DNA of 40,402 bases from IMG/VR virus record IMGVR_UViG_3300010334_000110, positions 1-40,402 of that record. One strand, given 5' to 3'. The position numbers and the translations under genes were made by a program. Source of the DNA: a virus. The notes under the pieces were generated by a model. That model was not told the origin of the DNA. It saw nothing but the letters and a program-made list of their open reading frames with translations, and made no database searches. Positions 1 through 40,402 of the stretch are shown here, one piece after another; position 1 is the first letter of the stretch, and every line of letters begins with the position of its first letter.

Positions 1-1
1 C

Positions 2-406
2 GACGATTATGAAGATGATCGCGAGGATGACTACGAAGATGAAGAAGACGAAGACGATGAATACGAAGACGAGCTTCCTGATTATAAAAAATATGGATAC
101 GACAAAGATGATGACGAAGATGACGAAGATGACGACGATGGTGACGATGACGACGATGATGACGATGATGACGATGATGACGATGATGATTATTATGATG
201 ATGAAGACGATGATGAAGATGACAATGACTACTACGAAGACGAAGACGATGACGATGATGATGAAGACGATGATGAAGACGATGATGATGAAGACGATGA
301 TGATGAAGACGATGAAGACGACTATTACGAAGACGAGTATGATGATGATGAAGAGGAAGACGAAGACGAAGATGACGATTATGAATTTGACGATAATGAA
401 AGTTGA
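2..406 (+). CDS. C-terminal part of a highly acidic low-complexity protein
   Basis: The frame beginning at base 2 is open to a TGA at 404-406 and encodes about 134 residues, almost all Asp and Glu with scattered Tyr and a short neutral stretch (LPDYKKYGYDK). The 5' end lies outside the window, so start and N-terminal domains are unknown. The other + frame over the same bases gives a Met/Thr/Lys-rich product, which is an artefact of GAT/GAC/GAA codons read out of register. A tail this acidic could mimic nucleic acid, bind cations or stay disordered on the virion, but no function can be assigned. The underlying DNA is a near-repeat of GATGAC units, so its length may vary by slippage. Confidence 0.6.
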   Translation, partial: DDYEDDREDDYEDEEDEDDEYEDELPDYKKYGYDKDDDEDDEDDDDGDDDDDDDDDDDDDDDDYYDDEDDDEDDNDYYEDEDDDDDDEDDDEDDDDEDDDDEDDEDDYYEDEYDDDEEEDEDEDDDYEFDDNES

Positions 407-441
407 TTTGGTGAAATAAACCAAATACATTGAGCTAAAAC

Positions 442-455
442 ACTATATAATATAG
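442..455 (+). promoter_or_regulatory. Candidate late promoter (ACTATATAATATAG)
   Basis: This TATAAATA-like element lies about 50 bases upstream of the peptidase gene at 504. The same 14 bases occur on the - strand at 12679-12692 upstream of the tail-fibre genes, and a close variant lies upstream of the portal gene. Recurrence ahead of genes in the proper orientation supports a promoter role; the link to the gp55-like sigma factor in this window is inference. Confidence 0.5.
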
Positions 456-503
456 ACAAATATACACGTACAGGATGTATGTGTTTTGTGAACAAGGAGG
501 TTC

Positions 504-1136
504 ATGAGATCTTTATTAGTATTGTTTCTTTTGGGGGCTTGGTGTTTACCTCAGGCTCTCCCCGAGAGCATCAATCAAACAGCGTACTTTGAAGAAGATG
601 GGACCATGGTCCCCGTGCCCATAGAGGACAGAGTCTTCAATGAAACAGGCATACAATGTGTATGGGCTTCAATTGAATGCCTAGGAAGGTATGCCAATGA
701 GCCCAAGCTAATTGGCATTACAAACCACCCTGACTGCAAGAGCTATGCAAGCCCTTCGTCTTTGGCTTCTAAGCTAAAAAAGCTCAATGTCAAATTTGAA
801 CAGACGACAAGCAGATCCGATAAAAGTCTTATAATAAAATCTGTTGTTAAGGACAGAAGAGGCTGTTTATTTGCGATACCAGGTCATGCAATGACTTTAG
901 TTCATTACGACGAGCAAGAAGGAATAGTCAAATATATAAACAACAGTGATAGGTCTTTAAAGATTAGGACTTGGACTATGAAAGAGTTCAATCAAAGATG
1001 GGACGGTTGGATATGTGTTATATACCCTGATGTGGACCTAGTGTATAAAAAATATACTCATCTTTATCCGATACCAATTATTGATAGAAGTGCCCCACAA
1101 GGCACTTATGAAAGACAATATATTTTAATGCCTTAA
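504..1136 (+). CDS. Exported papain/C39-like cysteine peptidase
   Basis: The 210-residue protein starts with a signal-peptide-like segment (residues 1-20: charged start, Leu-rich core, then a polar stretch). The mature part has a plausible Cys-His-Asn/Asp triad: Cys52 in GIQCVWAS at the start of a helix-like segment, His128 or His134 in GHAMTLVHYD, and Asn146-Asp149 in INNSD. This order and spacing fit the papain/C39-like fold. A strong ribosome site (AAGGAGG) precedes the ATG. Its neighbours are small or surface-related genes rather than head genes, so roles in the host envelope, lysis or superinfection exclusion are possible but not shown. The family call rests on motif layout alone; the signal peptide is more certain than the catalytic assignment. 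Confidence 0.6.
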   Translation: MRSLLVLFLLGAWCLPQALPESINQTAYFEEDGTMVPVPIEDRVFNETGIQCVWASIECLGRYANEPKLIGITNHPDCKSYASPSSLASKLKKLNVKFEQTTSRSDKSLIIKSVVKDRRGCLFAIPGHAMTLVHYDEQEGIVKYINNSDRSLKIRTWTMKEFNQRWDGWICVIYPDVDLVYKKYTHLYPIPIIDRSAPQGTYERQYILMP

Positions 1137-1327
1137 TTTCTTTTCTTGTTTTTTCTATTCTTTTTTGTTATGGGCAGATCATCACCGTAGGTTGGAAACG
1201 CCCCAGGTTTTTCTAACTTACGGCTTAATATTTCTCCGCCGTCACCTTCTTCTTCTGCTGCTGAAGGGCAACCTGCCGATCCTCCAAAATTCTCAAATTT
1301 TTTCAACCATTCAATAAAGGATTTCAT
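1133..1327 (-). CDS. Small protein with capsid-targeting-like N-terminus
   Basis: Encodes 64 residues beginning MKSFIEWLKKFENFGG, then an acidic middle (EEEGDGGE) and a very basic end (KKNRKNKKRN). The amphipathic MKxFxxWLxxxE opening resembles those of four other small genes in this window and the T4 internal-protein leader. It overlaps the peptidase stop by four bases, tail to tail. No Shine-Dalgarno sequence is visible, but TATATATA lies about 10 bases upstream, so it could be read from a leaderless transcript. Function unknown; the gene itself is plausible rather than certain. Confidence 0.45.
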   Translation of the reverse strand: MKSFIEWLKKFENFGGSAGCPSAAEEEGDGGEILSRKLEKPGAFPTYGDDLPITKKNRKNKKRN

Positions 1328-1377
1328 TATAAATGTATATATAATGTATCAAGACTTTATTTGAGTCAAGGAGGAAT

Positions 1378-1632
1378 ATGAAGGAATTGATTTGCAATAA
1401 GATAGAAATATTATTTATGTTGCTTAGCTCTGTGCTTGCTTTCTTTGTTGCACAGACATCTTTTACACACAATAAGGTTAAAACTGTGGCTCCATTTTAC
1501 ATGGAGTTTAGAAATGATTACTCAGGCGATTCAGACCCAGACAATAACTTATCCGGAAACTCAGGCATATCCCAGGACTATTACACAAAACAAGTTCTTC
1601 AATTTCTAAAGAGCAAAGATTCTTCTGAGTGA
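1378..1632 (+). CDS. Small membrane-anchored or secreted protein, unknown
   Basis: An 84-residue protein with one hydrophobic segment at about residues 10-28 followed by a polar, Asn/Asp/Ser-rich tail, consistent with a single N-terminal membrane anchor or uncleaved signal. The start is supported by CAAGGAGGAAT directly before the ATG and by an AT-rich promoter-like stretch (TATAAATGTATATATAATG) about 25 bases further upstream. Its 3' end overlaps the convergent sulfotransferase-like gene by 34 bases. No family recognised. Confidence 0.6.
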   Translation: MKELICNKIEILFMLLSSVLAFFVAQTSFTHNKVKTVAPFYMEFRNDYSGDSDPDNNLSGNSGISQDYYTKQVLQFLKSKDSSE

Positions 1633-2222
1633 TCCGAGCACGATTCCTTTAACAAGTAATGGTATCTCTCGTAACACCTTTCTCCCTCTTCCAAGTATTC
1701 TTTTGGGATGGTATCGCGTTTAAAACCTTTTTTAAATACGTCGAACTGATTTTCTTTCATATCAATAACTAATCCGGTTAACTTCTCTATTGACTTTATC
1801 ATAAACTCTTTTGATGAATTAAAGTTCAAGAAAACTGACTTTTTAGCAACCTTTGATATTTGATAAATTCTATTTAGTCTGTATTGGTAATGTCTTAAGG
1901 CAAATATAGGCTGGAGCTTTTTGAAATGAAATATAGATTCTAGAGTTTCTTTTGGTTCTCTTACAAAATTAATTACTATAAACTTTGAATAGTCAATTTT
2001 TGTTGATAAAAGGTGGCTAAACTCAACCGTCTCAGCATAAAATGACTTTTTTGAACTAGATTTATGCTTTATTTTTGATGTTACGTACAAATCCATATTG
2101 CTGCTATAGGACCTTTCACCCAAGTGCTTGCATCCTTGGATGTGCGGATTACTCGCTAGAGACCAGTAAAGTCCATCCCCGCCAGAAAACATGTGTGTGT
2201 TTATTAGTAGTATTTTTTTCAT
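1599..2222 (-). CDS. Sulfotransferase-like protein
   Basis: A 207-residue protein. The N-terminus (KKILLINTHMFSGGDGLYW) sits where sulfotransferases carry the PAPS 5'-phosphosulfate loop, and the middle (FIVINFVREPKETLESIFHF) matches the usual 3'-phosphate motif, a hydrophobic strand followed by hR-x-P-x-x, then a helix. PAPS-dependent sulfotransferases move sulfate onto sugars or proteins, which would suit a phage with many glycosyltransferases nearby. The loop lacks the classic Lys-Ser-Gly-Thr, so the call is tentative. The ATG has no Shine-Dalgarno sequence. It is divergent from the portal gene and overlaps its other neighbour tail to tail. Confidence 0.45.
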   Translation of the reverse strand: MKKILLINTHMFSGGDGLYWSLASNPHIQGCKHLGERSYSSNMDLYVTSKIKHKSSSKKSFYAETVEFSHLLSTKIDYSKFIVINFVREPKETLESIFHFKKLQPIFALRHYQYRLNRIYQISKVAKKSVFLNFNSSKEFMIKSIEKLTGLVIDMKENQFDVFKKGFKRDTIPKEYLEEGERCYERYHYLLKESCSDHSEESLLFRN

Positions 2223-2247
2223 TGTACAAAAATTGTGCTAATCTTCT

Positions 2248-2260
2248 ACTATAAATATAG
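2248..2260 (+). promoter_or_regulatory. Late promoter of the head module (TATAAATA)
   Basis: ACTATAAATATAG contains an exact T4 late promoter core, TATAAATA, at 2250-2257. It lies 35-47 bases before the portal ATG, leaving room for an untranslated leader with the AAAAGGAAAAGG ribosome site. T4 late promoters consist of this single element and are read by gp55-type sigma, which this window also encodes. Confidence 0.7.
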
Positions 2261-2294
2261 AATATTGTGTTCTAAAAGGAAAAGGTAGCTATAA

Positions 2295-4832
2295 ATGCCT
2301 GCATGGTCTGATTTTTTTAAGTTGTTCACGTACGCAAGTGAACAAGATCCTTTATCTAAAGCAAAGGACTCAACGCAACTTCAAGGTGCGGGAATAACTC
2401 AACCCGATGCCCTAGGTATCGACTTCGCAGGCTCAAGCTCAGGCATAAGCCCTAATTTAAGAGAGTCTACTGACTTAATCGACACCACCTCTCTTACTAA
2501 CCGTGCAATGAGGTACAAGGAGTACGAAAGACTAAGAAACGTACCAGAGATTGAAATGGCTATGACCGTTTTCTCAGATGAAGCCTGTGTTGTGGGTGAA
2601 ACAAAAATCGCAACACCATTTGGATTTATTTCAATAAAAGAATTGGCTGAAACAAAGGGAGAAGAAAGATTTTTAGTATATTGTTACGACTTTGAAAAGA
2701 ATGATTATACTTTAGGATGGGCTTTTTCGCCTAGACTCGTAAGAGAGGCGGAAACACTAACAATAATTTTAGACGATGGTTCAACCTTAACTTGTACAAG
2801 CGACCATAAGATCTTGAGAAGAGATGGATCTTGGTGTGAGGCTGGGAAGCTAGAAGAACACGATGAGTTGATGCCATTCTATAGAAAGTCTGCTAATTTC
2901 AGACTTACTAAATTGAAGCAAAAGCAGCATCCAAGAGTATTTACGTTTAAAAAAGGATGGATTCACGAAAGACAGTTTGTAGAAGACTGGAAGTCTGGTC
3001 GAACTGACCCAAAGATAGAGTTAATGAATAAGGCTATGAGAATGATCGGGGCCGGAATCTCAGTTAGGAAAATAGAATCCTCGACAGAAAGAGACTGGCA
3101 CACGATAGAAAACTGGATGCACTCCGAGGGATTTTCTCACAAGGAAACAAAGCAACTTTACAAACAAAGCGATAAAAGAATAATTGTAGGAATTCACAAG
3201 AATGAAAAGAAGCAGCCCGTCTACGACTTATCTGTAGAGAAACATCAATGCTTTGCTACTGATAGTTTAATAGTACATAATTGTCAAAAAGACGAAACGG
3301 GAAGTGTAGTAAAAGTTCTTACTTCAAACGAAGACGTAAAGCAAGAAGTAGAGTTTTTGTTGCTTCACAGGAAGATGATTAATTTGAATAGAACCGCATG
3401 GAGTCTATTCAAAAGCTTATGCATTTTTGGAGACCTTTTTTTAGAGACAGTAATAAATCCAGATAATCCCAAGGAAGGCATATACAAGACGGTTCCACTT
3501 CCACCCGAAACCATGTACAGAATAGAAACGGTAAAGGGTAAGCTTATAGAATTTCAGCAGTCAAAAGAGGGACCAGATTATCAAGCTATAATTAGAGGTC
3601 CAGCACATGATCTAGACTCAAAAGAAGCACAAGGGACTGCTATACGTTTTTCTCCTAGTCAAATAATTCACATGAGGATAGGAGATGATAGAAAAACATT
3701 TTACCCTTACGGTCAGTCTTTGATAGAACCAGCTCGTGGTCCTGCCCACAGCTTAAGACTTTTAGAAGATGCAATGGTAATATACAGATTGACTAGAGCT
3801 CCTGAAAGAAGAGTATTTTATATCGATGTAGGACAGCTTCCACCGTTTAAAGCAGAAGCATTCCTAGACAGAATAAAAGACCAGTTTAGAAAGCGTAAGG
3901 TGGCAAGCAACCGTAGTACGGGAGCCAATCAAGTAGACGAAAGATGGCAGCCTCCTGCTCAAGACGAAGACTTTTGGCTTCCAACCCGTCCAAACAGTAA
4001 TACAAGAATAGAAACACTTCCAGGAGCTGAAAACCTTGGAGAAATAGACGATGCAATATATTTTAGAAACAAGCTATTAACCGCATTGAACTTTCCCAAA
4101 AACTATTTTAACAATGAAGATCCAAACACAACAAGAATTTCATTGTCTGCTCAAGACGTAAAGTTTGCTAGGATGATAGAGAGGTTACAAAGCAACTTTG
4201 AAGATGGCATCTTAGAGCTAGCAGAGCGACATTTGAAATTAAGAGGCTTCCCTGAAAGTACCTTTCAAGATCTTAAAATAAGAATGACCGCTCCAAGTGA
4301 TTGGAGAGAGTTGTCTAGGTCAGAAGTTACCACAGCAAGATACGGTAATGCTGGCACCTTGAAAAGCAGCCAACTTATGTCTGACTTTGATATAATGACA
4401 AAAATACTTAAATACGGAGAAGAAGAGACAGAAGAGATGCTTGCTAGACTGAAGCTACAAAAGTTAGAGGATCTAAAGCTTCAAGTTCTTGCACAGAACC
4501 CACAACTTCTTGGCGTAGGAATACCAGGCCAAGGAGACCAAGGGCAAGAAGTCGGAGCCGGACCTGAAGGTCCGAATAACATGATTAATCCAGACGAAGC
4601 CGGTTCCCCAGAATCAGGATCGGAATCAACTGGGCAAGAGCAACCTGTTGCTGATCAATTATCAGGAAACGAGCCATCGGACCAAAACGTACAAGGTCCT
4701 GATCAATCGGCACAACCAGTTTCATTAGAAGATCCAACCGATGACGATATTAAGAAGTACGATTTGGAACTTCAGGGATATGAATCAGAACAAGATGTCG
4801 AAGACATAGACTACAGCGTAGGTGAAGGTTGA
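2295..4832 (+). CDS. 20: Portal protein (gp20-like) interrupted by an intein
   Basis: The 845-residue product minus a 232-residue intein (98-329) gives a 613-residue portal, longer than T4 gp20 (about 524). Portal features: RYKEYERLRNVPEIEMAMTVFSDEA at the intein insertion point, the later FGDLFLE, PLPPETMYRIE and IIHMRIGDD segments, RAPERRVFYIDVGQLPPFKAE, and LNFPKNYFNNEDPNTTRISLSAQDVKFARMIERLQ, typical of myovirus portals. A Gln/Gly/Pro-rich linker and acidic C-terminus follow. The portal forms the dodecameric ring at the unique vertex and starts head assembly. It heads the order portal, core, protease, scaffold, capsid, as in T4 20-67-68-21-22-23. Because Cys98 must be spliced out, active portal depends on intein excision. 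Confidence 0.9.
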   Translation: MPAWSDFFKLFTYASEQDPLSKAKDSTQLQGAGITQPDALGIDFAGSSSGISPNLRESTDLIDTTSLTNRAMRYKEYERLRNVPEIEMAMTVFSDEACVVGETKIATPFGFISIKELAETKGEERFLVYCYDFEKNDYTLGWAFSPRLVREAETLTIILDDGSTLTCTSDHKILRRDGSWCEAGKLEEHDELMPFYRKSANFRLTKLKQKQHPRVFTFKKGWIHERQFVEDWKSGRTDPKIELMNKAMRMIGAGISVRKIESSTERDWHTIENWMHSEGFSHKETKQLYKQSDKRIIVGIHKNEKKQPVYDLSVEKHQCFATDSLIVHNCQKDETGSVVKVLTSNEDVKQEVEFLLLHRKMINLNRTAWSLFKSLCIFGDLFLETVINPDNPKEGIYKTVPLPPETMYRIETVKGKLIEFQQSKEGPDYQAIIRGPAHDLDSKEAQGTAIRFSPSQIIHMRIGDDRKTFYPYGQSLIEPARGPAHSLRLLEDAMVIYRLTRAPERRVFYIDVGQLPPFKAEAFLDRIKDQFRKRKVASNRSTGANQVDERWQPPAQDEDFWLPTRPNSNTRIETLPGAENLGEIDDAIYFRNKLLTALNFPKNYFNNEDPNTTRISLSAQDVKFARMIERLQSNFEDGILELAERHLKLRGFPESTFQDLKIRMTAPSDWRELSRSEVTTARYGNAGTLKSSQLMSDFDIMTKILKYGEEETEEMLARLKLQKLEDLKLQVLAQNPQLLGVGIPGQGDQGQEVGAGPEGPNNMINPDEAGSPESGSESTGQEQPVADQLSGNEPSDQNVQGPDQSAQPVSLEDPTDDDIKKYDLELQGYESEQDVEDIDYSVGEG
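2586..3281 (+). other. In-frame intein in the portal gene
   Basis: Residues 98-329 of the portal reading frame. Block A begins at Cys98 (CVVGETKIATPFG). Block B has the TxxH motif, T168-S-D-H171. Blocks F and G are VYDLSVEKHQCFATDSLIVHN ending His328-Asn329, followed by Cys330 as the +1 nucleophile. All residues needed for class 1 protein splicing are present. Between the splicing halves, residues about 200-295 show no LAGLIDADG or HNH motif; instead GAGISVRKIESSTERDWHTIENWM reads like a helix-turn-helix DNA-binding unit. Splicing would join SDEA to CQKDE in the extein. Confidence 0.9.
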
Positions 4833-4849
4833 TAAATTCTTTTCCTAAA

Positions 4850-5068
4850 ATGGCTATAAACAATAAAGTTGTTTTAGAACAGTCAAAAAAGGCTGGGTGC
4901 TACTGCTGTTGCAAGATTTTTGACTCCTGCGATGTTAAGAACTTTACGGATAATGGCAATACAGGAGTTTGCCCCCATTGCTTGGCTGATTGTTTAATAG
5001 GAGACTTTTCTATCACTTTAGAAGAGTCCATCCTGAAGAAAGCAAAACAATTTTGGTTTGGAGGATGA
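4850..5068 (+). CDS. Small zinc-ribbon protein
   Basis: From the ATG at 4850 this gives 72 residues with a Cys cluster near the N-terminus (AGCYCCCKIF) and CPHC about 27 residues later, a four-Cys zinc ribbon, then LADCLIGDFSITLEESILKKAKQFWFG. It resembles a widespread family of short phage and bacterial proteins of unknown role with a CYCC...CPxC pattern. A TTG at 4829 overlapping the portal stop (TTGA) is an alternative start adding seven residues; the ATG gives the family-like N-terminus, but neither has a perfect ribosome site. It follows the portal gene and is probably cotranscribed. Confidence 0.65.
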   Translation: MAINNKVVLEQSKKAGCYCCCKIFDSCDVKNFTDNGNTGVCPHCLADCLIGDFSITLEESILKKAKQFWFGG

Positions 5069-5266
5069 ATGTCTCACGAGGAAGATGCCTTTAAAAAACT
5101 TCAAGACTGGCTACAAGAAACAACAAATAATTCACAATATAGTTTACTTTTGGATAAATTTGATGAAGCTTCTTTAGACTTAGTAAAAGAAGCTTTCTTG
5201 TCCGGGTTTGATGCCGGAAGAGCTCGTAGGAATAAAGACAATTGGGATTTATGGAATCAAAAGTAA
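5069..5266 (+). CDS. Small conserved-looking protein, unknown
   Basis: Encodes 65 residues, charged and probably helical, ending with a Gly/Ala/Arg turn (SGFDAGRARRNKDNWDLW). A good ribosome site (TTGGAGGATGA) lies inside the end of the zinc-ribbon gene, and the ATG follows that stop directly, so the two are translationally coupled. Its stop codon abuts the stop of the opposite-strand gene with no spare base. No function recognised. Confidence 0.6.
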   Translation: MSHEEDAFKKLQDWLQETTNNSQYSLLLDKFDEASLDLVKEAFLSGFDAGRARRNKDNWDLWNQK

Positions 5267-5653
5267 TCAGACTGCATCGGCGGAGTTCGTAGAAACAACA
5301 TCTGAATTTCCTGCGTCCAAGTCGCCCAGACCTTTACTTATAGATCTTCCTATCTTTTGGCCCGCTCTTCTTATGCCAGGAATAGTCTCTTTGAGGCTTT
5401 CTATGTCATGTTGGGAGAGTATTTCATCTACTTGGTCTTTTACATCTGGCACCGAGTTTGTTATGTTTTTGAGCCAACTTATTGCTACATTTGGTCTTGA
5501 ACCAAGTACGAGTTCGAAGGCTTCTATGACGGCATCGAATGCAGCCTGGGACTTTGCGTCTAGGTTCAAAGAACTTGATCCACCGAGCATTTGTTTGCCC
5601 ACATTTAAGGCGGAAACTTCTTTGAGCTTTATGTAGTCCGCAAATTTTTTCAT
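5267..5653 (-). CDS. Candidate packaged internal protein
   Basis: Start chosen at the ATG with AGGAG nine bases upstream (codon 19 of the longer open frame), giving 128 residues beginning MKKFADYIKLKEVSALN. This looks like a T4 internal-protein leader: short, amphipathic, MK plus an aromatic, ending in L-K-E, which fits the (L/I)xE rule of the gp21 protease. The rest is helical (AAFDAVIEAFELVLGSR, ISWLKNITNSVPDVKDQVDEILSQ) with a Gly/Ser/Arg-rich segment. It is the only - strand gene inside the head module, pointing against the portal operon. Packaging and cleavage are inference. Confidence 0.6.
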   Translation of the reverse strand: MKKFADYIKLKEVSALNVGKQMLGGSSSLNLDAKSQAAFDAVIEAFELVLGSRPNVAISWLKNITNSVPDVKDQVDEILSQHDIESLKETIPGIRRAGQKIGRSISKGLGDLDAGNSDVVSTNSADAV

Positions 5654-5743
5654 TTTAACTCTCCTATTTTTAGCTTTTGGTGCATAACTATATATCAGAG
5701 ATTTCAAAATATTGAGTTGTAAAAATTTTTTCGGATTTTTATA

Positions 5744-5756
5744 TATAACTCATTAG
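5744..5756 (+). promoter_or_regulatory. Shared element TATAACTCATTAG upstream of the core gene
   Basis: This 13-base sequence, inside ATATATAACTCATTAGGA, lies about 37 bases before the core-protein ATG and recurs exactly at 9228-9240 before the major capsid gene. Both genes should be strongly expressed late. It may be a late promoter variant or another control site; only the repeat and its position are observed. Confidence 0.4.
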
Positions 5757-5792
5757 GACTAATAAAACAAAACACAGGGAGTCAATTGACCT

Positions 5793-7631
5793 ATGAAAAG
5801 AAAACTAATCAGCTTTGATGTCTTCAAGAAAATAGAAGGCCAGTCATTAACAAATGCCGAAAGAGAGTTGGCAGAAGCACAGGACCTCTTGGCAGAAGTG
5901 CTAGGTTTAGAATTCCTAGAGCTTTACACATTCGGTGAGTCAGACGTAACTTATGAGACTCCCGATGGAACTTACATACACGCTACTTATACCATTAAAG
6001 ACGACAATATAATTCTAGAAAACATAGAGCAACTGGTGGTAGACGAAGAAGGTGAAAAGAATAGCTCCCGTGAACTAGTTGCCAAAATGGTTGATTCAAT
6101 CGTTGAAGGAAAAGAACTAGAAGCAACCCAAAAGTTTGAACAATATATTAATTCTTCTTATGTTAAGAGATCATTAACAGAAGCAGCTTGGACATTTACT
6201 GCATCAAAGCCCACTGGAAAAAGAAGCAAGTTGGCCCACAAACGCAGAAACAGATCAGCTGTTGCCAAGGGTGTTAGATCCAGACTTAGGACTCTAAGAT
6301 CACTTTCACCAAGCCAAAAAAGGCAGAATGCACTTAGATCCGCAAGACTAAAGAAGAAGCTAGGATCTACAACCAACAAGCGTGCTAGAGTTTACGCTAG
6401 AAAAGTCAAGAAGCAGCTCAAAGAGTGGTCAACTCTCTGTGAAAATGTTTTAGGTTATATCGACTATAAGGAATTCGGCCCAGTAGCCAAAGAAACATTG
6501 GTTAGAAAAGACGAAAACGGCGGCATCTCATCAGTTGCTATGCCAACTCTACAGAAGAGAAATGAAGGCAAGATTCTTTCTTTCAACTGGAAGACTTTGG
6601 ATACAGATGTTAAGGTTCTTCGCGGAAAAATGAAGGATCTCAAAGAAGATGCAAACTTTGCAAGAGCTATGGCCGACCTCAAGAGATACAACAATGTATC
6701 AGACAATCAGTCTCTTGAAGAGACCCTAGAAGCAATTGTAGCCCGTTGGCCTGACCTAGTTTACGTTACAGAAGCAGAACTAGCATCACAGATATCACAA
6801 GCACTAGAAGTTGCTAATGTAAAGAATTTTGATGATCAGACCTGCTCATTCATGGCAGAGGCCATTCTTAGAACCGCTCATCATGTTTACACAGACAAGG
6901 TTCAAAAGATAGCCGATCTTGCTGGCACAACCGAAGATATCACATCAGAATGCAAAGAATGTGAAGATGCTTATGCATCATTCAAGCAAGTTGCAGAGTC
7001 TTTATACGCTAATCTAGATGAATCTGAGTCAACTGATCTAAGAGTATTCGCAGATTTACTAAAGGCTCTTCGTGAAGTTCACGAACTAGCAACAGAGACC
7101 CAAGAGCAAGAGATTGTTCAAGATGTAGAAGATCTAATGGGTCAATGCATATCAGTGTTGAATAAAGAAATACAGCCAGAAGATGCTCTTGCTGAAGAAG
7201 TAGCAGAGTATATTAACAGTCTTGTTGAGTCCAATGTTGATGGCTCTTCACAAGATTGGGACGTTGTTACAGCACCTCATCACACCGTGGTAGGAGACCA
7301 CCCTGTATTGAGCAAGAATGCTAAGGTTGATGGTGCTCCTTCTAATCACCCTGGCGACTGGAAGAGTCCAGCACCAGTAAGCGACGGAAAGAGCTACGAT
7401 GGAAGTCTAGATGATGAAATGCAGAATAACGGATGGGGAAACATCTCCACCGGTAGCACATATCCAGAACTAGACAATCCATACATCCTTAAGTCCGGTG
7501 ACTTTAAGATGAGGGAGAAATCTGTTGTAGATGACAACGATTTGTTGGCTCAAGATCAATCAGATGATACTTGGCCTAACCTAAGCAACCCCTATTCTCC
7601 TAAGGCAGCAAACCCCAAAGACGTTGAGTAA
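5793..7631 (+). CDS. Prohead core protein (gp68-position) with excisable basic domain
   Basis: A 612-residue protein between portal and protease, where T4 has core genes 67 and 68 but far larger than those. Residues 1-130 form an acidic/helical N-terminal part opening MKRKLISFDVFKKIE. Residues 131-211 (bases 6183-6425) are about one-third Lys/Arg, with runs such as KRRNRSAVAKG and RLKKKLGS, and are flanked by SLTE130 and QLKE211, both fitting the gp21 (L/I)xE cleavage rule. Residues 215-470 are helical and acidic. The C-terminus (from about 480) is Pro/Gly/Asp/Ser-rich with two similar segments (PELDNPYILKSGD and PNLSNPYSPKAAN). Cleavage could release a DNA-binding peptide inside the head, as T4 does with gp67 and gp22. 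A GGGAG lies somewhat far from the ATG. Confidence 0.65.
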   Translation: MKRKLISFDVFKKIEGQSLTNAERELAEAQDLLAEVLGLEFLELYTFGESDVTYETPDGTYIHATYTIKDDNIILENIEQLVVDEEGEKNSSRELVAKMVDSIVEGKELEATQKFEQYINSSYVKRSLTEAAWTFTASKPTGKRSKLAHKRRNRSAVAKGVRSRLRTLRSLSPSQKRQNALRSARLKKKLGSTTNKRARVYARKVKKQLKEWSTLCENVLGYIDYKEFGPVAKETLVRKDENGGISSVAMPTLQKRNEGKILSFNWKTLDTDVKVLRGKMKDLKEDANFARAMADLKRYNNVSDNQSLEETLEAIVARWPDLVYVTEAELASQISQALEVANVKNFDDQTCSFMAEAILRTAHHVYTDKVQKIADLAGTTEDITSECKECEDAYASFKQVAESLYANLDESESTDLRVFADLLKALREVHELATETQEQEIVQDVEDLMGQCISVLNKEIQPEDALAEEVAEYINSLVESNVDGSSQDWDVVTAPHHTVVGDHPVLSKNAKVDGAPSNHPGDWKSPAPVSDGKSYDGSLDDEMQNNGWGNISTGSTYPELDNPYILKSGDFKMREKSVVDDNDLLAQDQSDDTWPNLSNPYSPKAANPKDVE

Positions 7632-7642
7632 TAGGAGGTTCA

Positions 7643-8329
7643 ATGGAAACAAAACAAATTTTATTTGTAGACAGTTGTGATCATTCTGGATTTACCCTAA
7701 GTCTTAATGAATCTGCAGACAGCGGATTAACAAGATTTAGAGGCAAATTCCAAGAGGCAGAAGCTGTTAATAAAAACAAAAGAAAATACCCTTATGGTGT
7801 TCTAGATGAAAACGTTAAGAAATTAAAACCTATCATCGAAGCCAGAGGTCTAGTTGGAGAACTAGATCATCCAGCAGACAGCATAATACATTTTGAAAAA
7901 TGCTCCCATATAATTACTAAGTTATGGTGGGAAGGCAATAGTCTCATGGGAGAAGGCGAAATTCTTAATACACCTCATGGTAAAATACTAAAAAGTTTAC
8001 TTAATGATGGTGTAAGAATAGGAATTAGCAGCCGTGGCGTAGGCAACGGTCGCAATGATGAGAATGGAATCTTAGTAATTGGAGAAAGCTACAAGTTGAT
8101 AACGTTCGACGCCGTTGCTGATCCAAGTACCCACTCTGCTTTCCAGGAGAAAGTGGTAGGAAGAAAAGAAAGCTACGACCAAAAAGGTACAAGAACAGCA
8201 GATTTAGAAAATAATTCTGTAAAAAACGATGTTAGCTGCATACATAAGGTTAACAAAGAAGCTCTTGTTGCTTGCTTGGGCGGAATTATTGAACAAAAAA
8301 CATATAACTTAAAAGCGAGGTTAGGCTAA
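7643..8329 (+). CDS. 21: Prohead protease (gp21-like)
   Basis: A 228-residue serine protease of the T4 gp21 family. The fold-specific catalytic elements are visible: His76 in VGELDHPAD, Ser129/Ser130 in RIGISSRGVG, and an Asp (156 or 160) in ITFDAVADPS. The N-terminal RFRGKFQEAEAVNKNKRKYP is also typical of the family. The enzyme cleaves scaffold, capsid and internal proteins after (L/I)xE and destroys the core before DNA packaging. AGGAGG lies six bases upstream of the ATG. The stop overlaps the scaffold start (TAATG), so protease and scaffold are translationally coupled, matching their coassembly in the prohead core. Confidence 0.92.
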   Translation: METKQILFVDSCDHSGFTLSLNESADSGLTRFRGKFQEAEAVNKNKRKYPYGVLDENVKKLKPIIEARGLVGELDHPADSIIHFEKCSHIITKLWWEGNSLMGEGEILNTPHGKILKSLLNDGVRIGISSRGVGNGRNDENGILVIGESYKLITFDAVADPSTHSAFQEKVVGRKESYDQKGTRTADLENNSVKNDVSCIHKVNKEALVACLGGIIEQKTYNLKARLG

Positions 8330-9225
8330 TGGAAAAGATTGTAGAAGCACTTAAAAAACTCTTACCCGAATCTGAAATCAACGAGGTATCATCAGCAGTT
8401 CAAGACATGCTAGATCAAGCAAAGTCAAGTCTAGAGGTTGAATTCAATGAAAAACTTGAAGAGGCCTATGCCGAGCTTTCTAGTGAAATAGCTGAAGCCG
8501 AAAAGATTGCAGAAAAGGGCTACGAAGAAGCATATTCAATTATTGCTGATCTTCGTAATCGTTTAGAAATTCAAGGTGAGGAATTCAAGTCCGCACTTGA
8601 AGAAGGATACGAAGAAGCATATCAAATGCTCAAGCAAGAAAAAGAAAAGAATCAAAAGCTTGAAGTCGAAATGTACGAAGAGTACGACAAAAAGCTTGCT
8701 GATATGAAGGAATATATTGTTGACAAAGTTGACCAGTTCCTACAACTAAAGGGACAAGACATTTATGAACAAGCCAAGCGTGACGTAATCAACGACCCAC
8801 GTATGGTTGAGCATAAAGTTGCTCTCGATAAGATTGTAGACATAACTGCCAACTACCTCTCGGACGAAGATTTTGCAGCTGTCTCTTCTTCTAAGCTAGA
8901 AGAAGCAACTAAGGCGGTCGAAGAAATGAAGGCCCAACTTAGAATAATGGAAGCTCGCAACATCAGGATCTCAACGGAAAACACTAAGCTTACTGAGGCT
9001 GTTCGTCAGGCTCAGGAAGTAATAAGTGAGAGCAGAAACGTTGTAGCAAAGACCAAAAAGGAAGCCGTGGTCAACGAACAGAAAGAAAGAACTGAAAAAG
9101 CAACGAATGTAACGGGGAGAGGAAAGACAGAAGACGGTGAAGTCATATCGGAATATGCCGCACCACAAAGTGACGCTGGTATGGATCAATTGTTGGTCCT
9201 ATCAGGTCTAAAACAGGCTCAATAA
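8329..9225 (+). CDS. 22: Prohead scaffolding core protein (gp22-like)
   Basis: A 298-residue protein (T4 gp22 is about 269), almost wholly Glu/Lys/Ala-rich coiled coil: residues 40-130 contain near-repeats of KGYEEAYxxI and EGYEEAYQML, and 190-260 form another long helix. The C-terminus, GMDQLLVLSGLKQ, matches the hydrophobic tail typical of gp22 scaffolds. Position between protease and capsid genes fixes the assignment. It forms the temporary core on the portal that the capsid shell grows around, then is degraded by gp21; several L-x-E sites are present. The start is taken from the gp21 stop (TAATG) with no strong ribosome site, implying coupling. Confidence 0.88.
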   Translation: MEKIVEALKKLLPESEINEVSSAVQDMLDQAKSSLEVEFNEKLEEAYAELSSEIAEAEKIAEKGYEEAYSIIADLRNRLEIQGEEFKSALEEGYEEAYQMLKQEKEKNQKLEVEMYEEYDKKLADMKEYIVDKVDQFLQLKGQDIYEQAKRDVINDPRMVEHKVALDKIVDITANYLSDEDFAAVSSSKLEEATKAVEEMKAQLRIMEARNIRISTENTKLTEAVRQAQEVISESRNVVAKTKKEAVVNEQKERTEKATNVTGRGKTEDGEVISEYAAPQSDAGMDQLLVLSGLKQAQ

Positions 9226-9227
9226 CT

Positions 9228-9240
9228 TATAACTCATTAG
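9228..9240 (+). promoter_or_regulatory. Shared element TATAACTCATTAG upstream of the capsid gene
   Basis: This is the exact 13-base match of the element at 5744-5756. It sits 17 bases before the capsid ATG, just after the scaffold stop, and would give the capsid gene its own transcript. A capsid-specific promoter is common in T4 relatives; assignment of this sequence is inference. Confidence 0.4.
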
Positions 9241-9256
9241 TTAAAAAAAGGAAAAT

Positions 9257-10690
9257 ATGAACGCAAATGCACAGTTTTTGAATGAGGCTAAAGAGTTAGA
9301 AGCTCGCTGGGCACAGACAGGTCTCCTCGAAGGTATCAAAGACCGTTATGTTCGCAATGCCACAGCAGTTCTACTCGAAAACCAGAGACTAATGAACGAG
9401 AACAGCACCGACTCAGGTGACGTTGCTCAGTTCAAGAGAATCTCAATCCCACTAGTTCGCAGAATTTACCCACAGCTTATCGCTAACAAGATCGTCAGCG
9501 TTCAGCCACTTCTCGGACCAACGGGACTAGTCTATTACTTAAGATTCCGTTACGGCAGCAACAAGGGTGCAACCCGTGGTGCTGACAAGCTCGGATTCCC
9601 AGGTGATGACGCCAACAGCTTGATGCAAAGAGCTGATGGTACAGCCAATTTGGACATCTTCTACAGCAGCCAATTCGTACAGAATGAAACATCCAACACC
9701 GAAGCCGGTGCTGGCACATCTGTAACATTCGACCCAGTTGAGCACACTCCAGTTTTAGCTGGAACAATCACTGGTACAGTTTACGTTGGTGCAGTAGCTG
9801 TACAAACATTCGTTGTCTCAGCAAGTGGAACATTCACTTTCACAAGCATCGGATCACCATCGGTAAGAGCAACAGCAGGTTCAGTAAACCTCACAACAGG
9901 TGAGATTTCACTAACCTACAACTCAGCCCCAGGCAACAATCACTTTGTCGCCAGCTATGAGTATAACATGGAATGCAATCAAGATCTTCCAGAAATCAAC
10001 CTCGTTGTTGAATCAGAAGAAATTGCAGCCAAGACTCGTAAGCTAAAGGCTGTATGGAGCTACGAAGCACAGCAAGACCTCCGCTCACAGCACAATCTCG
10101 ATGCTGAAGCTGAGCTCACAGCTGTTCTAGCTCAAGAAATCAATCTTGAAATCGACCGTGAAGTTCTAACCGATCTTCGCAACAATGCTGGTACAGTATC
10201 AGCTTGGGACTTCAACACCGCCCTTGGTGACACGATCAAGGAAAAGTATGAATCCCTCTACGTCAAGGTTGTCGAAATCAGCAACGTCATTCATCGTAAG
10301 ACATTGCGTGGTGGTGCAAACTGGCTCGTAACCAGCCCTGAAGTTGCTTCAATCTTCGAAACAGCAACAGCAGGTTTCGCACCAGCCCCAAGTGAGACTT
10401 TCACAAGCTCACTCGGCGTTCAGTATGTTGGTACTGTCAACAACAGATGGAGACTCTACAAGGATCCATTGTTCCCAAGCAATCAAGTATTGATGGGATA
10501 TAAGGGTGACAGCTATATGGACAGCGGATACTTCTACTGCCCATACGTACCACTCACACAGACACCAGTTGTCCTCGACCCAGAATCCTTCTGCCCACGC
10601 AAGGGAATCTTGACTCGATACGGAAAGAAATTATTAAGGGAAGGAAGCAAATTCTACGCAAGATTGAGTATCGCTAATTTCATAATATGA
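9257..10690 (+). CDS. 23: Major capsid protein (gp23-like)
   Basis: A 477-residue HK97-fold capsid protein (T4 gp23 is 521). Hallmarks are ISIPLVRRIYPQLIANKIVSVQPLLGPTGLVYYLRFRYG, the gp23 signature near residues 60-100; a central NLVVESEEIAAKTRKLKAVWSYEAQQDLRSQHNLDAEAEL; and the NWLVTSPEVASIFE, DPLFPSNQVLMGYKGDSYMDSGYFYCPYVPL and ILTRYGKKLLREGSKFYARL end. A beta-rich insertion with Ig-like character occupies roughly 140-245. The N-terminus holds three candidate gp21 sites (LNE10, LLE25, LLE41), and cleavage at one would give the mature protein. Codon use looks more GC-rich and regular than neighbours, as for a highly expressed gene. AAGGAAAAT precedes the ATG, and a strong terminator follows. 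Confidence 0.95.
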   Translation: MNANAQFLNEAKELEARWAQTGLLEGIKDRYVRNATAVLLENQRLMNENSTDSGDVAQFKRISIPLVRRIYPQLIANKIVSVQPLLGPTGLVYYLRFRYGSNKGATRGADKLGFPGDDANSLMQRADGTANLDIFYSSQFVQNETSNTEAGAGTSVTFDPVEHTPVLAGTITGTVYVGAVAVQTFVVSASGTFTFTSIGSPSVRATAGSVNLTTGEISLTYNSAPGNNHFVASYEYNMECNQDLPEINLVVESEEIAAKTRKLKAVWSYEAQQDLRSQHNLDAEAELTAVLAQEINLEIDREVLTDLRNNAGTVSAWDFNTALGDTIKEKYESLYVKVVEISNVIHRKTLRGGANWLVTSPEVASIFETATAGFAPAPSETFTSSLGVQYVGTVNNRWRLYKDPLFPSNQVLMGYKGDSYMDSGYFYCPYVPLTQTPVVLDPESFCPRKGILTRYGKKLLREGSKFYARLSIANFII

Positions 10691-10711
10691 AATTAATTTA
10701 ATCGCAAACTA

Positions 10712-10742
10712 AACCTCGACTGGAAACAGTCGAGGTTTTTTT
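10712..10742 (+). terminator. Rho-independent terminator after the capsid gene
   Basis: A perfect 9-bp stem CCTCGACTG / CAGTCGAGG with a GAAA tetraloop is followed by seven T residues. It lies 23 bases after the capsid stop and would end the head transcript before the HNH gene. Confidence 0.92.
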
Positions 10743-10784
10743 GTACACTTTGATATTGAAACTCACGCATGAATAGGAGGCTTT

Positions 10785-11600
10785 ATGCCTAGTGGCGGAC
10801 ACAATAAGTTCTCTTACCAGACCGTTAGATCCATTATTGAATCTCATGGATTTGTCCTGTTAGAAAAAGATTATGTGAACAACAATGAGAAAATTCGAGT
10901 GATTTGTATTTGTGGTAATGAGACAGAAATGAGGTTGTGCGATATAAAACGAGGAAGAAAATGTCAAAAATACTGTTTGGCCAAATCTAATTCGATAAGA
11001 TTCAAAACCAAAGATGAAGAAATAAAAAAAATATGCAAAGATAATGGATGTACTTTTGTTAAGTCCTGGATTCAAAGCAAAAAAACTAGAATAAAGTACA
11101 TCTGCAAATGTGGTAGAGAATGGGAGGCATATTTATGCAACTTTAAAAAATGTCCCAATTGTAAAAAGTGTGGGAATGCAAAAGTCTCTGGCGATAATTG
11201 TTATATGTACGATCCTGATAGAGATGCTGTTAAATTAAGAAAAAGATTCCGTAAAATGTGCGGTCAATATATTAAAAGATTTATGGAGGCAACAGGACAG
11301 TTTAAAACACGTCACACCCATGAATTATTAGGTTATACGCCTCAGCAACTACAAGAGCACATACTAAACCACCCTGATTATAATGCCCTTAAAGACGAAG
11401 ATTGGCACGTTGATCATATAATGCCAATCCAGGCTTTTTTAGACCATGGAATATTGGATTTAAAAGTGATTAATGCTTTAGAAAATCTTAGACCAATGAA
11501 GGGATTTGAAAACTTATCAAAGGCAGATGAATACTCTGAAGAAGAATTTAAGAATAAATATATCAATACGACAATAAAAACGGCTCCTAAGTTTCCTTAG
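10785..11600 (+). CDS. Free-standing HNH homing-type endonuclease
   Basis: A 271-residue protein. The C-terminal nuclease core is DWHVDHIMPI (206-215, His208 and His211) followed by NALENLRPM (230-238) and NLSKAD (243-248), a complete HNH motif. The N-terminal half has two similar units (about 8-55 and 76-125), each with a helix, then DYVN/SWIQ and a C-x-C-G segment, and a final CPNCKKCG: probable zinc-binding DNA-recognition modules. It has a clean ribosome site (AATAGGAGG) but sits between the capsid terminator and a convergent terminator, with more AT-rich codon use than the capsid gene. That is typical of a selfish mobile gene inserted beside a core gene. The target is unknown; capsid or fibre DNA of related phages is likely. 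Confidence 0.85.
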   Translation: MPSGGHNKFSYQTVRSIIESHGFVLLEKDYVNNNEKIRVICICGNETEMRLCDIKRGRKCQKYCLAKSNSIRFKTKDEEIKKICKDNGCTFVKSWIQSKKTRIKYICKCGREWEAYLCNFKKCPNCKKCGNAKVSGDNCYMYDPDRDAVKLRKRFRKMCGQYIKRFMEATGQFKTRHTHELLGYTPQQLQEHILNHPDYNALKDEDWHVDHIMPIQAFLDHGILDLKVINALENLRPMKGFENLSKADEYSEEEFKNKYINTTIKTAPKFP

Positions 11601-11608
11601 GAGCCGTT
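11574..11608 (-). terminator. Bidirectional terminator between HNH and fibre genes
   Basis: A 13-bp perfect stem (AACGGCTCCTAAG / CTTAGGAGCCGTT, loop TTTC) is flanked on the left by five or more A residues, so on the - strand it is a stem plus U-run ending the fibre transcript. The stem also contains the last codons and the TAG stop of the HNH gene (11598-11600). On the + strand the T-run is weak. Confidence 0.85.
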
Positions 11609-11633
11609 CTCAAAATCATCTATAATAACTTAT

Positions 11634-12224
11634 TTAGCATTTAATGATATAGTTTAAGACTGCGAATGGTTGCATGTTGTTATGGGCAGTGCCACTACCA
11701 GCATTATTAATGCTTAGTGCAACAGGTGCAGCATATATATTGGGTTCTACGGCTGATGCATCAACATCAACCGCCGTATTTTGTCCGTCTGCTTTGATTA
11801 GACCCACCGTTCCTCCCACTGCGTTGGAAGTATGCGTGTGGCTTGGCATCTCGCCGGTTGTGAGCGTGTGAGTTTCTTCTCCTCCTGTAGCTCCCATAGC
11901 TCTTGACGTTAACCCAGCTCCACTTCCTTGTCCGACTATTGCTCTTCCTGATAGATTAGGCAGGTTGAATGTTGTGCTTCCATTTCCTACTCCGTAGGTG
12001 GTCCCAACTACTGAAAACAAATCTGCGTAATCTTCTCTGCTGACTGCTTGACCAACGCAATTTAGCCATCCTTTAGGGGCATTGCTTGATCCGTAGGCTA
12101 ATACCGCTCCAACTGGAACTAGTAGCTCTGGAAGTAGGTTTTCTTCCCTGACTAATGAATTCTGTATCTTCCTTCTTAATTCTTCTACTGAACCGGGTCC
12201 GGTTCCTTCTGTAGTTTGTGTCAT
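11634..12224 (-). CDS. Tail fibre tip protein with phage tail collar domain
   Basis: A 196-residue protein. After a 12-residue MTQTTEGTGPGS leader and a short helix, residues 35-90 carry the tail collar domain: VPVGAVLAYGSSNAPKGWLNCVGQAVSREDYADLF, then YGVGNGSTTFNLPNLSGRAIVGQG. The C-terminal half has HTLTTGEMPSHTHT, a Gly/Ala/Asn-rich receptor-facing stretch and NNMQPFAVLNYIIKC, the usual trimer-forming end. Such proteins are short fibres or fibre tips that contact the host. It shares its first 11 residues and its ribosome-site leader (AAGGAGTTTT) with the gene just upstream, which suggests docking to the same partner. It ends 26 bases before the shared terminator. Confidence 0.85.
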   Translation of the reverse strand: MTQTTEGTGPGSVEELRRKIQNSLVREENLLPELLVPVGAVLAYGSSNAPKGWLNCVGQAVSREDYADLFSVVGTTYGVGNGSTTFNLPNLSGRAIVGQGSGAGLTSRAMGATGGEETHTLTTGEMPSHTHTSNAVGGTVGLIKADGQNTAVDVDASAVEPNIYAAPVALSINNAGSGTAHNNMQPFAVLNYIIKC

Positions 12225-12246
12225 AAAACTCCTTTTTTAAAAACAA

Positions 12247-12642
12247 TCAAACAAACGCTACTACTCTAAATTTCTTTCCAGTTGTTACTGTAACTACTAC
12301 GTTAGTTAAAGTATGTGTGCCCTCAGAGACCATGTATGCACCAGTTGTAGCTACGTTGGTATCTGTTGGGTAGACTAGAACTAAAGATGGTTCAACTCCT
12401 AATCCGTGTGCTACGTTTTGAGCAGCCCCAGTGCCTGTTAATTCTGTTGACTTGAATACTTTCATTTTAGCGACTGTAACTGCTCCAGCAGCTATTTTAG
12501 ATGTTGAAACTGCTCCATCATCTACATCTGAATTTACCACTGTACTTGGTGGTATGTTTACGCTTTTAACCACTCCATTGAAAATTCTTGGGAGCACTCT
12601 TTCTACTGCTCCTGGTCCTGTTCCCTCAGTTGTTTGTGTCAT
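12247..12642 (-). CDS. Short tail fibre or appendage protein
   Basis: A 131-residue protein starting MTQTTEGTGPGAVE, the same leader as the collar-domain protein downstream. Residues 38-60 (VDDGAVSTSKIAAGAVTVAKM) are the DGAVTTxKIAxGAVTxxKI repeat common in phage fibre shafts. The rest is beta-rich (LTGTGAAQNVAHGLGVEPSLVLVYPTD, then HTLTNVVVTVTTGKKFRVVAFV) and looks like a small head domain. It is probably co-expressed with its partner from the promoter at 12679-12692, with ribosome site AAGGAGTTTT. Receptor specificity cannot be read from sequence. Confidence 0.75.
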   Translation of the reverse strand: MTQTTEGTGPGAVERVLPRIFNGVVKSVNIPPSTVVNSDVDDGAVSTSKIAAGAVTVAKMKVFKSTELTGTGAAQNVAHGLGVEPSLVLVYPTDTNVATTGAYMVSEGTHTLTNVVVTVTTGKKFRVVAFV

Positions 12643-12678
12643 AAAACTCCTTTTTAAATATTAGCCATTCTTTGGCTA

Positions 12679-12692
12679 CTATATTATATAGT
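12679..12692 (-). promoter_or_regulatory. Candidate late promoter of the fibre genes
   Basis: Read on the - strand this is ACTATATAATATAG, identical over 14 bases to the element at 442-455. It lies about 37 bases upstream of the fibre gene at 12642 and downstream of the glycosyltransferase stop, so it would serve the fibre pair. Confidence 0.55.
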
Positions 12693-12712
12693 TTTTTTAA
12701 GATATTTATTTT

Positions 12713-13492
12713 TTACTTACGAAATTCCATCCAAGGCTGTGTCATGACATATCTCTTCAAGTCTTCAACCTTCATATTTAATATTTTGTTATAAAGCTGA
12801 TAATTTTTTTGAAGGTCTGGATTATTAGTGTCGATATTTTTGTCTTTAGTGTGCTCCATGTGATATAATGGACCACTTACGCTAAAAAAAGTAGCACCCA
12901 AAGCTTTGGAGCGTACAAGCCTCTCATAATCCTCCCAACCCCACGAGATAAAGTTCTCATTTTCCATTCCATATTGAATAAACATGGATCGGTTCCAAAA
13001 TAATGCACCGCCTACTGACGAAAATAGGTGTCTGATCGATTCTATTTTTTCGATGTCAATAAAAGATAAATCGTGTTCGGCCTTGATTCTGGGGATATGT
13101 ATGCGGGGTATGTCGAAACATCGACCATCATACGGAAGTATTCCCGCAATTTCAGGAACTTCGGTAAGCATCCTAGCAGCCGTAACATAGTTTTCTGGTT
13201 TGATTAGTACATCACAGTCATAGTTAACTATAATTGGCGTTCGAGATAATAGAGCCATGTCATTAAGATATCGTGTGCGGTGAAAAGGTCCATCACTTAT
13301 ATCAAAAATAATTCGAACATTTGGCCTAGGTTTTATTGACGGTGCGTTCTTACCTAGCTCATAAATAATAATGTTTGTGTCAAAAAAATGAGTCAAATAG
13401 TCTACTACAAGTTCAAGGTTCTCAACACGTTCTATATGATCAGCCTTAAAAGGAATGTTAAAAGTAACATGTTTTAGTTCAATTTTGTTCAT
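12713..13492 (-). CDS. Glycosyltransferase, GT-A fold (galactosyl/GalNAc-transferase-like)
   Basis: A 259-residue protein. A DxD metal and nucleotide-sugar motif is present as DCD at 92-94 within IIVNYDCDVLIKP. Downstream, SSVGGALFWNRSMF and ENFISWGWEDYE (about 183-190) match the C-terminal acceptor and catalytic region of the beta-galactosyltransferase/GalNAc-transferase type, where the W-G-W/G-x-E-D block supplies the base. It probably transfers a sugar from a UDP donor onto fibre, capsid or host glycan. It lies directly upstream of the fibre genes on the same strand, which makes virion glycosylation attractive but unproven. The start has a weak AAGG.TGG ribosome site. Confidence 0.75.
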   Translation of the reverse strand: MNKIELKHVTFNIPFKADHIERVENLELVVDYLTHFFDTNIIIYELGKNAPSIKPRPNVRIIFDISDGPFHRTRYLNDMALLSRTPIIVNYDCDVLIKPENYVTAARMLTEVPEIAGILPYDGRCFDIPRIHIPRIKAEHDLSFIDIEKIESIRHLFSSVGGALFWNRSMFIQYGMENENFISWGWEDYERLVRSKALGATFFSVSGPLYHMEHTKDKNIDTNNPDLQKNYQLYNKILNMKVEDLKRYVMTQPWMEFRK

Positions 13493-13526
13493 AACTTACC
13501 AGCCTTATATTATTAGAGCTAATAAA

Positions 13527-13608
13527 TGGTGAATTTTAGCAATTTTTATCTTTGTTGTTGATAGATAAATTAATCATTTTATTATGTTGACCACTTGGGT
13601 AATCCACC
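13527..13608 (-). other. tRNA-like element, possibly a decayed tRNA
   Basis: Read on the - strand, GGTGGAT at the 5' end pairs over 7 bp (one G-U) with ATTCACC followed by A, exactly like a tRNA acceptor stem with discriminator base. The next bases, TACCCAAGTGGTCAA, look like the D-arm start of a bacterial tRNA-Ser or tRNA-Tyr. No normal D-stem partner, anticodon arm or TTC T-loop follows, only AT-rich DNA. It lies 16 bases downstream of the tRNA-Ala 3' end on the same strand, so a degenerate second tRNA is the likeliest reading. Confidence 0.35.
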
Positions 13609-13624
13609 AATTGATCAAACTAAG

Positions 13625-13697
13625 TGGAGAATAAGGGATTTGAACCCATAACCCCCGCCATGCAAAGGCGATGCTCTCCCAATTGAGCTAATTCCCC
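13625..13697 (-). tRNA. tRNA-Ala (anticodon TGC)
   Basis: A 73-nt cloverleaf on the - strand. The acceptor GGGGAAT/ATTCTCC pairs over 7 bp with one G-U. The D-arm is AGCTCAATTGGGAGAGC. The anticodon arm is TCGCC-TTTGCAT-GGCGG with TGC in the loop, and the T-arm contains GGTTCAAATCC. The discriminator is A, as expected for alanine. CCA is not encoded. It stands in a non-coding gap between the glycosyltransferase and the lipoprotein gene. Confidence 0.95.
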
Positions 13698-13705
13698 GGT
13701 TATTC

Positions 13706-13719
13706 ACTATATATAATAG
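13706..13719 (+). promoter_or_regulatory. Candidate late promoter of the lipoprotein gene
   Basis: ACTATATATAATAG resembles the elements at 442 and 12679 and lies 36 bases before the Cys-rich lipoprotein ATG. It begins nine bases beyond the 5' end of tRNA-Ala and points away from it. Confidence 0.45.
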
Positions 13720-13754
13720 AGAGAGGATCTCTCTTTTTTAAACAATGGAGGTTT

Positions 13755-13931
13755 ATGAAAAATCTATTTTTGGTCTGTTTAATATCGGCATTGCTTTTAG
13801 GAGGCTGTTTTAAACAGGTTTCTTGTAGCTGCGGTTGTTCTAATTGCGGCAAATCATGTGTAAACCAATGTGATGGCATGAGGTGTACACCTGGTGAAAA
13901 ATGTTGCGATAATTGCGTTTGCAAGAAGTAA
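13755..13931 (+). CDS. Tiny Cys-rich lipoprotein
   Basis: A 58-residue protein with a strong ribosome site (ATGGAGGTTT). Residues 1-17 are a lipoprotein signal (MKNLFLVCLISALLLGG) and Cys18 is the lipidation site in LLGGC. The 40 residues after it contain ten more Cys (24, 26, 28, 31, 35, 39, 44, 50, 51, 54 region and 56), including CSCGCSNCGKSC and CCDNCVC. This looks like a disulfide-knotted or metal-binding domain such as a metallothionein or small toxin fold. An envelope-anchored phage protein of this kind may block superinfection or protect the cell surface. It is followed 28 bases later by a membrane protein gene with the same ribosome-site style. No family is recognised with certainty. 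Confidence 0.75.
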   Translation: MKNLFLVCLISALLLGGCFKQVSCSCGCSNCGKSCVNQCDGMRCTPGEKCCDNCVCKK

Positions 13932-13958
13932 ATGAGTCTTTATAAAACAAGGAGGTTT

Positions 13959-14183
13959 ATGGTTTCATTAGCTTTAATGGTTTCTATCATATTTTTGTCT
14001 GTGATTCTTTCTGGTCCGATGTCCTTAATGTTTCGCTACATAAATATGCCTTTCTCGGCTGCAATATTTGCTTTTTTTTCAATTGCAGCGGGAGCTTACT
14101 GGTGCTGCGTTGCACCTTTTCCTATATCGTCCTTAGGAGCCTTATCGGCTTTTTGTGGTGCGATAACTTTGTCTAAGCTTTAA
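13959..14183 (+). CDS. Small hydrophobic membrane protein
   Basis: Start set at the ATG preceded by AAGGAGGTTT, giving 74 residues; an in-frame ATG at 13932, right after the lipoprotein stop, lacks a ribosome site. At least two membrane segments are visible (about 3-22 and 36-58), with AAGAYWCCVAPFP between the second and a final weakly hydrophobic Gly/Ala/Ser stretch that could be a third. It follows the lipoprotein gene in a two-gene unit ending at a hairpin, so the two may act together in the envelope. Holin-like size and topology are possible, but no lysis gene accompanies it here. Confidence 0.65.
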   Translation: MVSLALMVSIIFLSVILSGPMSLMFRYINMPFSAAIFAFFSIAAGAYWCCVAPFPISSLGALSAFCGAITLSKL

Positions 14184-14191
14184 AAACAGAG

Positions 14192-14222
14192 GAGGTGGAC
14201 TATCTTTTTAGTCCACCTCTTT
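14192..14222. terminator. Bidirectional terminator with convergent stop codon
   Basis: An 11-bp perfect stem GAGGTGGACTA / TAGTCCACCTC with a TCTTTT loop lies between two convergent units. The right arm contains the TTA that is the TAA stop of the - strand gene at 14208. Short T and A runs flank it, so it may act in both directions, though the U-runs are modest. Confidence 0.75.
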
Positions 14223-14459
14223 AAATTCTTCTTTGCATAGAAACAGAACCTTTTGTTGTTCTTCGCACCATATTTCGTAGTTGTCTACGTTATGTCTTCT
14301 TACAATATATCCGTATTCTTTTTTGCCATCGCCCAGGTTTATTTCTACTTTGACGCCCATTGGTTTCTTTTCTTTCTTCCCAAAGATGATTTCCCAATTT
14401 TTGCCCCATGTCGCTTCGTCTACGCTCTTTTTCCTTCTTTTGTCTCCTTTTCCGTTCAT
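14208..14459 (-). CDS. Small basic protein, unknown
   Basis: Encodes 83 residues: a Lys/Arg-rich opening (MNGKGDKRRKKS), DEATWGKNWEIIFGKKEKK, then a beta-rich C-terminal half (KVEINLGDGKKEYGYIVRR, YEIWCEEQQKVLFLCKEEF). The MNGKGDKRR start recurs in short phage and bacterial proteins of unknown role. A clear AGGAGG lies seven bases before the ATG inside the end of the SET gene, with a four-base overlap, so the two are coupled. Confidence 0.65.
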   Translation of the reverse strand: MNGKGDKRRKKSVDEATWGKNWEIIFGKKEKKPMGVKVEINLGDGKKEYGYIVRRHNVDNYEIWCEEQQKVLFLCKEEFKEVD

Positions 14460-15130
14460 ATACTTCCTCCTATCACCTCGCTAATCACGGCTTCTATAGT
14501 GTTTGAATTAAAGTTGTTAGAGACTAATATCTCTTTTATTTTTTGTGTGTCAACGCCTCTTTCTATGTTTTCCTTAACCCATTTACTCCACTCAAAAGGC
14601 ATCAAGTTTCCTTCTGATTTAATTTCGTTACCTTCTATTGTTAGTTTGTTTCTTCCATTAAAGTATGAGTCTCCATAACTTACAAAAATTTCTTCTCCCT
14701 TTTTTATGGGTCTTTCTGCTATTACGTCTGCAATCCTGTCTTTTATTTGAAACACCCATCTTGTGTTGGGTGTATCTTGATGGTTGTATACCATTCCGTA
14801 CCCCATCACCATCAGAAAGAGTGCACCGTGATTTTCACAATCTTTGCATGGGCATTTATTTGTGTATAGGTAGTCAAAAATCTTTTTGTCTTTATGGTAT
14901 TTTGTTCTAAAGTCCAAAATCACCAGAGGGCATCTTTCTATTAGCTCTTGGCTTTCTATATCTTCTGTTGCAAATACACCCCTATAGTGAATTTTAGAAT
15001 AATCTACTTTTATCTTTTTTGGTTGAGGAAGCTCTATTGGAGATTCTGATATTTCCTCGTGATTAACGGCTATTTGCTCTTCCTGCTCCACAACCTTACT
15101 CGCAGCTTTTAGCTTGTCTTTTATGTTCAT
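14456..15130 (-). CDS. SET-domain protein (putative lysine methyltransferase)
   Basis: A 224-residue protein. After a 40-residue charged leader, SET elements appear in order: IHYRGVFATEDIESQELI (48-64, SAM-binding entry), a CPCKDCENHG cluster (93-101), MGYGMVYNHQDTPN (109-122, the NHS-type SAM pocket and knot), IADVIAERPIKKGEEIFVSYGD (133-154, the GEEI and SYG catalytic end), and a C-terminal helical part. These are the core motifs of eukaryote-like SET lysine methyltransferases, present but uncommon in phages. A substrate could be a histone-like host protein, ribosomal protein or virion protein. The ATG has CAGGAGGCAC upstream. Activity is inferred; the fold call is firm. Confidence 0.85.
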   Translation of the reverse strand: MNIKDKLKAASKVVEQEEQIAVNHEEISESPIELPQPKKIKVDYSKIHYRGVFATEDIESQELIERCPLVILDFRTKYHKDKKIFDYLYTNKCPCKDCENHGALFLMVMGYGMVYNHQDTPNTRWVFQIKDRIADVIAERPIKKGEEIFVSYGDSYFNGRNKLTIEGNEIKSEGNLMPFEWSKWVKENIERGVDTQKIKEILVSNNFNSNTIEAVISEVIGGSI

Positions 15131-15183
15131 TAAAGTGCCTCCTGCTTATTGTAGTATTTCTTTTGCCTTTAATAAATACCTGT

Positions 15184-16041
15184 ATGGGAAAAACAGCTAT
15201 TGCAATTAGAGGGCACGAACGCGGTGCCATGACAGACAATGAATTTTCAAATGTTATATTTGAATTGTCAAATAAATATGACGTTGATATATTTTTGCAT
15301 ACATGGAATTTTAGCGAAGCTTCTTATAGCTGGAGAACAGTTCCCGATGAAAGATTTCACATAACTGAAGAGAAAGTAAAAAGCTACTTTTATAGAAATG
15401 AAATAAAGAAGATATTCGTAGAGGATGATGAAGAAATCGAATTGCACGGCAGAACCCTTGGCAAACTGGGCATAGTTACGGAGATTGCTATTCATCCCCA
15501 TGATTTGACTAGAATTTTGCTCAGTGATTTAGGAAGTTGGGCCAAAAGGTGGGACTTAAGTCTTTTGTCTGCTAATCGTGAAAAAATATTTTGTTTTCTT
15601 CAATATGGTTGTCCAATACTTCCATGGAAAAGAATGTGGCACGGAATATACACAGTTGTAAAGTTTATTAACGAATATGACAAATATGATCTTGTGCTCA
15701 ATATAAGATTTGATATACTAAGATACAAAAGGTTGTTTAATCCCGGTTCGCCTTTGGTTAACTTTGAAGTTATAGACAAAATGCTGATGGAGTCCAAACC
15801 TGGCAACATTTTTACTTTTAATCGCCCAAGAAAGAGCTCTTGTATAGATAACATTTATACCGCTGAACCGGTTCCACTCCTGATGCTATGTCAGCGTTTT
15901 CATTTTAATTTAGATGATTTACTTGAGTCTTATAGTCCTGAAGACTGGAATGCTATCCAAGAGCATTTGGTGTTCTTAGAAGCACAAAGAATTAAAGAAG
16001 CTATAAAAAATAAAAGCTTTGATCCCACTTATTTTTTATGA
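15184..16041 (+). CDS. Glycosyltransferase-like protein
   Basis: A 285-residue protein from the ATG at 15184 (upstream in-frame TTG at 15163 is less likely). The N-terminus MGKTAIAIRGHERGA...YDVDIFLHTW resembles a group of viral and bacterial glycosyltransferase-like proteins that open with a strand, RGxxR and DVFxHTW. Later YDLVLNIRFDILRYK provides the strand plus RxD element of the same group, and IFTFNRPRKSSCIDN follows. It has no Shine-Dalgarno sequence; AATAAATA ends exactly five bases before the ATG, so it may be a leaderless late gene. Its stop overlaps the RNA ligase start (ATGA). Donor and acceptor are unknown. Confidence 0.5.
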   Translation: MGKTAIAIRGHERGAMTDNEFSNVIFELSNKYDVDIFLHTWNFSEASYSWRTVPDERFHITEEKVKSYFYRNEIKKIFVEDDEEIELHGRTLGKLGIVTEIAIHPHDLTRILLSDLGSWAKRWDLSLLSANREKIFCFLQYGCPILPWKRMWHGIYTVVKFINEYDKYDLVLNIRFDILRYKRLFNPGSPLVNFEVIDKMLMESKPGNIFTFNRPRKSSCIDNIYTAEPVPLLMLCQRFHFNLDDLLESYSPEDWNAIQEHLVFLEAQRIKEAIKNKSFDPTYFL

Positions 16042-17036
16042 AAATAGATATCGAAACTTTAAATCGTTATTACGAAGATGGCCTAGTTTCTAAGAACGAA
16101 CATCCAGAGTTCCCTTTGCTTATCTGGAATTACACGCCAAAAACTCAGTATGAAAGATTATGGGACGACATAACCCTCACATGCAGAGCCTTAGTCACTG
16201 ATTTTTATGGCAATGTTGTAGCAAAAAGTTTTGATAAGTTCTTTAACATTGAAGAAGAATCTATTCTTCCCAACGAGTCTTTTGAAGTATACGAGAAATT
16301 AGATGGATCTCTTATAACTATATTTTGGTTTAGAGATCGGTTTGTTGTTGCTTCTAGGGGTTCCTTTTTTAGTGACCATGCCAAAGAAGCACAAGTTCTT
16401 CTAAATGAATATGATACAAATTGTCTGGATAAAACAAAGTCTTATTCTTTTGAATTAATTGTACCTTGGAATAGAATAGTTTGTAATTATGGTTTTGATC
16501 GTAAGTTGGTTCTCTTGGCTAAGTTTGATGCTGACGGGAATGAATACGATATATCCAAATATAGCCCCTTTTTCACTGTTCCTAAAGTTTTTAATTTTCA
16601 AAATCTTAGTTCCATCAAAAACGTAATTCCTAAAAACGAAGAGGGCTATGTCATAAAGTTTGAAAAAGGAAAGAGGGTAAAGGTAAAAAGCGAATGGTAC
16701 GTTAATGCCCACAGACTGGTTTCTAGTGTTTCTGAAAAATTCATTTTAGAAATTTTGTCCTCCGGCGACACTGCGAATCTTTCCTGTACCTTTGCCCTGT
16801 TGCCGGACGAGGTTTGTGTTTGGGCCGAAGAGACTAAGACTAAATTTGAAAATAGATTTAATCAAATACTTTGTGAATGTAAAAACTCATTTAAGTCCTT
16901 TCCATCCAGAAAAGAGTCAGCTGCCTATTTTAACACTCAAAATTATCCTCATTTATTGTTTGCAATGTTGGACAATCAAAGTATAGATGATATGATATGG
17001 AAAATCATTAGATCGGAGATAAAAAGTGAACTATAA
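16038..17036 (+). CDS. rnlA: T4 Rnl1-type RNA ligase
   Basis: A 332-residue ATP-dependent RNA ligase (T4 Rnl1 is 374). The nucleotidyltransferase lysine is K87 in YEKLDGS (motif I KxDG). Upstream CRALVTDFYGNVVAKSFDKFFN (49-70) is the Rnl1-family signature. Motif IIIa-like SYSFELIVPWNRIV (135-148), motif IV EGYVIKF (202-208) and motif V VKVKSEWYV (214-222) complete the catalytic core, and a helical C-terminal domain follows. In T4 the enzyme reseals tRNA cut by host anticodon nucleases, countering a defence. Here it overlaps a deaminase-like gene by 11 bases, suggesting linked functions in RNA repair. Start overlaps the previous stop. Confidence 0.9.
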   Translation: MKIDIETLNRYYEDGLVSKNEHPEFPLLIWNYTPKTQYERLWDDITLTCRALVTDFYGNVVAKSFDKFFNIEEESILPNESFEVYEKLDGSLITIFWFRDRFVVASRGSFFSDHAKEAQVLLNEYDTNCLDKTKSYSFELIVPWNRIVCNYGFDRKLVLLAKFDADGNEYDISKYSPFFTVPKVFNFQNLSSIKNVIPKNEEGYVIKFEKGKRVKVKSEWYVNAHRLVSSVSEKFILEILSSGDTANLSCTFALLPDEVCVWAEETKTKFENRFNQILCECKNSFKSFPSRKESAAYFNTQNYPHLLFAMLDNQSIDDMIWKIIRSEIKSEL

Positions 17037-17460
17037 AAAAATAGTTGAAATAAGCTATGCCTTGGCGGGCAAATGTAGACACAACAAAAGGTGTAAGCAT
17101 TTTAGTTTTATATTTAGAAATAAGAGGCTGATTTCTATAGGCATCAACAGTCCTAAAACTCACCCTTTGAACTTAAAATACGATTATGTCAACAAAGAAA
17201 AGCACAATATAAGTGACATAGTTGGCACCCATTCTGAAATGCGGGCGGTCATAAAGTTAGGTTTAGATGACTATCGTGGTCATACTTTGGTTAACACAAG
17301 GATTAATAGGAACCAAGAGATAGACTATAGCTTTCCTTGCAACGGCTGTATGCAGATGACAAGAGAATTGGGTTTTGAACGTGTGATTTATACAAACAAG
17401 TTTGGTGAGTTTGAAACTTTAGACCTTAATTCTACTGTTTTTAATATCGTAAGATCTTAA
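17026..17460 (+). CDS. Cytidine/dCMP-deaminase-like zinc protein
   Basis: A 144-residue protein with the zinc-deaminase signature: THSEMRA (His69, Glu71) and FPCNGCMQM (Cys105, Cys108), with about 33 residues between. The fold begins with a helix and CRHNKRCKHFSFIFRNKRLISIGIN. Substrate could be a free nucleotide (dCMP deaminase feeding dTTP synthesis) or a base in RNA. The short length and the partner RNA ligase keep RNA editing open. A GTG start with CGGAGAT upstream lies inside the ligase gene. The 3' end overlaps the convergent HExxH gene by 42 bases. The metal-binding site is clear; the substrate is not. Confidence 0.75.
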   Translation: MNYKKIVEISYALAGKCRHNKRCKHFSFIFRNKRLISIGINSPKTHPLNLKYDYVNKEKHNISDIVGTHSEMRAVIKLGLDDYRGHTLVNTRINRNQEIDYSFPCNGCMQMTRELGFERVIYTNKFGEFETLDLNSTVFNIVRS

Positions 17461-18069
17461 TTGTGGAATTCTAGTTGTAACAGTTCCCCAATTCTTAATT
17501 ACCCAACCGACAAATACCTTCTCTGCGTTTTGTGGGCCCGTCTCGTCTGTCCTACCGTAGTACTGAAGCTCTAACTCATGAGTTGCCTCGTGAACGATTG
17601 TGCTTGCTATTTCTATTATTGATTCTATACTGTCTCCAAACTCATTTAAGTATCTATTTATGTTCACATGTATAGTATCTGAAGGCTGCATCTGTCTCTC
17701 ATCAATATCTGGTACGTACTTTTTAATCACCGCATTTGGTAGGTTCTGTAGTTTTTGATTTAGCATAAGATCTTTTGGGAATATTAGTCTCATCTTACTT
17801 AGTAGTTCGTTACCTACAAATCTTTTATTCTCAGAGGACATGTATAGTCCATACGCACCAGCAGAAAGCGGAAGTATGGTGTTTATATTAAGCAAAAGCT
17901 TTTTTGCCTCAGGACGTGCGTTTTTATCCGCTGACCTAGTTTCGTCATAAAGCTGCACTAGTTTGACTGCTAGCTTCGATTTATCGTAAATAGCATCTAT
18001 TTTAGATTCATCAACAAACTCTGTGCCCAAAGTATTTTGTTCGAACCACCTACTGAATTCTAAATTCAT
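17419..18069 (-). CDS. HExxH zinc metallopeptidase-like protein
   Basis: A 216-residue protein whose C-terminal half has IASTIVHEATHELELQYYG, with H160-E161-x-x-H164 and a possible third ligand E183 in NAEKVFVG, a zincin active site. The N-terminus, MNLEFSRWFEQNTLG, is amphipathic and aromatic like the capsid-targeting-like peptides nearby. It is read after a small gene with such a leader, with a four-base overlap. A metallopeptidase carried in the virion could act on host proteins or peptidoglycan peptides at entry. The zinc motif is clear; delivery in the virion is speculation. Confidence 0.65.
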   Translation of the reverse strand: MNLEFSRWFEQNTLGTEFVDESKIDAIYDKSKLAVKLVQLYDETRSADKNARPEAKKLLLNINTILPLSAGAYGLYMSSENKRFVGNELLSKMRLIFPKDLMLNQKLQNLPNAVIKKYVPDIDERQMQPSDTIHVNINRYLNEFGDSIESIIEIASTIVHEATHELELQYYGRTDETGPQNAEKVFVGWVIKNWGTVTTRIPQLRSYDIKNSRIKV

Positions 18070-18314
18070 TTTTTGCCTTTTTGGACTAACTTTATGAATT
18101 CACTATCGCTTAAATATGTTTTTGGATTTTTAACGATTTTATCAACAAGGTCTTTGCCATCTGCTGATGTTATCTCGTGCCATATCTTTTTTCTAGTTAC
18201 TACATCGTACTTTCCAAAGACTTCTTTTATTGCGTCCACCAAATCTATTATGGCTTTGTTTTTATTGCTTGAGCTCTCTTCTTTAATAACCGTCCAATTT
18301 TCAAATGTTTTCAT
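18066..18314 (-). CDS. Small protein with internal-protein-like leader
   Basis: An 82-residue protein with GAGGATAA before the ATG. It begins MKTFENWTVIKEESSSN; compare the T4 internal protein opening MKTYQEFIAE. The I-K-E at 10-12 fits the gp21 (L/I)xE cleavage rule. The remainder is charged and helical (AIIDLVDAIKEVFGKYDVVTRKKIWHEI, VDKIVKNPKTYLSDSEFIKLVQKGKK). Its stop overlaps the start of the metallopeptidase-like gene, so the two are coexpressed. Packaging is inferred from the leader alone. Confidence 0.6.
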   Translation of the reverse strand: MKTFENWTVIKEESSSNKNKAIIDLVDAIKEVFGKYDVVTRKKIWHEITSADGKDLVDKIVKNPKTYLSDSEFIKLVQKGKK

Positions 18315-18504
18315 TTATCCTCTTAATTAATGTTTGTCTATAGTTTTTATCTGTTGTCCATTTGAACACGTTTAGCTTCTTTGATTTTGTTTCATTGCTA
18401 TAATTTTTATTGCCTCCTCCGACTACATCTTCTCGTTGACAAAAAACCAATGCAAAACATACCGCCAATATAAACAAAAAGCTAGCTATTATTTGATTTC
18501 TCAT
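18301..18504 (-). CDS. Small membrane protein
   Basis: A 67-residue protein with one hydrophobic segment (residues 4-22, IIASFLFILAVCFALVF) and a Lys/Asn-rich tail predicted to face one side of the membrane. The Cys after the segment is not in a proper lipobox. No Shine-Dalgarno sequence is present; TATATATA ends about eight bases before the ATG, so a leaderless start is possible. It heads the three-gene unit that ends with the HExxH protein and overlaps the next gene by 14 bases. No function recognised. Confidence 0.5.
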   Translation of the reverse strand: MRNQIIASFLFILAVCFALVFCQREDVVGGGNKNYSNETKSKKLNVFKWTTDKNYRQTLIKRINENI

Positions 18505-18546
18505 GTTAAAAGTATATATACATAATAAATCTAATTAGAAGGTCCT

Positions 18547-18867
18547 ATGGCTAATTCCTGCTTAAAAGAAGACGTCCTAAAGGTAGAATGGTTGCTTCTG
18601 AAGTGCAGATCTAGCAATAAATACGCTCAAAACTTTTATGCCGCCTTGTGCAATAACATTTTTTGTAAATGTGAGCAAGAGTGGAGTTGTTCTTGGAGGG
18701 CTTCGGGCGATATTGTTGCCGAAATGGTTGGAAAAGGCTCCTATTTAGACTGGTATTGTTCGGGTATGTTTCCCGAAAACGGATTTATTGAAGAAGGATC
18801 AATAACGTCAGAAATATCCAGTGACCTTTTAAACCTTGGATGGACAGCTTGCCATGATAAAATTTAA
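18547..18867 (+). CDS. Conserved-looking Cys/Trp-rich small protein
   Basis: A 106-residue protein with GAAGG upstream. It has a distinctive Cys/Trp pattern: FYAALCNNIFCKCEQEWSCSWRASGDIVAEM, YLDWYCSGMF and LLNLGWTACHDK. The motif W-S-C-S-W-R...YLDWYCSG reminds me of an unnamed family in T4-like phages. No catalytic motif is evident. It overlaps the next small gene by 14 bases. Confidence 0.6.
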   Translation: MANSCLKEDVLKVEWLLLKCRSSNKYAQNFYAALCNNIFCKCEQEWSCSWRASGDIVAEMVGKGSYLDWYCSGMFPENGFIEEGSITSEISSDLLNLGWTACHDKI

Positions 18868-19030
18868 AGAATGGTTAAACGCACAGTTTAAATCAGAAGG
18901 CTTTGTAAGCAAAGGGAAGGCTCAGAACAGCCTTTTTAGACCAGGCCCCAGAGACATTAAACCAAAGCCAAGAGACGTTAAATTATGTGGCACTGCTGGT
19001 GGTCCAGGACCATGCCAAAGCGGCTCATAA
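18854..19030 (+). CDS. Short basic protein with capsid-targeting-like leader
   Basis: The ATG at 18854 gives 58 residues starting MIKFKEWLNAQFKSEGF, again MxxFxxWL then an acidic end, followed by a basic Pro/Gly-rich tail (FRPGPRDIKPKPRDVKLCGTAGGPGPCQ). An ATG 18 bases upstream is in frame but removes the leader resemblance. It overlaps the previous gene and the convergent glycosyltransferase. A possible small DNA-associated internal protein; the gene call itself is moderate because of the overlaps and weak ribosome site. Confidence 0.45.
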   Translation: MIKFKEWLNAQFKSEGFVSKGKAQNSLFRPGPRDIKPKPRDVKLCGTAGGPGPCQSGS

Positions 19031-20290
19031 TTTGGTTTCTAGTTTACTTAGCCAACCTCTGGACTTGCTATAAGGCCATATTGTGCAACTTTTTGGTTGG
19101 CTTTTTACATTAAGAGTTACTTCTTTACTCAGCTTTTTAAACAGTAAGATATCTTTATCTTTTTCTTCTGTAAAGTCTTTTCTATATATTTCTTGGCCTT
19201 CCTCATCGTGGAAGCCAAAGTACCAAAAAGAGTAATCATCTGCGTACTCTATTTCTTCTTTAGTCCATGAAACCTCTAACGAGTACTCTGTTAGTTCTTC
19301 TGGTTTCTTCTGTCCCTCCATCTCCTTCTTCCAATCTTCTTCGGTTATTTCACCTTCGAAAGGTGGTGCTCCCTTTGGGATTGCTGGATGCAGTAATTTT
19401 TGAGAAAAGTCTACGCCTGTATAAATTTGATACTGGCTTAAAGTTTTTTCTTTTCCAAGTTCAAACTCGCCCAGGTCTACGCCAGAGTCTTCTATGCCTA
19501 GAAGTTGCTTTACTCTTTTCTTGCTTATTTCGTCTCTTTCCCACCAAGCAAGTTCTATTGTGCCCTTTTCCTTAAGATCATTGGTGTGATCTAGCCAATG
19601 TTTCTTTCTTTTATCTCTGGTGTACTCATGCCAAATTACATTTTTATTGGGATGCAATAGCTTGTACCCCATTGTAAAGCAGCGTGCACTTAATGATATG
19701 TCTGTTCCTTCAAAATATATTTCTGGATCATACTTGTATTCTTCGCAGAATGATCCTCTTGTAAACATAAAATGACCGCAAGCAAATCTAGCTGGGATGG
19801 GTTTGTCCACTTTATCCCATTGCATATAATCCGGTCTTAATACGGGCATATCGTTTTCATCGAACCCGGCTATACCCATTCGATAGGGCTCTATATTAAG
19901 TTTTTCTCCAGTAGATGCTCGATACGCACCAGCGAATGAACTTAATATAGGCTTTTCTTCTCCTGATGCCTCGATCATATTGATTAACAACTCATCCCAA
20001 TTCTTTTCAAACCTGTGATGAGAGTCAATCTGTAGCGTGAATTCTTCTCCATCATAAAGTTTTTGAGTTTGAGACTTTGCCCAACCTATTCCTTTGCTTT
20101 CTGTCCAATTTACGTCTATTATTTTAAACTTAGGGTTTATTAAGAACTCTTGTAGATCTTCTTTATCATCATGCTGCCAACAAATACCAAAACTTAGATC
20201 ATTTGGTCTTTTTGCTTTTTTGATGCAGTCAACTATTGTTGGTTTTAGTTCTGGATCTCTGTACGACGTAATTTGTACGAATATTCTCAT
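19025..20290 (-). CDS. GlcNAc-transferase-like glycosyltransferase with C-terminal extension
   Basis: A 421-residue protein. It opens MRIFVQITSYRDPELKPTI and has LSFGICWQHDD (32-42), DSHHRF (89-94, metal and nucleotide-sugar site), GAYRAS, ARFACGHFMFTRGSFCEEYKYDPEIYFEGTDISLSARCFTMGY and HPNKNVIWHEYTR. These are the hallmarks of the GlcNAc-transferase family that modifies a cytosolic protein in slime mould and occurs in phages and giant viruses. Residues from about 300 form a separate C-terminal domain (beta-rich, with SLEVSWTKEEIEYADDYSFWYFG) not part of the enzyme. It is last in a three-gene virion unit with overlapping start (ATGA). It may glycosylate a virion protein made alongside it. Confidence 0.8.
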   Translation of the reverse strand: MRIFVQITSYRDPELKPTIVDCIKKAKRPNDLSFGICWQHDDKEDLQEFLINPKFKIIDVNWTESKGIGWAKSQTQKLYDGEEFTLQIDSHHRFEKNWDELLINMIEASGEEKPILSSFAGAYRASTGEKLNIEPYRMGIAGFDENDMPVLRPDYMQWDKVDKPIPARFACGHFMFTRGSFCEEYKYDPEIYFEGTDISLSARCFTMGYKLLHPNKNVIWHEYTRDKRKKHWLDHTNDLKEKGTIELAWWERDEISKKRVKQLLGIEDSGVDLGEFELGKEKTLSQYQIYTGVDFSQKLLHPAIPKGAPPFEGEITEEDWKKEMEGQKKPEELTEYSLEVSWTKEEIEYADDYSFWYFGFHDEEGQEIYRKDFTEEKDKDILLFKKLSKEVTLNVKSQPKSCTIWPYSKSRGWLSKLETKL

Positions 20291-21027
20291 TCATGCACCT
20301 GTAGTGAACTTTTTTCTGATAAAAACACATTCTCGCCAAACGCAAGCTCAAACCATATATTGTATATCCCTACGTCCATATTAGTAGTGTCTATAAAATA
20401 ATAGGCGTACATCTTTTCTCTGTAATCCACGAGTTGCCGATCTACTATTAAACGTAAGTCCTGCTCGGTGGGGACACAATCTCCACAAGCAATTTCTATC
20501 GATACTCTTAAATCTGAGACTATGGCAAGGTTTTCGTAGTAGTTTTGTACATCGGCACCTCGTGGTACATTTGGAGATACCTGTATTAGAAGGTATCTCT
20601 TTGTTCCTTTTCTAATTCTGTTTGGTCTAAAGTTAAAATTAAAGTCATATATTGGTGGTATAGAGGTTGTGAACCAAAGGTCTGGGTATATCTTAAAGTT
20701 GTTGGATATTGTCGCTGTACATAGATCATTATCCTCAAATTTAACAGTCCATTTGTCTACATAATCCCCTATAACATATAGAGGATCCTCAGCAGTGATG
20801 GTCAACAAATATTGACCTGTGTCTTCTTTTGTTACATCTGTCCCGTTTAATATCTGAATCAGCCTTAAACCTTGAGGATTTTCCTGCGACCTCTCTTGAG
20901 GATCTAATACATAAATCTCTACTTTTTCTATTTCTTTTACGTCTGTTCTGTTGTTACTGTTATAAGTAAACAACCTTAGATTTATTTCGTCCCCAACTGC
21001 TGGATTTTGATATCTTTCTTTGGACAT
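20287..21027 (-). CDS. Virion structural protein with Ig-like N-terminal region
   Basis: A 246-residue protein, almost all beta. Residues 10-115 read like an Ig-like sandwich (VGDEINLRLFTYNSN, EKVEIYVLDPQE, TGQYLLTITAEDPLYVIGDYVDKWTVKFED), and the second half (YDFNFNFRPNRIRKGTKRYLLIQVSPNVPRG, SIEIACGDCVPTEQDLRLIVD, YAYYFIDTTNMDVGIYNIWFEL) is a second beta domain. It reminds me of an unnamed T4-like virion protein next to the gp26-type gene. Its ribosome site (AGGAGAAAG) lies within the end of the frameshifted extension three bases upstream, so they are coupled. Probably baseplate or neck; exact role unknown. Confidence 0.6.
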   Translation of the reverse strand: MSKERYQNPAVGDEINLRLFTYNSNNRTDVKEIEKVEIYVLDPQERSQENPQGLRLIQILNGTDVTKEDTGQYLLTITAEDPLYVIGDYVDKWTVKFEDNDLCTATISNNFKIYPDLWFTTSIPPIYDFNFNFRPNRIRKGTKRYLLIQVSPNVPRGADVQNYYENLAIVSDLRVSIEIACGDCVPTEQDLRLIVDRQLVDYREKMYAYYFIDTTNMDVGIYNIWFELAFGENVFLSEKSSLQVHE

Positions 21028-21030
21028 TTA

Positions 21031-21255
21031 CTACTTTCTCCTAGACTGTGCCCGCTTTCTAGCGTTTTCCATCGCTGCGTTTTCACTTTCCTTTTGCTCT
21101 ATAAATCTATCAATCATCCAACGTCGCATGTTTAGCGGAAGACGCATTGACTTCTCCATATCCAAATGTAAGTGGTATTGGAAGAAGAATACTTCTTCTG
21201 CTAGACTTTTCCAGAGCTCTAGACTTGGCTGACTCCCTTCTTGCGACGCGGGAAG
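21031..21255 (-). CDS. Downstream -1 frame extension of the gp26-like gene
   Basis: This open frame has no suitable start of its own at its beginning. It is reached by a -1 slip at the site 21255-21264 and adds 74 residues to residue 349 of the upstream protein, giving a 423-residue fusion. The extension contains LELWKSLAEEVFFFQYHLHL, DMEKSMRLPLNMRRWMIDRF and an EQKESE..MENARKRAQSRRK basic tail: clearly protein-like, helical and conserved-looking. It ends in TAG just before the next gene's ATG. The layout copies the G/GT tail assembly chaperone pair of other tailed phages, where the T part binds the tape measure. An internal ATG (DMEK) could also start a short 42-residue form. Confidence 0.8.
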   Translation of the reverse strand, partial: LPASQEGSQPSLELWKSLAEEVFFFQYHLHLDMEKSMRLPLNMRRWMIDRFIEQKESENAAMENARKRAQSRRK

Positions 21256-22301
21256 AAAAAATTTGCTTCAAGCGGCAAGTCTATCGAGAACTCAGCAAAA
21301 CATGACGGGCAGTTTATAGAAATGTTTGTATCAACGCCAAAAGGTGGTTCGTTAATACAGTTTCTTACATAAGAAACATCGCTTATTGGAAGGCTCTTAA
21401 GCAATATCTGCAATTCATTCTTGTTAGATATGCCATCGATTTCTTCTAAAAGCTCAGCAGTTCTATAGGTTAGAGTATCGTCTGCGGCAGAGTCTCCGAA
21501 GGCCTTTACTCTTCTTTCACGATGATCATTAATATTCTGCTCATCTTGTCCTGTTGACAGTCTATATGAGAATGGCAACTTTGTCGTTGGGAGAGTGTCC
21601 TGGAGTACAGGGCCGTACTCATCGGGGCAACCTTCTACATAAAGTGAATTTAAATCTATTGTGGTGGAGAACTTTGCTTCGCACTCTGGGCACTTTATTT
21701 CAACTTCATATTTTGGACTGTAGGATATACCTCTTAGATAAATTAACAGGAAGGTTCTATCAATTGTTAAGAGACCTTCTGGTCTGAACTGACTGCTTTC
21801 TTTGATGCACTTAGAAAAGATCATGTTAATTGCTTGACCCTTTCTAACAAACCTTGGAGTGGCTAGTATTTGTTCTTCTTCACCGGTCATTGGTCTTATG
21901 TGAAGGACACCATCAGATGGGCCGTTTTCTCCATCATAGAACTTGCCCTTTGAAGGTAGTTGTACTTCCTCATAAACAGCACTAGATCCTTTGATGACCT
22001 CAAGAAGCTCCTTTAAGTGGCCGCTGCTTGCTTCTCTCTTTTCAAAGGAACTCATTTTTGCTTGCTGTGGTCTCTTATTTGTGCTCGTAGTCGTTGGCTC
22101 TTCTACGTTTTGTATTTCGTTTCCGCCTCTTGCCTGCTTTAGTGCTTGTGCAAACTCTGGTGGAACGTTTCCTTGGATGTTAAAGCCGCCAACCTCTGAA
22201 GCCTGTGCTCCGTCTGCACCTTTTCTCATAGATTGTGCTGCTTCCAAATCATTACCTTCTGCGTTATCTGCTCTCTTTGGTCTGAAAGTTTCGTCGGCCA
22301 T
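21219..22301 (-). CDS. gp26/gp51-type baseplate hub assembly protein (0-frame product)
   Basis: A 360-residue protein. The first 100 residues are low-complexity. The core begins EVQLPSKGKFYDGENG, GVLHIRPMTGEEEQILATPRFVRKGQAINMIF and IDRTFLLIYLRGISYSPKYEVEIKCPECEAKFSTTIDL, with a second zinc pair INCPSCFAEFSIDL near the end: the pattern of the T4 baseplate hub assembly family (gp26/gp51). Four Cys in two CPxC pairs bind zinc. The last 11 residues in frame 0 (FPRRKKGVSQV) follow a slippery site, and the -1 frame continues with a good domain, so two products are expected. AAAAGGAGAAAAA precedes the ATG. Confidence 0.8.
   Translation of the reverse strand: MADETFRPKRADNAEGNDLEAAQSMRKGADGAQASEVGGFNIQGNVPPEFAQALKQARGGNEIQNVEEPTTTSTNKRPQQAKMSSFEKREASSGHLKELLEVIKGSSAVYEEVQLPSKGKFYDGENGPSDGVLHIRPMTGEEEQILATPRFVRKGQAINMIFSKCIKESSQFRPEGLLTIDRTFLLIYLRGISYSPKYEVEIKCPECEAKFSTTIDLNSLYVEGCPDEYGPVLQDTLPTTKLPFSYRLSTGQDEQNINDHRERRVKAFGDSAADDTLTYRTAELLEEIDGISNKNELQILLKSLPISDVSYVRNCINEPPFGVDTNISINCPSCFAEFSIDLPLEANFFFPRRKKGVSQV
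21255..21264 (-). other. Programmed -1 frameshift slippery site
   Basis: On the - strand the 0-frame codons are GCA AAT TTT TTC TTC. This contains two overlapping X-XXY-YYZ heptamers: A-AAT-TTT (21264-21258) and T-TTT-TTC (21261-21255). Slippage by -1 re-pairs the tRNAs perfectly or nearly so and opens the 74-residue extension instead of the 0-frame stop 11 codons later. Confidence 0.8.
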
Positions 22302-22351
22302 TTTTTCTCCTTTTATACTAGCTTATTTTAAGGTCAAACTAAAATAGTGTC

Positions 22352-22705
22352 ATGGAAATAAATTTAAAAAACGTTGAAGAAATAATTTTTTTCGATAAAA
22401 AAATGCCAGAGATTCTGCCGGAATTCAGGCACTTTCTTGATCAATGGAGACTTGGAAAGACCATACCCGCCCTAGGTGGATTAGGTACAAAAAGTGTACT
22501 AGACCTACTCAACTCACTGCAGACAGAACACATAAAGAGACTAGAAGATTATTTTGGGACTTCTGTGTTTGTAGATAAGTTAGAGCCTAGCATTGTTAAA
22601 AATCATAGTATAAAAGTTGATGACACACTTTGCGGCTTCACCCAATTTAAGAGCTTTTGTGTTTCTAGAAACAGTAAAGATTTACTTTTGACTTTCTGGC
22701 GATGA
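22352..22705 (+). CDS. Small conserved-looking protein, unknown
   Basis: A 117-residue protein. Charged helical N-terminal half (EEIIFFDKKMPEILPEFRHFLDQWRLGKTIPALGGLGTKSVLDLLNSL) then a beta-rich end (SIVKNHSIKVDDTLCGFTQFKSFCVSRNSKDLLLTFWR). No Shine-Dalgarno sequence; CTAAAATA ends five bases before the ATG, the spacing expected for a leaderless late transcript. It is divergent from the gp26-like gene. No family recognised. Confidence 0.6.
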   Translation: MEINLKNVEEIIFFDKKMPEILPEFRHFLDQWRLGKTIPALGGLGTKSVLDLLNSLQTEHIKRLEDYFGTSVFVDKLEPSIVKNHSIKVDDTLCGFTQFKSFCVSRNSKDLLLTFWR

Positions 22706-22725
22706 TGTCTAAAATAGGAGATGAT

Positions 22726-23043
22726 ATGAATTTGTTAATGTTTATATTGAGCACAATTGGATTGACCCACTTGATCGTTGATGGATCAATTTTTGAAGGC
22801 TTGAGAGCTTTTATAAGAAGCACATCCAGCAGATTAAAAGTTGAACATCTAGGAAGAATAGTTGACTGCCACCTCTGTGCAGGAACATGGTGCGGTTTTT
22901 TCATGGGCTACGTTTGGATCTCAAAAGACCCTGTTGAGGTGTTTGCTTGTGGTTGCGCTGGTGCATTCTTAGCAAATTTTGGGGCTTCAGTTATCAATTG
23001 GTTAGAGGCAGCAACAATAGTCAATCTTCCACAAGATGAATAA
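22726..23043 (+). CDS. Membrane protein, DUF1360-like
   Basis: Start at 22726 chosen for TAGGAG at proper spacing (earlier ATGs at 22702 and 22705 lack one), giving 105 residues. It has an N-terminal hydrophobic segment (NLLMFILSTIGLTHLIV), then VDCHLCAGTWCGFFMGYVW and ACGCAGAFLANFGASVINWL. The C-x-x-C-x-x-x-W-x-G-F segment is typical of the short DUF1360 membrane proteins. Function unknown. Its stop overlaps the next start (ATGAATAA). Confidence 0.6.
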   Translation: MNLLMFILSTIGLTHLIVDGSIFEGLRAFIRSTSSRLKVEHLGRIVDCHLCAGTWCGFFMGYVWISKDPVEVFACGCAGAFLANFGASVINWLEAATIVNLPQDE

Positions 23044-23317
23044 GTACATTTTTTACTGTGACCATTGTTCTTTCAAAAAGATTATAAATGAAAACTCCGA
23101 TTTAGAGGGTTTTGTTTTTGTTAAATCGTCACCCGTACAGATCAAGATCCCCAAGATGGACCCAGCAACAGGGGCGATTGTAGAACCTTCAAGTAGAGAC
23201 CAGCCCAAAAAAATTAAGTGCCCTAAGTGCGGTTTTTCTAATAGACCCAAATCAATTAATGAGGAGTCAAAAAATGAGCAGGCCAATAACGCTGATGGAC
23301 GTGAAACAGGCTCTTAG
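23036..23317 (+). CDS. Zinc-ribbon protein
   Basis: A 93-residue protein with FYCDHCSFKK near the N-terminus and KKIKCPKCGFSNRP at 59-72, a Cys4 zinc ribbon, and a polar Asn/Glu-rich tail. Such ribbons bind nucleic acid or stabilise small proteins. Overlaps the neighbours on both sides in an ATG-stop chain, so the three genes form one translational unit. Confidence 0.65.
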   Translation: MNKYIFYCDHCSFKKIINENSDLEGFVFVKSSPVQIKIPKMDPATGAIVEPSSRDQPKKIKCPKCGFSNRPKSINEESKNEQANNADGRETGS

Positions 23318-23654
23318 AGATTCAAGATTTAGAGAAAGTCTACCTAAAGAGTTTGAAGAAGAAGTAAGGAAGTACCAGCAAAACCCTGGTTGTGCGTGTA
23401 ATGTTCCTTTGTATAAAAAGATAATCACAGAAGCTAAAGGGCCATTGCAAGCTTATTTTCCGAATAAGTCGATTGTCACTTTGGAAGAAGATGCTAAGAA
23501 ATTAGCAGAAAATAATTTCTCTGTTATCAGCTGCAGCATACACGAACTAGAATCCGAACTTAAAAAACTTCCTATAGGAAGGAAGCAGATAGCCGTAGCT
23601 CGATATGAAGATCAGGTTACTGTTGTAATTAACGAGCTAGACTTTATTTACTAG
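23274..23654 (+). CDS. Conserved-looking phage protein, unknown
   Basis: Start at 23274, with TGAGGAGTC upstream, gives 126 residues. Notable segment: DSRFRESLPKEFEEEVRKYQQNPGCACNVPLYKKII, a pattern (LPxEF...Y...NPGCxCN..LY..I) I associate with an unnamed T4-like phage protein, followed by a beta-rich end (KQIAVARYEDQVTVVINELDFIY). The Cys pair could bind metal. Last in the four-gene + unit; its stop overlaps the convergent glycosyltransferase by 11 bases. Confidence 0.6.
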   Translation: MSRPITLMDVKQALRDSRFRESLPKEFEEEVRKYQQNPGCACNVPLYKKIITEAKGPLQAYFPNKSIVTLEEDAKKLAENNFSVISCSIHELESELKKLPIGRKQIAVARYEDQVTVVINELDFIY

Positions 23655-24606
23655 CTGTGTAAACTTGTGTGTTTTCTTTTATATTCTCACAGGCATCTAT
23701 CATTTTCAATGGATACTTTTTGTACTTGGAGATTTCAATTGGAAGCTCATCGTCGTCTATCCTTCTAGATCCTAGTATTAAGGCGTTTTCATAGAAGTTC
23801 TTAGCCCTTTGAAGATCGTTGTTTTTATAAAATATATCTCCGAGCATACACCAGAATTCTGCCATTAAAGGCTTTTCCGCTATACAGGATGTTATGTACC
23901 TTAATGCTCCTTCATAGTCATATTCTGATTTGACATATGATTTGACCATAGATAGGTAATACCTAGTCATTAAAGATGATGGTCTGTTTGAGGTGCTTTT
24001 ATAAAGGTAAGTTTCGCCTGTGTTTACGAAGTTTTTCCATTCTTTTCTTAAAAGATGTATGCAAGACAAGTAGTATAATGGTTCGTCGTGTGTTGGGCTT
24101 CTAACCCTCCACTCATTAAGTATCTTTATCTTATCTTCATCCAAGTACTCTTTGTTTGGAGTTATATAAACTTCTAAGTTTGTGGCACCTTCACCGGGAT
24201 CGGCAGACTCAAATATGGGATTCTTGAATCTTATATTTTTGTTCTTATGCCATATTCTTAATTCTTTGGTTATTAAATCGCCATTAATTTTTTTGATTCT
24301 ATATGTTACGTTTTCATCCGATAGGTCTATTTTATCTGGAAATGACACTATGGATTCATAAGGTTCTAAGAACATCATCCATGATTTGTTGTACTTTATC
24401 ATGTAGTTTTTTGCTTCACTAAAGTCGTTTTTGAACGGAACATTAACTACTTCTACTTTTTTAAAACTTTTGCATGTGTTTATAACGTCTACCGAAGATC
24501 CTGCGTCCCCTATTATTATTTTATCACATAATGGATATATTTGTTTTATAGAGTCTTCTATTGTCCTCTCGTTGTTTTTAACTAAAATATTAATTGTCAG
24601 CGACAT
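23644..24606 (-). CDS. Family 2 glycosyltransferase with TPR tail
   Basis: A 320-residue protein. The N-terminus (MSLTINILVKNNERTIEDSIKQIYPLCDKIIIGDAGSSVDVI) is GT2-like, with DAGSSVD where the family has DTGSxD. FLEPYE near 79 may stand at the DxD position. From about 190, helical pairs (EPLYYLSCIHLLRKEWKNFVNTGETYLYKS, GALRYITSCIAEKPLMAEFWCMLGDIFYKNNDLQRAKNFYENALILG) form TPR-like repeats, a common add-on that binds protein partners. It resembles glycosyltransferases that modify proteins directly. Weak ribosome site; preceded by a 54-residue gene it overlaps by 17 bases. Confidence 0.75.
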   Translation of the reverse strand: MSLTINILVKNNERTIEDSIKQIYPLCDKIIIGDAGSSVDVINTCKSFKKVEVVNVPFKNDFSEAKNYMIKYNKSWMMFLEPYESIVSFPDKIDLSDENVTYRIKKINGDLITKELRIWHKNKNIRFKNPIFESADPGEGATNLEVYITPNKEYLDEDKIKILNEWRVRSPTHDEPLYYLSCIHLLRKEWKNFVNTGETYLYKSTSNRPSSLMTRYYLSMVKSYVKSEYDYEGALRYITSCIAEKPLMAEFWCMLGDIFYKNNDLQRAKNFYENALILGSRRIDDDELPIEISKYKKYPLKMIDACENIKENTQVYTASK

Positions 24607-24754
24607 TTTTTTTAAACTTTATCTCTAATAGTTTTAGAAAAGCTTCTGATTCATTTTTAAGTCCTAACTTTTCATAGAAATTTTGTAAATCTCTATAGAA
24701 TTTAGGTGCCTCAGGGTTTTTGATTAACTCGTACAATATTTCATAAACTTCCAT
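24590..24754 (-). CDS. Short conserved-looking protein of 54 residues
   Basis: A 54-residue protein: MEVYEILYELIKNPEAPKFY then RDLQNFYEKLGLKNESEAFL and KLLEIKFKKN. It is helical and charged, and the NPxxxxFYRDLxxFYxKLGxxxESEAFLxLLExKF pattern is protein-like rather than random. It overlaps the glycosyltransferase start and would be cotranscribed with it. No function recognised. The start ATG follows an AATTAGGTT stretch, a weak ribosome site. Confidence 0.55.
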   Translation of the reverse strand: MEVYEILYELIKNPEAPKFYRDLQNFYEKLGLKNESEAFLKLLEIKFKKNVADN

Positions 24755-24767
24755 AACCTAATTAAGT

Positions 24768-25631
24768 ATGAAAAAAGATTTTGCTCCGCTAAGAAATACC
24801 AGACAAGAATTAAAGCCTTGGGAAGGATCTTGTCCAAAGAAACCCTGGGAGTACAAGATAACCGCAGTTATACCTTGTTTAGACACTTTTGAGCCCGTGT
24901 CTCTCTGCGTAGAACTCTTAAGGCTACAAACAGAAAAACCTTTTATTATTATCGTTGATACTGGTTCTTCTAAACAAGAGCTTGAGAAAATAGAGGCGTT
25001 AAGAGATAACGATATTGAGGTGCATTGTTTTAAGTTTAATGGTCTTATGCATCCTTCCGACTTTCCTGCAATAGCTATGGACTTTGCGTTCTCAGCCTGC
25101 AGGACCGAATTCTTATTTGCGACACATGCTGATTGTTTTTTGAGAAAAAGAAGCTTTTTAGAAGATTTGTTGACCTTGTGTCCATCTAAATCACCTGTTG
25201 TTGGCTATGAAATTAGTCCTAGAAAGCATTCTGACTGGAAGGGTATGGTCTCACACACAGCAACCATGTACCACATGCCAGTCATGGACAAAATAGGTTT
25301 TGGGTGGAGCCTAAGAAGGTTGGCTAATTACTATAATATTGTTGACTATAAGCCCTGCCCAACAAGACCTGGTTGGCCAGATACGGAGATTTTGGGCAAC
25401 TACATACTTAGAAAAAACAATATAACTCCTTACTTGATAGGAAAAGAACTAAATTTTCAAAGGAAAAAAGACGATAACATCGACCACTTCAGGAGTTTTA
25501 CAAGCGGAAAGCTCTACAGTGAGTCTTATTTTAATTTAGCCTCTGACTGGTATGTTGAAGCTAAAGAAGAAGCGAATGACAGAATAAAGCTGTGGGCTAA
25601 AGACGAATCAAAGGAGATTAATGTCAACTGA
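24768..25631 (+). CDS. Family 2 (GT-A) glycosyltransferase
   Basis: A 287-residue protein. The nucleotide-binding strand and loop are ITAVIPCLDTFEPVSLCVELL (31-51) and IIIVDTGSSKQ (60-70), and the metal site region is FATHADCFL (117-125). The acceptor part contains GWSLRRLANYY and PGWPDTEILGNYILR (an E/D-rich GT2 catalytic loop). No Shine-Dalgarno sequence precedes the ATG. Divergent from the TPR glycosyltransferase, with overlapping stop and start into the late sigma gene. Confidence 0.75.
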   Translation: MKKDFAPLRNTRQELKPWEGSCPKKPWEYKITAVIPCLDTFEPVSLCVELLRLQTEKPFIIIVDTGSSKQELEKIEALRDNDIEVHCFKFNGLMHPSDFPAIAMDFAFSACRTEFLFATHADCFLRKRSFLEDLLTLCPSKSPVVGYEISPRKHSDWKGMVSHTATMYHMPVMDKIGFGWSLRRLANYYNIVDYKPCPTRPGWPDTEILGNYILRKNNITPYLIGKELNFQRKKDDNIDHFRSFTSGKLYSESYFNLASDWYVEAKEEANDRIKLWAKDESKEINVN

Positions 25632-26160
25632 GTACTTGAACAACAAAACTTTTGAAAGACTCATCATACAGTTCCAAAAATGCAAGAAGCAAAAAATAAA
25701 ATATCAATACTTTATGCAAGATATAAAGGATACGGAGAATAAGACCAAGCCAAGAGGCAGCTACACTAAGCCGGAACTATGGTTAAACATTGAAAAAGAA
25801 TTTTATTCAGCCTCCACAGATTACCAGGACTCCCAGAAGGAGCTTGCTATAGCTTTCTACACCCTGTCAGAGAATATTGTACGCTATGCAAAGTTTAATT
25901 TAATAGACATAGATGACGCGGTTCAAGAAGGCGTTATGATATGCTTTGAGAAAATAGATAGATTCGATCCAGAAAAAGGTAAGGCATTCAATTATATGAC
26001 CACCTGTATTCTGAATCACTTTAGGCAGATGTATAGAACTGCTAGGAATTATAATGAATTAAAAAGGAGATACTTAGATTGGATAAGGATTCAGACTGAG
26101 AAGCAACAGCCACAAGGCAAAAAAGGTATTTTTAAGAAGCATAATATGTCTAATGACTGA
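25621..26160 (+). CDS. 55: Late transcription sigma factor (gp55-like)
   Basis: A 179-residue protein (T4 gp55 is about 185). Sigma-70 region 2 is visible at about 78-134: FYTLSENIVRYAKFNLIDIDDAVQEGVMICFEKIDRFDPEKGKAFNYMTTCILNHFRQ, with the DAVQEG...FDPEKG..FNYM core-binding and -10 recognition helices. Region 4 is missing, as in gp55, which reads the single TATAAATA element and relies on gp33 and the sliding clamp. An AAGGAG directly before the ATG lies inside the end of the glycosyltransferase gene. It is the probable reader of the late promoters in this window. Confidence 0.88.
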   Translation: MSTEYLNNKTFERLIIQFQKCKKQKIKYQYFMQDIKDTENKTKPRGSYTKPELWLNIEKEFYSASTDYQDSQKELAIAFYTLSENIVRYAKFNLIDIDDAVQEGVMICFEKIDRFDPEKGKAFNYMTTCILNHFRQMYRTARNYNELKRRYLDWIRIQTEKQQPQGKKGIFKKHNMSND

Positions 26161-26214
26161 CACTTGATTATTTAAAACTAGATTGTACAATATAATGTAT
26201 AATTGGAACAAATA

Positions 26215-26469
26215 ATGAAAAACAATCCATTTGATCAAATAGAAAGCCTAGAACTTATACAAAAGTTGATAGACAATGGCTTTGGAAAAATAGTTGATGC
26301 TTTTTTGCTTAACGACTCTAAGGTCTATACTAAAAAAGGAAGACTTAATAAGAGCGGAGCCTGTAGGGTTCTTAAATGTAAGCCTAAGGACTTAGAGGAT
26401 GCAATAGCTGCCTGCCAAAATCTTTTAAATAAAGATATGTCTTTAGAAAAAGACAAGGAAGAAGAATAA
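26215..26469 (+). CDS. Possible late transcription coactivator (gp33-like)
   Basis: Start at 26215 gives 84 residues; an in-frame TTG lies at 26203. It opens MKNNPFDQIESLELIQKLIDNGF, then KVYTKKGRLNKSGACRVLKCKPKDLEDAI, then a Lys/Glu tail. The GRLNKSGACRVL...LEDA..AC block resembles short cyanophage proteins annotated as late promoter accessory proteins. Location directly after the late sigma gene supports it. The similarity is remembered rather than computed, so the role is tentative. An AT-rich promoter-like stretch, AATATAATGTATAA, precedes it. Confidence 0.45.
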   Translation: MKNNPFDQIESLELIQKLIDNGFGKIVDAFLLNDSKVYTKKGRLNKSGACRVLKCKPKDLEDAIAACQNLLNKDMSLEKDKEEE

Positions 26470-26478
26470 TCTTCAAGC

Positions 26479-26985
26479 CTACTCTATGTAGGCCCTGTCA
26501 TATCTTAGAGTCAAGTCGCAGGTTAGTATTTCGCTGCTTTGCATATCAAGGTCACCAAACTCTATGTTTTGTGGATAGACGTTTTCATATATCCATGTTT
26601 CTATAACTTTGCCACAACCATCATACAGTTCTAGGGTTGCTCTATCTTTCTTAAACCCTTCACATGAATAAAGGTAGCTCCCTTTCTGTGGGTCATACAG
26701 CTCCTTAATCCATTTCATGACAGGATGTTCAGGTTTTTTAATGTCATACAAAGATAAGGTTATTGGCTTCCAATCCGGCTTACCAGGAAAGTATATGGTC
26801 TCAGATACATGCTGAGCTTCCATTTCTTTAAAGCTTAAGCTTGGACGTGCCGACTTTGAAGGAGGCAATGTGCTTATCCCTTGTGCACTTACTTGTGGGA
26901 TTATTAGAAGCCACCTAAATTTTCTTTTAAAGCACACATCATCATCGCCTAATCCAAAATCCGGACCCATTGTGCTTCTAGCCAT
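26479..26985 (-). CDS. Tail tube-type protein (gp19-like, first paralog)
   Basis: A 168-residue protein of the T4 gp19 type: FKRKFRWLLII, ARPSLSFKEMEAQHVSETIYFPGKPDWKPITLSLYDI, then LELYDGCGKVIETWIYENVYPQNIEFGDLDMQSSEILTCDLTLRYDRAYIE. These blocks match those of the second gp19-like gene in the same order, but without that gene's 30-residue insertion. It lies beyond a strong terminator and has its own ribosome site (TTGGAGATAA), so it is expressed apart from the sheath and main tube. It may be a tube-initiator or baseplate tube protein such as T4 gp48/gp54, or the tube itself. Confidence 0.8.
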   Translation of the reverse strand: MARSTMGPDFGLGDDDVCFKRKFRWLLIIPQVSAQGISTLPPSKSARPSLSFKEMEAQHVSETIYFPGKPDWKPITLSLYDIKKPEHPVMKWIKELYDPQKGSYLYSCEGFKKDRATLELYDGCGKVIETWIYENVYPQNIEFGDLDMQSSEILTCDLTLRYDRAYIE

Positions 26986-26995
26986 TCTTTATCTC

Positions 26996-27039
26996 CAAAA
27001 AAATAACCTCGTACCTATCTATTAGATAAGTACGAGGTT
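26996..27039 (-). terminator. Terminator after the second tail tube gene
   Basis: On the - strand a 10-bp stem AACCTCGTAC / GTACGAGGTT with a 5-bp upper stem (one mismatch between) is followed by ATTTTTTT. It ends the sheath-tube transcript before the next gene. Confidence 0.85.
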
Positions 27040-27068
27040 TTATATTCCAATTAAAATACTGCCAAATC

Positions 27069-27686
27069 TCAGCAACCAGCGCAGCAAGGAGTAACGCTTC
27101 CACCACAACGTGGTGTGTACTGTACTTCACTGTAACGCAAGGTTAGCTCTAGTGTAACTTCTTCTGAGGAAGAATAATCTAGCTCACCAAAGTTAACGGC
27201 TTGGGGCCAAACGTGATTTAGCTCCCATGATTCCATCGAAGTTCCGCAACCATCGTATAGGTCTAAGTAAGCAGTAGCTGCGTAACCGTTACCGCCGCCG
27301 CCTCTTTGGCCTTTCTTTGATGATTGTGAATAAGGAACTTGCTGACCTGTGAAATTGTAAGTTGTAGCAAGCCAACTCCACAAGGCTGTTGCTCCCTGAG
27401 CAGTGTCTTGTCCACCTAAGTCGTAGAAGGTAACCGTGATGGTTTCCCAACTCGCCTTACCTGGAATCCACATCTTGCTATTCAAGAAGTTAATTTCAGT
27501 TTCTTCAATTGTCAAATTGGGTCTGGATGCTACTTTCACGAAGAAGGGAGGTATACGACCACCTGAGCAATTTGTCTTTAGCTCGAAGGTCCACCTATAC
27601 TTCCTCTTGAAAACTACATTGTCTCCACCGAGTGCATCCATACCCATGTCATTAAGTCTAGCACCTGGTGCGAAATTATTTGGCAT
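27069..27686 (-). CDS. 19: Tail tube protein (gp19-like) with Cys-rich C-terminus
   Basis: A 205-residue protein with the gp19 blocks VVFKRKYRWTFEL, ASRPNLTIEETEINFLNSKMWIPGKASWETITVTFYDL and LDLYDGCGTSMESWELNHVWPQAVNFGELDYSSSEEVTLELTLRYSEVQY. It lies directly downstream of the sheath gene, as in T4 18-19, so it is the likelier main tube subunit that stacks into the tail's inner tube. Two features are odd: an insertion rich in Gly/Gln/Ser (about 130-145) and a C-terminal CGGSVTPCCAGC with four Cys that may form disulfides or bind metal. AAGGAGAATTAAAAT precedes the ATG. Confidence 0.88.
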   Translation of the reverse strand: MPNNFAPGARLNDMGMDALGGDNVVFKRKYRWTFELKTNCSGGRIPPFFVKVASRPNLTIEETEINFLNSKMWIPGKASWETITVTFYDLGGQDTAQGATALWSWLATTYNFTGQQVPYSQSSKKGQRGGGGNGYAATAYLDLYDGCGTSMESWELNHVWPQAVNFGELDYSSSEEVTLELTLRYSEVQYTPRCGGSVTPCCAGC

Positions 27687-27719
27687 ATTTTAATTCTCCT
27701 TTTTTGCTGCTTTATAAGA

Positions 27720-30119
27720 TTAGAAGGTTGAGTTTGCGTTCTCCGTAAAACTTCCGGTTCTATGAATTGAGAACTCAATGAACATGAATTCTACTGCACG
27801 GGTTGGCTGTACTCCAATTTGTGCTCTAAACTCATTCCTGTCGATCACGTCAGGTGTGTTCAATTCGTCGTCTGCCTTGATGAAGTAATCGGTAAGACCT
27901 CTTCCTCTCTTTACGTCCTCTAGAATTCCGGCACATATCGATACGAAGGTCTTTCTAAATATATCATCGTTTGGATCGAATAAGAGGCCTCTTACGGCTG
28001 CTCTAATTCTCTTTTCTATGTAGAACATTAGTCTACGAACGTTTACACGGTCTAGAGCTGTTGGTCTACGTTGTAGGGTCTTTTGGCCCCAAACTAAGAA
28101 TCCATCAACATCTACGAACTGTACAATTGGGTTGATGCAATTGCGGTTACCGTACATTAGGTCTCTTTCTGCTAATGTTGGACGGTCGTACACATCAGTA
28201 ACTCCTGGTACTATTCCGCGGTTTAGACCGGCTGGCGCAAACCATGGCTTAGCAAGGAAGTCGCTTCTTGCGATAACAGCAAGGATTGAGCCTGATGGTG
28301 GAACCCATACATCCAATCTGTTGAAGTTATCACGAATCTTAACCCACGGCCAGTATAATGCACCGAAGTCGGAGTCAAATCTGGTGAGGTTAAGAGGATG
28401 CTGTCCGTTCTGCCATGCGATGATTTCCTTAACGGTTAAACCGAATGGAGGATCAACAATTGCCATGCAATCCATTCTGTAATCCTGGCAGAATCTTAGC
28501 ATTTCTGTTACAACTGAAGTGCTTGAGTGACCTGGAACAGCTATTAAATCGATATCGACCTGTTCTGGCTCACTAAGAACGTACAATCCGGTTGAAGCAA
28601 CTGGGCTTCCGATTAGAAGCTCATCTTGACTGTCTGGATCTGATGGTATGCCGTCTGTTCCACCGCTTAGGGTGTAGACGCCAGCTAGAGGGCCAGATGC
28701 AACGTCTGTGTTGTCTACGGCACGGATGTAGTCAGAAACTAGTGACAAATATGTTTCAACATAGTATGAACTTTGGTCATTCTTTGTTACTTGTCCCCAG
28801 CTTTCGACCTGAACACCGTTGTTGTAAACTTCAATGTTGAAGTGATTTTCACGGGAATTGGCGACAATCTTGACCTGAGTCTGATTTCCGTCGATACCAG
28901 CTGAATCAGCTTGTAGTGTGAAGGATACTGTGTTGTCTGTGTTCTCACCGCCTGTTACAACACCAAATGAAGCTGTTGAAACGTCGTCAGTAGAGCCTTC
29001 TGGTGATACACCTGATGCTGTTAATGTTGAAAGTCCAAATGCTTCAGCTGCTGTACTTGTGTACTTGACTCTGAGGCGAGCATCGGCACCGTGTGTTAGA
29101 GTCTTGAATACAAGGGCGTTGCCAACTGTGCTAGCAACCCAACCACCTGGGAGAGTTCCATCCTCTTCGTATCTCTGCTTGTTGATCTCTGTTACGATGT
29201 CTGCTATTGCTGTCTTTGGAGTTCCACCGAGAGATAGAACTGTATTGAGATCTAGAACTTGTAGGACACCGTCAACGTTTACGTTGTCTGTTCCGTCAAC
29301 GATTAGTTCGATTGTCCAATCTGTTGAATTTGGAAGAGTGAACACACCAGCAGATCCACCAGTTGGATATTTGGTTGCTGTTCCGGTTACTGCTGCTTGT
29401 GTCATTCCGGTTCCTAGACCGGTTATGCTTGTGCCGCCGTATCCATAAACTGCATTTTGTACTGATACCAACTCAACTGATGATCCTGGACCGTATGCCC
29501 AAGTTGTTCTTACTCCGATTGGACTGTTATTGTCTGTCTCGTCTGTTAGATAGAATTCGATTCCATCGAGCTCTGTGTCTAGCTGAGCGTTTAGTTCGTC
29601 AACAACGTCTGATACGCTCTTGGCTGCAGCGTCTGCTTCAACCATTAGAGTCTTAGAGTTGAGGACACCATTTAGCTTAAATCTGAAGAAGTAAGCATCA
29701 ACATCAGCGTCTTCGTATGATGTGTCAAAGAGGTAAGGACCGTTTGTTGCTGATTCGATCTTTACAACATCGCCAGCGGCTGGAACAGATACGTTAGCTG
29801 TAAGAGCCTGCTCGTCGCTTACTGGATCTTCATCGCCAACTCTTACAACAAACAATTCGTTTGCTACTAAGAGGTACTGCTGAGCAGCGTATATTAGGTA
29901 TGGGTCGCCCATGTCTGGATGTGGGTTACCAAATACAGTTGCTAATTGTTTTGAATTTTGAATCATGATCGGAAGGTTGAATGGACCTTTAGAAGCGAAT
30001 CCAATCAAACCAGCACGATGTAAACTTTGCTCTGCAACCACGAAGCTTAGATCTTTTTCAGCTATTCTAACGCTTGGGCTGATAGTATTAGAAGGTGGAA
30101 ATCCTCTTAAAATCGCCAT
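27720..30119 (-). CDS. 18: Contractile tail sheath protein (gp18-like)
   Basis: A 799-residue sheath subunit (T4 gp18 is 659). The N-terminus (SPSVRIAEKDLSFVV, HRAGLIGFASKGPFNLPIMIQNSKQLATVFGNP) and the C-terminus (FVDVDGFLVWGQKTLQRRPTALDRVNVRRLMFYIEKRIRAAVRGLLFDPND, LEDVKRGRGLTDYFIKADDELNTPDVIDRNEFRAQIGVQPTRAVEFMFIEFSIHRTG) are the conserved sheath core. The middle (about 110-500) is a series of beta domains larger than in T4, probably exposed on the tail surface. It contracts to drive the tube into the cell. Read with a GGGAG ribosome site; followed by the tube gene. Confidence 0.93.
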   Translation of the reverse strand: MAILRGFPPSNTISPSVRIAEKDLSFVVAEQSLHRAGLIGFASKGPFNLPIMIQNSKQLATVFGNPHPDMGDPYLIYAAQQYLLVANELFVVRVGDEDPVSDEQALTANVSVPAAGDVVKIESATNGPYLFDTSYEDADVDAYFFRFKLNGVLNSKTLMVEADAAAKSVSDVVDELNAQLDTELDGIEFYLTDETDNNSPIGVRTTWAYGPGSSVELVSVQNAVYGYGGTSITGLGTGMTQAAVTGTATKYPTGGSAGVFTLPNSTDWTIELIVDGTDNVNVDGVLQVLDLNTVLSLGGTPKTAIADIVTEINKQRYEEDGTLPGGWVASTVGNALVFKTLTHGADARLRVKYTSTAAEAFGLSTLTASGVSPEGSTDDVSTASFGVVTGGENTDNTVSFTLQADSAGIDGNQTQVKIVANSRENHFNIEVYNNGVQVESWGQVTKNDQSSYYVETYLSLVSDYIRAVDNTDVASGPLAGVYTLSGGTDGIPSDPDSQDELLIGSPVASTGLYVLSEPEQVDIDLIAVPGHSSTSVVTEMLRFCQDYRMDCMAIVDPPFGLTVKEIIAWQNGQHPLNLTRFDSDFGALYWPWVKIRDNFNRLDVWVPPSGSILAVIARSDFLAKPWFAPAGLNRGIVPGVTDVYDRPTLAERDLMYGNRNCINPIVQFVDVDGFLVWGQKTLQRRPTALDRVNVRRLMFYIEKRIRAAVRGLLFDPNDDIFRKTFVSICAGILEDVKRGRGLTDYFIKADDELNTPDVIDRNEFRAQIGVQPTRAVEFMFIEFSIHRTGSFTENANSTF

Positions 30120-30123
30120 AGTC

Positions 30124-30342
30124 TTATTCTCCCTTTGATGCTTTAGTTATGTGTCTTATGGAAATCAATCCATCTTTTTCTGCTCTATCTATGTATTCTG
30201 TTGATCTTTCTTCCTCAAGAAAAAAAATATTTTTTCCAGATCCCATACCGGGGACGTTAAGAGTTGTAAAAGATCTAGGTGCTCTCCTTGATTTTATTAC
30301 TAATTGTACCGGAAACTTGTTTCTATTTTTTATTTCTAGCAT
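30124..30342 (-). CDS. Small protein between gp15-like and sheath genes
   Basis: A 72-residue protein (NRNKFPVQLVIKSRRAPRSFTTLNVPGMGSGKNIFFLEEERSTEYIDRAEKDGLISIRHI) with an ACGGAG ribosome site inside the end of the gp15-like gene and a seven-base overlap. Strand-rich, one domain. Conserved placement next to the sheath suggests a tail role; no family recognised. Confidence 0.6.
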   Translation of the reverse strand: MLEIKNRNKFPVQLVIKSRRAPRSFTTLNVPGMGSGKNIFFLEEERSTEYIDRAEKDGLISIRHITKASKGE

Positions 30343-31349
30343 TCTAACTCCGTAACTGCTTCTTGTATCCTCGCCAAAATCTCAGAGATTTCCTGCTCAG
30401 TAGTTCCATCTACAAAGTCTACTCTTGCCTTTAAGACCGCTTTTTTGCGACTTATTGGCTGTGATATGTATGACTTGGCGGTTATTCCAAATTCGTACTT
30501 TATCACTTTTATAGCACTATCACCAGGCTCTTGGTCAACATTGTTAGCTACACTATCTATTGTAACTATTATTTCCCAAGGTATGCCTGTTACTCGTATA
30601 TATGCAGCTTGACTAAATTTTGTTAAAATTTGTTCTATAATTTGATTCATGTCCTCTTGGTACATTGTCCAGGCCGTCACAGTATAGCTTATATTTAAGG
30701 GTATTCCCCGTGCTACGCCAAACACTGTGTCTCTTTGATACTTTTCTTTTATAGCAAAGCCAGGAGGAGCTTGATTGAAACTAGAGTTGGGTTCGTACCT
30801 TCTGAAGTAGTTCAAAGCTTTATGATAAGTGTATCTTTCAAAGTCATAGTCTAGACCAGTCTGAGTCAATGCTATCATTGGAAGCTTTATTCTATCGACA
30901 ACCAAAGTTTCATCTTTTCTAACGTTGTCTTGCACTATTGCTGCAACTGCTTTCTCAGGAGTTCCTAATATCACTGGTACAGGCCAAGCTTTTCCATCTT
31001 CATCTATGACAACAAGAGTTCTAAACATATCCAGAACGGCTTCGTCTGTTCCTCTGATTGATTTTGAGTACCTGTAGATCACGTCTCTTTCTGGTGTCTC
31101 TATATCATTGACTATGTTTCCCCTTTGCATGGGGTCACAATCAACTCTTGATCCAAAACCTGTTTTTTTCATTGTTTGGTCTTTAAGCCAATTCAATGTT
31201 GAATCGTTTGGTTCGCGGAGGTTATCCCCAATAGAGTCGTTATCACAGTATCCTGGTGATCTGTCTAGGTTTATGTTCGAACCTGGTCCTTTTTGGTTGC
31301 AATTGTTTAGATTACCTTGTTGATGATTGGGGTTGTTTGAGTTTGTCAT
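30336..31349 (-). CDS. 15: Tail sheath stabiliser / tail completion protein (gp15-like)
   Basis: A 337-residue protein. The first 70 residues are polar and Asn/Gly-rich. The core reads IRGTDEAVLDMFRTLVVIDEDGKAWPVPVILGTPEKAVAAIV, VDRIKLPMIALTQTGLDYDFERY, GIPLNISYTVTAWTMYQEDMNQIIEQILTKFSQAAYIRV: the gp15 pattern of a small domain that caps the tail and joins it to the head. Location directly upstream of the sheath agrees with T4 order 13-14-15-(16-17)-18-19, with terminase genes missing from this spot. No clear Shine-Dalgarno sequence. The call rests on pattern and context. Confidence 0.7.
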   Translation of the reverse strand: MTNSNNPNHQQGNLNNCNQKGPGSNINLDRSPGYCDNDSIGDNLREPNDSTLNWLKDQTMKKTGFGSRVDCDPMQRGNIVNDIETPERDVIYRYSKSIRGTDEAVLDMFRTLVVIDEDGKAWPVPVILGTPEKAVAAIVQDNVRKDETLVVDRIKLPMIALTQTGLDYDFERYTYHKALNYFRRYEPNSSFNQAPPGFAIKEKYQRDTVFGVARGIPLNISYTVTAWTMYQEDMNQIIEQILTKFSQAAYIRVTGIPWEIIVTIDSVANNVDQEPGDSAIKVIKYEFGITAKSYISQPISRKKAVLKARVDFVDGTTEQEISEILARIQEAVTELEC

Positions 31350-31397
31350 TTTATCTACAATAATGCGGTTTAGGACTACAAGTAGTTATTGTTCAAA

Positions 31398-32264
31398 ATG
31401 GAAAAAATAAACGTAAAGTGTAGAACCTGGCATAAAGGAGTGTTTCCCGCTCCAATAAAACTGGAGATACCAGGTTGGGCGGGAATTGAAAATGACCATG
31501 GTAATGGTGACCATCCACAACCTTGGCATTGCCCTCCTTTTGTGGATGGCTCTACTTATGGATTAGAATTAATTTATCCTTTTGAGAGTGAATGCTGGAT
31601 AAAAAATGTAGACGGTAAAATAGTTTTTGAAGGCGATTTTGAAGAAGAAATTAAATCTTGTAAGGATTCTAATTTATCAAGTATTATAAAGCTTCCTCCT
31701 TTTTCTTCGTTTGCTCCTGGATATTTTGGTATGACCTCAGCCTTGGACATTAAAGTTCCTGAAGGCTACGTTCTAAGAACAGAGCCTCATCCTGCATTTT
31801 ATACTGATAGCACTGGAACTTTCCCTTGTTGTTTGCCTGGACATATACAAACAAGCTGGTGGCCAAAGTTCTTTTTTGTTGTTTTTAAGAATCCACCTGT
31901 GGGAGGAAAGGTCGTTTTCAAAAAGGATCGCCCATACGGGCAGGTTCTAGTTGTTCCCAGGAAAGTTTCTTACTCAATAGAAAAGATGAATGAACAAGAA
32001 TCGAAAGAACGAGACGCGATGACTTTTTCAATAGATAACAATAGTGCAAAGATAGAAAAAAAAGCTTGGATTGATAATAGAGGCAACGGCTTCAGCGATA
32101 GATACAGACAACTTTCAAGCTACTGCTCTAAATATGGTTGTGACGGTGTTAAGAAAATGTTACTTTCTTTACTTCCTGGTCCTAAGGCTATTCAGCCAAT
32201 CGACCAAAAACACACCAAGGTTGAATATAAAAAGTGTCCAATATTTAGAATCAAGAAAAAATGA
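31398..32264 (+). CDS. Beta-rich protein resembling the DUF6065 family
   Basis: From the ATG at 31398, 288 residues (a TTG three codons earlier is possible). Features: DHPQPWHCPPFVDGSTYGLELIYPFESECWI, APGYFGMTSALDIKVPEGYVLRTEPHPAFY, LPGHIQTSWWPKFFFVVFKNPPVGGKVVFKKDRPYGQVLVVPRK. This order (G-x-E-L-xx-P, RTPxGY, xxTxWxxxxFF) is like DUF6065 proteins, possibly an oxygenase-type beta fold. A charged C-terminus follows. No ribosome site. Divergent from the gp15-like gene. Function unknown. Confidence 0.45.
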   Translation: MEKINVKCRTWHKGVFPAPIKLEIPGWAGIENDHGNGDHPQPWHCPPFVDGSTYGLELIYPFESECWIKNVDGKIVFEGDFEEEIKSCKDSNLSSIIKLPPFSSFAPGYFGMTSALDIKVPEGYVLRTEPHPAFYTDSTGTFPCCLPGHIQTSWWPKFFFVVFKNPPVGGKVVFKKDRPYGQVLVVPRKVSYSIEKMNEQESKERDAMTFSIDNNSAKIEKKAWIDNRGNGFSDRYRQLSSYCSKYGCDGVKKMLLSLLPGPKAIQPIDQKHTKVEYKKCPIFRIKKK

Positions 32265-32413
32265 AGCATTTTAAAAAGATAAGAAAGAGACAAGAAAGAG
32301 TCATTTGCTTCCTGCCAGACCCCGTGTTCTTTTTTAGTAAGCCTCAACTTCCAAAGAAAATTTTTTTTAAAGTGCATCCCCCACAACCAACAAAAGATTT
32401 TACACTATCTTGA
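32261..32413 (+). CDS. Short basic peptide gene, uncertain
   Basis: A 50-residue product (MKHFKKIRKRQERVICFLPD then PVFFFSKPQLPKKIFFKVHP) whose ATG overlaps the previous stop (ATGA), a coupled start seen often in this window. The 3' end overlaps the convergent gene by 14 bases. Strongly basic and hydrophobic. It may be real but lacks other support. Confidence 0.35.
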   Translation: MKHFKKIRKRQERVICFLPDPVFFFSKPQLPKKIFFKVHPPQPTKDFTLS

Positions 32414-32942
32414 TCTTTAAGTCTGGTTGCTTTTGAGTTACCTTGCCTTCACCTGTAACAACGTCTTCTTGGAATCTCTGGCATATCAACTCTATTCTAA
32501 AAACTCCCCACATTTTGAATTCATTCAAGTTTCTTTGAACTATAACCCAATTCTCTCTTAAGTGCGGTGTGAATAATCTTGAGCCTATTTTGGGAGGATG
32601 ACCAACTGCTTTCAGGACTGACTTGTAATTTAATTCAAACGACATTTCATCCGGTGCATCTATGCCAAACTGGTTTAGTGAATTTTGTGAAGCTAGAGGA
32701 TCATAATTACACCACAGCTCAACGGGGCAGCTTGAAAAAAGTTTATTTCTGGCTTCCAAGTATATTGGATCTATCATGTTTGGTTCAATTATAACTTCAT
32801 AATAAAATATTGGGGATCCTCCTCTTCTGATCGATTCTTCATCCCAACTATTGAACAAGTCAAACATTGGATTTTCTGGATCAAACTGTTGAGTGCTTCC
32901 CTGCAATTTGTAAGGAGTTCCATCTTTGTTGAGCAATCCCAT
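32400..32942 (-). CDS. Neck/head-closure-type virion protein
   Basis: A 180-residue protein starting MGLLNKDGTPYKLQG, like the divergent gene at 33410. The body contains FYYEVIIEPNMIDPIYLEARNKLFSSCPVELWCNYDPLASQN, IDAPDEMSFELNYKSVLKAVGHPPKIGSRLFTPHLRENWVIVQRNLNEFKMWGVFRIELICQRFQE, a block I remember from neck-region proteins of T4-like phages. It probably sits at the head-tail joint; assignment to gp13, gp14 or gp3 is not possible from motifs alone. Ribosome site GAGGTTTT. Confidence 0.6.
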   Translation of the reverse strand: MGLLNKDGTPYKLQGSTQQFDPENPMFDLFNSWDEESIRRGGSPIFYYEVIIEPNMIDPIYLEARNKLFSSCPVELWCNYDPLASQNSLNQFGIDAPDEMSFELNYKSVLKAVGHPPKIGSRLFTPHLRENWVIVQRNLNEFKMWGVFRIELICQRFQEDVVTGEGKVTQKQPDLKIKIV

Positions 32943-32948
32943 AAAACC

Positions 32949-33371
32949 TCAGCTTAGAGTAAAGTTTAAAGTAATACCTATAGACCCGCCACCGCTTGGT
33001 AGGGCGTATGGAGCTTCTGTGAACCTTTCTATCCATAAAAGTTCAGTTCCATCATAGTTTGTAACATAGTAACCGTATATTGTTGCTGCTTGTTCTATAT
33101 CAAAGGTTTGCTCCGAATAAGACCCAGAGGTTACTCCGTCAACGGTCGAAACCGACCAACTGGCGCCAGTCAAAGTTTTTGTGCTATATCCTGTTGCACT
33201 GCATTCTGTCACATCCCCTATGACAGTAGTAGCAGTAGGCACTAAGTTGTTGACAAAAAGCTTTAGCTTTCTATCCCCGTTTGATGCTGGGGAGCTTCCG
33301 TCCGTAGTTGCTTTGTTCAGCATAATTTCAAGCATTAAAACTTTTGATTCATTTGTTACTATTAAAGACAT
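32949..33371 (-). CDS. Virion accessory protein, beta-rich
   Basis: A 140-residue protein: LMLEIMLNKATTDGSSPASNGDRKLKLFVNNLVPTATTVIGDVTECSATGYSTKTLTGASWSVSTVDGVTSGSY, then IYGYYVTNYDGTELLWIERFTEAPYALPSGGGSIGITLNFTLS. The pattern (LRLFxNxxTPxxxT...TGYxxKTLTxxxW...GYYVxxxxGxLLWxERF) is common in small phage virion or decoration proteins. Ribosome site AGAGGTT. Cotranscribed with the neck-type gene downstream. Confidence 0.6.
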   Translation of the reverse strand: MSLIVTNESKVLMLEIMLNKATTDGSSPASNGDRKLKLFVNNLVPTATTVIGDVTECSATGYSTKTLTGASWSVSTVDGVTSGSYSEQTFDIEQAATIYGYYVTNYDGTELLWIERFTEAPYALPSGGGSIGITLNFTLS

Positions 33372-33409
33372 ATTAACCTCTTTTTTCTTGTTCTAAAGTA
33401 TATATTATT

Positions 33410-34030
33410 ATGCCTCTCTATAATAAAGATGGAACCGTTTACAAGCTGGATGGACCAAATCCGGCTATGAAGGACCAAGAAATTTGGAGTGAATACACAG
33501 TTCATAATATGAACTGGAAGTCCGAAGTTCATAAGGATCAAAGACCTAAGGTTCAACTTCCACAAAAGAAAGAAATAAAAACCCAAAGCGAGTCTTTTGT
33601 AGATGACTTAGAATCCACCAAATCAGAAGAGCTAAAAACCCAGGAGGTTGAACCGGTTGCCTCACCTCCCCAACAGGTTGATCAGCCTGTCACGACTACA
33701 AGTTCTAAGTATGAATCAATTAGTGATGATGTAATAACAAAGACTTTTATTCATTGTTTGCCTGCAATTATTGTAGAGAAAAAAGATTCTTTGTATGGCG
33801 ATGTTTCATCTCGTATTCAATACAAGAGCAAAACCTCATTTGAAGCTGTTATAATTAATCAAAATGATATGTCTATAGAAATGTGGGCAGAAGTTGTTTT
33901 TGAAAAAGGATCCATTTTGTACCCAAAAAATGGAGACAAGAGGTGGTGGAAGATACAAAATCACTATCCCAAGTTAGGGGGACATGTAATGCAAGCTGTC
34001 CCGTCTCAAGATCAACCTTATTTCGAGTAA
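33410..34030 (+). CDS. Virion protein with shared NKDGTxYKL arm
   Basis: A 206-residue protein. It opens MPLYNKDGTVYKLDGPNPAM, nearly the same as the divergent neck-type gene (MGLLNKDGTPYKL), then a polar Gln/Glu/Pro/Ser linker (about 45-105), and a compact C-terminal domain (FIHCLPAIIVEKKD, TSFEAVIINQNDMSIEMWAEVVFEKGSILYPKNGDKRWWKIQNHYPKLGG). No Shine-Dalgarno sequence; TATATATT lies a few bases before the ATG. Probably binds the same site on the virion through the arm. Neck or head-closure role suspected, not shown. Confidence 0.55.
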   Translation: MPLYNKDGTVYKLDGPNPAMKDQEIWSEYTVHNMNWKSEVHKDQRPKVQLPQKKEIKTQSESFVDDLESTKSEELKTQEVEPVASPPQQVDQPVTTTSSKYESISDDVITKTFIHCLPAIIVEKKDSLYGDVSSRIQYKSKTSFEAVIINQNDMSIEMWAEVVFEKGSILYPKNGDKRWWKIQNHYPKLGGHVMQAVPSQDQPYFE

Positions 34031-34032
34031 TA

Positions 34033-34293
34033 CTACTTGGAAGATCTTACATTAGCAACTAGTCCTATTTTTTCTAGTTGTTCTCTATGATCCCGCACAG
34101 CCTTCATGTAAGCAGACTCGTATAGATCTGCTACCATCTTTAAGAAGTCTGTTGTATCTTTTTCTGTTGCAAGGGACACAGCCACTCTCTCTATTATTTG
34201 TTCATTTTCTTGATATTTTTCTTGCATTATTTCGAACATAACTTTTTTTATGTGAAAAACTTGAGATTTACTGAAATAATTAGTCCAACTCAT
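34033..34293 (-). CDS. Small helical protein, unknown
   Basis: An 86-residue, charged, helical protein (QVFHIKKVMFEIMQEKYQENEQIIERVAVSLATEKDTTDFLKMVADLYESAYMKAVRDHREQLEKIGL) with a start overlapping the previous gene's stop by 14 bases. Weak ribosome site. Probably made with the gene before it and possibly its partner. Confidence 0.55.
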   Translation of the reverse strand: MSWTNYFSKSQVFHIKKVMFEIMQEKYQENEQIIERVAVSLATEKDTTDFLKMVADLYESAYMKAVRDHREQLEKIGLVANVRSSK

Positions 34294-35203
34294 CTATTAT
34301 TTTTTTCATCCTTTTTATTGCACTCTCAACTTTCATTATAAACTCTGGGCTTTCTTTTTTAATTACAGCGTCATGCAACAGCTTGTCCAGAGTCTCTTTA
34401 GCCATATTCCTTCTTTTTTCCGATTTAAATGCATCTCTAGCTTCTTCATCTGTAAGGTCTTTGTGATTAAGAATGTCAACAAATCTCATTGGCTTTGGCC
34501 CACTCTCTAGACGGGCAAGGCTTTTGTTCTCATTTTCTGGTATTGGCTTTACTGCATCATATATCTCCTCCGGCAAAGCTAATTCTTGGCCGTCTAAATC
34601 GGATTCTTTGCTTTCTCCTCCATTGTCAAACCGCGAAGGATCAGGAGAATCCCCAGCAGGAGTTAGGTCATTATAAGGTTCTTTTTTATTGTCTTCTTTC
34701 TCCTCTGCACCATCAGGCTTTGGTGGTGGCTGCGATTCTGCTGCTGGAGTTGCACTAGAGTCAGCCCCACCATCACAGCTTTGAGCGAATATATTGAAAA
34801 GTTTTTTCTTTAGTTCTTCTGCTGCTGCTCTTATAACTCTGACTATCTTTAGTTTTTCTGTGTTTGGGTCTATGTTTTCTACAAGATGCTCTGTGCTTTC
34901 TATAGCGTTTTTTATTTCTTTGAAATCATGTAATGTAAAAACTCTGGGGTCATATGACTCTGATTGGGATCCTAGCTCATCTCCAAATCTATTTTGCCAA
35001 TAATTAGGATTGCTTTGATTATACCTTCCGTGCCACAGATTAGACAGTGATCCCTTTAGCCTGTCCCAAAGACCACGCTGATATTTTTGATCGATTGAAG
35101 GCGTGACAATCTTTTCTTTGATCAGATCGTTTACCCATTGGTCAACAACCTGTGCTATTGCTGCCTTGACTCTTTGTTCTATATTGGCATTTTCTTTGTA
35201 CAT
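34280..35203 (-). CDS. Helical protein with acidic linker, unknown
   Basis: Start at 35203 chosen for TAGGAGCAAA just upstream (a GTG at 35221 is in frame), giving 307 residues. Residues 1-135 are helical (VKAAIAQVVDQWVNDLIKEK, GLWDRLKGSLSNLWHGRYNQSNPNYWQNRFGDE, KLKIVRVIRAAAEELKKKL). A disordered, Pro/Glu/Asp-rich linker (about 140-215) precedes a second helical domain (DEEARDAFKSEKRRNMAKETLDKLLHDAVIKKESPEFIMKVESAIKRMKKIIDEL). No family recognised; a virion or assembly protein is plausible from context. Confidence 0.55.
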   Translation of the reverse strand: MYKENANIEQRVKAAIAQVVDQWVNDLIKEKIVTPSIDQKYQRGLWDRLKGSLSNLWHGRYNQSNPNYWQNRFGDELGSQSESYDPRVFTLHDFKEIKNAIESTEHLVENIDPNTEKLKIVRVIRAAAEELKKKLFNIFAQSCDGGADSSATPAAESQPPPKPDGAEEKEDNKKEPYNDLTPAGDSPDPSRFDNGGESKESDLDGQELALPEEIYDAVKPIPENENKSLARLESGPKPMRFVDILNHKDLTDEEARDAFKSEKRRNMAKETLDKLLHDAVIKKESPEFIMKVESAIKRMKKIIDELD

Positions 35204-35210
35204 TTTGCTC

Positions 35211-35672
35211 CTAATGGTCACTCACATACTCACCTATTTTTTTAAGCGACATAAGGCATGAATCAAACCTGTGGAAATCACTAGATATATAATCTAGGGC
35301 CAAATCATCAAATTTGTCTTTTGTTTCTTGGCTGTTGTCAACTTCAAAATAAATGCTTTTTCCTTTTTTGCCTATTACCTTATACTTATGCATTAAGATG
35401 TAGGCTGCAGCACCAAGATCTGTTACGAACTTGTTGCCTTTTGCTTCAAAGTTGTATTCTCCTATTTTCTTAAGAGACATTATGCATGAATCAAATCTAT
35501 GATATTCACTTGACAAATAGTCCAGGTTTAATTGGTCAAACTCTTCTGGAGTCTGTTTTTCGTTTAGTGAAAAATATATGTCTTTGCCTTTTCTTCCTAT
35601 GACCTTGAATCTGTGCATCAAGATGTAGGCAGCCGCACCTAGATCGCTTACGCTTTTATGCTTTCTGTTCAT
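35211..35672 (-). CDS. Protein with duplicated DUF5659-like domain
   Basis: A 153-residue protein made of two copies of one domain: residues 10-73 and 85-149, 75 residues apart. Both read VxDLGAAAYILMH(R/K)xKVIGxKGKxIYF, then a variable loop, then LDYxSSxxHRFDSCxMSLKKIGEY. This matches the DUF5659 pattern seen in many phages and a few archaea; its role is unknown. The tight copy similarity points to recent duplication. Start ATG follows AAGGAGAAATATTAGAAAGA; the gene lies downstream of the 10-bp repeat tract and the actin-like gene. Confidence 0.75.
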   Translation of the reverse strand: MNRKHKSVSDLGAAAYILMHRFKVIGRKGKDIYFSLNEKQTPEEFDQLNLDYLSSEYHRFDSCIMSLKKIGEYNFEAKGNKFVTDLGAAAYILMHKYKVIGKKGKSIYFEVDNSQETKDKFDDLALDYISSDFHRFDSCLMSLKKIGEYVSDH

Positions 35673-35693
35673 TCTTTCTAATATTTCTCCTTA

Positions 35694-35742
35694 TTTCATT
35701 TCTTTTCATTTCTTTTCATTTCTTTTCATTTCTTTTCATTTC
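35694..35742 (-). repeat. 10-bp tandem repeat between the actin-like and DUF5659-like genes
   Basis: Four exact copies of TCTTTTCATT (35701-35740) plus partial copies on both sides. On the - strand the unit is AATGAAAAGA, so each copy supplies an ATGA. The actin-like gene stop (TGA, 35736-35738) lies inside the first copy, and an ATG overlaps it. Confidence 0.9.
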
Positions 35743-36740
35743 GCTGCTTCTGCCGCGACCAAGCATCCCCTAGCAACTGAGTATAAGGGGTCAGATGGTC
35801 TAATGATGTTACCAACCTTAATTGGTAGTTCTGTTTCATTAATTATTTCTTTAAACATATCTGAAAAGCCGTTTGGAGAAGATGTTCCGCCTGCTATCAC
35901 GACGTCAACTGGTGCATCCGTTCTTACGGTTTTTGAAATGTCAGCAAATCCTTTTTTGATTCCACCGGCTGTGTGTTCTATCATTAATCTATATTGGGTT
36001 CCAATGGCCCTTTCTACCAATGAAGAGGGTGGCTTTGTAAGATCAATTTTTGTTTTTTCTACGTTTATGTACGCTATTGTTTCGCCTGTTGCTTTTGCGG
36101 CCTGGCGATCTATCCAGTCACCAGAATTTACTATTGAGAAAGAAAACACTGGGTTTCCGTACATGGCATAGCAAACGTTGACCATACCAGCCCCACAGCT
36201 TACTCCTATACCTGTGAACGCTTTGCTGGCTAGCTCTGCGTACACTAAAGCAAGAGCTTCGTTGATGGGATAGGCATTCACTTTGTACCCAGTCTCACTC
36301 TTGTATGCTTTAAATATAGCTTCTAGTATTCTTTGATGATAGTCAGCATCTGTGTCTTGATTAATTGCATTGGCTGGTACGCTGTAATAAAGTGAGTCAC
36401 CATCTTTTTTGATGTCTTCCATCAAACTATGCATCATCACTGACATTATTTGAAATGCATCTTTTTCTTTTGGATTTACGCAACCGTGAATCATTGGCCT
36501 TTTTAATTCGATCTGACTCATGGTGTAAGCCATGTTGACAGCGGCTTCTCCTAGTGCATAAGCTACGTTGTTTCTCTCGATCAACGGCACACCGGCACTT
36601 TTCATCATATTGAATACGAATCTATTCTCTAGTGGTATTTCTAAAAATGCATTTACTTCTCTTTTGTAGGAAAAGTTGTTATCCTCTCCCCTTGTGCAGC
36701 AAACCAAATTGTAGGTACCACAGTCAAAACCAATAGGCAT
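35736..36740 (-). CDS. Actin-like ATPase (ParM/MreB-type)
   Basis: A 334-residue protein with the five-motif actin/Hsp70 fold in order: phosphate 1 GFDCGTYNLV (4-13), a central domain, connect 1 NEALALVYAEL (160-170), phosphate 2 IGVSCGAGMVNVCYA (178-192), and adenosine DVVIAGGTSSPNGF (279-292), then a connect 2-like GCLVAAEA. It is about the size of ParM. Phage actins can segregate or centre phage DNA or position particles in the cell. It is preceded by a small gene whose stop touches its ATG, a natural place for a regulator or adaptor. Ribosome site AAGGAGGTTTAA. Filament formation is inferred from fold only. Confidence 0.8.
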   Translation of the reverse strand: MPIGFDCGTYNLVCCTRGEDNNFSYKREVNAFLEIPLENRFVFNMMKSAGVPLIERNNVAYALGEAAVNMAYTMSQIELKRPMIHGCVNPKEKDAFQIMSVMMHSLMEDIKKDGDSLYYSVPANAINQDTDADYHQRILEAIFKAYKSETGYKVNAYPINEALALVYAELASKAFTGIGVSCGAGMVNVCYAMYGNPVFSFSIVNSGDWIDRQAAKATGETIAYINVEKTKIDLTKPPSSLVERAIGTQYRLMIEHTAGGIKKGFADISKTVRTDAPVDVVIAGGTSSPNGFSDMFKEIINETELPIKVGNIIRPSDPLYSVARGCLVAAEAAK

Positions 36741-36983
36741 TTAAACCTCCTTCTTTCCAAAGTTTATTTTAGGGGCTTCTTCAAAATCAGGAATGGCCCA
36801 TTCAAATTTTTCTTTTGATTCCTGGGACTTAACTTTGACCTCTTCGTTTAACTGAAGGGACCGTACGCCCGAAGGCAATCCTTCCGAATTGACGTTTATG
36901 TTAAGATCAATGGTCAAAGAGACCTGAATTTCGCCTTCTTTAGTCACTACCTTAACGGACCCTGGTTTAATTAATGAAGCCAC
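36741..36983 (-). CDS. Small protein upstream of the actin-like gene
   Basis: An 80-residue protein with a GTG start and GGGAG ribosome site. Beta-rich half (VKVVTKEGEIQVSLTIDLNINVNSE), then SGVRSLQLNEEVKVKSQESKEKFEWAIPDFEEAPKINFGKKEV. It abuts the actin-like gene (TAA directly followed by ATG), so they form one operon. In plasmid partition systems the actin is paired with a DNA-binding adaptor; this protein lacks an evident ribbon-helix-helix motif, so an adaptor role is only a guess. Confidence 0.6.
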   Translation of the reverse strand: MASLIKPGSVKVVTKEGEIQVSLTIDLNINVNSEGLPSGVRSLQLNEEVKVKSQESKEKFEWAIPDFEEAPKINFGKKEV

Positions 36984-37049
36984 TGTTCTCCCTTATTATT
37001 TTAATATAGTTAGTATCTAACCATACTTTTTTGCCAAGGAAAACGGACG

Positions 37050-37619
37050 TTAGCTTTTGGGGCTGTTTAATACAGAAAGTATTATTTGTACGGTGGAATT
37101 TGTTCCACTTTCATTGCTAAATTCTAATTTGCTTATGCTAACGTCTCCTAGATTAAATTGTTGTATGCTTCCTTGCTCTAGGTCGAATACGGCATTGCTT
37201 ATATTGTTCATTCTAACTTTTACAGGTCCGCTCGAAGCAAAGTTGTTTATTTGGACGAACCCAGCCGCACCTCCATTATCACCGTATATGTCAACAATGT
37301 TTTCCTCAAATGAGGATCCGTCTTCTACTGATAGTGTGTAAACCCTGGGGGAGTTGTTTTCTTCCTTAATTGTGCTGTAAACTGACCCGTCGTCCGATAC
37401 CACCTCTATAAACGCATCCTGCTCAGACATTTGAGGGTAGGCAAATTGCTTCCAGTAATTGCAGTCTGTAAACACATCGCCGTCTTTAAGTTGCCTTCTT
37501 ATTCCTCTAGGCCCCTGAACATATATGGATCTTTGAATGGAAGGTTCTAGCTCGACTCCTCCAAACACATCTAGCCCGCCTCTATACGTGTTGTTTAATT
37601 TTACTCTAAATGTGCTCAT
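37050..37619 (-). CDS. Beta-rich probable structural protein
   Basis: A 189-residue protein: FRVKLNNTYRGGLDVFGGVELEPSIQRSIYVQGPRGIRRQLKDGDVFTDCNYWKQFAYPQMSEQDAFIEVVSDDGSVY, followed by alternating beta strands up to STVQIILSVLNSP. No catalytic motif. No ribosome site; TAATATATAAGAC directly precedes the ATG. The beta-sandwich style and position among virion genes suggest a structural or decoration protein. Confidence 0.5.
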   Translation of the reverse strand: MSTFRVKLNNTYRGGLDVFGGVELEPSIQRSIYVQGPRGIRRQLKDGDVFTDCNYWKQFAYPQMSEQDAFIEVVSDDGSVYSTIKEENNSPRVYTLSVEDGSSFEENIVDIYGDNGGAAGFVQINNFASSGPVKVRMNNISNAVFDLEQGSIQQFNLGDVSISKLEFSNESGTNSTVQIILSVLNSPKS

Positions 37620-37733
37620 GTCTTATATATTATGTTAATTGACCAAATATTTTGTTTTTTAGTCAAATTTTACCTAATTGCATTCTATAATAAAATCATA
37701 TATAGGATATAAGCACAACACTCAATTAAAATT

Positions 37734-37889
37734 ATGTCAGATAATTCAAATCAAGCTTTGGTTGGCACGGATGCTATCAAGGCCTTTCTGGAGCAGTTTG
37801 ATTCACTAGATGGTGAAATTAAAAGAATTGTTGTAGAAGAACTTCTTTTGTGCCTGCTCGGTGGAGATAAAGATGCTGGCTCTAATTGA
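37734..37889 (+). CDS. Short acidic protein of 51 residues
   Basis: Encodes 51 residues: MSDNSNQALVGTDAIKAFLE then QFDSLDGEIKRIVVEELLLC and LLGGDKDAGSN. Mostly one amphipathic helix. The ATG has no Shine-Dalgarno sequence and sits after an AT-rich divergent promoter region (ATATATAGGATATAAG about 27 bases upstream). It overlaps the next gene by 17 bases, with the next ribosome site inside it. Confidence 0.5.
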   Translation: MSDNSNQALVGTDAIKAFLEQFDSLDGEIKRIVVEELLLCLLGGDKDAGSN

Positions 37890-38223
37890 CACTTACATAT
37901 ATCTTGCAAAAAGAGACAAAAAAGGCATCAAAATACTAACCACCTTTATGTCTCAAAACCACATACCAGAAAGAATAAAGGACCTCTCAATTATACCTTT
38001 AGATCCCACGGTTTATCAAAAGGTATCACAGATGATTTATGACGAGAGATTGAACTGGGAGCCTTGGATAGAGTCCGCAGCTACTTACGATGATTTAAAG
38101 GCTAAGTTAAAAAAGAGAGGATACACAGGTATCCCACTTAGCTCACAACCAGAGATCTATACAGAGAATATTGTTATCAACACTCTGGTCAATAAAAAAG
38201 TTATGATACAAAAACCTAGTTGA
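37873..38223 (+). CDS. Small protein, unknown
   Basis: Start at 37873 chosen because GGTGGAGATAAAG precedes it (a GTG at 37861 is in frame); 116 residues. MLALIDTYIYLAKRDKKGIKILTTFMSQNHIPERIKDL, IPLDPTVYQKVSQMIYDERLNWEPWIESAATYDDLKAKLKKRGYTGIPLSSQPE, then ENIVINTLVNKKVMIQKPS. Mixed alpha/beta, no motif recognised. Tail-to-tail overlap of eight bases with the next gene. Confidence 0.55.
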   Translation: MLALIDTYIYLAKRDKKGIKILTTFMSQNHIPERIKDLSIIPLDPTVYQKVSQMIYDERLNWEPWIESAATYDDLKAKLKKRGYTGIPLSSQPEIYTENIVINTLVNKKVMIQKPS

Positions 38224-38497
38224 TGTTTATATAAGACTTGCTTACTTTAAAACTTCCTTTTTTAGTTTTTATAGTTAGCATATCTTGATCTTCTTCTAAA
38301 ATTGTTCCACCATTTCTGTGGAATTCAATTATGGCTTTTTCGTTATCCAAAGCCTCACTAACGACCCGCAGCTTCTTGAAAGAAACTTTAGAAGTCACTG
38401 TAGCTCCTATTGTGCTTTCGAGCTTGGGCGGCGTGGAGTCTTGCATCCACTTTTTAAATTCATTTACATTAAATATACTAAATGGGTCTCGTTTCAT
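38216..38497 (-). CDS. Small protein with FKKWM leader
   Basis: A 93-residue protein opening MKRDPFSIFNVNEFKKWMQDSTPP, then a beta-rich domain (IGATVTSKVSFKKLRVVSEALDNEKAIIEFHRNGGTILEEDQDMLTIKTKKGSFKVSKSYI). The leader contains an aromatic F..W block like the internal-protein candidates, but is longer. Start overlaps the previous gene's stop (ATGA). Confidence 0.5.
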   Translation of the reverse strand: MKRDPFSIFNVNEFKKWMQDSTPPKLESTIGATVTSKVSFKKLRVVSEALDNEKAIIEFHRNGGTILEEDQDMLTIKTKKGSFKVSKSYININ

Positions 38498-39339
38498 TTT
38501 TCAAAAAAATCTCGTATGTCCGACTGCTCTATATAAGCAGCAGATTTATAGATTAAACCATCAGAAAAACTTCCTGCTTTAACGTCTCTGTACTTGTCGC
38601 TTAGTAACCAAAAAAGGTTTGTGTCTATTGTTTCTTGTGCTCTCAACTGTTGAGGGTAAGTCCATAGACCATTTTCTAGGCGAACCGATCCTGGCCTTTC
38701 TTCTTGAAAAGATTCATCGCAAAACATCAAAAGCAGTTTTTCTACGCCAAATTTATAGGCCAAGCCTATAGATGCACATATTGGGTTCCTATAGTCATCT
38801 ATAGACCAAATTGCTTCCTTTTGTCCCGAACCCTTGTAATACTTTTCGCTAACTGGATTGTATTTCAACACTGTTCCATTGTAGTTCTTTAAAAAGTTAT
38901 GATTAGCTCTACATGAAGCTATACAACGCGGCAGCATTTTTTTTCTAGGAAGGTCTGATAAGGAGTCCTCGTAAGGATTATTGGTTAAATAAAAGGACAT
39001 GCTTCTTTCACACGACCATTTTTTTAGACTACCATTAACTCCAATTATTGTTGCATCAATGCCTTTAATATTTTCTATTATTTCTTGATGCTTTTCTTTA
39101 AATTTATATCCATCTGATATTATTATTACGTTCGGTAGATAAAAGTTTTCTGTATCTACCCATGAGTACCTTTTCATGTTGTTTTCAAATTCATTGTTTA
39201 TGAATAAAAAATGGTCCTCATTATTTATTGTGTTGTTGATATCTAACAACGGGACATTCTCAATGGTAAAGTTTCTTACCCACACACCACCGGGTGTCAT
39301 TAAATATTGATTTCCGTTTGGATATTTTTTGATCTTCAT
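38494..39339 (-). CDS. Rossmann-like protein, possibly DUF115 or glycosyltransferase-related
   Basis: A 281-residue protein: VIIISDGYKFKEKHQEII, IDATIIGVNGSLKKW, SMSFYLTNNPYEDSLSDLPRKKMLPRCIASCRANHNFLKNYNG and ICASIGLAYKFGVEKLLLMFCDESF, an alternating strand-helix pattern. The core (a strand, a short loop naming a sequence such as NGSLK, then YLTNNP) is similar to DUF115/MptE-like proteins found with glycosylation genes. Not firm. It lies directly downstream of the large repeat gene and may modify its product. Confidence 0.4.
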   Translation of the reverse strand: MKIKKYPNGNQYLMTPGGVWVRNFTIENVPLLDINNTINNEDHFLFINNEFENNMKRYSWVDTENFYLPNVIIISDGYKFKEKHQEIIENIKGIDATIIGVNGSLKKWSCERSMSFYLTNNPYEDSLSDLPRKKMLPRCIASCRANHNFLKNYNGTVLKYNPVSEKYYKGSGQKEAIWSIDDYRNPICASIGLAYKFGVEKLLLMFCDESFQEERPGSVRLENGLWTYPQQLRAQETIDTNLFWLLSDKYRDVKAGSFSDGLIYKSAAYIEQSDIRDFFEK

Positions 39340-39346
39340 AAAGGGC

Positions 39347-40402
39347 CTATTTACCTGGGCATGGAACTATGGCAACGCATTGTGCATCACCATTTTCGCC
39401 TGTTATTCTTCCTATATCCAGATTAATTTTTACGTCTATAGGAGCTCCTTTATAAACTAGTTCGATTTCAGGCTTTTCTGGTAGAACTAATTTAATTTCT
39501 GACGGTGCACCGACTAATTCTATCGTAGATGGAATGCCAACAACCTGAATTCGATCTGGTATAGAAGTTGCATCAATTTTTATGTCAGGGAATGATTCCG
39601 GTGCTATTATCGGTATAGAACTGGGAAGGTTTTTAAAGTCTACCTCTATTGAGCTTGGTAGATTAGTTGCTATAAAATCTACGGATATAACGCTTGGTAT
39701 ATCTGCTACCATCCTTATTTCTGAAGGGAAGTCCTTAGGAGATATAATGTTTATATCAGGTATCTCAGGGGCTACCACTTTTATCATAGCTGGAACATCG
39801 TGTACAACTCTTATATCCGGCACTTCTGGGAACTTGACTAATATCTGTGAGGGTATATTAAATTCTCCTACATTCACTTCTATCGCGTCTGGCCCCGAAT
39901 CTTCTACGTTTTCAAGTGCCCTAAAAGGAGATCCCCCAGGTGGACAAACTATTGTTACCGTACACTCGCATTGAGGTGGGTTGCCCCATATTACTGGAAT
40001 TCCTGGCGGTGTACCGAACGATACACTTATAGGATCAATTGTAATGCGTGTTGGGAAAGTTAGTGGGTCAACAGTAATGTGTGTTGGGAAAGTCAGCGGA
40101 TCAACATTAATGCGTGTTGGGAAAGTCAGCGGATCAACATTAATGTGTGTTGGGAAAGTCAGCGGATCAACATTAATGCGTGTTGAGAAAGTTAGTGGGT
40201 CAACAGTAATGTGTGTTGGGAAAGTTAGTGGGTCAACAGTAATGTGTGTTGGGAAAGTCAGCGGATCAACTGATATGTGTGTTGGGAAAGTCAGCGGATC
40301 AACTGATATGTGTGTTGGGAAAGTCAGCGGATCAACTGATATGTGTGTTGGGAAAGTTAGCGGATCAACTGATATGTGTATTGGGAAAGTCAGCGGATCA
40401 AC
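39347..40402 (-). CDS. 3' part of a repeat-built virion protein, open at the right edge
   Basis: The frame ending at the TAG at 39347 is open to the window edge, so the GTG at 39877 is not the start. Reading from the edge: about 11 copies of an 11-residue unit (HISVDPLTFPT and variants TRINVDPLTFPT), a linker with PISVSFGTPPGIPVIWGNPPQCECTVTIVCPPGGSPF, then loosely repeated PSxIxV/PDIxI units (about 176 residues). This beta-repeat, Pro-rich style fits a fibrous tail or baseplate part. No signal or catalytic motif. The first residues and function are outside the window. Confidence 0.75.
   Translation of the reverse strand, partial: VDPLTFPIHISVDPLTFPTHISVDPLTFPTHISVDPLTFPTHISVDPLTFPTHITVDPLTFPTHITVDPLTFSTRINVDPLTFPTHINVDPLTFPTRINVDPLTFPTHITVDPLTFPTRITIDPISVSFGTPPGIPVIWGNPPQCECTVTIVCPPGGSPFRALENVEDSGPDAIEVNVGEFNIPSQILVKFPEVPDIRVVHDVPAMIKVVAPEIPDINIISPKDFPSEIRMVADIPSVISVDFIATNLPSSIEVDFKNLPSSIPIIAPESFPDIKIDATSIPDRIQVVGIPSTIELVGAPSEIKLVLPEKPEIELVYKGAPIDVKINLDIGRITGENGDAQCVAIVPCPGK
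40032..40402 (-). repeat. 33-bp tandem repeats coding for 11-residue units
   Basis: Eleven full copies plus eight bases of a 33-bp unit (typical copy, + strand, starts GGATCAACTGATATGTGTG) run to the right edge and probably beyond. Two sequence variants alternate in blocks (CAGCGGATC and TAGTGGGTC), suggesting repeated duplication of groups. The period is a multiple of three, so copy changes keep the frame. Confidence 0.95.

Follow-up and report, generated by a model that had tools for sequence, protein, structure and literature searches.

The window, by which we mean the whole stretch of 40,402 nucleotides analysed here (IMG/VR record IMGVR_UViG_3300010334_000110), carries T4-type tail genes on its minus strand, and their positions are collected in Table 1 together with the features of the frameshift locus. 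In the window's clade, the sheath gene comes first and two tube genes follow; inserted glycosyltransferases and further genes separate these from the PF12322 gene, after which lies an unknown gene for a 246-aa protein. The gp19-like tube genes stand in tandem after the sheath gene, and a pair or more of them also occurs in six related records. A GlcNAc-type glycosyltransferase is encoded within the tail gene region (19025-20290, minus strand; PF11397, 4e-60), with similar genes in the related loci L001 and L047, while further glycosyltransferase-like genes lie between the tube and chaperone genes, places at which relatives carry different cargo. The 246-aa protein displayed no Pfam or NCBIfam match and, among the 23 loci examined, was not detected in L072 only. 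In the window's clade, where 22 of 23 loci have the 246-aa gene next, no tape-measure gene was recognised within 4 kb, and the large ORFs tested in two related records of large size did not include one either. Elsewhere, the window encodes a T4-type portal protein (gp20; 2295-4832, plus strand, 845 aa) with an intein splicing domain at residues 113-329 (PF14890, 5e-13), a 334-aa protein (35736-36740, minus strand) matching Volactin, an actin/MreB-like family, at 1.9e-68, and a tRNA-Ala (TGC) gene at 13624-13697 (minus strand).

Table 1. Features of the frameshift locus and of the neighbouring tail genes in the window.
Feature	Position	Strand	Evidence or remark
Short tail assembly chaperone gene (TAC-N; very probable assignment), PF12322 T4 gp26/gp51 family	21219..22301	-	360 aa, frame 0; Pfam T4_baseplate, phrog_150, IMG/VR relatives
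Overlapping slippery heptamers A-AAT-TTT and T-TTT-TTC	21255..21264	-	AAATTTTTTC, phased in the gene's frame
Frame-0 stop codon TAG, ends the short form	21219..21221	-	
-1 frame extension (TAC-C; very probable assignment)	21031..21255	-	74 codons (21255-21034) and TAG (21033-21031)
Unknown gene, 246 aa, next after the chaperone gene	20287..21027	-	48-96% identity, same place in 22/23 loci examined
gp19-like tail tube protein, the copy closer to the chaperone gene	26479..26985	-	phrog_4542, 7e-25; PF06841, 7e-6, below cut-off
Second tail tube-like protein	27069..27686	-	PF06841, 2.5e-5, below cut-off
Tail sheath protein (gp18-like)	27720..30119	-	PF04984, 8.5e-18; phrog_23, 2e-79

The frame-0 protein matched Pfam T4_baseplate (PF12322) at 7.4e-17 with 62.2 bits, for a cut-off of 24.5, and the 'baseplate hub' family phrog_150 at 1e-19; T4 gp26 and T4 gp51 match PF12322 as well. 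Near its end the gene reads GCA-AAT-TTT-TTC-TTC around AAATTTTTTC, followed by eleven sense codons before the frame-0 TAG. The -1 frame remains open up to its own TAG, three bases short of the next ATG at 21027, and the fusion amounts to 349 + 74 = 423 aa, with a junction peptide (EANFF|LPASQ, of the LPASQEGSQPSLELWK type) that is identical for slippage at either heptamer. The earlier note had described this arrangement, from the two heptamers and the short distance to the frame-0 stop to the length of the -1 frame, its end close to the next gene and the size of the fusion, and every number that was checked proved correct. As a test of chance in the window, its 51 mechanically called ORFs with a length of 100 aa or more were screened for an in-frame heptamer within a -1-open stretch continuing for at least 50 codons past the stop. 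Only one other ORF passed (15163-16041 / 16038-17036), and it was rejected as a second frameshift case, since the downstream frame there is a normal gene that overlaps the first and starts at an ATG of its own. A chance origin of the window's own heptamers is removed by the conservation of the site in relatives.

A scan of IMG/VR provided 169 relatives, from which 80 loci were retained at 51-90% identity and dereplicated to 50, the window among them. In each of the 79 loci whose 3' end is intact, the -1 frame stays open over ~60-80 codons beyond the stop. TTT-TTC is found at the site in 50/50 dereplicated loci and the canonical heptamer T-TTT-TTC, with AAT or AGT ahead of TTT-TTC, in 49/50, the single exception being GCC-TTT-TTC; conservation in relatives, a check proposed in the earlier note, came out in favour of the proposal. 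Note that the loci L076/L077 retain the extension despite a non-canonical CTTTTTC site. Elsewhere in the same 50 genes codon usage is mixed, with TTT:TTC at 345:311 for Phe and AAT:AAC at 534:398 for Asn, whereas at the site TTT (50/50), TTC (50/50) and AAT (44/44) are invariant; these positions are therefore selected as nucleotides and not as residues alone. Coding in the -1 frame provides no explanation for the invariant Phe codons, because both are read in frame 0 in both products. On this comparison of sequences, the codon pattern shows selection on the slippery site as such, which stands close to where the gene ends and is followed by an out-of-frame extension.

The extension itself evolves as a protein. 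Its conserved block reads SLxLWxxLAEEIFFFQYH...MxLPINxRKWMIxRFIxQKE, and S13, E23, F25, F26, Y29, R46, Q56, K57 and E60, among others, are invariant across 33 aligned extensions. Past the frame-0 stop, pN was lower than pS in all 1225 pairs of the 50 loci; the pooled pN/pS in the -1 frame was 0.316 (0.358 for the frame-0 gene), against 1.10 and 1.55 in the other two frames of the same alignment, and the extension is retained even though synonymous sites are near saturation (mean pS 0.86). The -1 sequence had been called protein-like in the earlier note, and this purifying selection, confined to the -1 frame, bears the description out and answers the second check proposed there in its favour. 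Its presence in all relatives points to a long form with a C-terminal domain, for which AlphaFold2 predicted three helices from 33 extensions (mean pLDDT 86.5, >90 across most of the domain). Weak Pfam, NCBIfam and PHROG matches of the extension (ApaG, Tma16 and phrog_20255) were judged to be due to chance, and Foldseek against viral models returned nothing below an E-value of 0.08, with several chaperones among the matches listed. Altogether, these substitution patterns, read from aligned genomes, show that the extension is a genuine protein domain and that -1 is the only frame in which it is translated.

The gene is very probably the tail assembly chaperone of a T4-type phage, in which programmed -1 frameshifting at AAATTTTTTC yields a short and a long form. 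Annotators call small ORFs at the place of the extension in SP-15, immuto and Mel-JY01, as would be expected if the extension were a separate small gene, starting in or just after the frame-0 gene and relying on translational coupling, and 28/50 loci do carry some ATG, GTG or TTG ahead of the conserved block. However, these starts vary in position and are mostly TTG, and in the other 22/50 loci, the window included, the -1 frame contains none from the preceding stop up to the conserved EEIFFF block; in the window, one has to pass the most conserved block to reach the first in-frame ATG. This makes a separate gene very unlikely, and it would not require the invariant slippery codons. Slippage of the RNA polymerase, rather than of the ribosome, on the T6 run could generate mRNA in the -1 frame and the same or nearly the same frame product, as homopolymers can induce it and the site has six Ts. 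Six Ts are nevertheless short for transcriptional slippage, the invariant C of T-TTT-TTC interrupts the run, and the canonical tandem-slippage phasing of AAT/AGT-TTT-TTC in 49/50 loci argues for the ribosome, so that we give the polymerase equally little credence. A sequencing or assembly indel in one long gene would be a common kind of homopolymer error, and the extension might also be decaying, but the same frame relation recurs in 79 intact loci from many independent metagenomes and the extension has outlasted the near saturation of its synonymous sites; this reading is already refuted by the comparative data.

It may also be supposed that frameshifting is real and that the protein is a structural component of the hub rather than a chaperone. 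T4 gp26 is indeed annotated as 'baseplate hub', and no tape-measure gene adjoins the gene in the window, but T4 gp51 is annotated as a chaperone, and a published reassignment of the family to tail assembly chaperones is cited in PMC12846349 and PMC10885494. In addition, Listeria phage LIS04 and Flavobacterium phage immuto display the order sheath, tube, PF12322 gene and tape measure, in which the PF12322 gene, between tube and tape measure, occupies the position of a tail assembly chaperone; in SP-15, a 3.6-kb 'putative tail protein' gene comes after the chaperone gene. Foldseek of the short form (model pLDDT 69) against the PDB gave no significant match, and the HK97 chaperone 2ob9_B had the best TMt among the PDB matches listed, at a non-significant level (TMt 0.45 over 101 columns, E 3.9). 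A hub component is unlikely on balance, while keeping somewhat more weight than either a separate gene or polymerase slippage.

Under programmed frameshifting of a chaperone gene, most ribosomes would stay in frame 0 and produce the short form of 360 aa, and a minority would slip back one base at AAATTTTTTC and produce the 423-aa long form, in which a helical domain of 74 residues would take the place of residues 350-360. If lambda gpG/gpGT and the T4-type gp26/gp51 are a guide, the long form would be expected to hold the tape-measure protein and the short form to coat it during tube assembly. Slippage by the ribosome is inferred with the support of comparative sequence, a ratio of short to long form would go with it, and binding of the tape measure by the extension would be expected from the family. 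No stimulator of frameshifting was established downstream or upstream: the fold z-score was -0.2 in the window and averaged -1.4 over the 80-nt downstream segments of the relatives, and a Shine-Dalgarno-like motif upstream of the site was found in 9/50 loci only. A 9-bp helix predicted in relatives was rejected as a candidate stimulator, since its covariation is weak and both arms encode conserved residues.

Related phages extend the picture in two directions. LR756511, a 595 kb phage, retains both TTTTTTC and the -1 extension, and in XaC1, XacN1, RAS14 and Atu_ph07 the gene contains T-TTT-TTY close to its end, with the -1 frame open, their extensions being too diverged for a sequence link with the extension profile of the window's clade. 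SP-15, LIS04, GXN1, Mel-JY01, LR756508 and immuto hold the extension in the +1 (or -2) frame. The profile directly matched LR756511 (2e-22), SP-15 (3e-9), Mel-JY01 (3e-8), LIS04 (2e-6) and LR756508 (1e-3), the best of 2000 shuffled decoys scoring 0.1, and the extensions of GXN1 and immuto were found after iteration. A scan of IMG/VR with XacN1 gave no match, and one with SP-15 returned SP-15 itself only. The Mel-JY01 clade comprises 600 or more IMG/VR stretches, and in 58/61 dereplicated members TTTTTTGGCCT (TTT-TTT-TGG-CCT) replaces TTT-TTC; in 55 of these 58, the +1 frame stays open for more than 50 codons. In this clade (L104-L183), TTT-TTT-TGG-CCT at the end of the PF12322 gene may let the ribosome slip by +1 or -2, or the polymerase slip on T7. 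GXN1, LIS04 and SP-15 (L084, L085 and L086) have in common xCC-CGA-TTY just ahead of the frame-0 stop, at the start of the +1 extension, possibly a candidate shift site of another type. The group of SP-15, LIS04, Mel-JY01 and immuto resembles the window in that the chaperone and the extension behind it are both homologous and lie in different frames, and differs in the frame of the extension, +1 (or -2) instead of -1. It is likely that one homologous extension domain is reached by frameshifts that differ in direction: -1 at U6C here and +1 (or -2) elsewhere, at U7GGCC in the Mel-JY01 clade and at other sites in phages of the SP-15 type. The direction would then have switched, with no change in the domain or in its position out of frame.

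Our findings indicate that a large uncultivated T4-type clade, with phages of 200-600 kb among its members, makes its tail chaperones by frameshifting as a rule; annotation names the short gene 'baseplate hub' there and misses the extension. They also support the view of T4 genes 26 and 51 as the split form of a frameshifted ancestor, and the related phages provide a natural series for studying changes in the direction of a programmed frameshift. Published work may be exceeded in two points, namely how large and constant the clade is and the change of direction with a homologous extension.

The closest known systems are those of T4 and its relatives. Vladimirov and colleagues are said to have assigned the short form to T4 gene 26 and the long form to gene 51, and frameshifting was reportedly found by them in several T4-like groups. 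Their identification of the tail assembly chaperones in T4-like phages (Vladimirov, Gautam and Davidson, Virology 2022, 566:9-15) is cited in PMC12846349 and PMC10885494, which also describe -1 sites of the poly-T type in the TAC-N genes of such phages and, in some of them, short and long chaperones as separate genes. T4 gp26 (TAC-N) and gp51 (TAC-NC) belong to the same family, PF12322, as the window's protein, but T4 has two separate genes where the window has one gene with a -1 site, in agreement with the remark of the earlier note that such a layout is not standard in T4. T4 gp26 terminates near the end of the PF12322 domain and gp51 has about 48 further residues; this tail is not significantly similar to the window's extension (hhalign probability 0.2%, no hmmsearch match), the similarity being one by eye alone. 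Six related records of 89-533 kb contain one PF12322 copy each, so that the frameshift is not made superfluous by a duplication of the gp26/gp51 kind.

In lambda, gpG is a short protein and gpGT its frameshifted long form with a C-terminal extension. This pair, described in PMC2147016, is similar in arrangement to the window's locus and differs in its slippery sequence, with no sequence similarity detected. The earlier note had seen the G/GT layout of long-tailed phages here. The lambda layout holds for the conserved site and the out-of-frame extension without its own start, but only in part overall, as no tape-measure gene follows directly in the window's clade. Frameshifting T4-like phages and the Vandenendeviridae/Andersonviridae chaperone loci (phage Adele), as portrayed in PMC12846349, have a poly-T slippery site at the end of TAC-N and a -1 frame open in all members, with the extension annotated as a hypothetical gene or left unannotated; there the site is an invariant GTTTTT and a tape-measure gene lies just downstream, whereas the window has AAATTTTTTC and none adjacent. 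The frameshifted T4-like chaperone is already known as a kind, and the window's gene is a new member of it.
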